A model generated the notes under the pieces. That model saw nothing but the letters and a program-made list of their open reading frames with translations, had not been told where the DNA came from and did no database searches. Of a stretch of 43,734 bases of DNA, positions 1 through 43,734 are shown piece by piece. A program made the position numbers and the translations under genes. Where the stretch lies: assembly GCA_024644085.1 (NCBI GenBank), contig JAHELS010000029.1:1-43734 (forward strand). The letters are read 5' to 3'. How positions within the stretch are numbered: the stretch's first letter is position 1; each line of letters starts with the position of its first letter. This DNA is from Rhodopirellula sp. GTDB taxonomy: Bacteria > Planctomycetota > Planctomycetia > Pirellulales > Pirellulaceae.

Positions 1-2
1 AC

Positions 3-2915
3 ACATGGGTCTCGTTGCTGCTGCGGCCGTCGGTTTGCCCCGAAGTTCCCGGGTACTGCGACGCCAAATCTTTCGAGACGCGGTTCTTCGCGCCCGGTTC
101 GCTTGTCAGCAATCTCGATTTTGTCGAGTCGATTTTCGGCAACGCCGGCGACCCGCTGACAGCAGCCAACGACGCCGCTCTGGACGTCCGGTCGTGGAGC
201 GGCCACACCGGATGCGTGATCCTTGCACCACACCTGATTTCAATCACCAAGAAAGAGCTTGGTCTTCCGCACTTCGATGACGCGACCGAGCGCCAGCGAG
301 AAGATTCGATGTGCTGGAAGGACCCGTCGGAATATTACAACGACGGCGGCGCCTTCAAGTTGACCTGCCGCGACAGCGCCGGTGTGATCGTCACGTTGAT
401 CGCCGACAACTACTACGGCTATTGCAAAAAAGAGGTCAAGACCCAGATCAGCTACGCGGCGAACCTGATGGGAAATGCCGAAGAGGAACACGCCGGCGGA
501 GCACTTGCGTTTGCCTCCTATTCGCTCGGAGAGGAGTTCCAGGTCAACAGCCGGCGCTACAACGGACGTTCATTCGATGCAATGACAGAGGAATACGGAT
601 CCTTTATCGACGTTCAACCCGAGGGCTATGGAATCGACCGCACCGATCCAACCGTGATCTATATCCCCGAGGACGCGCACGCGACTTTGACCGAGCGCTG
701 CATCAAATGGACACGTGATGGCCAGGAACATCGCATTGCGCTCTCCCCGAACAACATTTATATCGCACCGAGCGGATACAAGATCCGGCTCGAAAAGCAC
801 CCCGCCGCGCCGTCGTGGCGGTTGATCGGATCGGTGGGAGAAGGAATTTTTTGCCACAAGCCGTGCACCGTCAGCGGTGGCGGCAAGAGCGAAATCAGTA
901 AGAGTCTTCGTGACTACATGCTGTATGGTCCGATCTTTGTCGCCGATATCGAGAAAGATTTTGCGAAACTCGACGAGATTTTTGATCGTTCGTACCAGAA
1001 TCGATGGCGTCAGGACACCGACGATAAACCGCACTACAAAGACCGCGAGAGTCGCAGCGTACTGGATCCCAAACGCAGCCTCGGAAGCATGATCCAACTG
1101 CTGACGCCGCAACCAAACTTCAGTGACGAGTACATCGATTGGCTCGGCACGATCCCGGAACACGTCTACGCGCTGGCCTTGATCATCAAAAGGTTCGTGA
1201 AGCCGGGAATGGAGAATGATTGGAAGAAATACTTCGGCGTCGATATCGTCAACGGGAGCCCTGGTCACGAATTGAAAATGGGCGGACGCTCGCTGGTGGG
1301 CACCTACCTCCGTGTCGGGTTGGACGAATCACGATGGCGCACATTCAAACTTCGCCAGGACTTTATCGCGGCGGCCAAGGTCCAACGTGAGGACGACATC
1401 AGCTGCAGCGTTGTCGTGCCGGCGACGGAGGTCGGCGAAGTCGGACCGGCGGTGAAGCCCGCGGGAAGTTACAAGTTCGTCGAGAACTGTGAATTCCGGC
1501 TGTTTCAACGCCCTGACGATGCGGTGCATCGCGGGTTGGACAAACAAACCGAATGGGACTTGTCTCGCCCCGGAAACTTCATCAGCAATTTCGAACCGTT
1601 ATCGACCGATACAGCGCGTGAAATCGTCGAGGATGCAATTGAGTTCGAAAAGTTCAGCCTGCCAATGGAATCGCTGCTGCTGCGCGCCGCAGAGCAAGAA
1701 GAAGGCTACGTCGTCAGCACAGCCAATCCGCGGATCGTCGACGGTCGACCCACGAAAAACCCCCGCTATCTGCAGGATCGGCCCGATATGGTCAATGCAC
1801 GTGACACCTACGTCGCCATGCGTGGAATCCAGTTGCACCGTTGTCTTCGTGACGGCGCACCGATTCATGTACCGGTCGGTGCGGTGCTCAGCGGCCGCCG
1901 AAACAATCCGCCCGATCCGGTTGCCGGATTCCGATCGCTGGCCGTTTATTCGCCGCTGCATTACCAACAGCTTCCCGAATTGATCATGGACTACGTCTGT
2001 TCGCTGACCGGAAAGAGCCCGAGCACAACCGGCGCGGGCAGCGAAGGCGCGCTGACCAAAGGACCGTTCAACGCGTTGTTGCCCACCATCGACCTGAATT
2101 CCGTCGTCACCTCGATGATCCTCACGGAACTTGGCGGGTTCAGTACACCGGCCGGACACATCGGGCCTCGATTCGAAGTCGGTCACGATATCTCGCTGTT
2201 GATTCCCGAAGTCTGGTGCCGCATGGGACCCAATGAAAGGGATCCGGAAAACCTGATCGAAAATGGCATGCTCGAACCGGTCAACGACTTCGAGGTGGAC
2301 GGGGTGAATATCCCCGCCAGCCGCCTGGGCTTTCGGATCACCAGAAAGTTTGTGCGAACCTATCTCGCACGCGTCTTTGACAATCCGTCCAAGGTGTTCA
2401 CCGATGAAATCCTCCGACCCGAAAAACAGGATCCCGGTTCGTTCGCCGATGGGATTCTGCACATCGCCGCAGCTCAGAAACGCGTAGCGATGAACTACAT
2501 GCAGGACGGCGGTTACGAGTTGGCGTGTCCTCCCTTGCGAGCCGTGTTGAGCATCATGGCGCACGGTGAATACGAAGGCAAAACGGTTTCCGATCCCGAA
2601 GTGCGGGCGCTTTTCACCCGCGATTCGTTATTGGCCAGCGATTGGTACCACCGCCGACTCGCGACAAAGAAACAACGCGACCTTGCACACTGGAAGATGA
2701 TGGAGGCGCATCTGCGTGTCTACCTCGATGACGCAACCGAGAGCGCGGTTGTCGAGGAACTGGACCTGCATAGCCGTCTCGAATACGTCGCTGATCAGTT
2801 GAAGAAAGTCAACTCACCGGAGTACGAAGACTCGCTGATTGGGACGCTCGGTGCTGATCCGATGCAGCCTTCCACGACCGACAGCACGCTGGTCGACCGG
2901 TTGGCGGGGGTATAG
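3..2915 (+). CDS. Probable PPi-type phosphoenolpyruvate carboxykinase, 3' part
   Basis: The frame is open from the left edge to a TAG stop, so the N-terminus is missing and about 970 residues remain. Numbering from position 15, a strongly conserved-looking block NAGDPLTAANDAALDV lies at 43-58, GYCKKEVKTQISYAANLMG at 135-153, and a P-loop-like segment with SGGGKSEISKS at 287-297. Long cytosolic sequence, no membrane segment, no nucleotidyl repeats. I recall these blocks from the large (about 1100 aa) pyrophosphate-dependent PEP carboxykinases described from Entamoeba and Propionibacterium, which interconvert PEP, CO2 and phosphate with oxaloacetate and PPi. The length and P-loop position agree with that. 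This is recognition from memory without alignment; the fallback is a large conserved planctomycete protein of unknown function. Confidence 0.6.
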   Translation, partial: TWVSLLLRPSVCPEVPGYCDAKSFETRFFAPGSLVSNLDFVESIFGNAGDPLTAANDAALDVRSWSGHTGCVILAPHLISITKKELGLPHFDDATERQREDSMCWKDPSEYYNDGGAFKLTCRDSAGVIVTLIADNYYGYCKKEVKTQISYAANLMGNAEEEHAGGALAFASYSLGEEFQVNSRRYNGRSFDAMTEEYGSFIDVQPEGYGIDRTDPTVIYIPEDAHATLTERCIKWTRDGQEHRIALSPNNIYIAPSGYKIRLEKHPAAPSWRLIGSVGEGIFCHKPCTVSGGGKSEISKSLRDYMLYGPIFVADIEKDFAKLDEIFDRSYQNRWRQDTDDKPHYKDRESRSVLDPKRSLGSMIQLLTPQPNFSDEYIDWLGTIPEHVYALALIIKRFVKPGMENDWKKYFGVDIVNGSPGHELKMGGRSLVGTYLRVGLDESRWRTFKLRQDFIAAAKVQREDDISCSVVVPATEVGEVGPAVKPAGSYKFVENCEFRLFQRPDDAVHRGLDKQTEWDLSRPGNFISNFEPLSTDTAREIVEDAIEFEKFSLPMESLLLRAAEQEEGYVVSTANPRIVDGRPTKNPRYLQDRPDMVNARDTYVAMRGIQLHRCLRDGAPIHVPVGAVLSGRRNNPPDPVAGFRSLAVYSPLHYQQLPELIMDYVCSLTGKSPSTTGAGSEGALTKGPFNALLPTIDLNSVVTSMILTELGGFSTPAGHIGPRFEVGHDISLLIPEVWCRMGPNERDPENLIENGMLEPVNDFEVDGVNIPASRLGFRITRKFVRTYLARVFDNPSKVFTDEILRPEKQDPGSFADGILHIAAAQKRVAMNYMQDGGYELACPPLRAVLSIMAHGEYEGKTVSDPEVRALFTRDSLLASDWYHRRLATKKQRDLAHWKMMEAHLRVYLDDATESAVVEELDLHSRLEYVADQLKKVNSPEYEDSLIGTLGADPMQPSTTDSTLVDRLAGV

Positions 2916-2945
2916 CGGCGAGCAAAATCGACGTGCGTTTCCGAG

Positions 2946-3875
2946 TCATTGATTCCACGAGTCAGCCAACACGGCGCCGTCACGCGGGTCACACGCGCCT
3001 GCCCATACTTCGTCGTCGATGGACTCGTGTATCTGGCGCACGCTGCCGTCACAAAGGCTGACCATGATTCCGCCGGGATGCGTCGATTGCGTTCGACCTG
3101 GGTCGCACTGCGTCATCCAATTGGGCGTAGGCTGAAATTTTTTGCACGGCGGGTAGCCGCGTTGGCTTGGGACCTTGACCCGCGAATTCGTGCAGAAAAT
3201 CGGGCGCCAAATGTTATTCGAATCGGCCCACAGACTCCCGTACATGTGGCCGATGTCTCCCGTCCATCCACAGGTGGCGAACATTTCGGCAAACACAATC
3301 ACGTTGGATGTGCCGTCACGAATGCTGGATAGTTTTCTGCACGCTTCGGTACTCTTCCGATTAGGATTCCCGAAAACATAGTAGTTCGCCCCGTAGTTCT
3401 GGGCTCCCCAGTTGTTCGCTGATTGAAACGTCGTCGACGTGCGTCCATCGGTTTTTGACACTTCCGACGGGCACAGAAACGTTTCAATGACCTGCTCGTA
3501 CTGCAATCCGGCGTACCTCTCGTCCGGATCCAACTTTTCATAGATCGCCTGTTCTTCGATGAATGGCAGCATCCAGTGAAAAATCGTCCAGCCGTACGGC
3601 CCGCTAAACCGACCACCACCTCGAAGACGATCGTTCGCCCCACGAGCGCAAAGCGGCGGCCAGCGTTTGTAGGTGTCGTGAAGATTCTGGGTTCCGATCC
3701 CGAGTTGCTTGAGATTGTTGGAGCACTGCGTACGCCGCGACGATTCGCGGACCGCTTGCACCGCCGGCAGCAACAACGACACGAGAATTCCAATGATGGC
3801 CAACACGACCACCAACTCAATCATTGTGAACCCAAACCCGCGCGAGGCGGGATTCATTCTTCGATGTCGAAACAT
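2946..3875 (-). CDS. DUF1559 pseudopilin-like secreted protein
   Basis: The 309-aa product starts with a type IV pilin-like leader: after G15 comes FTMIE with the +5 glutamate (E20), then a hydrophobic helix at about 19-41. The segment AVQAVRESSRRTQCSNNLKQ follows directly, typical of the planctomycete DUF1559 (SBP_bac_10) family. Near the C-terminus HPGGIMVSLCDGSV matches the H-x9-DG signature of the family. Such proteins are massively amplified in Planctomycetes; they are thought to be processed by a prepilin peptidase and exported by a type II-like system, but their role is unknown. The gene is monocistronic, stopping 30 nt from the convergent upstream gene. The start at MFRHRR puts the leader in the expected position. 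Confidence 0.93.
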   Translation of the reverse strand: MFRHRRMNPASRGFGFTMIELVVVLAIIGILVSLLLPAVQAVRESSRRTQCSNNLKQLGIGTQNLHDTYKRWPPLCARGANDRLRGGGRFSGPYGWTIFHWMLPFIEEQAIYEKLDPDERYAGLQYEQVIETFLCPSEVSKTDGRTSTTFQSANNWGAQNYGANYYVFGNPNRKSTEACRKLSSIRDGTSNVIVFAEMFATCGWTGDIGHMYGSLWADSNNIWRPIFCTNSRVKVPSQRGYPPCKKFQPTPNWMTQCDPGRTQSTHPGGIMVSLCDGSVRQIHESIDDEVWAGACDPRDGAVLADSWNQ

Positions 3876-4092
3876 GATGCAACCTCTCGTTGTCTCACCC
3901 TAGTTCGACATGCATCGCAAAGCAATTCTCAGAAGGCTGAATGCGGCGGCCAGCGTGATTAAGGGGCGCAACGTGGCTTACGGCTAGCGTCTGCTTGGGT
4001 GCCTGGGTGACGAAACCGCGTGACTTTTCCGCCGTCGATGACCTGTCAATCTGGAATTGAAGACCATGCCTCGCTCACAAGACACGCCGTGC
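3876..4092. other. Intergenic spacer between two minus-strand genes
   Basis: 217 nt holding the promoter region of the DUF1559 gene. No convincing ORF. Around 3960-4000 the sequence GCGCAACGTGGCTTACGGCT resembles short intergenic repeats I remember from Rhodopirellula genomes, but there is only one copy in this window. Confidence 0.4.
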
Positions 4093-4785
4093 CTACTCGG
4101 CGAGTTCGGGGAACACCCCTTCGTCAAGATTCATCCGCTGGACAATCGATCTCAGTCGGATTTGAAAGTCGCTCTTGTAGTTTGCGATCTGTTGCTCGGA
4201 AAGCTCCAACTCGGACGCAACATCTTTGTTGGGGAGTCCGCGCACAAATAAGAGCTCGATGGCCTTGAGCTTGGTCCATCCACTGCCGCTTTTCCAACGT
4301 GCGATCTGCTCGGCAATTGCTTCACGGACGGCGGCCTCCTCGATCCGCTTTCGTTCAACGCTGCGCGCGATCGAGCTGGCAACGCGGTCGCCACCCTGCG
4401 GTTCGATGTCTCCGCTACCGCTGCTTGCCCGGCCATGCATTTGAATCGATGGGCGCCGTCCCTCGCGTCTCAAATGATCCGTCAATTTGTAGGCGCAAAT
4501 CGAAAACAGATAGCTTTCCAGCGGACGCCGGCCATCATAGTTCGGCAAGCTGATCAGGAATCCGACAAATGCCTCCTGGACAATGTCTTCGCTGGTGGCC
4601 CGATTGCGAATCCGGCTGTCGGTAAACGCCATCAACCGACCTTCGTAACGGTCAATCAATGCCTGCCAGGCATCGCCGCATCCCTCGCGAATCTGTTCGA
4701 CAAGGTAGGCGTCAGCCTCACTGGATTCGGATTGCCTCGAGTTTGCCATGGAGTCAAGCTTACCGTGAACCGGGCGGCTTCCCAT
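4093..4785 (-). CDS. ECF-type RNA polymerase sigma factor
   Basis: A 230-aa sigma-70 family protein. Region 2 covers about 25-115, with AWQALIDRYEGRLMAF and the core-binding/-10 helix SEDIVQEAFVGFLISLPNYD followed by LESYLFSICAYKLTDHLRRE. Region 4 covers about 165-225, where LKAIELLFVRGLPNKDVASE and LSEQQIANYKSDFQIRLRS form a helix-turn-helix. A serine/glycine-rich linker (about 118-140) joins the two. Two starts are possible: position 4785, preceded by AGGCGG, or the internal ATG at 4749, which fits the usual length before region 2. No anti-sigma gene is adjacent, so it may be one of the planctomycete sigma factors controlled in another way. It is divergent from the membrane-protein gene at 5244. 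Confidence 0.9.
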   Translation of the reverse strand: MGSRPVHGKLDSMANSRQSESSEADAYLVEQIREGCGDAWQALIDRYEGRLMAFTDSRIRNRATSEDIVQEAFVGFLISLPNYDGRRPLESYLFSICAYKLTDHLRREGRRPSIQMHGRASSGSGDIEPQGGDRVASSIARSVERKRIEEAAVREAIAEQIARWKSGSGWTKLKAIELLFVRGLPNKDVASELELSEQQIANYKSDFQIRLRSIVQRMNLDEGVFPELAE

Positions 4786-5243
4786 CCCGGCCGCCTAAAA
4801 AACGATCGCTATCCTTCCGGTGGAATCGCTCGTGCCGACGTTACAGAGGCTCCAACATCCAGTTCCCGGGGCGCGTGGCATGCGAAAATTCTGAAGATTC
4901 TGCCGTTTCAATGGTGCGGATCAATGAGTTTCGATGATGTGATCCGGGCGTTCTATGATGTGATCCGGGCATCTTGACGCTTGATTTCGTCGGCCGATTC
5001 TAGTTTTGGCGCCAAGGGTAAAAACGGCGCGGACTGACCGGGGACCGCCGTGACGCCGATTCCGTCGGAACATTTGACACAGGTCGCGATTATCGTGGAC
5101 TAAGTCCACCGGCTCCGCGTCGATCATGTCGCCACGAGCCTTATCAACGTGTCGATGAACAGCGTCTTGCGAGTTCGAGTGTTACAATTCGTTGCGTTGA
5201 TGGTTGATACCTCGCAATCCGCAGCACCCCTACTCCGACGCAT
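4786..5243. other. 458-nt divergent intergenic region
   Basis: No ORF here looks real. It should contain the promoters of the sigma gene (leftward) and of the membrane-protein gene (rightward). Visible structure: a 16-bp direct repeat at 4934-4970, a 10-bp palindrome TTGGCGCCAA at 5006-5015, a consensus -35-like TTGACA at 5074-5079 without a good -10 at the right distance, and a TACAAT hexamer at 5183-5188 about 55 nt before the GTG start of the right-hand gene. Confidence 0.5.
4934..4970. repeat. Two-copy direct repeat with 21-bp period
   Basis: ATGATGTGATCCGGGC occurs at 4934-4949 and again, identical, at 4955-4970. The 21-bp period is two helical turns, so both copies face the same side of the DNA. 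It lies about 150-185 bp upstream of the ECF sigma start. A regulatory role is inference. Confidence 0.7.
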
Positions 5244-6344
5244 GTGTCGATGAATTCGAGCGATCCCGATCCGCAAGAACAGCTCTATCAGGGACACCAT
5301 CTCGAGAGCGGAATGCTTGCTCGATTTCGCGAGTGGGCGGATGTTCTGCCGTGGATTCGCCTCGGACGCACGCTACGGGTCGTTGGATCCCCACCGCTGA
5401 TCCTGCTGACTGCGATCGCGTTTCTGGTCTGGTGGTTGGGCGTGACACAGGTGCTTGGATCCAGGACTCAGCTTTTTTCGTTCAGCGGATCGTCGGATTC
5501 TTTATCGGTCATTCCGCGACAACTCGTAGTGGTGGCCACGGCGCATTTGAAAAGCATGAACCTGACCACATCCGCGCTGTTCCGTTCCTCAGCGTCGTGG
5601 TCATGGGTTGAGCTTTTCGTGGTCGTGTGGACGGTGGTCATTTGGGCGCCGATCGCCATGCTGCTTGCGCGTCAAGGTGCGTTGTTGACAGCCGGGCGTA
5701 CCATGGTTGCATTAAAACCGGGATTGCTTCACGCGCTCCGTCGAAGTCCCTCAGCGTGGCTTGCCGTTGTAGTCCCGCTCGCCTGCGTGCTAGCAATTGG
5801 AATTCTGATCCTCGGCGTCGGATGGGCATCGAAACTTTCGGGCGGCTGGGTGCTTCTTGAGTTTGCATTTGCGATGCTCGTCACACTGATTGCAATACCG
5901 TGCGGCGTACTCGCGTTTGGTGCGCACGCGGCGGTGCCGCTTAGCTGGGCTGCGCTTGCGAATGAAGGCGACCCCGATGCATTGGACGCACTCAGCCGCG
6001 GATACGAATACCTGTTTCGCCGGCCACTTCGATTGGCCGGTTACATTCTTGTGGCCCTCGTGATACTGATCGCGGTTGCGATTCTTGCGTGGGGAATTTC
6101 GGCCGCGGCGGCGGCTGTGACCGCGAGACTCCTATCGTTGGTGGGTTGCCCGTCAAATGTGGTTCGGATGACGATCCAGATGCTCGAGCTGCTTCCTTCG
6201 TTGGTGATTCTGGCGTCTTTATGGAGTCTGATCGGCGGTATCTACTTGTTGTTAAGATATGATGCGGGAGGACAGGAAGTCGAAGACCTGTGGGAACCGC
6301 CACCCCCTTTGACCGCGCCGCTTCCCGATATTCCTACTGCTTAG
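5244..6344 (+). CDS. Polytopic membrane protein of unknown function
   Basis: 366 aa starting at GTG 5244 (an in-frame ATG follows at 5250). About six hydrophobic segments are visible: roughly 50-71, 120-143, 170-193, 202-230, 262-292 and 308-338. Between segments 4 and 5 a polar loop contains DPDALDALSRGYEYLFRRPL, which looks like a conserved cytosolic motif. The C-terminal tail is proline-rich. I recognise no transporter or enzyme signature; it resembles conserved hypothetical membrane proteins of Pirellulaceae. The next gene, DUF2007-like, starts 57 nt downstream on the same strand, so the two are probably cotranscribed. Confidence 0.85.
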   Translation: MSMNSSDPDPQEQLYQGHHLESGMLARFREWADVLPWIRLGRTLRVVGSPPLILLTAIAFLVWWLGVTQVLGSRTQLFSFSGSSDSLSVIPRQLVVVATAHLKSMNLTTSALFRSSASWSWVELFVVVWTVVIWAPIAMLLARQGALLTAGRTMVALKPGLLHALRRSPSAWLAVVVPLACVLAIGILILGVGWASKLSGGWVLLEFAFAMLVTLIAIPCGVLAFGAHAAVPLSWAALANEGDPDALDALSRGYEYLFRRPLRLAGYILVALVILIAVAILAWGISAAAAAVTARLLSLVGCPSNVVRMTIQMLELLPSLVILASLWSLIGGIYLLLRYDAGGQEVEDLWEPPPPLTAPLPDIPTA

Positions 6345-6401
6345 ATCCGCGCCGCTTTTTGAATCATTGAGCGCACATCTTCTGACCGTCGAGATTTGAC
6401 C

Positions 6402-6671
6402 GTGCCTGACGACGCTGGGAACCTTGATAACGCCAAGTTGGTGACCGTCGCCCAGCGGCCCAGCGAGGTTGCCGCTTCGATTCTGGTCGCAGCCTTGCAG
6501 GATGTCGGAATCCGTGCGATCGCCACCGGCGGGTTCACGGCCGGTTTTCGCGCTGAAGCCCCCGGCATGGTTAAAGTTCAGACGTTCGAGCAAGACGCCG
6601 AGCGGGCACGGCAAATTATCGACGAGTTGAAAATGGAAGGCTCGAAGGCCGAGGATGACGAAAGCGAGTGA
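6402..6671 (+). CDS. DUF2007-like small signal-transduction-type protein
   Basis: An 89-aa soluble protein. The pattern of LVTVAQRPSEVAASILVAAL, then GIRAIATGG, then MVKVQTFEQDAERARQIIDE fits the DUF2007 fold (beta-alpha-beta-beta-alpha), a small regulatory-type domain related to PII-like ferredoxin folds. The last 15 residues are acidic. Start is uncertain: GTG 6402 has GAG about 8 nt upstream; a TTG at 6396 is also in frame. It follows the membrane protein closely, so it may sense or modulate that protein, but this is inference. Confidence 0.75.
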   Translation: MPDDAGNLDNAKLVTVAQRPSEVAASILVAALQDVGIRAIATGGFTAGFRAEAPGMVKVQTFEQDAERARQIIDELKMEGSKAEDDESE

Positions 6672-6835
6672 TTCACGTTCGAGACTTCAGGTCGCGTTGT
6701 AATTGACGCGTCAACCGGACCACAGCGAGTTGATCACCCGGGCCGGACGATTCAGCTAGCTGAATCAAATCGGTGTGAAAGTGGTCGAAGAATGGAAGGA
6801 TCGGATTCTTCGATCGACCCAACAAGTATTGTTTC

Positions 6836-8902
6836 ATGCGCCGTCGACTTTGCATTGAGCCGCTCGAAAACCGCCGTCTGCTGGCGGTCGGTCCAATCAA
6901 ACTCGTGCCGCTGGATTCCGGATTCTCCAGTCCGGTAGTTGCAACCCATGCGGGTGACGGTTCAGCGCGGCTGTTTGTTGCCGAACAGGGAGGACTGGTT
7001 CACGTTATTCGGGACGGGCAGCGCGAGAGTGAACCCTTTCTCGACATTCGCGCACAGCTGGTAAGTGGCGGCGCTTCAGGAGAACGGGGACTGCTCGGAT
7101 TGGCGTTTCATCCGGACTACGCCGACATCGGATCGGCGGGCGAAGGACTATTCTACGCGTATTACAGCGCGCCTTCGCTGACCGGCGACCACGACTCCGT
7201 GATTGCGGAGTTTCGAGTCTCCGCAACAGATCCCGACGCAGCCGATCCACTTTACCGGCGACCGATCCTGCGCTTCAATCAACCTTTCTCCAATCACAAT
7301 GGAGGCGATTTGAAGTTCGGTCCCGACGATGGGATGCTCTACATCAGCAGCGGTGATGGCGGCAGTGGAGGTGATCCGTTGGGCCACGGTCAAAATGGAA
7401 ACACGCTGCTCGGGACGATTCTACGTATCGACGTTGATGGCGACGATTTCCCGTCCGACTCATTACGAAACTACTCCATTCCGCCCAGCAATCCCTTTGT
7501 CAACAACCCAGACGTGCTCGACGAGATCTACGCATTGGGTCTGCGGAATCCGTTTCGCATGTCCTTCGACAACGGTGCCGACGCCACCGCGACTCCGGAT
7601 CGTTTGTTCGTCGGCGATGTTGGGCAAAACACATTCGAGGAAATCGACATCGTTCACGGTGGTGGCAACTATGGATGGAACGTTTGTGAAGGAGATCACG
7701 TTTTCAATCGCGCGAATCTCGCCTGTCCACCACAATTCGAGTCTCCTGTCGCCGAGTACGGTCGTAACGAAGGAATTTCGGTGATCGGAGGGTTCGTCTA
7801 CCGGGGCACGCGGTTTTCCGCTCTATCGGGCGTCTACATCTTCGGTGATCTTAATGGAACACTGATGATGCTCGAGCAGCAAATCGACGGTTCCTTCGCA
7901 CGCAGCGTTGCCACGATCGACGGGAACGCGGCTTCAGACATCATCGCGTTTGGCGAAGATGAAGCGGGTGAGTTGTACCTTTTGACGTTCAATCAAATAC
8001 TGTCCATAACGTCTCACCTCGACGCAGTCGTCGACACAGGTGGTGAAGTCGTCATTGAACCCGACGGTGGCGACATCGTCGTGACCGCGGATGCGGTGGA
8101 AGTCTTCCGCGAAGACGCGGGTTTGATCGACAGCTTGACGGTCAATCTTTCCAGCGATAACGATCAATTGTCGATCGCAAACCTCTCGGGAATCCTGGAC
8201 GTTCCCGTAAGCATCGACTTCGGCAATGGGACCGATATCCTTCGATTACTTGGATTGGACCAGCAGATCGACGTGACGGGCGGCCAGGCGAGTTCGTTTG
8301 AAAGCCTCGAAACAGCCGACATTACCGGGATTGGGGCAAACGAGTTGATTCTCGATCATCCATCCATCCTCGAATTGTCAAGCTCCGGCGTGTTTCGGGT
8401 GATCCACGACGACGACGATGTCGTCCGATACGGAACCGGGTGGAATGTCCAGACGCCGCTGCTCGAGGGTGAGAACCTCGTGCATGCCTTGCAGCAGCAG
8501 AATGCTCAGGTCGAGATCATCAATCGTCGCCCATTTCAGAACCCGTTGGCCAAGCATGACGTCAACCGTGACGGTGACATCGGCGCCCTGGACGCACTCC
8601 GGATTATTAATGCGCTTCGAACCCAATCAGGCCCGTTGTCCGTTCCCGCTGAGTTGGACGATCCCTTCGGCTATCTTGATGTAAACGGTGACAACGTGCT
8701 CGGTGCTATCGATGCCCTGCAAGTGATCAATGAACTCGCACGCCGTCTTGAAAGTGAATCCGAATCGCCACCGGTTTTGCCACCACACTTGTTGCTGCAG
8801 ATCGGTGCCACGCATCGAGACGCTTTGCCAGACTCGGATGACCTTGAACACTCGGATGACCTTGAAATCGACGCTCTGCCGCGGCAACGAACGCTGTTTT
8901 GA
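6836..8902 (+). CDS. Exported glucose/sorbosone dehydrogenase-like beta-propeller with dockerin-like repeats
   Basis: 688 aa. The N-terminus RRRLCIEPLENRRLLAVGP is the planctomycete LEPR-XLL type leader of surface proteins. Residues about 20-395 carry the soluble quinoprotein glucose/sorbosone dehydrogenase (GSDH) pattern: ERGLLGLAFHPDY, NHNGGDLKFGPDDGMLYISS with the likely catalytic His, GTILRIDVDGD, ALGLRNPFRMSFD and GDVGQNTFEEIDIV. The domain would oxidise sugars or polysaccharide ends with PQQ. About 400-565 is a beta-rich region of unknown type. Two EF-hand-like dockerin type I repeats follow, DVNRDGDIGALDALRIINAL (575-594) and DVNGDNVLGAIDALQVINEL (615-634). The acidic C-terminal tail contains an 18-bp DNA duplication. 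The start is fixed by the leader motif. Confidence 0.88.
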   Translation: MRRRLCIEPLENRRLLAVGPIKLVPLDSGFSSPVVATHAGDGSARLFVAEQGGLVHVIRDGQRESEPFLDIRAQLVSGGASGERGLLGLAFHPDYADIGSAGEGLFYAYYSAPSLTGDHDSVIAEFRVSATDPDAADPLYRRPILRFNQPFSNHNGGDLKFGPDDGMLYISSGDGGSGGDPLGHGQNGNTLLGTILRIDVDGDDFPSDSLRNYSIPPSNPFVNNPDVLDEIYALGLRNPFRMSFDNGADATATPDRLFVGDVGQNTFEEIDIVHGGGNYGWNVCEGDHVFNRANLACPPQFESPVAEYGRNEGISVIGGFVYRGTRFSALSGVYIFGDLNGTLMMLEQQIDGSFARSVATIDGNAASDIIAFGEDEAGELYLLTFNQILSITSHLDAVVDTGGEVVIEPDGGDIVVTADAVEVFREDAGLIDSLTVNLSSDNDQLSIANLSGILDVPVSIDFGNGTDILRLLGLDQQIDVTGGQASSFESLETADITGIGANELILDHPSILELSSSGVFRVIHDDDDVVRYGTGWNVQTPLLEGENLVHALQQQNAQVEIINRRPFQNPLAKHDVNRDGDIGALDALRIINALRTQSGPLSVPAELDDPFGYLDVNGDNVLGAIDALQVINELARRLESESESPPVLPPHLLLQIGATHRDALPDSDDLEHSDDLEIDALPRQRTLF
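8832..8866 (+). repeat. 18-bp in-frame tandem duplication
   Basis: ACTCGGATGACCTTGAA is present at 8832-8848 and again at 8850-8866 inside the tail of the sugar dehydrogenase gene. It encodes two consecutive SDDLE-containing hexapeptides and keeps the frame. Confidence 0.85.
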
Positions 8903-8921
8903 TCGGCCCGCAGCCCGCGAT

Positions 8922-9548
8922 TCACCGAAAAGCGTCCAACTGTGCGTTGCACCAATCCAGTTGGTGCTGTAATGAATCCCAACGGTGCTTGTATCGTGCA
9001 CGGACGCGCCAGTACTGCCTCGCCTTGCGAATCCGCAGGACAGCAACCAATACAATCAGCGCGACAGCGACGGCCGTCGCGATCAAAACCCACCGCAAGG
9101 TCGAGGATGCGTCATCTTGAAGCGCACCATGCACGAGAAACGACGCGGCGATCGACCCGAATGAAATAAAGAAGGCATGCTTTACCGCAGCTGATAGCGC
9201 GAAAGTTACCACAGGTTCTTTGCCACCCTTGAGCCAGCGATGTTTCTCACGTGTCCAAGCCTGACGCAACTCGCGCATGTCACGCTCCAAGCGGAGAATG
9301 TCGTTGCGCATTCTCAGCTGGATCGATTCTCGCTCGAGCATCTGCGCCGCGTTTGTCACATCTTTCGCCTGGACGCTAACCAACGCGATCGATTCATTGA
9401 GCTCGTCCAGAACCCGCACCCGCGCTTGCTCTCCGTCGGACTCGATCTGAAGCCGCGTGCCACAGTGCTGACAGGTGGCGAACTTCACATGATCCGGCAC
9501 ACGAATTGGCGCCGAGCAATGCTCGCATAGGATTGGAAGTAGCTTCAT
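8922..9548 (-). CDS. Zinc-ribbon, coiled-coil membrane protein (paralogue B)
   Basis: 208 aa. An N-terminal zinc ribbon has CEHC (8-11) and CQHC (26-29) with a short hydrophobic strand between. About 45-115 is helical and charged, likely coiled coil (ERESIQLRMRNDILRLERDM). Two hydrophobic segments follow at about 122-142 and 151-171, then a basic helical C-terminus. Same architecture as the upstream neighbour (9570-10142), with the shared start MKL-hydrophobic-C-x2-C, so the pair arose by tandem duplication. The ribbon sits before the first membrane segment, so it is probably cytosolic and may bind protein or nucleic acid. No known function. Confidence 0.82.
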   Translation of the reverse strand: MKLLPILCEHCSAPIRVPDHVKFATCQHCGTRLQIESDGEQARVRVLDELNESIALVSVQAKDVTNAAQMLERESIQLRMRNDILRLERDMRELRQAWTREKHRWLKGGKEPVVTFALSAAVKHAFFISFGSIAASFLVHGALQDDASSTLRWVLIATAVAVALIVLVAVLRIRKARQYWRVRARYKHRWDSLQHQLDWCNAQLDAFR

Positions 9549-9569
9549 TTTCCTGCTGTTACCGTCCGG

Positions 9570-10142
9570 CTATCGACCCTCGAGAGCGGACCGGGCGTCG
9601 CCCAACTCGGCCATCAACGCCTGGCGTCGCCGCACATACTCGGTTCTGGCATCCCGAAATTCGGAAGCATCCGACCACGTCAACCATGCCAGAAACACAA
9701 CACCTGCGAATACCGGGAATGTAAACCAACGGGACCAATGTTCCGCCAACAGAAAGTAGGCGGAAAGCACAATCACCGCGGCCATGACCATCAACACCGC
9801 GCCGGATCGCGTTGGCAACCGCGGTTGCCCAATTCGCGACGATCGCGACATCGCGTGCATCGTCCATCGCCACTCTTCATCGAGTTCCATGATCGCGTTC
9901 TCGGCACGCAACACATTCACGTTGTTTTGCAAGTCCGACGCGGCACCGTCAAGTCGCTCGGCGGACACATCGAGCTCACGAGCCGATTTCGAAATGACAT
10001 CCGCCATGATTGCATAGATTGCACCATCGGATCGGATGACCTTCAAATGGGTGTCGCAAAACGGGCAAACAACAAGGCGTGCATGTTTTCGGACTTCGAT
10101 CGGAGCCCCGCAATTCCCACACGTCAATCGAATTAACTTCAT
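9570..10142 (-). CDS. Zinc-ribbon, coiled-coil membrane protein (paralogue A)
   Basis: 190 aa, first gene of a tandem pair with 21 nt to the next. The zinc ribbon MKLIRLTCGNCGAPIEVRKH has CGNC at 8-11 and CPFC at 26-29. A helical region (about 45-100) contains a repeated SARELDVSAERLDGAASDLQ type heptad pattern. Two hydrophobic segments lie at about 113-131 and 137-157, followed by a charged helical tail. Upstream are a perfect TATAAT hexamer and a 24-bp inverted repeat, suggesting regulated transcription of the pair. Role unknown. Confidence 0.82.
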   Translation of the reverse strand: MKLIRLTCGNCGAPIEVRKHARLVVCPFCDTHLKVIRSDGAIYAIMADVISKSARELDVSAERLDGAASDLQNNVNVLRAENAIMELDEEWRWTMHAMSRSSRIGQPRLPTRSGAVLMVMAAVIVLSAYFLLAEHWSRWFTFPVFAGVVFLAWLTWSDASEFRDARTEYVRRRQALMAELGDARSALEGR

Positions 10143-10182
10143 GGGACCGCAGTTCCGAGCAGATTGGCATGCCGAAAACTTG

Positions 10183-10206
10183 TTGAATCACAATTATACG
10201 ATTCAA
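10183..10206 (-). promoter_or_regulatory. Inverted repeat enclosing a TATAAT box, upstream of zinc-ribbon pair
   Basis: TTGAATC (10183-10189) and GATTCAA (10200-10206) form a perfect 7-bp inverted repeat with a 10-bp spacer. On the minus strand the spacer holds a perfect TATAAT (10198 to 10193), 51 nt before the ATG at 10142. No clear -35 hexamer is seen 16-18 bp further upstream. The arrangement suits an operator where a dimeric regulator would block or replace sigma contact. Function is inference. Confidence 0.5.
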
Positions 10207-10254
10207 TGGATGATCATCGTCCTTGCCACGCCCATCACCTCGTGACAGGCGGAT

Positions 10255-11067
10255 TTACGAAGTGGCGGTCCAATACTGGTACGCTCTCATCGTCTGGCGT
10301 GCTGCCTCGTGAGGATCGGGATAAGGAAACGCTTCGGCACACAGATAACCCTGGTAATCGATCTTTCGCAAGGCTTCGATGATCGGGCCGTATTGCATGT
10401 GGCCAAGTCCAACCGGCCGCCGATTGCTGTCGACAAAGTGAATGTGTCCAACCCATTTGCCGCCGCACAAAAGGGCCTCGGCGATGTTTGACTCCTCGAT
10501 GTTCATGTGGAAAAGGTCACACAGCAAGCGAACGTTGTCGGTCGACAGGGACTCAAGCAGCTCGACGCCGCCGGCAACGGTACAGCATTGTCGAGTCTCG
10601 TACCGGTTGAGCGGTTCGTAGATCAGCGGGACGCCGTATTGCTTCGCATGCGATCCGCCGTCTTCAAGTGCCTCGCGAAGGTACGCTTCGGCCGAATCAT
10701 CGGTATGCCCGCTCGGTCCCTGCATGGACCCGATGATTGCGGCGGCACTGAGTTGCCCGGCGCAGTCGATGATCGTGCGGACAAACTCACGCGCTTGCTG
10801 GCGCTTGGCGGGATCCGGATCGGCAAGTTGCAGCCGATGCTTGACCCAACCGGCGCCGGTCCCCAGTGCCGCCAGCTTTAAGTGAGCCCCGTCAAGCATC
10901 TTTCCCAGCGCGTCGACATCGATCACCTCCGGGCCGGGCGCGAAAATCTCGACAGCGTCATACCCGAGTTCGCCCGCCAGTGCGATCGATTTCTCGAGGC
11001 CATCCCAAAGCACAAAGGGGCCGCCGCGCGCTTCTTCGACAAGGCTGATCGTGATGCAAGATTTCAT
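10255..11067 (-). CDS. Hydroxypyruvate isomerase-like TIM-barrel sugar isomerase/epimerase
   Basis: 270 aa of the xylose-isomerase-like (AP endonuclease 2) TIM-barrel family. Metal-ligand candidates are in the expected strands: E151 in YEPLN, D184 and H187 in CDLFHMN, H210 in GHIHFVDSN, and E245 in CAEAFP. The motif HFVDSNRRPVGLGH is typical of hydroxypyruvate isomerase/D-tagatose-epimerase type members. It probably isomerises or epimerises a small keto-sugar or sugar acid in the cytosol; the exact substrate cannot be read. It follows the aldo/keto reductase by 36 nt with GGGAAA before the ATG, so the two form an operon for sugar metabolism. Confidence 0.87.
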   Translation of the reverse strand: MKSCITISLVEEARGGPFVLWDGLEKSIALAGELGYDAVEIFAPGPEVIDVDALGKMLDGAHLKLAALGTGAGWVKHRLQLADPDPAKRQQAREFVRTIIDCAGQLSAAAIIGSMQGPSGHTDDSAEAYLREALEDGGSHAKQYGVPLIYEPLNRYETRQCCTVAGGVELLESLSTDNVRLLCDLFHMNIEESNIAEALLCGGKWVGHIHFVDSNRRPVGLGHMQYGPIIEALRKIDYQGYLCAEAFPYPDPHEAARQTMRAYQYWTATS

Positions 11068-11103
11068 GTGTTTCCCGGCAATTTCTGATGAGAACGAAAA
11101 AAC

Positions 11104-12039
11104 TCAGCCGTCGTCATTCTCCGGACGTCCTTCGGTGTAAACCCAGTTGTGGATTGGCTTGAGGATTTCCTTCACTTCCGCGACAAGTTGATCATCCATC
11201 GGTTCCTCGATCCAGTCACACCACTGCGACACCCGATCCGGATTGGCCGATCCGGTGACGCAGCTGGCAAAGTCCTTGTGGGCAACCGAGTACTGCAGCG
11301 CAAGTTTGGCGATGTCGATACCCCGTTGGGTGCAATGGGCTGCCGCGCGCGCGGCGACTTCGCGAACTTCGGGCGTCGACTGGTGCCACTCGGGCAGCGG
11401 TGCGCTGGTCAGCAAGCGAGCCGAGAAGGGCGCGGCGTTGATCAAGCCGACATTTTTACGCTGGCATGGCTCAACCAGCGCCGTTGCCATGTCATTTTGC
11501 AGCGTGTAATGGTTGTACGTAAGAATCACATCGAGATCGGCCCTTTCGAGCATCTCGTGAAAAATCTTCATCGGATAACCGCTGACCCCGATAAACCTCA
11601 CTTTTCCCTTTTCGACTTCCTTGCGAAGGGCGGGGATCGTTTCCTCGACAATTTGATCGAGGCTGACAAACTCGATGTCGTGACAAAAGACGATGTCCAA
11701 GTGCTCGAGCTGCATCCGTTCCAGCGAGATGTCCACGCTTTCCGCGACCCGACGGGCACTAAAATCGAAGTGCTGCGGCGCGTACCGTCCAAGCTTCGTA
11801 CTCAGTATGTAGGATTCCCTCGGAATCTCGGGAAGCACGCGGCCAAGCATCACCTCGCTCATGCCGCGCCCGTAGTAGGCGGCGGTATCGATGTAGTTCA
11901 TGCCGCGATCCAGCGCGACGCGGACACAGCGAAGTGCTTCAGGAACATCGATCGGGCGAAACTCCGCACCGATCGAAGAGGCACCGAATCCAAGCACAGA
12001 CAACTCGAGCCCGGTGTTGCCGAGCGGGCGTTTTTCCAT
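11104..12039 (-). CDS. Aldo/keto reductase, L-galactose/L-fucose dehydrogenase-like
   Basis: 311 aa from the ATG at 12039; an upstream in-frame ATG would add 17 residues with no homology-like character, whereas MEKRPLGNTGLELSVLGFG is the classical start. The catalytic tetrad of the superfamily is visible: D51 (FIDTAxxY type, here YIDTAAYYG), Y56, K82 (STKLGRY) and H120 (DIVFCHD). The NAD(P)-binding end has SCVTGSANPDRV. The GFGASSIG and long-range pattern resemble plant L-galactose dehydrogenase and bacterial L-fucose dehydrogenases. It likely oxidises or reduces an aldose in the cytosol. The sugar isomerase gene lies directly downstream. Confidence 0.9.
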   Translation of the reverse strand: MEKRPLGNTGLELSVLGFGASSIGAEFRPIDVPEALRCVRVALDRGMNYIDTAAYYGRGMSEVMLGRVLPEIPRESYILSTKLGRYAPQHFDFSARRVAESVDISLERMQLEHLDIVFCHDIEFVSLDQIVEETIPALRKEVEKGKVRFIGVSGYPMKIFHEMLERADLDVILTYNHYTLQNDMATALVEPCQRKNVGLINAAPFSARLLTSAPLPEWHQSTPEVREVAARAAAHCTQRGIDIAKLALQYSVAHKDFASCVTGSANPDRVSQWCDWIEEPMDDQLVAEVKEILKPIHNWVYTEGRPENDDG

Positions 12040-12185
12040 GACTAAGCAAATTCTTACGCGAGAAGAAACTCGATCCAGACCGATCTTCAAGCGACAAGCT
12101 TAGCAGAATCAAACGGAGGGACACACCATCGACCACGATTGAACAGACTCAGCAAGCGATCCGCAGGTGCCACCCAACGGCGCGG

Positions 12186-12359
12186 TCATTCCGCGTAAGG
12201 ATTGCTCTGTTCGCTACCCACGAAAGTCGAATTCGGTGGCGTGATGGTATCGGGTAGGTTTTCCGGCGCGGCACCGAGGCCGAACAGGCTTCCTCCGCCG
12301 GTCACAAAAAAGACGACGCCGCCGATGAACAAGAATGCAAGTAAGGTGGACTTTCTCAT
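12186..12359 (-). CDS. Small exported or membrane-anchored protein
   Basis: 57 aa starting MRKSTLLAFLFIGGVVFFVT, with GGGA about 9 nt upstream; an alternative ATG at 12380 adds seven residues. One hydrophobic segment (about 5-22) followed by glycine-rich GGGSLFGLGAAPENLPDT and a short polar tail. It looks like a signal-anchor or lipid-free secreted peptide. Similar tiny proteins are common in Pirellulaceae and have no assigned function. The gene is divergent from the large operon that begins at 12604. Confidence 0.55.
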   Translation of the reverse strand: MRKSTLLAFLFIGGVVFFVTGGGSLFGLGAAPENLPDTITPPNSTFVGSEQSNPYAE

Positions 12360-12603
12360 GCTGTTTTTTCCCGGGTGCATTGTGTGTGAATGAGTCGCTT
12401 TCCGAACGGTACGTCACGGCCCACCGAGCGTCAAAACGGATGCCTCGGCGTTTGCGTCGATTCCGCAATGCCATGTCGCCTTGCGCGGATTGTGCGGCCT
12501 CGCGAGAGCCCAGAAAGCACCTGAACCCAGCTCCCGCTCGTCCGATCCGCCGCGTGATACAATCGTGGCATTGTCTCGCTGTGGGGTTTGTAGGAGTTGT
12601 TCG

Positions 12604-15600
12604 ATGGTATTGCATAGAAAACCGCTTGGAAACGTTGTGCTACTCGCGCTGATTCACGGCCTTGCCGCGGCCGGAATCTCGACGGCCGATGTCGCTCATG
12701 ATGCTGCGACGATCCTCGAACGATCAGGGGTGTCGGCGGGATTTGTCGTGCATCTCGGCGCCGGCGAAGGAGAGCTGACGGACGCACTTCGTAACAACGA
12801 CACAATCCAGGTCCACGGACTGGTCCGTGGCAACTCGGACCTCGACGCCATTCGCGCGCGGGTGAGAAAGTCGGGGCGATACGGCGACGTCGCTTTCGAT
12901 CGCTTCGCCGGTGCGGAACTTCCCTACGTTGATAACCTCGTCAACCTGATGGTTGTTGAAGAACTCGGTGAGGTGTCGATGGACGAGGTCCTGCGTGTGC
13001 TTGTCCCCAATGGCGTTGCAATGGTCCGGTCGGGCAACGTCTGGGAAAAAACTGTCAAGCCGCGTCCTGACAACATCGATGAGTGGTCCCACTACTTGCA
13101 TGACGCCACGGGCAATTCGGTCGCGCAGGACGATGTTGTCGCTCCGCCTCGGCATCTCCAGTGGGTCGGCAGCCCCCGTTGGTCCCGTCATCACGACCGG
13201 ATGGCCAGCATGAGTGCGCTCGTTTCGACGGCCGGACGCATGTTCTACATCATGGACGAGGGAAGCCGGGTTTCGATTCAATTACCTCCGAATTGGAAAT
13301 TGATCGCACGTGACGCGTTCAACGGATCGGTGCTATGGAAGCGTGACATCCCCCAATGGCAAAGCCACTTGTGGCCTCTAAAAAGCGGGCCGACTCAATT
13401 GTCGCGGCGATTGGTTTCGACCGACGACGAGGTCTTTGTCACGCTCGGTTACAACGCGCCGTTGACCGCCCTCGATGCGGCGACGGGAGAAACGCTGCGC
13501 AGCTATGAAGGTAGCGATGCAACTGAGGAAATCATTCACACCAACGGACGATTGTTCCTGGTCGTACGTAAGGGCAAAGCGGAACTACAGGACTACGCAC
13601 CGATTCACGGACGCGTCGGCGACCAGGCTCACGTTCGCAGCCTGTTCTGGAACGAGGAGCCTCGGGTGGTGATGGCATTCGACGCAACAACAGGCGAACA
13701 GCTATGGGCAAAACAAACCCGCATCTCACCGTTGACCCTCGCGGCCGATGGCTCGCAGATCTTTTTTCACAACGGCGAAAGAGTCATCAGCCTGGACCAG
13801 AAATCGGGTGAACTGGCGTGGGAAACCGATCCAGTGTCACGTCGTGAATCGTTCACATTCAACTTCGGGCCGCGGCTGGTCGTTCACAAGGATGTTGTGC
13901 TGTACGCTGGCGGCGACGGAAAAATGTCCAGCTTTGACGCCAAGAGCGGCGCGGATCTGTGGAATTCGAGCTTCCCCAACAGCGGTTATCAGTCGCCGCA
14001 GGACTTGATGGTCGCGGGCGGGCTTGTCTGGGTCGCTCCGCTGACCTCCGGACGCGACACCGGTGTCTACACCGGACGCGATCCACGAACCGGCGAAGTA
14101 AAGAAAGAGTTCGCACCAGACGTTGATACCTACTGGTTCCACCACCGCTGTTACATCGCCAAGGCGACCGACAATTTCCTGATGCCGTCGCGAACAGGCA
14201 TCGAGTTCGTCGATCCGGACAAGGAACACTGGGACATCCATCATTGGGTTCGTGGCGGTTGTCTGTACGGCGTGATGCCATGCAACGGTCTGACCTACGC
14301 TCCGCCCCACAACTGCGCCTGTTATCCCGAAGCGAAACTGTTTGGATTCAACGCGCTTGCGCCGACGGCACCGACGCGTCCGATTCCGACCAAGGTTCTT
14401 AATCGCGGCCGACTGCAGCGCGGTCCCGCATTCGAGAAAGAGTTGCAACCAATCGATGCCCGGCTGGCTTCGCGCGATTGGCCAACCTATCGACATGACA
14501 ACAACCGCAGCGGCACGGCCGGATCGCCCGTCGAAGGCGAAGTACGCCAGGCGTGGTCCACAAAGCTCGGTGGTCGTTTGACGGCGCCGGTCATCGCAGG
14601 TGGCACCGTGTACGTGGCCCAGACCGACCAGCACACTCTGCTCGCGCTCGACGAGAACGACGGCAGTGAAAAATGGTCTTACACGATTGGTGCACGCATC
14701 GATTCGCCGCCGACGGTTCACCGTGGCCGAGTCGTGTTCGGGGGCGCCGACGGCTGGGTCTACTGTTTGACGACCGATGGCGAACTCGCGTGGCGCTACC
14801 GGGCCGCGCCGCTGGATCGCCGCACCATGGCCTTCGAACAGCTTGAATCGCTGTGGCCCGTCCATGGCAGCGTGCTGATTCATGAAGACACGGTTTACTG
14901 CGTCGCGGGCCGATCGATTTTCCTTGATGGCGGCTTGCGGCTCATTCGACTTGAACTCGAATCGGGGAAGAAGCTGTTCGAAACCGTGATGGACGACACG
15001 AATCCGGAAACCGGTAACAACCTTCAGGAAAAACTGCAGATCCTGCAGATGCCAGTCGGGCTGCCGGACATTCTTTCCTGTGACGGCGATCATCTCTTCA
15101 TGAAGTCACAGAAGTTTACGCTTGACGGAAAACGGCTCGAGATCGGACCGAATTCCGGGGACTTCGCCGAACAGGCATCGAAGCAACGTGGCAAGGATGC
15201 GCACATTTTCGCTCCCATGGGTTTTCTCGACGAAACCTGGTTCCACCGCTCCTACTGGGTCCTCGGGCAAAGTTTCGCGGGAGGCCACGGCGGCTATTAC
15301 CAGGCTGGCCGATTTGCACCTTCAGGCAGGTTGCTGGTCAACGGCAATGGGTACGTCTTCGGTTACGGTCGCAAACCGGAATACTTGCGTTGGACCACGA
15401 CACTTGAACATCAACTCTTCGCCGCCGAACCAGAGCCGCCGGAAATCCCCGAGGGGTTCGGCAAGAAACAGAACGCCGCACCCAGCGGCTCGTTTGCCCA
15501 GTTTCCGAAAACTCCAAGCCTGAATCCAACCGGTAAGCCGCTGACGATCGAGGCCTGGATCACGGCAACCAAGCCGCAAGGCGTGATCGTCGCCCGCGGC

Positions 15601-16491
15601 GGGCCGGCCGAAGGCTTCGCTCTTTCACTCCAGGGTGGTCAACCTCACTTCGACGTGCGAGCCGGTGGTGAATTGTCCACGGTCCGTGGCAAGAAGCGGA
15701 TCGTCGGCGGTTGGCACCACGTTGCCGGTGTGCTCGCAGAAGACAAGACAATGAAACTGTACGTGGACGGTGAACTGGTCGGCGAAGGTGAGGCCACCGG
15801 GCTGATTAAGTCCGATCCCGCCCAGGCGATGGAAATCGGACTCGACGCCGGCACATCGGTTGGTACCTACACCGTCACCCAGTTCACCGGTGTGATTGAC
15901 GAAGTCCGGCTTTACTTTGCGGCCGCCGGCGCGGACCAGATTACCAGACGTTACGAAGAAGGAACGGAGATCTCAAGCGACGCGGTGCTCGCGGTCGGCT
16001 TCGATGATGGAACTGCACGCGACCTGTCGGTGCACCGTAACAACGGCACACTCGAACGCGGCAAGCTGGTCGAAGGAAAAATCGGAAAGGCCATCCAATT
16101 CACTGGCGGTAAGAAAGGCGGCAGCAGCCAGGTGCCGGGGAACAGCCTCGTCGATCCTCGCTGGACCCAGGATGTTCCGATTTACGTTCGAGCGATGACG
16201 CTGGCCGGATCACGACTCTTCATCGTGGGACCACCGGATATCATCGACGAGGAAGAAACGTTCCAGAAATTGACTGAGCAGGATGAGGAGGTCCAAAGGC
16301 TGCTTGCCAACCAGGACGCGGCCCTCAACGGCCGAGACGGTTCTTTGCTTCTGTCGGTGAATATCGATTCCGGAAAGATCGAACACCAGCTAAAGCTCGA
16401 TACGCTGCCGGCGTGGGACTCGCTCGCGGCCGCGAATGGAAAGCTTTTTTTGTCGACGCTCGACGGCTCCGTCGTTTGCTTTGGACAATAG
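12604..16491 (+). CDS. Exported methyltransferase-fold / PQQ-like beta-propeller / LamG protein
   Basis: 1295 aa from ATG 12604, which has AGGAG 8 nt upstream and opens a signal peptide (about 1-29); longer in-frame starts lack these. Residues 45-145 look like a Rossmann methyltransferase: HLGAGEGELTDAL as motif I (50-62), then LPYVDNLVNLMVVEEL and EVLRVLVPNG. From about 170 to 850 there are repeated PQQ-like (BamB/WD-type) blades such as LYALDATTGE-like segments (TALDAATGETL, MAFDATTGEQLW, LALDENDGSEKW). A Cys-rich loop at about 552-575 includes CNGLTYAPPHNCACYPE. A LamG/concanavalin-like domain spans about 965-1125 (IEAWITATKPQG, GWHHVAGVL, MKLYVDGEL). First gene of the five-gene run to 20529. 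Likely outer-surface or periplasmic carbohydrate or redox protein; activity unknown. Confidence 0.88.
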   Translation: MVLHRKPLGNVVLLALIHGLAAAGISTADVAHDAATILERSGVSAGFVVHLGAGEGELTDALRNNDTIQVHGLVRGNSDLDAIRARVRKSGRYGDVAFDRFAGAELPYVDNLVNLMVVEELGEVSMDEVLRVLVPNGVAMVRSGNVWEKTVKPRPDNIDEWSHYLHDATGNSVAQDDVVAPPRHLQWVGSPRWSRHHDRMASMSALVSTAGRMFYIMDEGSRVSIQLPPNWKLIARDAFNGSVLWKRDIPQWQSHLWPLKSGPTQLSRRLVSTDDEVFVTLGYNAPLTALDAATGETLRSYEGSDATEEIIHTNGRLFLVVRKGKAELQDYAPIHGRVGDQAHVRSLFWNEEPRVVMAFDATTGEQLWAKQTRISPLTLAADGSQIFFHNGERVISLDQKSGELAWETDPVSRRESFTFNFGPRLVVHKDVVLYAGGDGKMSSFDAKSGADLWNSSFPNSGYQSPQDLMVAGGLVWVAPLTSGRDTGVYTGRDPRTGEVKKEFAPDVDTYWFHHRCYIAKATDNFLMPSRTGIEFVDPDKEHWDIHHWVRGGCLYGVMPCNGLTYAPPHNCACYPEAKLFGFNALAPTAPTRPIPTKVLNRGRLQRGPAFEKELQPIDARLASRDWPTYRHDNNRSGTAGSPVEGEVRQAWSTKLGGRLTAPVIAGGTVYVAQTDQHTLLALDENDGSEKWSYTIGARIDSPPTVHRGRVVFGGADGWVYCLTTDGELAWRYRAAPLDRRTMAFEQLESLWPVHGSVLIHEDTVYCVAGRSIFLDGGLRLIRLELESGKKLFETVMDDTNPETGNNLQEKLQILQMPVGLPDILSCDGDHLFMKSQKFTLDGKRLEIGPNSGDFAEQASKQRGKDAHIFAPMGFLDETWFHRSYWVLGQSFAGGHGGYYQAGRFAPSGRLLVNGNGYVFGYGRKPEYLRWTTTLEHQLFAAEPEPPEIPEGFGKKQNAAPSGSFAQFPKTPSLNPTGKPLTIEAWITATKPQGVIVARGGPAEGFALSLQGGQPHFDVRAGGELSTVRGKKRIVGGWHHVAGVLAEDKTMKLYVDGELVGEGEATGLIKSDPAQAMEIGLDAGTSVGTYTVTQFTGVIDEVRLYFAAAGADQITRRYEEGTEISSDAVLAVGFDDGTARDLSVHRNNGTLERGKLVEGKIGKAIQFTGGKKGGSSQVPGNSLVDPRWTQDVPIYVRAMTLAGSRLFIVGPPDIIDEEETFQKLTEQDEEVQRLLANQDAALNGRDGSLLLSVNIDSGKIEHQLKLDTLPAWDSLAAANGKLFLSTLDGSVVCFGQ

Positions 16492-16526
16492 AGATCACTC
16501 GACCGGAACTGAAACCCGACCCTGCC

Positions 16527-17495
16527 ATGAAACTCACTTCGCTGTTTTTGATTGTCGCGCTTTCATCCTCTACGTGGGCATGCAACATTCCCGTCTTCCG
16601 GTACGCGCTCGAGCGATGGCGCCCCGATCCGTGTGAAGTCATCCTTTTTTATGACGGCGAACTCAGCGCTGAACACGAAGCGATCCTGGATCGATTGGGT
16701 CTGACCGAGTCCGTCGGCGGCCGGCTCGCAAATGTCAACCTGGTTCGATCCAAACTGGTCAACATGGATACAAGAGATCGTGAGTTATGGCAGGCCATCG
16801 GAACAGAGTCGAAAGCGAAACTGCCGCACGTGGTGGTTCGAAGCCAACTCTCCCCATCACGCACCGTGACTTCCTGGCACGGACCGCTTGATATGTTTCA
16901 GCAGGCCGGGATCTTTGACTCGCCTGCCAGAAGGGAGCTGAGTCGACGATTGCTCGACGGGCATTCGATCGTCTGGGTGATGATTGCCTCCGAGGACGAA
17001 TCACGCAACGAAAAAACTCGCCGGATGCTCACGGGTAATTTCGAGCAACTGGAAAAGCATATTGAGCTTCCGGAAGGAATCGGTTTGCCCGGCTCGGAAC
17101 TCCATTCGGAGATTCCGCTGTTCGTTAAGTTCAGCTTGCTGGAAATCGCTCGCGATGACCCACGCGAATCGTTCTTGACTGATTTCCTTTCCGGGTTTCA
17201 ACCCGAAGCGGTTGCCGACGGCGAACCCTTGGTGATTCCTGTTTTCGGCCGAGGCCGGGCCTTGGAGGTCATCCCGGCGACGGACCTCAGTGAACGATTG
17301 ATGGAAGACTTGACGGTATTTCTCAGCGGGGCATGTTCGTGCCAGGTCAAAGAACAGAATCCCGGATTCGATTTGCTACTCTCGGTCGACTGGAACAAAG
17401 AGATCTTTGGCGAAGGCGTTGCCCCGCCACCAGCTCGCACCACACGTGACCGCGATCAGCCGGTATTGCTGACGATTCCGCCCGGGCGCAACTGA
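16527..17495 (+). CDS. Secreted Cys-containing protein of unknown family
   Basis: 322 aa from the ATG at 16527, where MKLTSLFLIVALSSSTWA is a good signal peptide; an upstream in-frame GTG lacks it. The mature end begins CNIPVFRYALERW (C19). A second Cys is at 36, and a GACSCQ motif lies in the C-terminal third. The region after C19 (RPDPCEVILFYDGELSAEHE) has alternating strands and helices that could be thioredoxin-like, but no CxxC active site is present. The lipobox is poor (TWAC), so I favour a soluble periplasmic or weakly lipidated form. It sits 35 nt after the propeller gene and 19 nt before the binding-protein gene, so it is probably part of the transport system. Family unknown to me. 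Confidence 0.78.
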   Translation: MKLTSLFLIVALSSSTWACNIPVFRYALERWRPDPCEVILFYDGELSAEHEAILDRLGLTESVGGRLANVNLVRSKLVNMDTRDRELWQAIGTESKAKLPHVVVRSQLSPSRTVTSWHGPLDMFQQAGIFDSPARRELSRRLLDGHSIVWVMIASEDESRNEKTRRMLTGNFEQLEKHIELPEGIGLPGSELHSEIPLFVKFSLLEIARDDPRESFLTDFLSGFQPEAVADGEPLVIPVFGRGRALEVIPATDLSERLMEDLTVFLSGACSCQVKEQNPGFDLLLSVDWNKEIFGEGVAPPPARTTRDRDQPVLLTIPPGRN

Positions 17496-17514
17496 TCATC
17501 GAAAGCATAATCGC

Positions 17515-19029
17515 ATGAACAAGATGTATTGGATCATGACCGGCTCGCTCGTTGCGCTGGCGGCGATGTTCGTGATGCTCAGCCGCAGCGGCGACATGGC
17601 TGCCAACGATGACGGTGATACCGAAGGCATCATGCTGTTCTGTGCCGCCAGCAATCGTGGTGTGATGGAAGACATCCGGGCGGCATACACGGAAGAATTC
17701 GGCCGCCGCGTCGAGATCCAATACGGTGGATCCCAGACACTCCTGTCGCAAATGGAAGTCAGCGCAACTGGCGACCTTTACCTGCCCGCGGACGACAGCT
17801 ACCTCGAGATCGCAAAGGAAAAAGGTTTGATCGCTGAGATCATCCCGATTGCCCGCATGCAGGGGGTGATCGCCGTTGCAAAGGGAAATCCGAAATCTAT
17901 CCAGACGCTCGATGACCTGATGCGGGACGACGTGCGAGCGGTACAGGCGAGCCCCGATGCGACCGCAATCGGAAAGCTAACGCGCGCCATTTTGCAAGAG
18001 ACACAGCAGTGGGCGAAACTTGACCAGGCAACAATCGCCTACCGCACCACGGTTACCGAGGCAGCCAATGATGTGCTGGTCGGGGCTGCGGATGCAGCAA
18101 TTGTCTACGACGCCGTGCTGCACACCTATCCCGACCTGACCTATGTCGAAGTACCGGAGTTGTCGGACGTGAATTCACAGATCGCCGTCGGCGTCGTGAA
18201 GTCGACGCCAAGGCCGCGATCAGCACTCCACTTCGCACGCTATGCCTCGGCACGAGACCGGGGACTGAAGCATTACCAAGAGCATGGTTTCCGCGTCAGC
18301 GGCGGCGATCTCTGGAGCAACGTTCCGGAATTGAAACTGTTCGCGGGATCGATGTTGCGGCCCGCCATTGACGATACCATCAAGGAATTCAAGCGGCGAG
18401 AGGGAGTACAGGTCGTCACGATGTACAACGGTTGCGGGATCCTGGTCGCGCAGATGAAGGCGGGCCAAGTGCCGGATGCGTATTTCGCATGCGACACGGA
18501 ATTCATGGATCAGGTCCCCGATCTCTTTCCCGAATCGACCGATGTGTCGCAGAACGAATTGGTCATTCTCGTCGAGAAAGGCAATCCGCATAACATTGCG
18601 TCGCTGCGAGATCTGGCAAAAGAAGGACTGCAAGTCGGGATTGGCCACGAAAAACAATGTGCGATGGGTTGGCTGACGCAAAATACGTTTCGCGAAGGCG
18701 GCGTTCAAAAGGAAGTCATGCAAAACGTCACGGTGCAAACACCCACCGGTGATATGCTCGTGAATCAACTTCGCACCGGATCTCTCGATGCGGCGGTCGC
18801 GTACCTGAGCAATGCGGCGGGATCGGGCGATGTGCTCGATGCGATTCGGATCCAGGGCATTCAATGCAGCATTGCGACGCAGCCATACGCGATTCGCCCC
18901 GATTCGCCGAACGCGCAAACGGCAAGCCGCCTGTTCAAGCAAATCTGTTCGGTCGAATCCAGGGAAGCTTTTGCTGCGGAAGGATTCGGCTGGAAAGTCC
19001 CATCCGACGCTGATGGCGAGAATGACTGA
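17515..19029 (+). CDS. Tandem-domain ModA-like solute-binding protein
   Basis: 504 aa with an N-terminal membrane anchor/signal (about 4-22). Two successive ModA/SBP_bac_11 domains: about 39-255 and 273-495. Domain 1 has the classical anion-binding set by my remembered alignment to E. coli ModA: S46 (for S12), S73 (for S39) and Y198 (for Y170). Domain 2 has S279 and Y430, but C307 where S39 should be, C382 beside the A125 position, and C326 in the following strand. Single-domain ModA proteins are about 230-260 aa, so this is a genuine duplication/fusion. It should deliver a ligand to the permease encoded next, whose ATG overlaps its stop by 8 nt. The ligand could be molybdate/tungstate in domain 1 and something else in domain 2. 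Confidence 0.88.
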   Translation: MNKMYWIMTGSLVALAAMFVMLSRSGDMAANDDGDTEGIMLFCAASNRGVMEDIRAAYTEEFGRRVEIQYGGSQTLLSQMEVSATGDLYLPADDSYLEIAKEKGLIAEIIPIARMQGVIAVAKGNPKSIQTLDDLMRDDVRAVQASPDATAIGKLTRAILQETQQWAKLDQATIAYRTTVTEAANDVLVGAADAAIVYDAVLHTYPDLTYVEVPELSDVNSQIAVGVVKSTPRPRSALHFARYASARDRGLKHYQEHGFRVSGGDLWSNVPELKLFAGSMLRPAIDDTIKEFKRREGVQVVTMYNGCGILVAQMKAGQVPDAYFACDTEFMDQVPDLFPESTDVSQNELVILVEKGNPHNIASLRDLAKEGLQVGIGHEKQCAMGWLTQNTFREGGVQKEVMQNVTVQTPTGDMLVNQLRTGSLDAAVAYLSNAAGSGDVLDAIRIQGIQCSIATQPYAIRPDSPNAQTASRLFKQICSVESREAFAAEGFGWKVPSDADGEND

Positions 19030-19879
19030 GCAACCGTTGGAATCGACTTCCCAGCCGCGACCGCGGATCAAGCGGCATCGTTCTGACGTGCCTTTCTTTC
19101 TCGTCATGAGCGGATTGTCGTCATGCTTCATCCTGTTGATTGTGCTGTTGATTGCGGCCGACTTGAGATTCACCTCCCTGGGCGAATTTAAGGCAGCGCT
19201 CGCAAAACCCGAAATCCAGTCTGCCTTTCGATTGACAATGCTCTCGTGCACGGTTGCGGCAATCCTTTCGATCTGGGTCGCGACGCCGCTGGGCTACTTG
19301 TTGTCACGTTACCGGTTTCCAGGCCGAACGGTGATCGACACGATCGTTGATATTCCGATCGTACTACCCCCGCTGGTGCTTGGACTCAGCCTGTTGATTC
19401 TTTTCCATCTGTCCATCGGCGAGTGGAAACTGGAATCGTGGCTGAGAGATTCAGTTGGTTTTCCGGTCACGTATCGATGGCCGGCTGTTGTGCTCGCCCA
19501 GTTCAGCGTCGCTTGCGCCTTTGCCGTCCGCACCATGCGCGTCACGTTTGACCAAATCGATCCGCGTGCCGAAGATGTCGCGAGAACGCTGGGTTGCACC
19601 CGCGGCCAGGCCTTCATGCAAATTGCGCTTCCCCAGGCATGGCGTGGCATGATTGCCGCAACCACGATCGCATGGGCCCGTGCACTTGGAGAATTCGGTC
19701 CGATCCTGGTCTTCGCCGGCGCAACGCGGATGCGTACCGAAGTTCTATCGACGACCGTGTTTCTCGAACTGAGTATCGGCCAGCTCAATTCGGCTGTTGC
19801 CGTATCGCTGTTGATGGTGGTGATGGCCGTCTTCGTGCTCGTTTTCCTGCGCATCCTCGGCACGGGGCTGACGTCATGA
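19022..19879 (+). CDS. ModB-like ABC transporter permease
   Basis: 285 aa starting at ATG 19022, inside the end of the binding-protein gene (8-nt overlap, translational coupling); an ATG at 19013 is also possible. About six membrane segments. The cytosolic EAA loop reads EDVARTLGCTRGQAFMQIAL, the coupling helix of binding-protein-dependent permeases, followed by ARALGEFGPILVFAGATRMR, typical of ModB/CysT-type oxyanion permeases. It forms the membrane channel for the transporter. Its stop overlaps the next ATG as ATGA. No in-frame ATPase fusion. Confidence 0.9.
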   Translation: MTEQPLESTSQPRPRIKRHRSDVPFFLVMSGLSSCFILLIVLLIAADLRFTSLGEFKAALAKPEIQSAFRLTMLSCTVAAILSIWVATPLGYLLSRYRFPGRTVIDTIVDIPIVLPPLVLGLSLLILFHLSIGEWKLESWLRDSVGFPVTYRWPAVVLAQFSVACAFAVRTMRVTFDQIDPRAEDVARTLGCTRGQAFMQIALPQAWRGMIAATTIAWARALGEFGPILVFAGATRMRTEVLSTTVFLELSIGQLNSAVAVSLLMVVMAVFVLVFLRILGTGLTS

Positions 19880-20529
19880 TCGAATTACGTGATGTCGGTC
19901 TGCATGCCGGGGAGTTCGTGCTGTCAGACATTTCTTTCAAGGTCGATACCGGTCAGTACGCCGTTTTAATGGGCCGCACCGGCCGCGGCAAAACAACCAT
20001 CCTCGAGTCGATCTGTGGTCTGCGAAAAATCGATCGCGGCCAGATCCTGATTCACGATGTCGATGTGACCCCTTGGTCCCCGGCCGATCGCGAAATTGGA
20101 TACGTGCCCCAAGATCTGGTGCTATTCCCAAACCTGACCGTCGCCGAGCACCTGAAGTTTGCGCTGCGATTGCGGGGTCAATCGAAACCGCAGATGGCTG
20201 GACGTGTGCAAGAGTTATCGGAGGTTCTTGGAATATCACACCTGCTCGGGCGAACCGTCGACGGACTCAGCGGAGGTGAATCGCAACGCGTTGCGCTCGG
20301 CCGGGCTTTGTCGTTCCGCCCGTCGGTGCTGTTGTTAGACGAGCCACTGAGCGCGCTCGACGCGGCAACGCGACTGGAAATGCAATCACTCTTGCGTACC
20401 GTCAAGGAAACGACCGGCGTCACAACGCTTCATGTGACTCACAGCGTCGACGAGGCAACGGCGTTGGCCGACCGACGTATTCAACTCGGTGAGGGCAAAA
20501 TCACACAGCCGGGTGAATCCGACGCGTGA
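19876..20529 (+). CDS. ABC transporter ATP-binding protein, short ModC-like
   Basis: 217 aa from the ATG that overlaps the permease stop (ATGA at 19876). Walker A GRTGRGKTT (33-41), Q-loop YVPQD (Q79), signature LSGGE (131-135), Walker B VLLLDEP (151-157) and a switch His in HVTHSVDEA are all present. Classical ModC carries a C-terminal molybdate-binding TOBE/MOP domain and is about 350 aa; this protein stops right after the ATPase core, so no anion sensor domain is present. It energises the permease encoded upstream. Last gene of the operon. Confidence 0.92.
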   Translation: MIELRDVGLHAGEFVLSDISFKVDTGQYAVLMGRTGRGKTTILESICGLRKIDRGQILIHDVDVTPWSPADREIGYVPQDLVLFPNLTVAEHLKFALRLRGQSKPQMAGRVQELSEVLGISHLLGRTVDGLSGGESQRVALGRALSFRPSVLLLDEPLSALDAATRLEMQSLLRTVKETTGVTTLHVTHSVDEATALADRRIQLGEGKITQPGESDA

Positions 20530-20666
20530 ATCCGTATCCAAAGTCAGCCAGAAAGGCTACCGCGATCGTCGAAGCCGTGACGCGAGGTTGTCCTTGATCG
20601 GTTGGTGGTGGCAGCCGCCATCGTGTTCTCGGCGGAACTAACCGCAACCCTGATCGCGCCGAGGGG

Positions 20667-22127
20667 CTAAGCGTCCGCCGGATCATTTGCTGGCTCGGCA
20701 TCGGCCCCTTGCGTTTCGGCTGTCGCGTCATCACCCTGCTCGGCGTTGGCTGGTTCAGTGTCGGCTGGCTGGGTGTCGGCTGTTTCCGCGTTCGGTTGTT
20801 CGGGCTCTGGACTCTCCTTTTCACCCGAACTGGCCGGCTCACCTTCGGGCTCGTTCGCGGGCGGCTCATTCGATTCTGTATCTTTTGCCTGATCTTTGTC
20901 GTTTGCTTTTGCCTTCTCGGCTTCCGCTTTCGTTTTTTCTTCGGCCGCCTTCTTCTTGTCCAACTCTTTCTTCTCAGCCTCTTCGCGTTGCTTCAATTCC
21001 TTTTCCTGTTCGGCTTTTTCCTTCTGGGCCCGTTCTTCCTCAGCCTTGGCGATAGCTTCCAGCTCTTCCTTGGTTGGGAAGATCGGGAATTCTCCCACCG
21101 CGAGGCCGCGATCAACGATCCAAATATTTCGAAATCGAACTGGATCTCCGTGATCCTGCAACCGGATCGGCAACAACAGCGGCTCCTCCGGCTTGCCCGC
21201 GCCGGTCTTGTCGGGGAGCGCCACGTTGTCGTGGATCTTCACCCCGTTAATCCATGACGTGATGTGGGCATCACGGAGCTTGGTTCCATCCGCGGTCCAT
21301 CGCGGCGCGGTGAACTGGACGTCGTATGTTTGCCACACCAACGGCGGCAAACACATGTTCAAGTCGGGAGCACGGAAACGATACAGCGCCCCTAACCCGT
21401 TGTACAACGGATCGAGTGCAAACGAATCGAGTACCTGGCATTCGTAACGACTCTGCAAGTAAAGTCCGCTGTTTCCGCGTTGCTGCCCATCAGCCTCGGG
21501 CATGTAAGGCAAGCGGAATTCAACGTGCAGATTAAAGTCCTGGAACATCGGCTTGATGTCCGCGCCTTCCACCAACAACCCCTCGCTCGTCATCTGTGCG
21601 TTGACGAAATGGTCGATGTTTGTGCCGTCGAACAAAACGGATGAGTCTTTTGGAGGTCGCGCGTGAAGGGTCGGGCTCGATCTTTGGATCCGTTCCAGGC
21701 GGCCCACCTTGTTGCCTTCTCGATCCAGCAACATGCAAGCATCTTTCTCGACGAAGATCGCCCACGGTCCGCCCGAGAGCACAACGAAATCGTCACTGCG
21801 TCGGCCAATCATCCGGATCGGTTCGGGATGATGGTTATCTTGACCGGGCAGTCCGCCGAAAAATGAAAGTGCGTCAAATTCATTATGGCCGATGGCACGA
21901 ATCTGAAGCCCCAGCAGTTCTGGTTCTCCTTCGCCTGCGGTGATCTCGCCGAAGAATTCACCCATCAGGTTATAGTTCGGATCTTGTTCAGGCGGCTCGG
22001 TGTAGGCGGGCCCCTTGCCGTTGATTCGATCGCCGCTGGTGTGGACCGCAGGTTGCTCCTGGGCGATCAGTTCCATTCCCGACGCTACGACGAAGACCGC
22101 AATCAAAAGGGAAACAAGGCGAGACAT
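20667..22127 (-). CDS. Secreted DUF1080 protein with coiled-coil and acidic tail
   Basis: 486 aa. Signal peptide about 1-22 (VSLLIAVFVVASGMELIAQ). Residues about 40-165 form a first module with GEFFGEITAGEGEPELLGLQ. About 168-342 is a DUF1080 (3-keto-disaccharide hydrolase-like, concanavalin fold) domain: SVLFDGTNIDHFV, GNSGLYLQSRYECQVLDSF, SWINGVKIHDN, VRFRNIWI. About 350-415 is a K/E-rich helix, strongly coiled-coil (AEEERAQKEKAEQEKELKQR). The last 65 residues are an Asp/Glu/Pro/Ala repeat tail with TQPADTEPANAE. Family members are widespread secreted proteins in Planctomycetes, linked to glycan breakdown. The extended tail is unusual and may mediate surface attachment or multimerisation. 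Convergent with the ABC operon. Confidence 0.88.
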   Translation of the reverse strand: MSRLVSLLIAVFVVASGMELIAQEQPAVHTSGDRINGKGPAYTEPPEQDPNYNLMGEFFGEITAGEGEPELLGLQIRAIGHNEFDALSFFGGLPGQDNHHPEPIRMIGRRSDDFVVLSGGPWAIFVEKDACMLLDREGNKVGRLERIQRSSPTLHARPPKDSSVLFDGTNIDHFVNAQMTSEGLLVEGADIKPMFQDFNLHVEFRLPYMPEADGQQRGNSGLYLQSRYECQVLDSFALDPLYNGLGALYRFRAPDLNMCLPPLVWQTYDVQFTAPRWTADGTKLRDAHITSWINGVKIHDNVALPDKTGAGKPEEPLLLPIRLQDHGDPVRFRNIWIVDRGLAVGEFPIFPTKEELEAIAKAEEERAQKEKAEQEKELKQREEAEKKELDKKKAAEEKTKAEAEKAKANDKDQAKDTESNEPPANEPEGEPASSGEKESPEPEQPNAETADTQPADTEPANAEQGDDATAETQGADAEPANDPADA

Positions 22128-22288
22128 TTTTCTTATGATTCCGAGGTGGTTTGAACGGGTTTCACGAGATTCACACTTTAATTCACTCTGCCCGGAATGC
22201 CACCTCCGGAGCCGCGCTCGCGGGCACCCGCTATGATAATCGCGTCGGTCAAACCTGTTCCGCCTCCTAAAAGACCACGACCAAGCTA

Positions 22289-23851
22289 ATGCGCTCCATT
22301 TGCACTCTTCCGATTCTATTCTTGTTGTGTTCGCCGATGCACGCCTCCGATGAGCGACCCAACATCGTATTCATCTTTACTGACGATCATTGCGAGCAGG
22401 CACTTAGCGCCTACGATCCGACGCGGATCGCCACGCCAAATCTGGATCGCATCGCGAGCGAGGGAATGCGATTCAATCGGTGCTACGTGACCAATTCGAT
22501 CTGTGGACCCAGCCGAGCGGTGATTCAAACCGGCAAGTACAGCCATCTGAACGGGTTCACTCGCAATGGCAATAGGTTCAATGGCGACCAGCAAACGTTT
22601 CCGAAACTCTTGCAGGCCGCGGGATACCAGACGGCGGTCGTCGGCAAGTGGCACCTCGCTTCAACTCCGCAGGGTTACGATTATTACGACGTACTAAAGG
22701 GCCAAGGTCCCTACTACAACCCGCCGATGCTGACCGCCGGCGGCGATGGCAAGCCGGTGACGCGACCAAATACCGGATACACCACCGATATCATCACCGA
22801 CAAGACGCTTGCGTGGTTGAAACAGCAGCGCGATCCCGACAAACCATTCATGGTGATGTATCAACACAAGGCGCCCCACCGCAATTGGATGCCGGGTCCA
22901 AAGTACCTGACCTGGTTGGATGATGTCACGATTCCCGAGCCGGAAACTTTATGGGACGACTATTCGGGGCGCACGCAATCGGCATCCCGCCAATCGATGA
23001 CAATCCGGAATCATCTCAATCCTCGAGACCTGAAGCTCGAAGGATATGGCACGATGAATGAAGATCAGAAAAAAGTCTGGGAGGCCGCCTACGGACCCAA
23101 GAACGAGGCCTACCTCAAGGCGCGCCCCAACATGAGCGAGACCGACATCGTCAAATGGAAGTACCAGCGGTACGTAAAGGATTACCTGCGGTGCGTTAAA
23201 AGTGTGGATGATGGCGTCGGTCGCGTGCTCGATTATCTCGACGAAGCCGGGTTGTCCGATAACACCGTCGTCATCTATTCGTCGGACCAGGGATGGTACC
23301 TCGGCGAACACGGCTGGTTTGACAAACGATGGATGTACGAGGAGTCGCTGAAAACACCGCTCCTGGTTCGATGGCCCGGGACAGTGGCCGCTGAAACGAC
23401 CAACAACGCGATCGTTTCGAACCTCGACTTTGCCCAAACTTTTCTGGATATAGCCGGCGTGGATATTCCGGACGACATGCAAGGCGAAAGCCTCGTCCCC
23501 TTACTGGAAGGAAAAAAGCCCCAAGATTGGCGACAAGCTTTCTATTACCACTACTATGAGAATCCGGGTGGGCACAACGTTGCGCGGCACTACGGTGTGA
23601 CCAACGGCAACTTTAAACTCATCCATTTCTATGCGCTCGAAGGCAAGAAGATCGACGATTGGGAGTTGTTCGACTTAAACAATGACCCCAACGAACTCAC
23701 CAGCGTGTACGGCGATTCGCAGTACGCCGACGTCCAGGCTCGCATGCACAAGCAACTTGATCGGCTGCGCAAGCATTACGAGGTACCGCCGGATGAAAAC
23801 CCCGGACGCGCGGTACGGGGAAAGAAGAACCAGCAACGCCGGGCCGGCTAA
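22289..23851 (+). CDS. Secreted type I sulfatase
   Basis: 520 aa with signal peptide (about 1-19, ending MHAS). The sulfatase signature [11 protein letters not shown] starts at C72, the residue converted to formylglycine. Metal-binding DD is at 32-33 (FIFTDDH), GKWHLAS at 119-125 supplies K120 and H122, KAPHRNW provides a further Lys/His, and [12 protein letters not shown] the second Asp. All catalytic elements are intact. It would hydrolyse sulfate esters of polysaccharides in the periplasm or outside. The C-terminus is basic ([10 protein letters not shown]). It is divergent from the DUF1080 gene over 161 nt and overlaps the convergent anti-sigma-like gene by 4 nt. No maturation enzyme is nearby. 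Confidence 0.94.
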
Positions 23852-25959
23852 CGGTTCCCAGGATTGGCGTTGCCGTTCGCGGCAGCGTTGGGACGGGCCC
23901 GATCGATCGCCGCTGCGGCCGCCGGCAAACCCGCGCGTTGCCGATAGACGTTGATCGCTCGCTGCAAAGTTTGTCCCGACCATGACGGATCGAATGGCGG
24001 CGGATTGGTAACGTACTTTCGCAGCATGAAGTCGGCCAGCGCGCGACCGGCGTAATCTCGTGATGCCAGTCCGTGTGCCATCTGGTCCAGTTCCGCAGTG
24101 GTCGGCCGTCGTCCGGATCGCACCAACAAGAACCAGGCTCGGATCTGGGCGACGCGCTGCGCGTTTGCCACGGATCGCTCAATTGTCTTCCATGTCTGCT
24201 TGTAGCGAGGGTCGCTCTCGGAAAGATCTGCGAGTCGTTGGAGCGCCGCCAAGCGTACGATCGGAACCCGGCTCGAAGCCAGCCGGAACAGATTGGGTCC
24301 GGCCATTGCTACTTGCCAATGAGCCAACTTGCTGAGCGCTTCGGCTTCATCACGGCTAAGACGATTCGAGGCTGCAAGCGCAGCGATCTTTCGATTCAAG
24401 CTCAAATTCAAATCGTCCGTATCGGCGATCTGTGCCAGAATCATCCTTTCGGTTGCTGACGATTCCGCCGGCCTGGTCGTCCACCGCGGCAACCGCTTCG
24501 GGCCGCGAATCTCCTCGATGGTCCGGTCACTTGCGATACGCACCGATTTTTCCTTGACCGGTGTGTCGTTCACGTCGACCTCGCCCTCGTCAATCTGTAT
24601 TTGCATGCCGGTGGCGTCACGCTGCACAACCGCCGATGCCTTGCTCTGCCACCGAAGCATTGCCACTGGCTTGTTGGCGATACGCACCTGTACGATCGTT
24701 CCTTCGGCGAGGCCTACCAAAGCGACCGCGCCGTACATCAAGTCAACCTCTGCCGAGACCCCGGATTTACCCTGGTTGACGCGCAGCGCCGTGTCGCTGG
24801 CAACCACAATCCGCCCACCACCGGGAAGTTCACCCTCGGCCCGGGAAAACGGAAGTGTATGCAGCGCGGTGATCGACGATTGAGATGCACCGGTGCTCGA
24901 AGGGACCCCTTCTTGAATCCGTCTCCACTTCGTTCTCGGGCGCGAGCCTTCTTGATCCAAAACGCTGCGCTGCGCAAACAAACCGGTGACATTGGTCCAT
25001 CGGATTTCGGACGCTGGGTCATCCGCAATGCGCACCGGATCGGGATCGCGCAGCGGATCGACATCCGGAGGCGGCATTGGCATCCGATCAACCGCGACGT
25101 TCTGCGGAGGAGCCGGATCGAGATTCTCGCGGCCCGGGTCGCCCGAGGAGGCGACGGCCGTATCGGGCTGCCGAACGTCATCTTGCGGTGTATCGGGTGG
25201 CGGGATTTTTGGCGACACGATCCCACCATCGGCGCTCGGTAGCGTATCGGACTCGACGATCGCATCGTCCGGATCTGGCATCGGCCGCGGATCGGGGTCC
25301 GGCACAAGCACTTCGCCGGGCGGGCCATCCGGCGATTGAGGCGGTCTTTCCACGACCGAATTCGGGTCGGGGCCTTGGCTGCGACTTTCCATCAAGACAA
25401 TGGCAAGAGCGATCGTCGCCGCAATCGCGAGAATTGCCGCGACGCCGCGCGCTATCGTTCGATTGCGACTCGGTTTCTCTCGCGACTCATTCCCAGTGGT
25501 CGGCGTGGGTTGAATCAACGGTGCGATTTCGAGGTGCGCCGCATTTTCAGCCGATGGGCCGTCTTGATTCGGCAAGGGCAGGGGTGACTCTTCCGAATTG
25601 ATTCCGTGCGGCGCCATTGCCAGCAGCCTGCCCGATAGCGACGGCGACAATGGAGGTAACGTCCGGGTCGAAACCTCCGCCGATCGGACTGCAGCGATGA
25701 TTTCTGCCAGCACGCTGTTGTCGACCATCGCGGCATCACAAATCAACCTCGACTCTTCGCTTTCCAATCCGCCATCCACGAACGCTGCCACTTTTTCAAT
25801 CGCGATCACGCGGTTGGGGGCGGACGGCGCCGGCGATCCATTGCGTATCTCCGCCGCAACGCGGACAACGATCTCTCCCAATGGGCGCACCTCACCCGAT
25901 TCCACGAAACTCTCGTGGAGATGTCGGTGCACACAGTTCAGGATCGCTTGTCGGTTCAC
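23848..25959 (-). CDS. FecR-like transmembrane regulator, probable anti-sigma partner
   Basis: 703 aa. The N-terminal cytosolic part (1-165) contains ATG-proximal helices and a segment [20 protein letters not shown] similar to anti-sigma start regions, but no HxxxCxxC zinc motif. One membrane helix at about 170-190. A long Pro/Asp-rich linker (about 195-300) follows. A FecR-like beta domain is at about 360-470 ([52 protein letters not shown]). The C-terminal 490-690 is helical, repeat-like. The gene lies 68 nt after an ECF sigma gene on the same strand, so it is most likely the sigma regulator that receives a periplasmic signal. It overlaps the convergent sulfatase gene by 4 nt. Confidence 0.78.
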
Positions 25960-26027
25960 TTCAGTCTTTTGTAAAGCTTTTTAACGGTTTCATGGCAGAA
26001 TTCGTCCGGTTACCCATCGTCGACTTA

Positions 26028-26648
26028 CTAGTCTCCTTCCAACCAAGATCTGAGTTTTGCCTCGGCGCGTCGCAAGGTAGGACCGATCGAACCAATCGGC
26101 ATCTCGAGACGGTCGCTGATTTCTGCGTAACTTTGACCCTGCAAATGGAAGAGGGTGACAACATTCTTTTGTTTGTTTGGTAAACGCCGCAGCAACTCAT
26201 GCAGTTTTTCGTGTTGTTCTTCATCAATCAATTCGCTCACCGGATCGGTCGCTTCGCGGTCACACTTCGCGTAGGCTGAATCAAGATCACCGGGGGCGGG
26301 TGAAACCAAATGACTTCGAGCGAAGCCTCGTGTCGCGCTCCGCGTCGCAATCACAGCCACGTATGTGCCCAGTGACGATCGGCCCGCGAACGCCCGTAAC
26401 GCAGCAGCATTGTTTCCCAGTAATGCGGCAAAAACTTCGGCCGTGGCATCGTCGATCGAAGACTCGTCACGCCCGCGACCGAACGTCAATGCCACATCCG
26501 CGACGCGAGCCCTTACGAGCCGCCCGTGGTTTTCGACAAAGAACCGCCAGGCGGACGCATCACCGCGCACCAGCCGTTCGACCAACACTTGATCATCGTT
26601 GTGCGGCTCAGCGGCTACGTCAGCAGATGCGGCATCAATTCGCGGCAA
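26028..26648 (-). CDS. ECF sigma factor paired with FecR-like regulator
   Basis: 206 aa. Region 2 at about 22-110 (DASAWRFFVENHGRLVRARV, SIDDATAEVFAALLGN, SSLGTYVAVIATRSATRGFA). Region 4 at about 148-203 with LLRRLPNKQKNVVTLFHLQG, then the helix-turn-helix SYAEISDRLEMPIGSIGPTL. The gene is followed by the FecR-like gene at 25959, an arrangement usual for signal-responsive ECF sigma/anti-sigma pairs. The 250-nt region upstream (26649-26898) contains no gene and should hold its promoter. Confidence 0.92.
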   Translation of the reverse strand: MPRIDAASADVAAEPHNDDQVLVERLVRGDASAWRFFVENHGRLVRARVADVALTFGRGRDESSIDDATAEVFAALLGNNAAALRAFAGRSSLGTYVAVIATRSATRGFARSHLVSPAPGDLDSAYAKCDREATDPVSELIDEEQHEKLHELLRRLPNKQKNVVTLFHLQGQSYAEISDRLEMPIGSIGPTLRRAEAKLRSWLEGD

Positions 26649-26898
26649 AACAAAACCCGTTCCTACGAGTCATGTCGGCTTTGGAGGGATAACTTTCCGC
26701 ACAGCCATCAACCGTGACGTGTCCAAAGCAAACAAATCAGACGAGGTCCCTATCCTACACCGAGACCGCTCGCCATTGACCGCGAACCCTGCGGTTCTTC
26801 CGTTAAACAAACTCCACGGACGATTCGACACACCTCGCCCAAGTGTTAGTGGCCGAAACGCAAAGGCTTCTTACATCGCGTGGAAGTTTTTTTTGAAA
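26649..26898. other. Intergenic region upstream of ECF sigma gene
   Basis: 250 nt between the ribonuclease-like gene stop and the sigma start, both minus strand. I see no credible ORF, hairpin or repeat. A run of nine T on the plus strand lies at 26887-26895. Confidence 0.4.
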
Positions 26899-28476
26899 TT
26901 AGTTCAAAACATCCGCCAGCCGCACAATCAATTCCCGCCGCTGCTGTGCCGTGTCGATCGACTGCAAACGGGTACTCAGCTGCAAGATGAAGGCGGCATA
27001 GTCGTTATGCCAGTCGCGATCGAGCTGGCTCGGATCGATCCGTGGCTCGGGTTTCGCCGCCGATTGCGCCCTTTGACCCGGCGAAAGTGAAAAACTTTCG
27101 TCAAAGACCGGCAGCACGACCTTGTTGCCGTCGAGCCCGCGCTCGATCAGCAATTCGCGCAGTCCGGCGCGGGCATCGTCATCGCCATGATTGAGGAACA
27201 ATCCCCCCAGAACCGGCCCCCTCTCGAGAATCCAATCGATCAATTCACTCTGGTCGGCGTGAGCTGAGTAATTGCCGAGCCGACGAATCTCCGCTTTGAC
27301 CTTGTATTCCTTGCCGTGAATCCGCACCTGTTTGGCGCCGCTGGTGATGATGTGGCCGAGCGTCCCGGGTGACTGATAGCCGACGAAAAGAATCGTCGAT
27401 TCTCTTCGGTGGATGTTGTTCTTCAAGTGATGCTTGATTCTTCCGGCCGTGCACATTCCGCTGGCCGAGATGATGATGGCGCCACGTTTGACCTCGTTGA
27501 TCGCTTTACTCTGTTGAACCGATTCCACGAGTCGAAAGTTCTCATGGCGAAATAATTCGGCTTCATCGACTTCGATATCCTCCATGGCGGCGGAGTACTT
27601 GATGAAGACTTCCGTAGCTTTGCGGGCCATTGGCGAATCGAGGTAAACCGTTGCATCGGGGATCTCGCCGGAATTCAACAATACTGCGATGTCGTGCAAT
27701 AACTCCTGGCTGCGCTCGACCGCGAAGGACGGGATCACCACATTGCCCCCGCGATTGAGTCCTCGAACAAGTTCCTCGCGCATCGCATCGCGTCGCTTGG
27801 CCAACGTGTAATCTTCGCGCTCGCGATCGCCATAGGTGCTTTCGGAAACGATGTAGTCGTACCCAGTCGGAGCATCCGGTTCGGGATGAAACACCTTTTC
27901 TTCCGGACCTAAATCACCCGAAAACAACATTTTGATCGTCTCGCCTTTTTCGGCGACATGGATTTCCGCCGACGCCGAACCGAGCAGGTGTCCCGCGTTC
28001 CAGAAACGGACGCGGACTCCATCCTTTGGTTCGAACCACTGTTCGTAGTCCACGGATTCCATTTTCCGCAGGGTCAATTCCGCATCCTGGATCGTGTACA
28101 CCGGTTCGATCAATGGCTGGTCGCGACGCGCACGCTTCTTGTTGACTCGCTCGGCATTGGACTCCTGGATAAACGCAGAATCCCGCAGCATGAATTGCAA
28201 TAGATCGATGGTCGGACCGGTGGCGTAGATGGTTCCTTTGAATCCCGACTTGGTCAGCTTTGGAAGCAGACCGCTATGATCGATGTGAGCGTGGGTCAGA
28301 ATCAGGAATTCGACGCGCGAGGCGTCAAACGGGAACGGACCGTAATTCAACTCCTGAGTTGTGCGATTGCCCTGAAACAACCCGCAGTCGATCAAGAAAC
28401 GTCCCGATTCGCTCTCAATGTGCGAGCAAGAACCGGTGACCGTTCCCGCCGCCCCGCAAAATGTCAGTGTTGCCAT
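26899..28476 (-). CDS. Metallo-beta-lactamase/beta-CASP RNase-like protein
   Basis: 525 aa from the ATG at 28476 (MATLTFCGAAGTVTGS is the standard start; an upstream in-frame ATG at 28524 adds only 16 unrelated residues). Zinc ligands HAHIDH at 62-67, a further His in FWNAGHLLGSASAE, Asp in LFSGDLGP, and the beta-CASP/RMMBL motifs ISASGMCTAGRIKHHL and NYSAHADQSELIDW are present. The family includes CPSF73-like RNA endo/exonucleases; bacterial members of this size are annotated as MBL-fold RNA exonucleases. It probably processes RNA in the cytosol. The C-terminal about 60 residues (after 460) are a planctomycete-type extension. It stands alone on the minus strand. Confidence 0.93.
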   Translation of the reverse strand: MATLTFCGAAGTVTGSCSHIESESGRFLIDCGLFQGNRTTQELNYGPFPFDASRVEFLILTHAHIDHSGLLPKLTKSGFKGTIYATGPTIDLLQFMLRDSAFIQESNAERVNKKRARRDQPLIEPVYTIQDAELTLRKMESVDYEQWFEPKDGVRVRFWNAGHLLGSASAEIHVAEKGETIKMLFSGDLGPEEKVFHPEPDAPTGYDYIVSESTYGDREREDYTLAKRRDAMREELVRGLNRGGNVVIPSFAVERSQELLHDIAVLLNSGEIPDATVYLDSPMARKATEVFIKYSAAMEDIEVDEAELFRHENFRLVESVQQSKAINEVKRGAIIISASGMCTAGRIKHHLKNNIHRRESTILFVGYQSPGTLGHIITSGAKQVRIHGKEYKVKAEIRRLGNYSAHADQSELIDWILERGPVLGGLFLNHGDDDARAGLRELLIERGLDGNKVVLPVFDESFSLSPGQRAQSAAKPEPRIDPSQLDRDWHNDYAAFILQLSTRLQSIDTAQQRRELIVRLADVLN

Positions 28477-28613
28477 CGATTGATCTGCCCAGGAGGTGAC
28501 GTTCGAATCGCTATTCAAACGCAAAGCTTACTGGATGCGGCGGCAGATCAAAAGCGACGCATAGCAGACGGGCAGCAAACCTGCCCGATGAAAATGAATC
28601 CCCAGTCGCTGCC

Positions 28614-29549
28614 TTAGCTGAGCGACGGCGGCGCCGAATCGGAAAGTGGACTCAAGTAAAGCGTTTCGGCGCGGTGTCGATTCGGCTTGGGCCGTAGCAA
28701 CGACGCAGCTGCTTCAAGCAAGTCGCGACGACTGACCTGGCCGACCAATTTGCCATGCTCAAGTATCGGCAATCGGCGGTAGGGTGAATTCAAGAACATC
28801 TGGGCGATGCTAAGCATGTCGGTGTTCGGACCTGTCGTCAAAGCTTCGGTGTCCATGTAATCGCCAACATCACGTAGTGCCACGACTGCCCTGAGCTTCG
28901 GATCGACGTCGCCCTTTTTCGCTTTGCGCGCCGCCTCGGAAACGAGCCGATGTTCGGATCGAATCACGTCACGACGGCTGACCTGACCGGCAAGCTTTTC
29001 CCCGTGCAGCACAGGAAGTCGACGGTAAGGCGTTTCCTGGAACTTGTGAGCGACGTCCAGCAACGAATCCTCATCCGAGATGATCCGGTTGCGGTCAAGA
29101 TTCATGTAGGACTCGACCTTCGTGCCCGGGAACTGGTCATGAACGGCCGCCACAAGGACACGCATCGCGGTCTTTTCAGAAAAGATTCCGCAGTAACGTC
29201 CATTGCCGTCCACCACCGGCGCACCGGAGATCCGCCGGCTCAAGATGTGATCGATCGCGTCAAACACGTCAACTTCCGGTGACAACGTCACCAATTCACA
29301 CTTCATGAATTCGCGAACATACGGAATGTGCAACCCGCACTCGCATGCGACCTCGACCGGTTCGGTCAACGCATTCAAGCAGCACTTCTCGCTGAAGACA
29401 CCCAAAAATTTTCCATCGCTATCAGTCACCGGCGCGCCTGAGATGTTGTCACGCAGCAGCTTCGATACGCCTTCAAGAACATCGGTGTCACGCGCAAGTG
29501 TGATCAACCGGCGGCGCATGAAATCTTGGGCGGTCTTCACGTCAGCCAT
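28614..29549 (-). CDS. Four-CBS-domain protein
   Basis: 311 aa made almost entirely of four CBS motifs: about 7-62, 78-135, 145-197 and 228-280. Repeated signatures are ISGAPVTDSDGKFLGVFSEK, ISGAPVVDGNGRYCGIFSEK, YRRLPVLHGEKLAGQVSRRD and YRRLPILEHGKLVGQVSRRD. Domains 1-2 and 3-4 form two distinct subfamilies, so a pair of Bateman modules arose by internal duplication. CBS pairs bind adenosine nucleotides or S-adenosylmethionine, so this is a stand-alone energy-sensing protein. Start ATG 29549 has GAGG 9 nt upstream. A sigma-70-like promoter and a 19-bp direct repeat lie upstream. Confidence 0.93.
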   Translation of the reverse strand: MADVKTAQDFMRRRLITLARDTDVLEGVSKLLRDNISGAPVTDSDGKFLGVFSEKCCLNALTEPVEVACECGLHIPYVREFMKCELVTLSPEVDVFDAIDHILSRRISGAPVVDGNGRYCGIFSEKTAMRVLVAAVHDQFPGTKVESYMNLDRNRIISDEDSLLDVAHKFQETPYRRLPVLHGEKLAGQVSRRDVIRSEHRLVSEAARKAKKGDVDPKLRAVVALRDVGDYMDTEALTTGPNTDMLSIAQMFLNSPYRRLPILEHGKLVGQVSRRDLLEAAASLLRPKPNRHRAETLYLSPLSDSAPPSLS

Positions 29550-29610
29550 AGAGAATCCTCAAAGGTGGTTGGCAGATTTGACAGAGAATCACATTTCCTG
29601 CTCGAAAACC

Positions 29611-29639
29611 AAACTAGGAAGTGCGCGACCCAAAGTCAA
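29611..29639 (-). promoter_or_regulatory. Possible promoter of the CBS gene
   Basis: On the minus strand TTGACT (29639-29634), a 17-bp spacer and TAGTTT (29616-29611) fit a sigma-70 type promoter with a good -35 and a weak -10. It lies about 62 nt before the ATG of the four-CBS gene. Confidence 0.4.
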
Positions 29640-29677
29640 ATTCTTAAAGGCCGAAAGCGCGCGAGAATCGCAATTCC

Positions 29678-29732
29678 GCTTGTGAAAAAATGCGCATGCG
29701 TTAAAAGGTCCCAGCTTGTGAAAAAATGCGCA
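29678..29732. repeat. Identical 19-bp direct repeats upstream of CBS gene
   Basis: GCTTGTGAAAAAATGCGCA is at 29678-29696 and, identical, at 29714-29732, 36 bp apart start to start. Both contain TTGTGA, a half-site typical of Crp and Rex operators. They lie 39 and 75 bp upstream of the predicted -35 box of the CBS gene and just after the sulfatase stop codon. Confidence 0.8.
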
Positions 29733-29734
29733 AT

Positions 29735-31210
29735 CTAATTCGGCTTCTTGTTCGTCAATCTTGATCGGTACTCCCATCGCGTTTGCCACTGCTGAAAGTA
29801 CGGTTTGTATTCCTCGAGGTCGGTCCAGAAGCGAGGCGACGGTTCACTCGGATCCACTGTTCCGCTTGGGTAATCTTTTCCAGCAAAGCTTGCCTCCACC
29901 GATTCATTCCATCGTGCGAGTTGCCGCATCATTTTCTTGACCACCCCGGGGCGTTCGCCGGACAGATTGTTCGTTTCGGAGGGATCGCTTTCCAGGTCAT
30001 ATAACTCGTACGCTCCACCATCCAACTTGTTGGTTAACAGTTTCATGTTGTTGTCGATCCATGCGGCTCTTCCCGTGTGACGAAAACCAATTGGAACCTC
30101 GCGACGGCCGATTTCCTTTGCGAACAGCGGCAACAGACTGATGCCGTCGGCGGGACGCGAAGGATCGGCATGTTTGATTTCGGTGACATCAAGAATCGTC
30201 GGAACGATGTCCAGCACGCTGGCTGGAAACAAGGTCACTCGCGGTCGCACGATCCCCCTCGGCCAATGAACAATCCCAGGAACACGCAGCCCGCCTTCGT
30301 AGATGGTGCCCTTGTTTCCTCTCAGTCCGCCGACCGTCTCGGGCTCGATCTTTGGCAAGCCGCCATTGTCGCTGCAAAACCAAACCAACGTGTCTTCGCC
30401 GACCCCCAGATCACGTATCCCGTTTTGCAGCGTACCCACGCTTCGGTCCATCGCAACGAGCTCACCGTAGTGATGACGCGATTGTTCCTCGAGCGTAGCG
30501 AAGTCCGCCATGTCGTCCTCGGCCGCCTTGAACGGATTGTGAGGTGTCCCATACCAAATGACCGTGAAGCTTGGTTTGCCGGCGCGAACCTGTTTGGCGA
30601 TGAACTTCAGCGCCTCGTCCACAATGATTTCCGACGAGTCGCCCTGGAATTCTTCAAACTTACCGCGCCGGCTGAGAATTGGATCACGGTCGAAGAAATT
30701 GGTCACCGAAAGCCAGCGTTGGAATCCGAATTCACCCGGGTTGTGATCATCGCTGGCCAGGATCGGAACTCCGGGTCCGCGCAATGCGTTGAGATGCCAC
30801 TTGCCGAAATGGCCGGTGACGTATCCCGCATCGGCGAGCATCGTGGCGATTGAGATCTCCTGACGCCGCAACGCGTAACCGTGACTCTCGACCCCCGTGC
30901 GATCATTGGTTCGCCCGGTCAACACACTTGCACGTGTCGGCGAACAGACCGGCGCGCCTGCATAGAATCGGTCAAACCGCAATCCGTTTTCGGCCATCGC
31001 ATCGAGGTTCGGAGTCTTCAAGACGGGATGATTGTAATACCCCGTTTGCCCCCACCCCTGATCATCCGCCATCAATAAAACGATGTGAGGACGAGGTGAG
31101 GGTTCATCACCAATGGATGGCGACGTGGAAAATACTACGGCAATCGCCGCCGACAACGCGAAGGGAGCCGCCTTGCGCAGAGAATCCTGATAATCATGCA
31201 AATGGATCAT
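29735..31210 (-). CDS. Secreted type I sulfatase
   Basis: 491 aa. Signal peptide with an unusually long N-region (about 1-35, MIHLHDYQDSLRKAAPFALS). Metal-binding DD at 49-50 (LLMADDQGWG), active-site CSPTRASVLTGR from C89, GKWHL with K137 and H139, WYGTPHNPF with a catalytic His, and WFCSDNGG with the second metal Asp. All expected catalytic residues are present. It would desulfate carbohydrate substrates. It is divergent from the next sulfatase (start 31368), with 157 nt between the two ATGs that must hold both promoters. Confidence 0.94.
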   Translation of the reverse strand: MIHLHDYQDSLRKAAPFALSAAIAVVFSTSPSIGDEPSPRPHIVLLMADDQGWGQTGYYNHPVLKTPNLDAMAENGLRFDRFYAGAPVCSPTRASVLTGRTNDRTGVESHGYALRRQEISIATMLADAGYVTGHFGKWHLNALRGPGVPILASDDHNPGEFGFQRWLSVTNFFDRDPILSRRGKFEEFQGDSSEIIVDEALKFIAKQVRAGKPSFTVIWYGTPHNPFKAAEDDMADFATLEEQSRHHYGELVAMDRSVGTLQNGIRDLGVGEDTLVWFCSDNGGLPKIEPETVGGLRGNKGTIYEGGLRVPGIVHWPRGIVRPRVTLFPASVLDIVPTILDVTEIKHADPSRPADGISLLPLFAKEIGRREVPIGFRHTGRAAWIDNNMKLLTNKLDGGAYELYDLESDPSETNNLSGERPGVVKKMMRQLARWNESVEASFAGKDYPSGTVDPSEPSPRFWTDLEEYKPYFQQWQTRWEYRSRLTNKKPN

Positions 31211-31367
31211 GTTCAGACGATCTGTGAATCGATGCGGTAACTTGGATTCGTGTAATGTAACAGCCCGTTTGCCGGAAGGACCAACACCGTGGATGGACTA
31301 CCCAATGGTGATCATGATGATGCGAGCGGGAATGAACCGGAAAAGCACCCTATCGAGGACGAATGAG

Positions 31368-32723
31368 ATGAGATTGTTGGTTGCACAGTTTATCTTCGCG
31401 ATCTGTTGCCTGGGCCCCCTTTCTGCGGCTGACCCACCCAACATTGTGCTGATCTTTGTCGACGACATGGGGTATGGCGACCTTGGATGCTACGGCAACG
31501 AGCACATCAAGACACCGAACATCGATCGCATGGCGCGGCAAGGTCAGCGGTGGACAAGTTTCTATTCTTCCGGGTCAACCTGTGTTCCGAGCCGGCGTGG
31601 TTTGATGACCGGCCGACACCCCGCTCTGATGGGAAACGCGAAACTTGTAGGCTCGAGAGACCACATGATGGCGGCGATGCTAAAGCAACGGGGTTACGCA
31701 ACCGCAATCCTGGGCAAGTGGCACCTCGCCGGATACCCCGACGACTTTACAACCAGCCCGATGCATCCGCTGCGGTGCGGTTTCGATTATCACTTTGGCA
31801 CACCCGGCAGCAACGACGTTCCCGCGCCACGCGGCACCGTGCAAAACCGGCGACTCTTCGACACCTGTGACAAGTTCACTTTTCAGGTTCCGTTGATTCG
31901 CGGCCGTGAAATCATCGAGCATCCGGTCAACCAGGAACTGTTTACCGCACGCTACACCGGCGAGGCGGTCAAGTGGATCGAGGCCAACAAGAGCCAGCGT
32001 TTCTTTCTCTACCTCGCGCACAACATGCCACACGCCCCGGTGTTCGCCTCGCCACCATTCCAGGGCCGCAGCGCGGGCGGAAGGTACGGCGACGTGATCG
32101 AGGAAATCGATTGGTCAGTGGGACAGGTTCTCGACGCCATCGATCGATCGGGAATCGACGAGGATACATTGGTCGTCTTTACCAGCGACAACGGGCCGTG
32201 GTCAATGTTCGAAGTGCACGGCGGCACCGCGGGGCCGCTACGCGGCGAGAAAGGGACGTCTTGGGAAGGCGGCTTCCGCGTACCTGGGATTTTTCGATGG
32301 CCGGGGACGATTGCTCCGGGAACGGTCGATGGCATCGCGGCGAATCTCGACCTTTATGCAACCTTCGCCGCCTTGGCGGGAGCAGATCACGATGTCATCG
32401 CGCCGGCGAAAGACCAGGCCGGCTACATCTCAAAAGATCTCTCCGCTGTGCTGATGCACGCCGATGCGAGTCCCCGCCGCCAATGGCTGTACACGGGAGG
32501 CGCAACGGCGTTTCGCAGCGGAAACTACAAGATTCACCTGAGTACAAAAAACAGATCCTCCGATCCCGACACGCGTAAACGGGAAGCGGTGCAAGTGCAT
32601 GATCCACCGCTGCTGTTCGATCTCTCGGCAGATGTTGGTGAAAAGAATAACGTCGCCGCCGATCATCCCGAGATCGTGTCACGTCTGTTGCGCGAGATGA
32701 AGTCTTTTCGCGGTGAGAAATAA
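31368..32723 (+). CDS. Secreted type I sulfatase
   Basis: 451 aa from the ATG at 31368, which has GAGG 9 nt upstream and starts the signal peptide MRLLVAQFIFAICCLGPLSA; a longer in-frame start at 31209 lacks this. DD at 32-33 (VDDMGYGDLG), active-site CVPSRRGLMTGR from C72, GKWHLAG with K117 and H119, HNMPHAPVFASPPFQGRS and FTSDNGPW complete the family set. The overall pattern is closer to arylsulfatase A-like enzymes than to the other two sulfatases here. The stop codon lies inside a terminator-like hairpin. Confidence 0.94.
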   Translation: MRLLVAQFIFAICCLGPLSAADPPNIVLIFVDDMGYGDLGCYGNEHIKTPNIDRMARQGQRWTSFYSSGSTCVPSRRGLMTGRHPALMGNAKLVGSRDHMMAAMLKQRGYATAILGKWHLAGYPDDFTTSPMHPLRCGFDYHFGTPGSNDVPAPRGTVQNRRLFDTCDKFTFQVPLIRGREIIEHPVNQELFTARYTGEAVKWIEANKSQRFFLYLAHNMPHAPVFASPPFQGRSAGGRYGDVIEEIDWSVGQVLDAIDRSGIDEDTLVVFTSDNGPWSMFEVHGGTAGPLRGEKGTSWEGGFRVPGIFRWPGTIAPGTVDGIAANLDLYATFAALAGADHDVIAPAKDQAGYISKDLSAVLMHADASPRRQWLYTGGATAFRSGNYKIHLSTKNRSSDPDTRKREAVQVHDPPLLFDLSADVGEKNNVAADHPEIVSRLLREMKSFRGEK

Positions 32724-32733
32724 GCTCACCGCG
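32709..32733 (+). terminator. Hairpin around the sulfatase stop codon
   Basis: CGCGGTGAG (32709-32717) pairs perfectly with CTCACCGCG (32725-32733) around a 7-nt loop that holds the TAA stop. Only a short T run (four T, about 11 nt downstream) follows, so intrinsic termination would be weak. The hairpin sits between two convergent genes. Confidence 0.45.
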
Positions 32734-32755
32734 CGGAGCCGATTTTCGTGTGCGT

Positions 32756-33001
32756 TTAAGACATCATTTTCAATGCCACGTAAGGCGCGAGGTTAAAAAC
32801 AATCGTGAATACTTTCAACTGCGCGAGATATTGAAAATAGGCCGATGCCAGAGCGTTCTCATCCATCGGAAACATTTTTGCGTGAATCTTCGTGATCTGA
32901 GGGCGGGCCGCGACCAGCGAAAGCGTCGAGATCAACAGTAACCCGAAGTTGATCACGGTGCACCAACCCAGAAACTGTGTCAGCGATTCAAGGGACAACA
33001 T
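32756..33001 (-). CDS. DUF6868-family small membrane protein
   Basis: 81 aa starting MLSLESLTQFLGWCTVINFG. Two hydrophobic segments (about 8-31 and 62-79) flank a polar loop with KIHAKMFPMDENALASAYFQ, the recognisable core of DUF6868 proteins. These are short inner-membrane proteins of unknown role, common in Planctomycetes and marine bacteria. The gene lies 56 nt after the aldehyde dehydrogenase gene on the same strand. A longer in-frame reading frame upstream (to 33454) overlaps the ALDH gene and is not used. Confidence 0.8.
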   Translation of the reverse strand: MLSLESLTQFLGWCTVINFGLLLISTLSLVAARPQITKIHAKMFPMDENALASAYFQYLAQLKVFTIVFNLAPYVALKMMS

Positions 33002-33057
33002 GGCAACGTTCCTTTGACAAAATGGATCGAAGAACACCTGTTCGACCGAGTCTCGAC

Positions 33058-34734
33058 CTACCCCGTCAGCGAACTGAGGAACAGCTTTGGAAGTCGGGTC
33101 CAGCCGGGTCGATGGTATAGTTTCAACAAGTCCCAGACGACCCTTTCGGGATGTCGATGGTTCGAATACCAGATTGGCTTCGGCATCATCCTCAATGGCG
33201 AACGCAGCACCGTCTTTTCGGGGTGGTCCAGCAGAAACGTGTTGTGGACAAATCCGATGCCGCTCTGGGCGTCGGCGAGATCCGTACCCGGGTGACCACC
33301 CCATGGCGGCGACATCAAGGCGAACGACAGCGCGGGCCATTGGTTGATGCCGATCGTTCCAAACCTCAACTTTCGCAATGCGGCATCGAGCTGGGGTGCG
33401 CGGGTCGATTCGAATTCCTTTGAAACGGTCAACGCCGCGGCGAGGGTCCCCCATATCTGATCGTTCATGATATCGACGGCCTGGTCGAGGAACTCGACAT
33501 CCGACGATGCATCAATGACCAATTCGCCGCAAACGCACGTGAATGATTCCTCACGGAGCAAATGGGGCGACTGCTGAGGATCGATATCACGCAGCAGAGT
33601 CCAGGGCAATTTGTCGGGATCGTCGGGACGGCGTTGGCTGAATTTTTCAAATCGCTCGACTGCCCCGGGGTAATACGCGTGCCGCCTGGTGGTCGTAGAG
33701 AAGATGTGGTCGATCATCTCGAAGAACCGCTGCCGCTGTGGCCACTTTCTCGACGTCAAAATCAACTTGGTCGCTATGCAATTGAAAGAGGCGTTGTTGA
33801 TGATCGATGTCGCGATGGTTTCGGCCTGCGCGCGAAGTTGTCTTTCGCTGTACCTGCCGGGAACAATCGCCCAGGGAGTCACGTTTCCCAACTCGCTGGT
33901 AATCGATTTCTCGAGCACCGGACGTCCGTCTCGTCGACGCTGCTCGCTATCGGGGCCGGTACCCCAAACGATGGCGTCATGTGAGTGAATCGATCCGGTA
34001 ATGTGGACGCCGTTGGTCGCACCATGCGCAATCAAGAATTGACCGGTTTCGACCCCGCCGTAGGCAATGTGAAGCAGCTTTGCGTCAACAAGCGGCTTCA
34101 AGGCGGCCTCGAAGAACGACCCGAGATAGTCGTTGACCGGATTCATCTTCAACATTACCGCACTACCATCAATGAAGATTTTGGTAAGTGCATCGGTCAC
34201 CGGTATCGCGGAAACGTTGCCCGCCCCCAGCACCACGACCAACTCGGCGGCGCGATCCTGATCGAGCAAGCGCTCTGTCGATTCCAATGAGACGTCCTCA
34301 GGATCGACGCGCGGATCCAACCATGTTGCTGCGGTCATGGGACGAAACAGCAATGCATCGTAAAGTTGGCCGGTCGGAAAAACGGGGACGCGGCACTGGC
34401 CATGCTCGTGAACCACGGCAAAGGGTAAACGGGGCCGTCCTGTCTCGACGACATCCTTCAACGTGCGGGAAAACAGTTGCAGACAACGCACCGCTGCGAC
34501 TGGTCCCGTGGTTACCTCCTCAGCTCGCGCGGGGCTGTCCGCGGGAATTCTTTTCGCTGCACACGCCGCCTCGACCCACTGGTCGGCCACATCCACGACC
34601 CCGTCGATGCAACGGACGATCAACTCCCGGCGCTGGTCAAGTGTCATCCGACGCAGCGCCGCCGCACCGCCCGCGAGCGATTGCATTGCCTCATCGAGTT
34701 CGGGCATCGAAGAAGGTTCGTGGGCAATCGACAA
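33058..34734 (-). CDS. Aldehyde dehydrogenase family protein
   Basis: 558 aa if begun at TTG 34734, 1 nt after the upstream stop and preceded by GGAAGAG; the ATG at 34707 is the alternative. The NAD-dependent aldehyde dehydrogenase signatures are present: cofactor loop VVVLGAGNVSAIPVTDALTK, HITGS (about 245-248), ELGNVTPW with the general-base Glu (281), and SFNC with the nucleophile Cys (319). The sequence MLKMNPVNDYLG is typical of a subgroup of long, about 560-aa bacterial members that lack a firm substrate. It follows the cytochrome fusion gene directly, so its product may oxidise an aldehyde made by that exported module's pathway. Cytosolic; substrate unknown. Confidence 0.9.
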   Translation of the reverse strand: MSIAHEPSSMPELDEAMQSLAGGAAALRRMTLDQRRELIVRCIDGVVDVADQWVEAACAAKRIPADSPARAEEVTTGPVAAVRCLQLFSRTLKDVVETGRPRLPFAVVHEHGQCRVPVFPTGQLYDALLFRPMTAATWLDPRVDPEDVSLESTERLLDQDRAAELVVVLGAGNVSAIPVTDALTKIFIDGSAVMLKMNPVNDYLGSFFEAALKPLVDAKLLHIAYGGVETGQFLIAHGATNGVHITGSIHSHDAIVWGTGPDSEQRRRDGRPVLEKSITSELGNVTPWAIVPGRYSERQLRAQAETIATSIINNASFNCIATKLILTSRKWPQRQRFFEMIDHIFSTTTRRHAYYPGAVERFEKFSQRRPDDPDKLPWTLLRDIDPQQSPHLLREESFTCVCGELVIDASSDVEFLDQAVDIMNDQIWGTLAAALTVSKEFESTRAPQLDAALRKLRFGTIGINQWPALSFALMSPPWGGHPGTDLADAQSGIGFVHNTFLLDHPEKTVLRSPLRMMPKPIWYSNHRHPERVVWDLLKLYHRPGWTRLPKLFLSSLTG

Positions 34735-34735
34735 G

Positions 34736-37036
34736 TTACTCTTCCATTTGTTTGATCCACTGGCGGACCAGCGATGCGGCTTCAACGGGTACCAGCCGCC
34801 GGGAAACATTGGGCATGGCGATGCTCGGATCGGTTGCTTCGATTCGGTACATCAGAATCGATTCATCCGGCTTGCCCGGCACAATATCGAACGAGCGCCC
34901 GCCACTCCCGTGACCCGCGGCGACGGGCGTTTTCCAGATGCCCAGACGCTCAGCATCCATCTGGGTCAATCGCAGATCCAGACCCGAGGTGCGTGCCGTG
35001 CCGATCGGATTGTGACAGTGTGCGCAATTGACATGCAGCCACGTACGGGCCTGCGTCTTAACCTCTCCGGCACTTTCAACCGCGGATACTTTATGTTCCT
35101 CAAACCGCGGCCATGATTGAACGCTGTCGATGTGGGGCGCGCCGTCAAGAAACCCTTTGTCGGCCATCAACACCAATTGGTGACGCGCCCCGCGGCCGTC
35201 ATCGAATTCACGATTGAGATTTGCGGCGACTGGTCCGAGCGGAAAGAAGTCATCACCCTGCTGGTGGCAATTCAGACATTGGTTCGCATTAGGAATCTGG
35301 TACTTGTTCGTTCGACGCTTGCCGTCGAAGTGCGTCCAACTCACTTCGATCTCGCTTCCACCGAGCACGAGATCCGCGTCGCTCTGTTGATCGTTCCAAA
35401 GGTATGAAAATCCATACCATCCCTCATCTCGCCGCAGCTCGATGCGTGTCTCGAGCAATCGCCGGCCCTTGTCGGGATCGTCCATGTCATTTTGGTAAGC
35501 GAATGTCTTGGCGATGATCGTCCCGACGGGAAAGTCAAAAACACCCTCGTCCCGGTACTGGATACGCGTGCCGGCGGGCACTTTTACAAAACGGTACTTC
35601 GATGTGTAATCGCTGAATAACGCAGTGTTCAATTCATAGCGGAACACTCCCGCAGCCGGTTGCTGTGCCGCAAGATCGCCGACAAACAACTCGTATTGCG
35701 AAAGGTGCTTCTTTGCATCGCGATAGACTCGCACCGTTGAGGATGCGTTGGGCAAAACCACCTCGGGTACCGGGAGCGTCGTTTCGGCAAGTGGCGGGCG
35801 CGGAATCCGGTGCTCGGCCAGATCACGACGAATCTCGAATCTGCCCGCCAGGATATCCTGAGGATTGAGATGACCGTAATCAAAGTTGACGAAGGTCGCA
35901 GTGCCGTTGCGAACAATCGATGGAATCTGATTCGGCGCCGGCGCCGCGTCCACGAACTTCGTTGGATCGACAACGCCATCCCAAAGTATGTCCGGTAGTG
36001 TCCCGCCCAATACAGGTGCCAACAGAGTGCCGAATTCTCCCGCCGGGGCGTATCCGCTATTGGAAACTCGGTTGTCGTGAATCGAGATCGATTCGGGATA
36101 GGGATCGAAGACCTCGTCGTCTCGCATTTTTCGTTTCGCCCGATAGCTCAGCACGGCGATGCCACCGGTGCGATGATCGTGGACGTCGTTGTCAAAGACT
36201 TCGACCTCGTCGGTCGCCATGACCATCACGCCGGTTCCGGGCGGGACGGATGCAACAATGTTGCCCTTGGCTGCGAAATTCAGATGGTTGTTACCAGTGA
36301 CCGAATTTCGAAAGACGCGAACATGGTTTCCCGCGCTGATCTGCAAGCCGGGAAGATCAAACACGAGAATACCGGCGGTGTTGTTGGTGGTCTGATTGCC
36401 GAAAACGTCGGCGCCGACCGTGTTTTCAATTTCAATTCCGGCAACATTTCGTTCGGCGCGATTGTTTCGCACGATCACATTGCGGCATTGACCAACATAA
36501 ATTCCGGCGTCCGAAGCACCGATTGCCGTGCAAGTCTCCAGCAACACGTTTTCGCACTGGACCGGATAAATCCCGTACGCGCCGTTGGTGGGCTGTGGCG
36601 GTCCGGTCCACTCGACTCGCACGTCGCGAAATGTCACCCCACGAGCACCGAGTACCTTGATCCCATTTCCCGCGGTATCCTCAATCGCGAGTCCCTCGAC
36701 CAACAGGTTATCGCCGGTCGCCTCGATCCCCGCGCCGCCCGAGTCCTGCGCTTGAAACGAAAGCAACGTCTTTGCGCTCCCCGCGCCACGAATCGTCAAG
36801 TTACTCGTGGTGATGTCGAGTTGGCGATGCAGATGGTACGTGCCCGCCTCCAATTGAATCACGTCACCGGCGGCTGCATCGATCAGCCGCGATTGGAGTT
36901 CGTATTGAACGTCGGGAGTACAGGCAACGGTCGAGGTTCGAGGCTCCAGTTCAACGGATCGAACCGCACTGGCTGACATTGCAAAGAACAGCGTGAGGCA
37001 ATATCGGATCAAACAACTGGGTTGCCCACCGACCAT
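34736..37036 (-). CDS. Parallel beta-helix protein fused to SO2930/HNE_0200-type diheme cytochrome
   Basis: 766 aa, ATG 37036 with GGAG 8 nt upstream. Signal peptide about 8-26. Residues about 45-400 are a right-handed beta-helix, with stacked repeats such as NLTIRGAGSAKTL, NLLVEGLAIEDTAGNGIKVL and NVIVRNNRAERNVAGIEIEN; this matches TIGR03805. About 430-766 match TIGR03806 (SO2930/HNE_0200 family): FSDYTSKYRFVKVP, WNDQQSDADLV, two heme c sites CLNCH (587-591) and CAHCH (671-675), and a PGKPDESILMYRIEATDP end. These two families normally occur as neighbouring separate genes, so this is a fusion. It would act outside the cytoplasmic membrane, on a substrate unknown. The ALDH gene begins 1 nt after its stop. 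Confidence 0.87.
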   Translation of the reverse strand: MVGGQPSCLIRYCLTLFFAMSASAVRSVELEPRTSTVACTPDVQYELQSRLIDAAAGDVIQLEAGTYHLHRQLDITTSNLTIRGAGSAKTLLSFQAQDSGGAGIEATGDNLLVEGLAIEDTAGNGIKVLGARGVTFRDVRVEWTGPPQPTNGAYGIYPVQCENVLLETCTAIGASDAGIYVGQCRNVIVRNNRAERNVAGIEIENTVGADVFGNQTTNNTAGILVFDLPGLQISAGNHVRVFRNSVTGNNHLNFAAKGNIVASVPPGTGVMVMATDEVEVFDNDVHDHRTGGIAVLSYRAKRKMRDDEVFDPYPESISIHDNRVSNSGYAPAGEFGTLLAPVLGGTLPDILWDGVVDPTKFVDAAPAPNQIPSIVRNGTATFVNFDYGHLNPQDILAGRFEIRRDLAEHRIPRPPLAETTLPVPEVVLPNASSTVRVYRDAKKHLSQYELFVGDLAAQQPAAGVFRYELNTALFSDYTSKYRFVKVPAGTRIQYRDEGVFDFPVGTIIAKTFAYQNDMDDPDKGRRLLETRIELRRDEGWYGFSYLWNDQQSDADLVLGGSEIEVSWTHFDGKRRTNKYQIPNANQCLNCHQQGDDFFPLGPVAANLNREFDDGRGARHQLVLMADKGFLDGAPHIDSVQSWPRFEEHKVSAVESAGEVKTQARTWLHVNCAHCHNPIGTARTSGLDLRLTQMDAERLGIWKTPVAAGHGSGGRSFDIVPGKPDESILMYRIEATDPSIAMPNVSRRLVPVEAASLVRQWIKQMEE

Positions 37037-37240
37037 GGATCGTTCTCCAAGTGGAAACTCGCGGACGTGCGCAGGGGCGCAGCTTCGATGACCTCACCAA
37101 ATTTAGCGGGATCAGGGACGGCCCACCAATGATTGGGTTGTTCGCCCGCAGTTTGTCGGCGAAAAAGACCGTCAATATTCGATGCGACGAGACATGGGTC
37201 AGCCGGCCCGGCACAAAGTTCCCGGCCCGCGACACGACGA
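37037..37240. other. Spacer with short minus-strand reading frames
   Basis: 204 nt between the MaoC-like gene and the beta-helix gene. Two minus-strand frames are open through most of it, one reading PDPAKFGEVIEAAPLRTSAS, but neither has a complete start with ribosome-binding site and I recognise neither. Possibly the decayed remains of a gene. Confidence 0.35.
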
Positions 37241-37831
37241 CTATCTCGCCGGCAGAGTGCCCCGTTGCGACACTTCCTGGCCGGACAAACGCCTTGCCCG
37301 AGCCCGGCTTGCCACGAGGGTGACGAAGCGTCCGCGCTGGACAACCTTGCCGTGCTGGTTGAGCAACTGGCGAATCCAGGTCACTCGCCCGGCTCGCCGA
37401 CCGTGTTGTTGGATCTCCTCGATCTCAGTCTGGACCTGCACGCGGTCACCGAAAAAGATGGGAGCCTCGAATTGCCAGTCGGCGATCCCAACGAACGCCA
37501 GCGTGGCTGCGTTGGGGCGCTCGCTGCTCAAACCCGCCAATACGCCAAGCCCTAGCAAACCGTGCGCGACCGGCTTGCCAAAGGGCGAAGCGGCGCCGTC
37601 CTGAGTGTGAAGCGGATCGTGATCGCCAGTCAACGCGGCAAAGTCAGCCACGTCCTCGGCTGTGATTTCACGCCAATCGGTCGACCAGCGGTCGCCGACC
37701 TCGATGTCTTCGAGGTAAAGGGTTTCGGTGTCAGCGGATGTTTCCACGGTTCGCTTGCCTGGATGGGATAGCGAAAGAATCGACTCCGAACTCCGTCGCC
37801 GGGTCATGTTGGCTACAATCATGGCGTCCAT
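37241..37831 (-). CDS. MaoC-like hot-dog hydratase
   Basis: 196 aa from ATG 37831, preceded by GGGGAAG; another ATG at 37807 is possible and a longer frame to 37906 lacks support. After about 50 variable residues, the (R)-specific enoyl-CoA hydratase motif is plain: ITAEDVADFAALTGDHDPLH (catalytic Asp and His), then FGKPVAHGLLGLG. The back half (FEAPIFFGDRVQVQTEIEEI) completes the hot-dog fold. Such proteins hydrate trans-2-enoyl-CoA in fatty-acid or polyester metabolism. The C-terminus is basic. Same strand as the beta-helix/cytochrome, ALDH and DUF6868 genes; a joint function is inference. Confidence 0.87.
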   Translation of the reverse strand: MDAMIVANMTRRRSSESILSLSHPGKRTVETSADTETLYLEDIEVGDRWSTDWREITAEDVADFAALTGDHDPLHTQDGAASPFGKPVAHGLLGLGVLAGLSSERPNAATLAFVGIADWQFEAPIFFGDRVQVQTEIEEIQQHGRRAGRVTWIRQLLNQHGKVVQRGRFVTLVASRARARRLSGQEVSQRGTLPAR

Positions 37832-38028
37832 CACGCTTCCCCAATAGAGCCCTTTCGGGTTCAATCGGCAAACAATCTCGAATTGTCCGGAGAATGCCGC
37901 GATCAAAAAACCTCCGGTAAATGGGTAATTTAGGTGGTTTTTGCAGCATTCGACGCATCACCTTGGGCACTTGCCCTTGGAAAGAGCGACTCGTCGATTC
38001 ATCGAACCTCTCTTTTTGGAGCATTTCC

Positions 38029-39237
38029 ATGCCGCATCGCTCAATCGTCTGGTTCCTGAGCGTCGCAATCTGTCCGATCGCCAACCTGGTCGCTGGCGAT
38101 TCCGCCCCCATCACATTCAGCGTCCGCATGTTGGCTCTCGACGCGAATGAGGGGATCGCCGCAGGCGATATCGATGGCGACGGAAAGATGGATCTGGTGG
38201 CGGGTCGCAATTGGTACCGCGGCGGAGATTGGGCGCCTCGTCCGCTGCGCACGATCGAGGATTGGAACGGCTACGTGGAAAGCAATGGCGACTACCTCTT
38301 TGACATCAATGGTGACGGACGATTGGACGTAATCGCCGGGTCGTTCAAGCCGACGGAAGTTTATTGGTACGAGAACCCGGGCGACGAAGCGTTACGACTT
38401 GGCAAACTTTGGCCCCAGAGATTGCTGGTCGATACCGGCAACACCGCCAACGAAGGCCAACTCATGCACGACATCGACGGTGACGGTCGGCCGGAGTGGA
38501 TTGTCAACAGTTGGCTCAAGGACGTCCCGATGGTGATTTGGCGGCTGGTCGACAAACCCGAGGGCTCGCCATCGGACGGAGAAAAGAAAGCGTCGCCCGA
38601 CGGCGGTGCGATCTGTGAAATGGTGCCGCACCAACTCGGTGAGAAGGGCAACGGACACGGATTGGCGGTGGGCGACATCAGCGGTGATGGACGCACGGAT
38701 GTGCTCGCTGGCCAAGGTTGGTATGAGCAACCGGACGATAATCCCTGGGGACAACCATGGAAGTTCCATCGCCACTGGGACCTGCATGCCAGCGTACCGA
38801 TGATCGTCACCGACCTGGATAAAGATGGCGACGGCGACTTAATCATCGGCAACGGTCATGACTACGGGTTGTTCTGGTGGCAAAACAACGGTCGAGACGA
38901 AAACGGAAAGATCCAATGGGCCGAGCACGAGATCGATCGCAGCTACAGCCAGCCTCATACGCTTGCGTGGCGAGATCTCGATGGGGATGGAAGTGGCGAA
39001 TTGATCACGGGCAAACGATACTTTGGTCACAACGGTCGGGATCCCGGCGGCATGGAAATGCCCTGCCTGTACTACTACCAATGGGATCCCAAGGCAAAGG
39101 AGTTCACGCGCTACACAATCGATGAAGGGCATGTCGGTTGCGGGCTTCAAATTGTCACCACCGATTTGAACGGCGATGATAAAACGGATATCGCCGTTGC
39201 TGGAAAAAGCGGCACCTATCTTTTGCTTGCCCAATGA
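38029..39237 (+). CDS. Exported FG-GAP/VCBS repeat protein
   Basis: 402 aa from ATG 38029, preceded by GGAG 8 nt upstream and opening the signal peptide MPHRSIVWFLSVAICPIANL; an earlier in-frame ATG at 37921 has no signal. Seven calcium-binding-like loops repeat along the chain: DIDGDGKMDLVAG (48-60), DINGDGRLDVIAG, DIDGDGRPEW, DISGDGRTDVLAG, DLDKDGDGDLIIG, DLDGDGSGELITG and DLNGDDKTDIAVAG. This is the seven-bladed propeller pattern of integrin-alpha-like FG-GAP proteins. Secreted or surface protein of unknown ligand. Its stop overlaps the next ATG as ATGA, so the neighbouring cytosolic MazG-like gene is translationally coupled. Confidence 0.88.
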   Translation: MPHRSIVWFLSVAICPIANLVAGDSAPITFSVRMLALDANEGIAAGDIDGDGKMDLVAGRNWYRGGDWAPRPLRTIEDWNGYVESNGDYLFDINGDGRLDVIAGSFKPTEVYWYENPGDEALRLGKLWPQRLLVDTGNTANEGQLMHDIDGDGRPEWIVNSWLKDVPMVIWRLVDKPEGSPSDGEKKASPDGGAICEMVPHQLGEKGNGHGLAVGDISGDGRTDVLAGQGWYEQPDDNPWGQPWKFHRHWDLHASVPMIVTDLDKDGDGDLIIGNGHDYGLFWWQNNGRDENGKIQWAEHEIDRSYSQPHTLAWRDLDGDGSGELITGKRYFGHNGRDPGGMEMPCLYYYQWDPKAKEFTRYTIDEGHVGCGLQIVTTDLNGDDKTDIAVAGKSGTYLLLAQ

Positions 39238-39584
39238 CCGACCTTCCGGACAACTCGTCGATTACGATCCGCGAAGCCCAGGCCCAGGTGGACCACTGGA
39301 TCCATTCGGTCGGGGTGCGGTACTTCGATGAGATGACAAATCTTGCGCAACTTGTCGAGGAAGTCGGCGAGGTCGCACGAATCTTGTCGCGCACCTGCGG
39401 CGAGCAATCGTGCAAGGCGGGCGAATCCCCGGGCGACCTGGCCGATGAGTTGGCCGATGTCTTGTTCGTGACGATATGCCTTGCCAATCAATCGGGAATC
39501 GACCTGGCGGACGCTTTACGGAAAAACCTCGAAAAGAAAACGAAGCGGGATGCGACGCGTCATCTCACGAATGAAAAACTTTAA
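39234..39584 (+). CDS. MazG-like nucleotide pyrophosphohydrolase
   Basis: 116 aa. The all-alpha NTP-PPase motif is intact: EEVGE at 42-46 and ELAD at 72-75 (EExxE, spacer 25, ExxD), the Mg2+-binding acidic residues. The remaining helices (QVDHWIHSVGVRYFDEMTNL, then SGIDLADALRKNLEKKTKR) fit single-domain MazG-like enzymes that hydrolyse non-canonical NTPs to NMP and PPi in the cytosol. Translation overlaps the FG-GAP gene by 4 nt. The next gene, DUF1080, begins 15 nt later. Confidence 0.92.
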   Translation: MTDLPDNSSITIREAQAQVDHWIHSVGVRYFDEMTNLAQLVEEVGEVARILSRTCGEQSCKAGESPGDLADELADVLFVTICLANQSGIDLADALRKNLEKKTKRDATRHLTNEKL

Positions 39585-39599
39585 CAAACGGTTCCGATC

Positions 39600-40322
39600 A
39601 TGCTGCGAGTTGTTCTGAATTGCGTCGGGCTTGTTGCAATCGCCTCGGTGGTGTGCGCGGGCGAGAGCGAAGTCCTGTTTGATGGCTCGAACACCGATCA
39701 CTGGGAGTTCCGCGACGGTGCCTGGGTCATCGAGGACGACGGATCCCTCAGTTGCCGAATGGAAGAGGTCCGCCAGAAAAACGGCCAGGTACGTACGAAG
39801 GGAATGGGTTACCTATGGACCCGCGAGAATTTCGACAACTTTGAGTTGACGCTCGACTACACACTCTCCGAAAGTGCCAACAGCGGTGTCTTCTTTCGCA
39901 CCGATCCCGATAACCCAGTTCAGGGTGGATTCGAGATTCAGTTGATCGATGATCTCGGATACCAAAAAGCCAAAGGCAAGAAAGATCCCAAGAACCTCAA
40001 CGGCGCTTTCTATGACTGTCAAGCGGCAATCGCGGATCCGGCGAAACCAACGGGGCAGTGGAACAATTTGAAACTGACATGCGACGGCCCGCACATGCGC
40101 GTTGAAATCAACGGGCAAGTGGTCAACGAAGTCAACATCGACCACTGGGACACCGCCAACAAGAATCCCGACGGAACTGAGAACAAGTTCAAGACGGCAC
40201 TCAAGGATTTGCCCCGGAGGGGTCGCATTGGATTTCAAAACCACGGCCAGGTGGTTTGGTTTCGCGACATCTCGATTCGCCGCCTCGATGCTGAACCCAA
40301 CGAGCACCGCGAACTGAAATAG
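39600..40322 (+). CDS. Secreted DUF1080 protein
   Basis: 240 aa, ATG 39600. Signal peptide about 1-20 (VVLNCVGLVAIASVVCA). A single DUF1080 domain fills the rest: EVLFDGSNTDHWEF, YLWTRENFDNFELTLDYTLS, SANSGVFFRTD, GGFEIQLIDDLG, NLKLTCDGPHMRVEINGQVV, GRIGFQNHGQVVWFRDISI. Family members have the concanavalin fold and are linked to 3-keto-disaccharide hydrolysis. It differs from the 486-aa DUF1080 protein at 20667-22127 in lacking a tail and the extra N-terminal module. Last gene of the plus-strand run; it converges with the desaturase gene 28 nt away. Confidence 0.93.
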   Translation: MLRVVLNCVGLVAIASVVCAGESEVLFDGSNTDHWEFRDGAWVIEDDGSLSCRMEEVRQKNGQVRTKGMGYLWTRENFDNFELTLDYTLSESANSGVFFRTDPDNPVQGGFEIQLIDDLGYQKAKGKKDPKNLNGAFYDCQAAIADPAKPTGQWNNLKLTCDGPHMRVEINGQVVNEVNIDHWDTANKNPDGTENKFKTALKDLPRRGRIGFQNHGQVVWFRDISIRRLDAEPNEHRELK

Positions 40323-40350
40323 TGCTCAGAAGCGTCTGGGACCGAAACCG

Positions 40351-41943
40351 TTAATCCGCGGTTGTTCCGACGGCGCACTGACTCGACGCATCGGACCCGA
40401 AGGGCTGTTCACGGCCGCTGGTCGCCTCGTCGATGAAGGACGTGTCGAGTCCGAGATCCTGAAGCAATAACCGGCTGGTGATGCGGCTCGATTCGTAAAT
40501 CACTGGCAATCCGCTGCCCGGATGCGTGCCACCACCGACGAGGTAGAGTCCGTCGATTTCTTCGAATCGATTGTGGGGCCGCTTGTGCAACATTTGGCCG
40601 AGGTTATGCGCGAGGTTGAATGTTGCTCCCCGATAGATCGCATACTGATCTTGCCAATCGGCCGGGGTAATACGGTGCTCGACACGGATGCGACTGCGAA
40701 TGTCATTGATTCCGATCTCGCAAAGTTTGTCGAGGATCAGCTCGCGGTACCTGTCTGATTCGACCGACCAATCGACATTGTTGTGCTGGTGCGTAACGGG
40801 GACCAGAACGTACAGCGAGCTGTGACCCGCCGGCGCGAGCGTCACATCGGTCACGCTCGCGTTCTGGAGATAAAATGACGGATCTTCGCTCAGCACATGT
40901 TCATGTTCGATCTCACGCAGGTTGCTTTCGTAGTCGCGGCTGATGTGAATGTTGTGATGGGGCAATTGGTCGTAGATGCCCTCGATCCCCAGGTAAAGCA
41001 TGAAGGTGCTGCAGGAATACTTTTTCTGGCTCAGCTTTTCGTCACTCCATCGACGCCGGTTGTGATTGGGAATCGTTTTCGAAATCCAGTCCGCGAAGTC
41101 GGCGTTGACGACAAAGGCGTCCGCCTCATAGTGGTCAGCGCTGGTTTGAACCGCTTCTAAGCGTCGGCCGCACATCGTGACTGAGGTGACAGGTTCATTC
41201 AGGCGAACCGTCACACCCATTTCCCGTGCGATATCTGCCATCCGCTCGCTGACTCGACCACAGCCCCCCTCGGGATGCCAAACCCCGTGTTCGTATTCGA
41301 GAAACGAGAGGATGCTAAACAGGCTGGGACACCGGAACGGCGACATTCCGAGGTACTTGGATTGAAACGCAAACGCAATGACCAGCCGCGGATCGCTAAA
41401 GTATCGTTCGAGTTCACCGCCGAGCGACCGCAACGGATGCAAATGCTTCACGGCTGCCAAAACCGACGGCCGCAGCAGATCGACAATGGAACTGAAGGGT
41501 GACTCGAGAATCGGGCGAAACTTTTCCAACTTGACCCGGTTGTCGTCGAGATACCGCTGTAAGGCACCAACATCCTGCGGCGCAAAGCGGGCGATCTGGC
41601 GATCCATCGCGTCGACATCCCTCGTGCAATCCAATACGCCGCCGCCACCAAAGGTCAACCGATACTGTGGATCGAGACGCACCATCGGCACCTCGCGCAT
41701 CAGATCCCTGCCGACCGAGCGGAATATCTCCGTCAGAACTCGCGGATAGAGAAAAAATGTTGGCCCACAATCAAACCGGAAGCCGTCGATCTCGATCGAC
41801 GAGGTACGCCCGCCGACACGATCGCGTCGTTCAAGCAACGTGACATCACAACCGGCGCCGGCTAGCTGCATCGCCGCGGCCAACCCACCCGGTCCCGCAC
41901 CGACAACAACGACTTTTCGCGGTGCGACCACCATTTTCCCCAA
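40351..41943 (-). CDS. CrtI/CrtN-type carotenoid (phytoene) desaturase-family oxidoreductase
   Basis: 530 aa. FAD-binding dinucleotide motif VVVVGAGPGGLAAAMQLAGA (11-30) with the acidic E38 at the end of strand 2, then RVGGRTSSIEIDGFRFDCGP typical of the phytoene desaturase family. The C-terminal FAD motif DGLYLVGGGTHPGSGLPVIY is also present. The family desaturates or oxidises C30/C40 carotenoid precursors; planctomycetes make C30 carotenoids from squalene-related precursors, so this may be one of their desaturases or oxidases, but the substrate cannot be read. Start at ATG 41943 or 41934. It probably shares a transcript with the upstream membrane-protein gene (26-nt gap). Confidence 0.88.
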   Translation of the reverse strand: MGKMVVAPRKVVVVGAGPGGLAAAMQLAGAGCDVTLLERRDRVGGRTSSIEIDGFRFDCGPTFFLYPRVLTEIFRSVGRDLMREVPMVRLDPQYRLTFGGGGVLDCTRDVDAMDRQIARFAPQDVGALQRYLDDNRVKLEKFRPILESPFSSIVDLLRPSVLAAVKHLHPLRSLGGELERYFSDPRLVIAFAFQSKYLGMSPFRCPSLFSILSFLEYEHGVWHPEGGCGRVSERMADIAREMGVTVRLNEPVTSVTMCGRRLEAVQTSADHYEADAFVVNADFADWISKTIPNHNRRRWSDEKLSQKKYSCSTFMLYLGIEGIYDQLPHHNIHISRDYESNLREIEHEHVLSEDPSFYLQNASVTDVTLAPAGHSSLYVLVPVTHQHNNVDWSVESDRYRELILDKLCEIGINDIRSRIRVEHRITPADWQDQYAIYRGATFNLAHNLGQMLHKRPHNRFEEIDGLYLVGGGTHPGSGLPVIYESSRITSRLLLQDLGLDTSFIDEATSGREQPFGSDASSQCAVGTTAD

Positions 41944-41969
41944 CGAAAGTTAGTCCAACGGGCAATGCG

Positions 41970-42668
41970 CTAGTAGGTTCCCTCGCGGGCACCACGCTCG
42001 ATTTCTCGTCGCACAATTGCGTCGATTTTTACATCCTCGAACAACTCGTCGGGAACCTCGGCACGATCGGCCAGCAACCTCGCCCGATGGATCACGTCGT
42101 CGACCTTCGTCTGTTCGAGCGGTTGCAGAAGACTGTATCCGCGAGGGCTTTCATCCGCCTGGCGAACCGGCCCGAGGACGTCCTGGAAATCAAAAGATGT
42201 GACGTTACCGAGTTCGACCGCACGCTTGACCCGTGAGAGTTGACGTAGCGAGTCAACGTCCGCGCCGTCCGGGGATTCCTTTTTCAAGAACGCTTCGATC
42301 GCCTGAATCTCACCCCACTGGATCACCGGTAAGCGTTGCAGGCGCTGCATGATACCGGCGGCCTGCCAGTTTTCGTACTTGCCCGCCTCGAGGTCTTCGG
42401 CGAGGCTTTCGACTTCCGTTAGCACAGCCTTCTTGGTTCGCGGATCGAGCAAGCTCTGTTCAATTTCGGCAATGTAGGTGCCACGCAGCGTCCGGACTGC
42501 CAATTCAGTTCGTTTTTGGAACAACAACCAGGTCGAAAAGGCACAGACGACGAATCCAACAATCCCCATCAACGCCGTGGCGGCAAGGATGGCCGGCATG
42601 CACCCGGGACCCTGGTCGTCGGATGCTGATTCGGTTTCCGGCCGATCGGTTTCGGGAGCGTCCGTCAC
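41970..42668 (-). CDS. Single-pass membrane protein of unknown function
   Basis: 232 aa. An acidic N-terminus (about 1-22), one hydrophobic segment at about 24-50 (MPAILAATALMGIVGFVVCA), then a helical, charged soluble domain to the end. That domain has LLDPRTKKAVLTEVESLAED and MQRLQRLPVIQWGEIQAIEA. I recognise no catalytic motif. It lies between greA and the desaturase gene with small gaps, so cotranscription with one or both is likely. Confidence 0.78.
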   Translation of the reverse strand: MTDAPETDRPETESASDDQGPGCMPAILAATALMGIVGFVVCAFSTWLLFQKRTELAVRTLRGTYIAEIEQSLLDPRTKKAVLTEVESLAEDLEAGKYENWQAAGIMQRLQRLPVIQWGEIQAIEAFLKKESPDGADVDSLRQLSRVKRAVELGNVTSFDFQDVLGPVRQADESPRGYSLLQPLEQTKVDDVIHRARLLADRAEVPDELFEDVKIDAIVRREIERGAREGTY

Positions 42669-42714
42669 AAGTGGAATTCATCGCGTATGGAGAGAATGAG
42701 CGGAATGGTCAGGT

Positions 42715-43194
42715 TCAACCAACAAACTCGATTTTCAGAATCTTGAACTGCAACTTTCCGGCCGGGACTTCGACCTCGGCGGTCTCTCCGACTTTTTTGC
42801 CGATCAAGCCTTGGCCGAAGGGGCTCGTCACGAGAATTTTTCCCGAGTCGTAGTCCTCTTCTCCGGCACCGACGAGCGTGAATTGTTCTTCGTCTCCGTA
42901 CGCCACATCCTCGACCGTCACGGTGCAACCAAAAACGACTTCGTCCTTGGGCAATTGCGAGGGGTCAACGATGGATGCTCGCGCGATCTTGTCTTTCAGC
43001 TCGTTGATCTTTGCCATCATCATGCCCTGGTTCTCCCTCTGGGCGTGATACTCGGCGTTTTCCTTGAGGTCGCCCTCGGCGCGCGCTTCGGCAATTTTCT
43101 CGGTGATCTTCGGCAACTCTTCGTTTTCGAGCCGATTGATCTCAGCCTTGATCTTGTTGTAACCGTCCCTGGTCATGGGCACTGAATCAATCAT
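42715..43194 (-). CDS. greA: Transcription elongation factor GreA
   Basis: 159 aa, the usual GreA length. The N-terminal coiled coil carries the tip with the conserved acidic pair: [20 protein letters not shown]. The C-terminal FKBP-like globular domain ends [32 protein letters not shown]. It binds RNA polymerase in the secondary channel and stimulates cleavage of backtracked transcripts. M1 (MIDSVPMT) aligns with E. coli GreA. AAAGG lies about 12 nt upstream. A perfect 14-bp palindrome lies 30-43 bp before the start. Confidence 0.97.
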
Positions 43195-43223
43195 CGCTAA
43201 TGAACCTTTCTCGCTTGGCGTAC

Positions 43224-43237
43224 TCGATCAAGATCGA
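43224..43237. promoter_or_regulatory. 14-bp palindrome before greA
   Basis: TCGATC-AA-GATCGA at 43224-43237 is a perfect 6-bp inverted repeat with a 2-bp centre, between the terminator and the greA start. It could be an operator; no other evidence. Confidence 0.35.
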
Positions 43238-43248
43238 TACTGCTGGCC

Positions 43249-43289
43249 AAAAAAAGAAAACCTTTCCCACGGTTGTGAGGGAAAGGTTT
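43249..43289 (-). terminator. Rho-independent terminator of the right-edge gene
   Basis: AAACCTTTCCC (43258-43268) and GGGAAAGGTTT (43279-43289) form a perfect 11-bp stem with a 10-nt loop. Read on the minus strand the stem runs into a T-rich stretch (43257 down to 43249), so it terminates transcription coming from the right and insulates greA. On the plus strand only a shorter T run follows. Confidence 0.85.
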
Positions 43290-43614
43290 CGGCTGGTTTT
43301 TGAGGGCCTCAGTTTCGCCCCGAAACGGTGGTCTGTAAAGAGACGTTGAGTGGCATTGGGCCGGGAACCACTGCGGGTGACCGGTTTTTAGCGGAATTCA
43401 CGAGTGCCGCTGCAGATCAAAAACAGAGCCCAAAGCCGATGTCGGGGGTGCGATCACAAGCGATGCGGCTGGATCCCAGGGCGGTCCGGGGCCATTTCCC
43501 GCCCACGTCCCACAGCCCCAGCTACCAGCTACCAGTGTCCGGTTGTGCCCTTTCCGGCTGTGCCCTGTCCGGGGCTCGCGGCACCGATGGCACGAAAGGA
43601 GTGCGCGGCAGTAC
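43290..43614. other. 325-nt spacer with short tandem repeats
   Basis: No credible gene. It forms the 3' untranslated stretch between the right-edge gene and its terminator, and contains the tandem repeats at 43521-43572. Confidence 0.45.
43521..43572. repeat. Short tandem repeats in spacer
   Basis: GCTACCA occurs twice in tandem at 43521-43534. Right after it a 15-bp unit (TCCGGTTGTGCCCTT at 43538-43552, TCCGGCTGTGCCCTG at 43553-43567) is followed by a third partial copy TCCGG to 43572. The two full copies differ at two positions. Confidence 0.75.
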
Positions 43615-43734
43615 CTAGTACGGATCACGATCGGAATCGGTGGAGTGATCCTCGATCACTTCATTTTTCGTCGGCCCACCTTCGTGCGGAAGACCGATCT
43701 CTTCCTCGAGCCACCGACCCAGGTCGATCATCTT
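43615..43734 (-). CDS. C-terminal fragment of an unidentified protein
   Basis: The last 39 codons of a minus-strand gene that enters from the right edge, ending at TAG (43615-43617). The fragment reads KMIDLGRWLEEEIGLPHEGG and then a short acidic, polar tail. It is a soluble-looking C-terminus; too short to name. Its transcript would end at the hairpin at 43258-43289, leaving a 3' untranslated region of about 325 nt. Confidence 0.6.
   Translation of the reverse strand, partial: KMIDLGRWLEEEIGLPHEGGPTKNEVIEDHSTDSDRDPY

Follow-up and report, generated by a model that had tools for sequence, protein, structure and literature searches.

Fusion of a TIGR03805 beta-helix with an SO2930-type diheme cytochrome in Rhodopirellula sp. 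and the remote relation of its first heme domain to cytochrome P460

Introduction

The protein families TIGR03805 (beta-helix) and TIGR03806 (diheme cytochromes of the SO2930 type) are widespread, and we found no function for either. The TIGRFAMs notes for both families presumably already mention their fusion. Among the matches listed for open PMC papers, none dealt with the function of SO2930/TIGR03806 or with its relation to cytochrome P460. SO_2930 and SO_2931 stand in the outer membrane/extracellular column of a table in PMC4837345, and a passage of PMC5955497 names SO2931 a regulated cytochrome c lipoprotein; a passage of PMC6934571 had no bearing on this question. For cytochrome P460 of Nitrosomonas sp. 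AL212, the relevant passage of the review PMC11928373 gives Lys106 as the cross-link lysine; in a word search of this review, the terms diheme, fusion, Shewanella, beta-helix, planctomyc and domain were absent.

This report concerns a protein in which the two families form a single chain. It is encoded in a stretch of 43,734 nucleotides (assembly GCA_024644085.1, contig JAHELS010000029.1) from Rhodopirellula sp., referred to below as the window.

Gene and domain organization

The fusion gene occupies positions 34736–37036 on the minus strand of the window, begins with ATG and encodes 766 amino acids. Both curated NCBIfam models match above their cut-offs: TIGR03805 with 392.3 bits versus 141.5 (residues 47–355, the complete profile, positions 1–314 of 314), and TIGR03806 with 366.1 bits versus 313.3 (residues 443–764, profile positions 3–314 of 314, with two CXXCH motifs). 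The sequence-only reading of this DNA, which had proposed one 766-aa chain with CLNCH and CAHCH heme sites, is thus confirmed. The full-length structural model was confident overall (pLDDT 92.0, pTM 0.90).

All features of the protein lie on the minus strand. The N-terminal segment (36959–37036; residues 1–26) is a probable signal peptide; as judged by eye, it contains a single hydrophobic stretch at about residues 11–26, and residues 1–24 were modelled with pLDDT < 50. It is followed by a right-handed beta-helix (35801–36949; model residues 30–412), supported by the TIGR03805 match and VIA-align, and by two heme domains. The first of these (35141–35728; residues 437–632), assigned by structure and profile comparison, carries the attachment site of heme 1, CLNCH (35264–35278; residues 587–591). 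The second (34739–35119; residues 640–766) is cytochrome-c-like and carries CAHCH, the attachment site of heme 2 (35012–35026; residues 671–675).

Conservation in the cytochrome half was read from an alignment of 69 rows, comprising the window's protein, 10 of 18 fused frames (the others were repeats or near-copies), and 42 of 75 strict plus 16 of 23 looser single cytochromes. Both cysteines and the histidine of CLNCH are present in 69/69 rows. The second heme domain matches PSCyt1 with 24.7 versus 22 bits when the cytochrome half is searched alone, and with 19.9 bits in the whole protein. Met741 and Pro742 are invariant here (69/69), and Met741 is the likely sixth (axial) ligand of heme 2.

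Elsewhere in this genome, C407, C224 and C177 encode proteins that match the diheme half only, with 31–34% identity; a fourth match covers no more than residues 708–763 of the query. The three proteins correspond to L002–L004 of our locus set, and L003 and L004 have a third CXXCH.

Integrity of the junction

The linker between the modules (35738–35800, minus strand; residues 413–433) lies within a junction (residues about 356–442) that is alignable without a frameshift in 18 fused planctomycete proteins, the window's included; this alignment comprised 18 of 27 fused frames, among which L196 repeats L072. The same fusion occurs in the single-contig genomes G024, G048, G069 and G181 and on the chromosome of Lacipirellula limnantheis (L069). 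The earlier reading had named a sequencing error at the junction as what would refute the fusion. Such an error is very unlikely because independent genomes carry the same fusion, and with many of them, some single-contig, sharing the alignable linker as well, an assembly or sequencing artefact has a negligible probability and was rejected.

Distribution of fused and separate genes

In a set of 199 Planctomycetota genomes, TIGR03805 and TIGR03806 each exceeded their cut-offs in 10 genomes, nine of which had both. Within the window's class, 32 of 198 genomes had a TIGR03805 match at E ≤ 1e-40. By locus, these comprised 20 fusions, 11 adjacent two-gene arrangements and one locus cut by the contig end (G378); two weaker matches in G289 were left out of this classification. 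The window's genus is represented in this sample by two other genomes, both without a match, so the gene is patchy.

A broader picture came from 80 loci collected with the beta-helix profile. They are the top 80 among at least 580 loci ordered by their similarity to a fused query, so that fusions may be over-represented among them. In 64 of the 80, two separate genes were present on the same strand with the cytochrome gene downstream, which agrees with the earlier supposition that the two families are usually encoded as a pair and adds that the beta-helix gene comes first. Seven loci were fused, all from Planctomycetota, and at the remaining nine, some of them on short contigs, the SO2930 gene was not in range. 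At one locus (L096), another frame lies between the beta-helix gene and the downstream cytochrome gene.

Several individual arrangements deserve mention. At loci L088 and L101, two SO2930 genes come after the beta-helix gene; at L101 one copy has the P460-type lysine discussed below and the other has Gln, and at L088 both copies are without the lysine. The Bacteroidota loci L095, L099, L124 and L129 have a beta-helix gene with no SO2930 gene in range; within the limits of the contigs, no CXXCH frame was found there in the interval that extends 2.5 kb upstream and 3.5 kb downstream.

TIGR03805 was also detected in 29/299 genomes of a Pseudomonadota sample, 8/149 of an Acidobacteriota sample and 13/148 of a Bacteroidota sample, the phylum of each being taken from the loci used as centres. 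Among the Pseudomonadota, inspection covered only the six frames longer than 800 aa out of 29 (G536, with 623 aa, and shorter frames were left out); five were SO2930 fusions and one was a pair. Two of the five fusions scored above both cut-offs, and three were below that of TIGR03806. The search for further fusions, which the sequence-only reading had called for, was therefore answered by many Planctomycetota genomes and by these five proteins. The ideas that the fusion is unique to the window's genome or confined to Planctomycetota were accordingly discarded.

On a tree with 88 rows, a single change accounts for the planctomycete fusions, with weak support (77/34). A single clade of all fusions was not rejected (AU p 0.54; 17 rows versus 33, with long branches), and the fusions may have one origin or two.

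Relation of the first heme domain to cytochrome P460

Structure and profile comparisons relate the first heme domain remotely to cytochrome P460/c'-beta. A model of the cytochrome half built with the 69 rows reached a pLDDT of 95.5. Of 998 PDB chains aligned to it with VIA-align, the 13 best entries were all cytochrome P460 or c'-beta (Z 7.6–5.4 over 116–136 residues), followed by an unrelated entry with Z 4.3. A VIA-align Z under 8 is not proof, and the relation rests also on profile comparison and shuffles. In hhalign, the SO2930 profile matched a profile of 19 P460 domains with E 2e-7, and still with E 6.7e-5 (score 31.8) when the CXXCH part was cut from both sides; 100 column-shuffled profiles scored ≤14.5 and the reversed profile 13.6. 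Control comparisons with the second heme half (E 4.5e-4, over eleven columns around CXXCH) and the beta-helix (E 0.43) were weaker. The domain shares the feature that marks the superfamily, a beta-sheet heme fold that carries CXXCH at the C-terminal end.

Other searches were neutral to this relation or spoke against it. With the cytochrome half, Foldseek returned no PDB match at E ≤ 0.001; the best P460 ranked third (E 0.14), below two non-P460 entries. A profile search of PDB sequences with the 69-row alignment yielded 19 matches up to E 10 with no P460 among them; the best had E 0.0028, and they were short stretches mostly around heme motifs, one of them in a glutaredoxin-like protein. Searching PDB sequences with the 766-aa protein gave no match at E ≤ 1. 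The Pfam family Cytochrome_P460 (PF16694) scored 13.5 bits on the window's protein, versus a gathering score of 27; it matched 28 of the 69 relatives at E ≤ 1 (best 9.9e-5), and generic cytochrome families matched up to 62. Because the PF16694 score is below the cut-off, only a remote relation is claimed, and the domain is not filed as a member of that family.

The profile alignments place Lys510 (35507–35509, minus strand) at the position of Lys106 in P460 of Nitrosomonas sp. AL212 (NsP460): the segment FPVGTIIAK of the window's protein pairs with FPNGTVILK of a planctomycete P460, and its lysine aligns with Lys106. Lys510 is kept in 63/69 rows (49/53 strict and 14/16 looser); the other six carry I, Q, L, Q, N or E. 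The putative distal side, predicted to lie at the heme, contains Glu529-Thr530-Arg531 (35444–35452, minus strand), of which E and T are present in 69/69 rows and R in 67/69. Asp476 is likewise invariant (69/69). At the carboxylate position of P460, hhalign aligns Arg531; the invariant Glu529 lies two residues before it.

Apart from the SO2930 family, tandem P460 domains, two or three per frame, were observed in one planctomycete family, f44 (L150/L162, L165/L172, L166/L171 and L168/L173/L175).

The beta-helix and its alternative partners

According to VIA-align, the folds nearest to the beta-helix half are alginate epimerase/lyases (Z 33), RbmB (Z 30.4) and NosD (Z 28.8). The catalytic motif of AlgE-type mannuronan C5-epimerases is YG-x-D-P-H. 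The window's protein is alike in beta-helix architecture, but the Asp and His of this motif are replaced: it has YG-I-Y-P-V at residues 154–159, with Y157 in 90/90 and V159 in 89/90 rows of the beta-helix alignment, which includes near-copies. NosD also shares the architecture, but the protein is far below the cut-off of the NosD model TIGR04247 (39 versus 300 bits). With fold resemblance as the only link, both an epimerase and a NosD function were rejected.

The stretch at 36278–36577 (minus strand) contains the residues Y154, Y157, D176, Y180, Q183, E202, E204, N205, N219, F226, N244, N249 and N253, all invariant in 90/90 rows. The spacing of these residues over successive coils suggests, at the level of sequence, that they line a groove.

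The same residues are retained when the heme partner is a different one. In L015, L207 and L208, which come from a single planctomycete genome and from two members of the Acidobacteriota sample, a TIGR03805-type beta-helix lies C-terminal to a MauG/MbnH-like diheme enzyme, which matches CCP_MauG above cut-off (E 4.2e-54 to 1.2e-57) and TIGR04039 and TIGR03791 below theirs. The invariant stretch is kept in 3/3 of these proteins, with Y154, Y157, D176, Y180, Q183, E202, E204 and N205 identical. Phe94, Lys127 (89/90 elsewhere) and Trp143 differ in the three. Since the patch persists with an exchanged heme partner, it is more likely to serve a function of the beta-helix itself than to dock one cytochrome.

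The sequence-only reading had taken the fusion as strong evidence that the two families work together. Fusion plus gene adjacency do support joint action, within two limits. The fusion is not exceptional, being frequent in the class and present also in Pseudomonadota. Nor is the link between beta-helix and diheme module exclusive: GSDH domains can also precede the diheme module, and a MauG/MbnH-like enzyme can precede the beta-helix. With no SO2930 gene in range at nine of 80 loci, the beta-helix may also work alone or with different partners.

Neighbouring genes

Directly downstream of the fusion lies a divergent gene of the aldehyde dehydrogenase (ALDH) family (33058–34707, minus strand; PF00171, E 4.9e-6, 25.8 versus 23 bits). 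Its start codon was inferred, and no signal peptide was seen by eye. On visual inspection, its product seems to keep a SELGN and a Cys motif. Within the window's class, ALDH-like relatives lie beside 8 of 10 additional fusions and beside none of 10 two-gene loci; these counts refer to 20 regions of 7 to 13 kb, in which a more distant copy would be missed, and the eight include one already known, as L220 is the same locus as L072. Relatives also stand beside nine fused loci of the earlier set; none was found at the fused loci L067, L073, L213 and L216. The gene is located downstream of the fusion in the window, L066, L068 and L069, and upstream in L070, L072, L211 and L212, so the adjacency outlived changes of order. 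In L068 and L069, a Mpo1-like gene (2-hydroxy-palmitic acid dioxygenase family, identified in L068) separates the fusion from the ALDH-like gene; relatives of it occur at L069 and L218. These two kinds of neighbours hint at aldehyde or lipid metabolism and name no substrate.

Upstream of the fusion, a MaoC-like gene is present (37241–37906, minus strand; PF01575, E 9.3e-19); relatives of it were absent from the other loci examined and from a set of 32 loci. Among clusters of linked stop-to-stop frames, none besides the pair itself occurred in more than 11 of 81 loci, and no neighbourhood naming a pathway emerged. One cluster, identified by the Pfam assignment of one member as a PQQ dehydrogenase, was found within 10 kb in 11/81 loci. 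Elsewhere in the window, two genes that appear sulfatase-like by eye (29735–31210, minus strand, and 31209–32723, plus strand) are arranged head to head, with overlapping start codons.

Possible function

The sequence and the model describe an invariant-patch beta-helix, a heme domain of the P460/c'-beta-like type and a cytochrome-c-like domain with an invariant Met-Pro. On this basis, the fusion may be a secreted (periplasmic or surface) two-module oxidoreductase with a putative substrate held by the beta-helix. The protein would be exported, and the patch would form a groove for the substrate. This would probably be the end of a polysaccharide or a sugar acid, as with the carbohydrate-active relatives of the fold. 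The redox step would take place at heme 1, whose distal side would be open near Lys510, Glu529 and Arg531, and heme 2 (His/Met) would pass the electrons to the periplasmic respiratory chain. In one chain, the two modules would have a fixed ratio and geometry, which separate gene products must reach by docking. This reading is supported by the kept gene order, the P460 relation, Lys510, Met741, the patch, the GSDH modules and the ALDH-like neighbour. We hold it as a tentative possibility, because an electron relay and a self-modifying protein also stand as explanations.

As a relay, the heme module would only carry electrons, the beta-helix would be a docking scaffold or polymer anchor, and the true enzyme would be another protein, for example a quinoprotein dehydrogenase. 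The occurrence of the same kind of module behind GSDH domains in the same genome fits this, as does the PQQ-dehydrogenase cluster near some of the loci. However, no dehydrogenase gene is a constant neighbour, the invariance of the patch despite the change of heme partner goes beyond the needs of a docking face for one cytochrome, and simple electron transfer gives no evident reason to keep a lysine where P460 has one; we consider the relay doubtful.

MauG modifies its protein substrate, and MbnH acts on MbnP. By analogy, the heme module could oxidise Tyr154, Tyr157 and Tyr180 of its own beta-helix to a protein-derived cofactor; in favour of this are the three fusions of the same kind of beta-helix to a MauG/MbnH-like enzyme and the invariance of the three tyrosines (90/90 and 3/3). 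Yet the MauG-fused forms have Asn in place of Trp143 (90/90 otherwise), invariant tyrosines can simply bind a substrate, and none of the P460 enzymes known to us has protein residues as its target; such self-modification seems improbable. A similarly low probability is assigned to a P460-type hydroxylamine/NO enzyme or c'-beta-type NO/CO sink anchored by the beta-helix, for which the fold, the lysine and the activities of this fold described in parts of PMC11928373 would speak. Against it, the carboxylate that NH2OH oxidation requires has no clear position here, and among the neighbours named at the loci, none was seen to be a nitrification gene. The relatives also come from many genera that are, to our knowledge, outside the known nitrifiers.

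The new element is the P460/c'-beta relation of the first heme domain; neither this relation of SO2930 nor the exchange of partner with a MauG-like enzyme was found in the open PMC literature, among the matches listed. A more far-reaching view, which we regard as unlikely in its complete form, is that SO2930 proteins form a large, so far unrecognised part of the P460 superfamily that lies apart from nitrogen metabolism; they would be heme enzymes with a lysine cross-link, and what they act on would be held by the beta-helix. The beta-helix site would then stay constant while a MauG/MbnH-like enzyme replaces SO2930, so that two heme chemistries would serve one substrate or one protein-derived cofactor. 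A cross-link between Lys510 and heme would mean that P460 chemistry extends beyond hydroxylamine and is much more widespread than supposed. The fold relation, a lysine with a specific predicted modification and the partner patch turn a function-less annotation into defined experiments, and the partner swap offers an independent handle on the shared substrate.

Comparison with known systems

The first heme domain resembles cytochromes P460 and c'-beta (PF16694; 6hiu, 6hih, 7s5o and 7ead) in fold, in the CXXCH after the sheet, in the lysine position and in a GW motif. Differences are the 8–11% identity in structural alignments, the score below the Pfam cut-off, and the presence of a beta-helix and another heme domain in the same chain.

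The GSDH-SO2930-like proteins of the same genome share a homologous diheme module, but their N-terminal domain is a GSDH sugar-dehydrogenase domain, whereas that of the window's protein is a beta-helix. The layout of hydrazine synthase alpha (propeller, heme, heme), as outlined in a part of PMC12758564, resembles GSDH-SO2930; in hhalign, its family PF18582 gave E 1.8e-4, no better than the heme-motif control (8.9e-5). The MauG/MbnH-like fusions have in common with the window's fusion the beta-helix family, above cut-off, and the invariant patch, but their diheme enzyme is unrelated and N-terminal.

The closest counterparts are the two-gene pairs of the HNE_0200/SO2930 type and the other fusions. 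The pairs likewise contain both domains complete, beta-helix first and cytochrome second, encoded in two genes where the window has one chain. Other planctomycete fusions (for example L008, L010–L012, L066–L070, L072, L073 and L209) show the same domain order and an alignable linker. The Pseudomonadota fusions (L201, L202, L204, L205 and L206) have the same order in longer frames of 885–1026 aa. The fusion of Rhodopirellula sp. thus belongs to a known type, which is common in its class and occurs also in Pseudomonadota.
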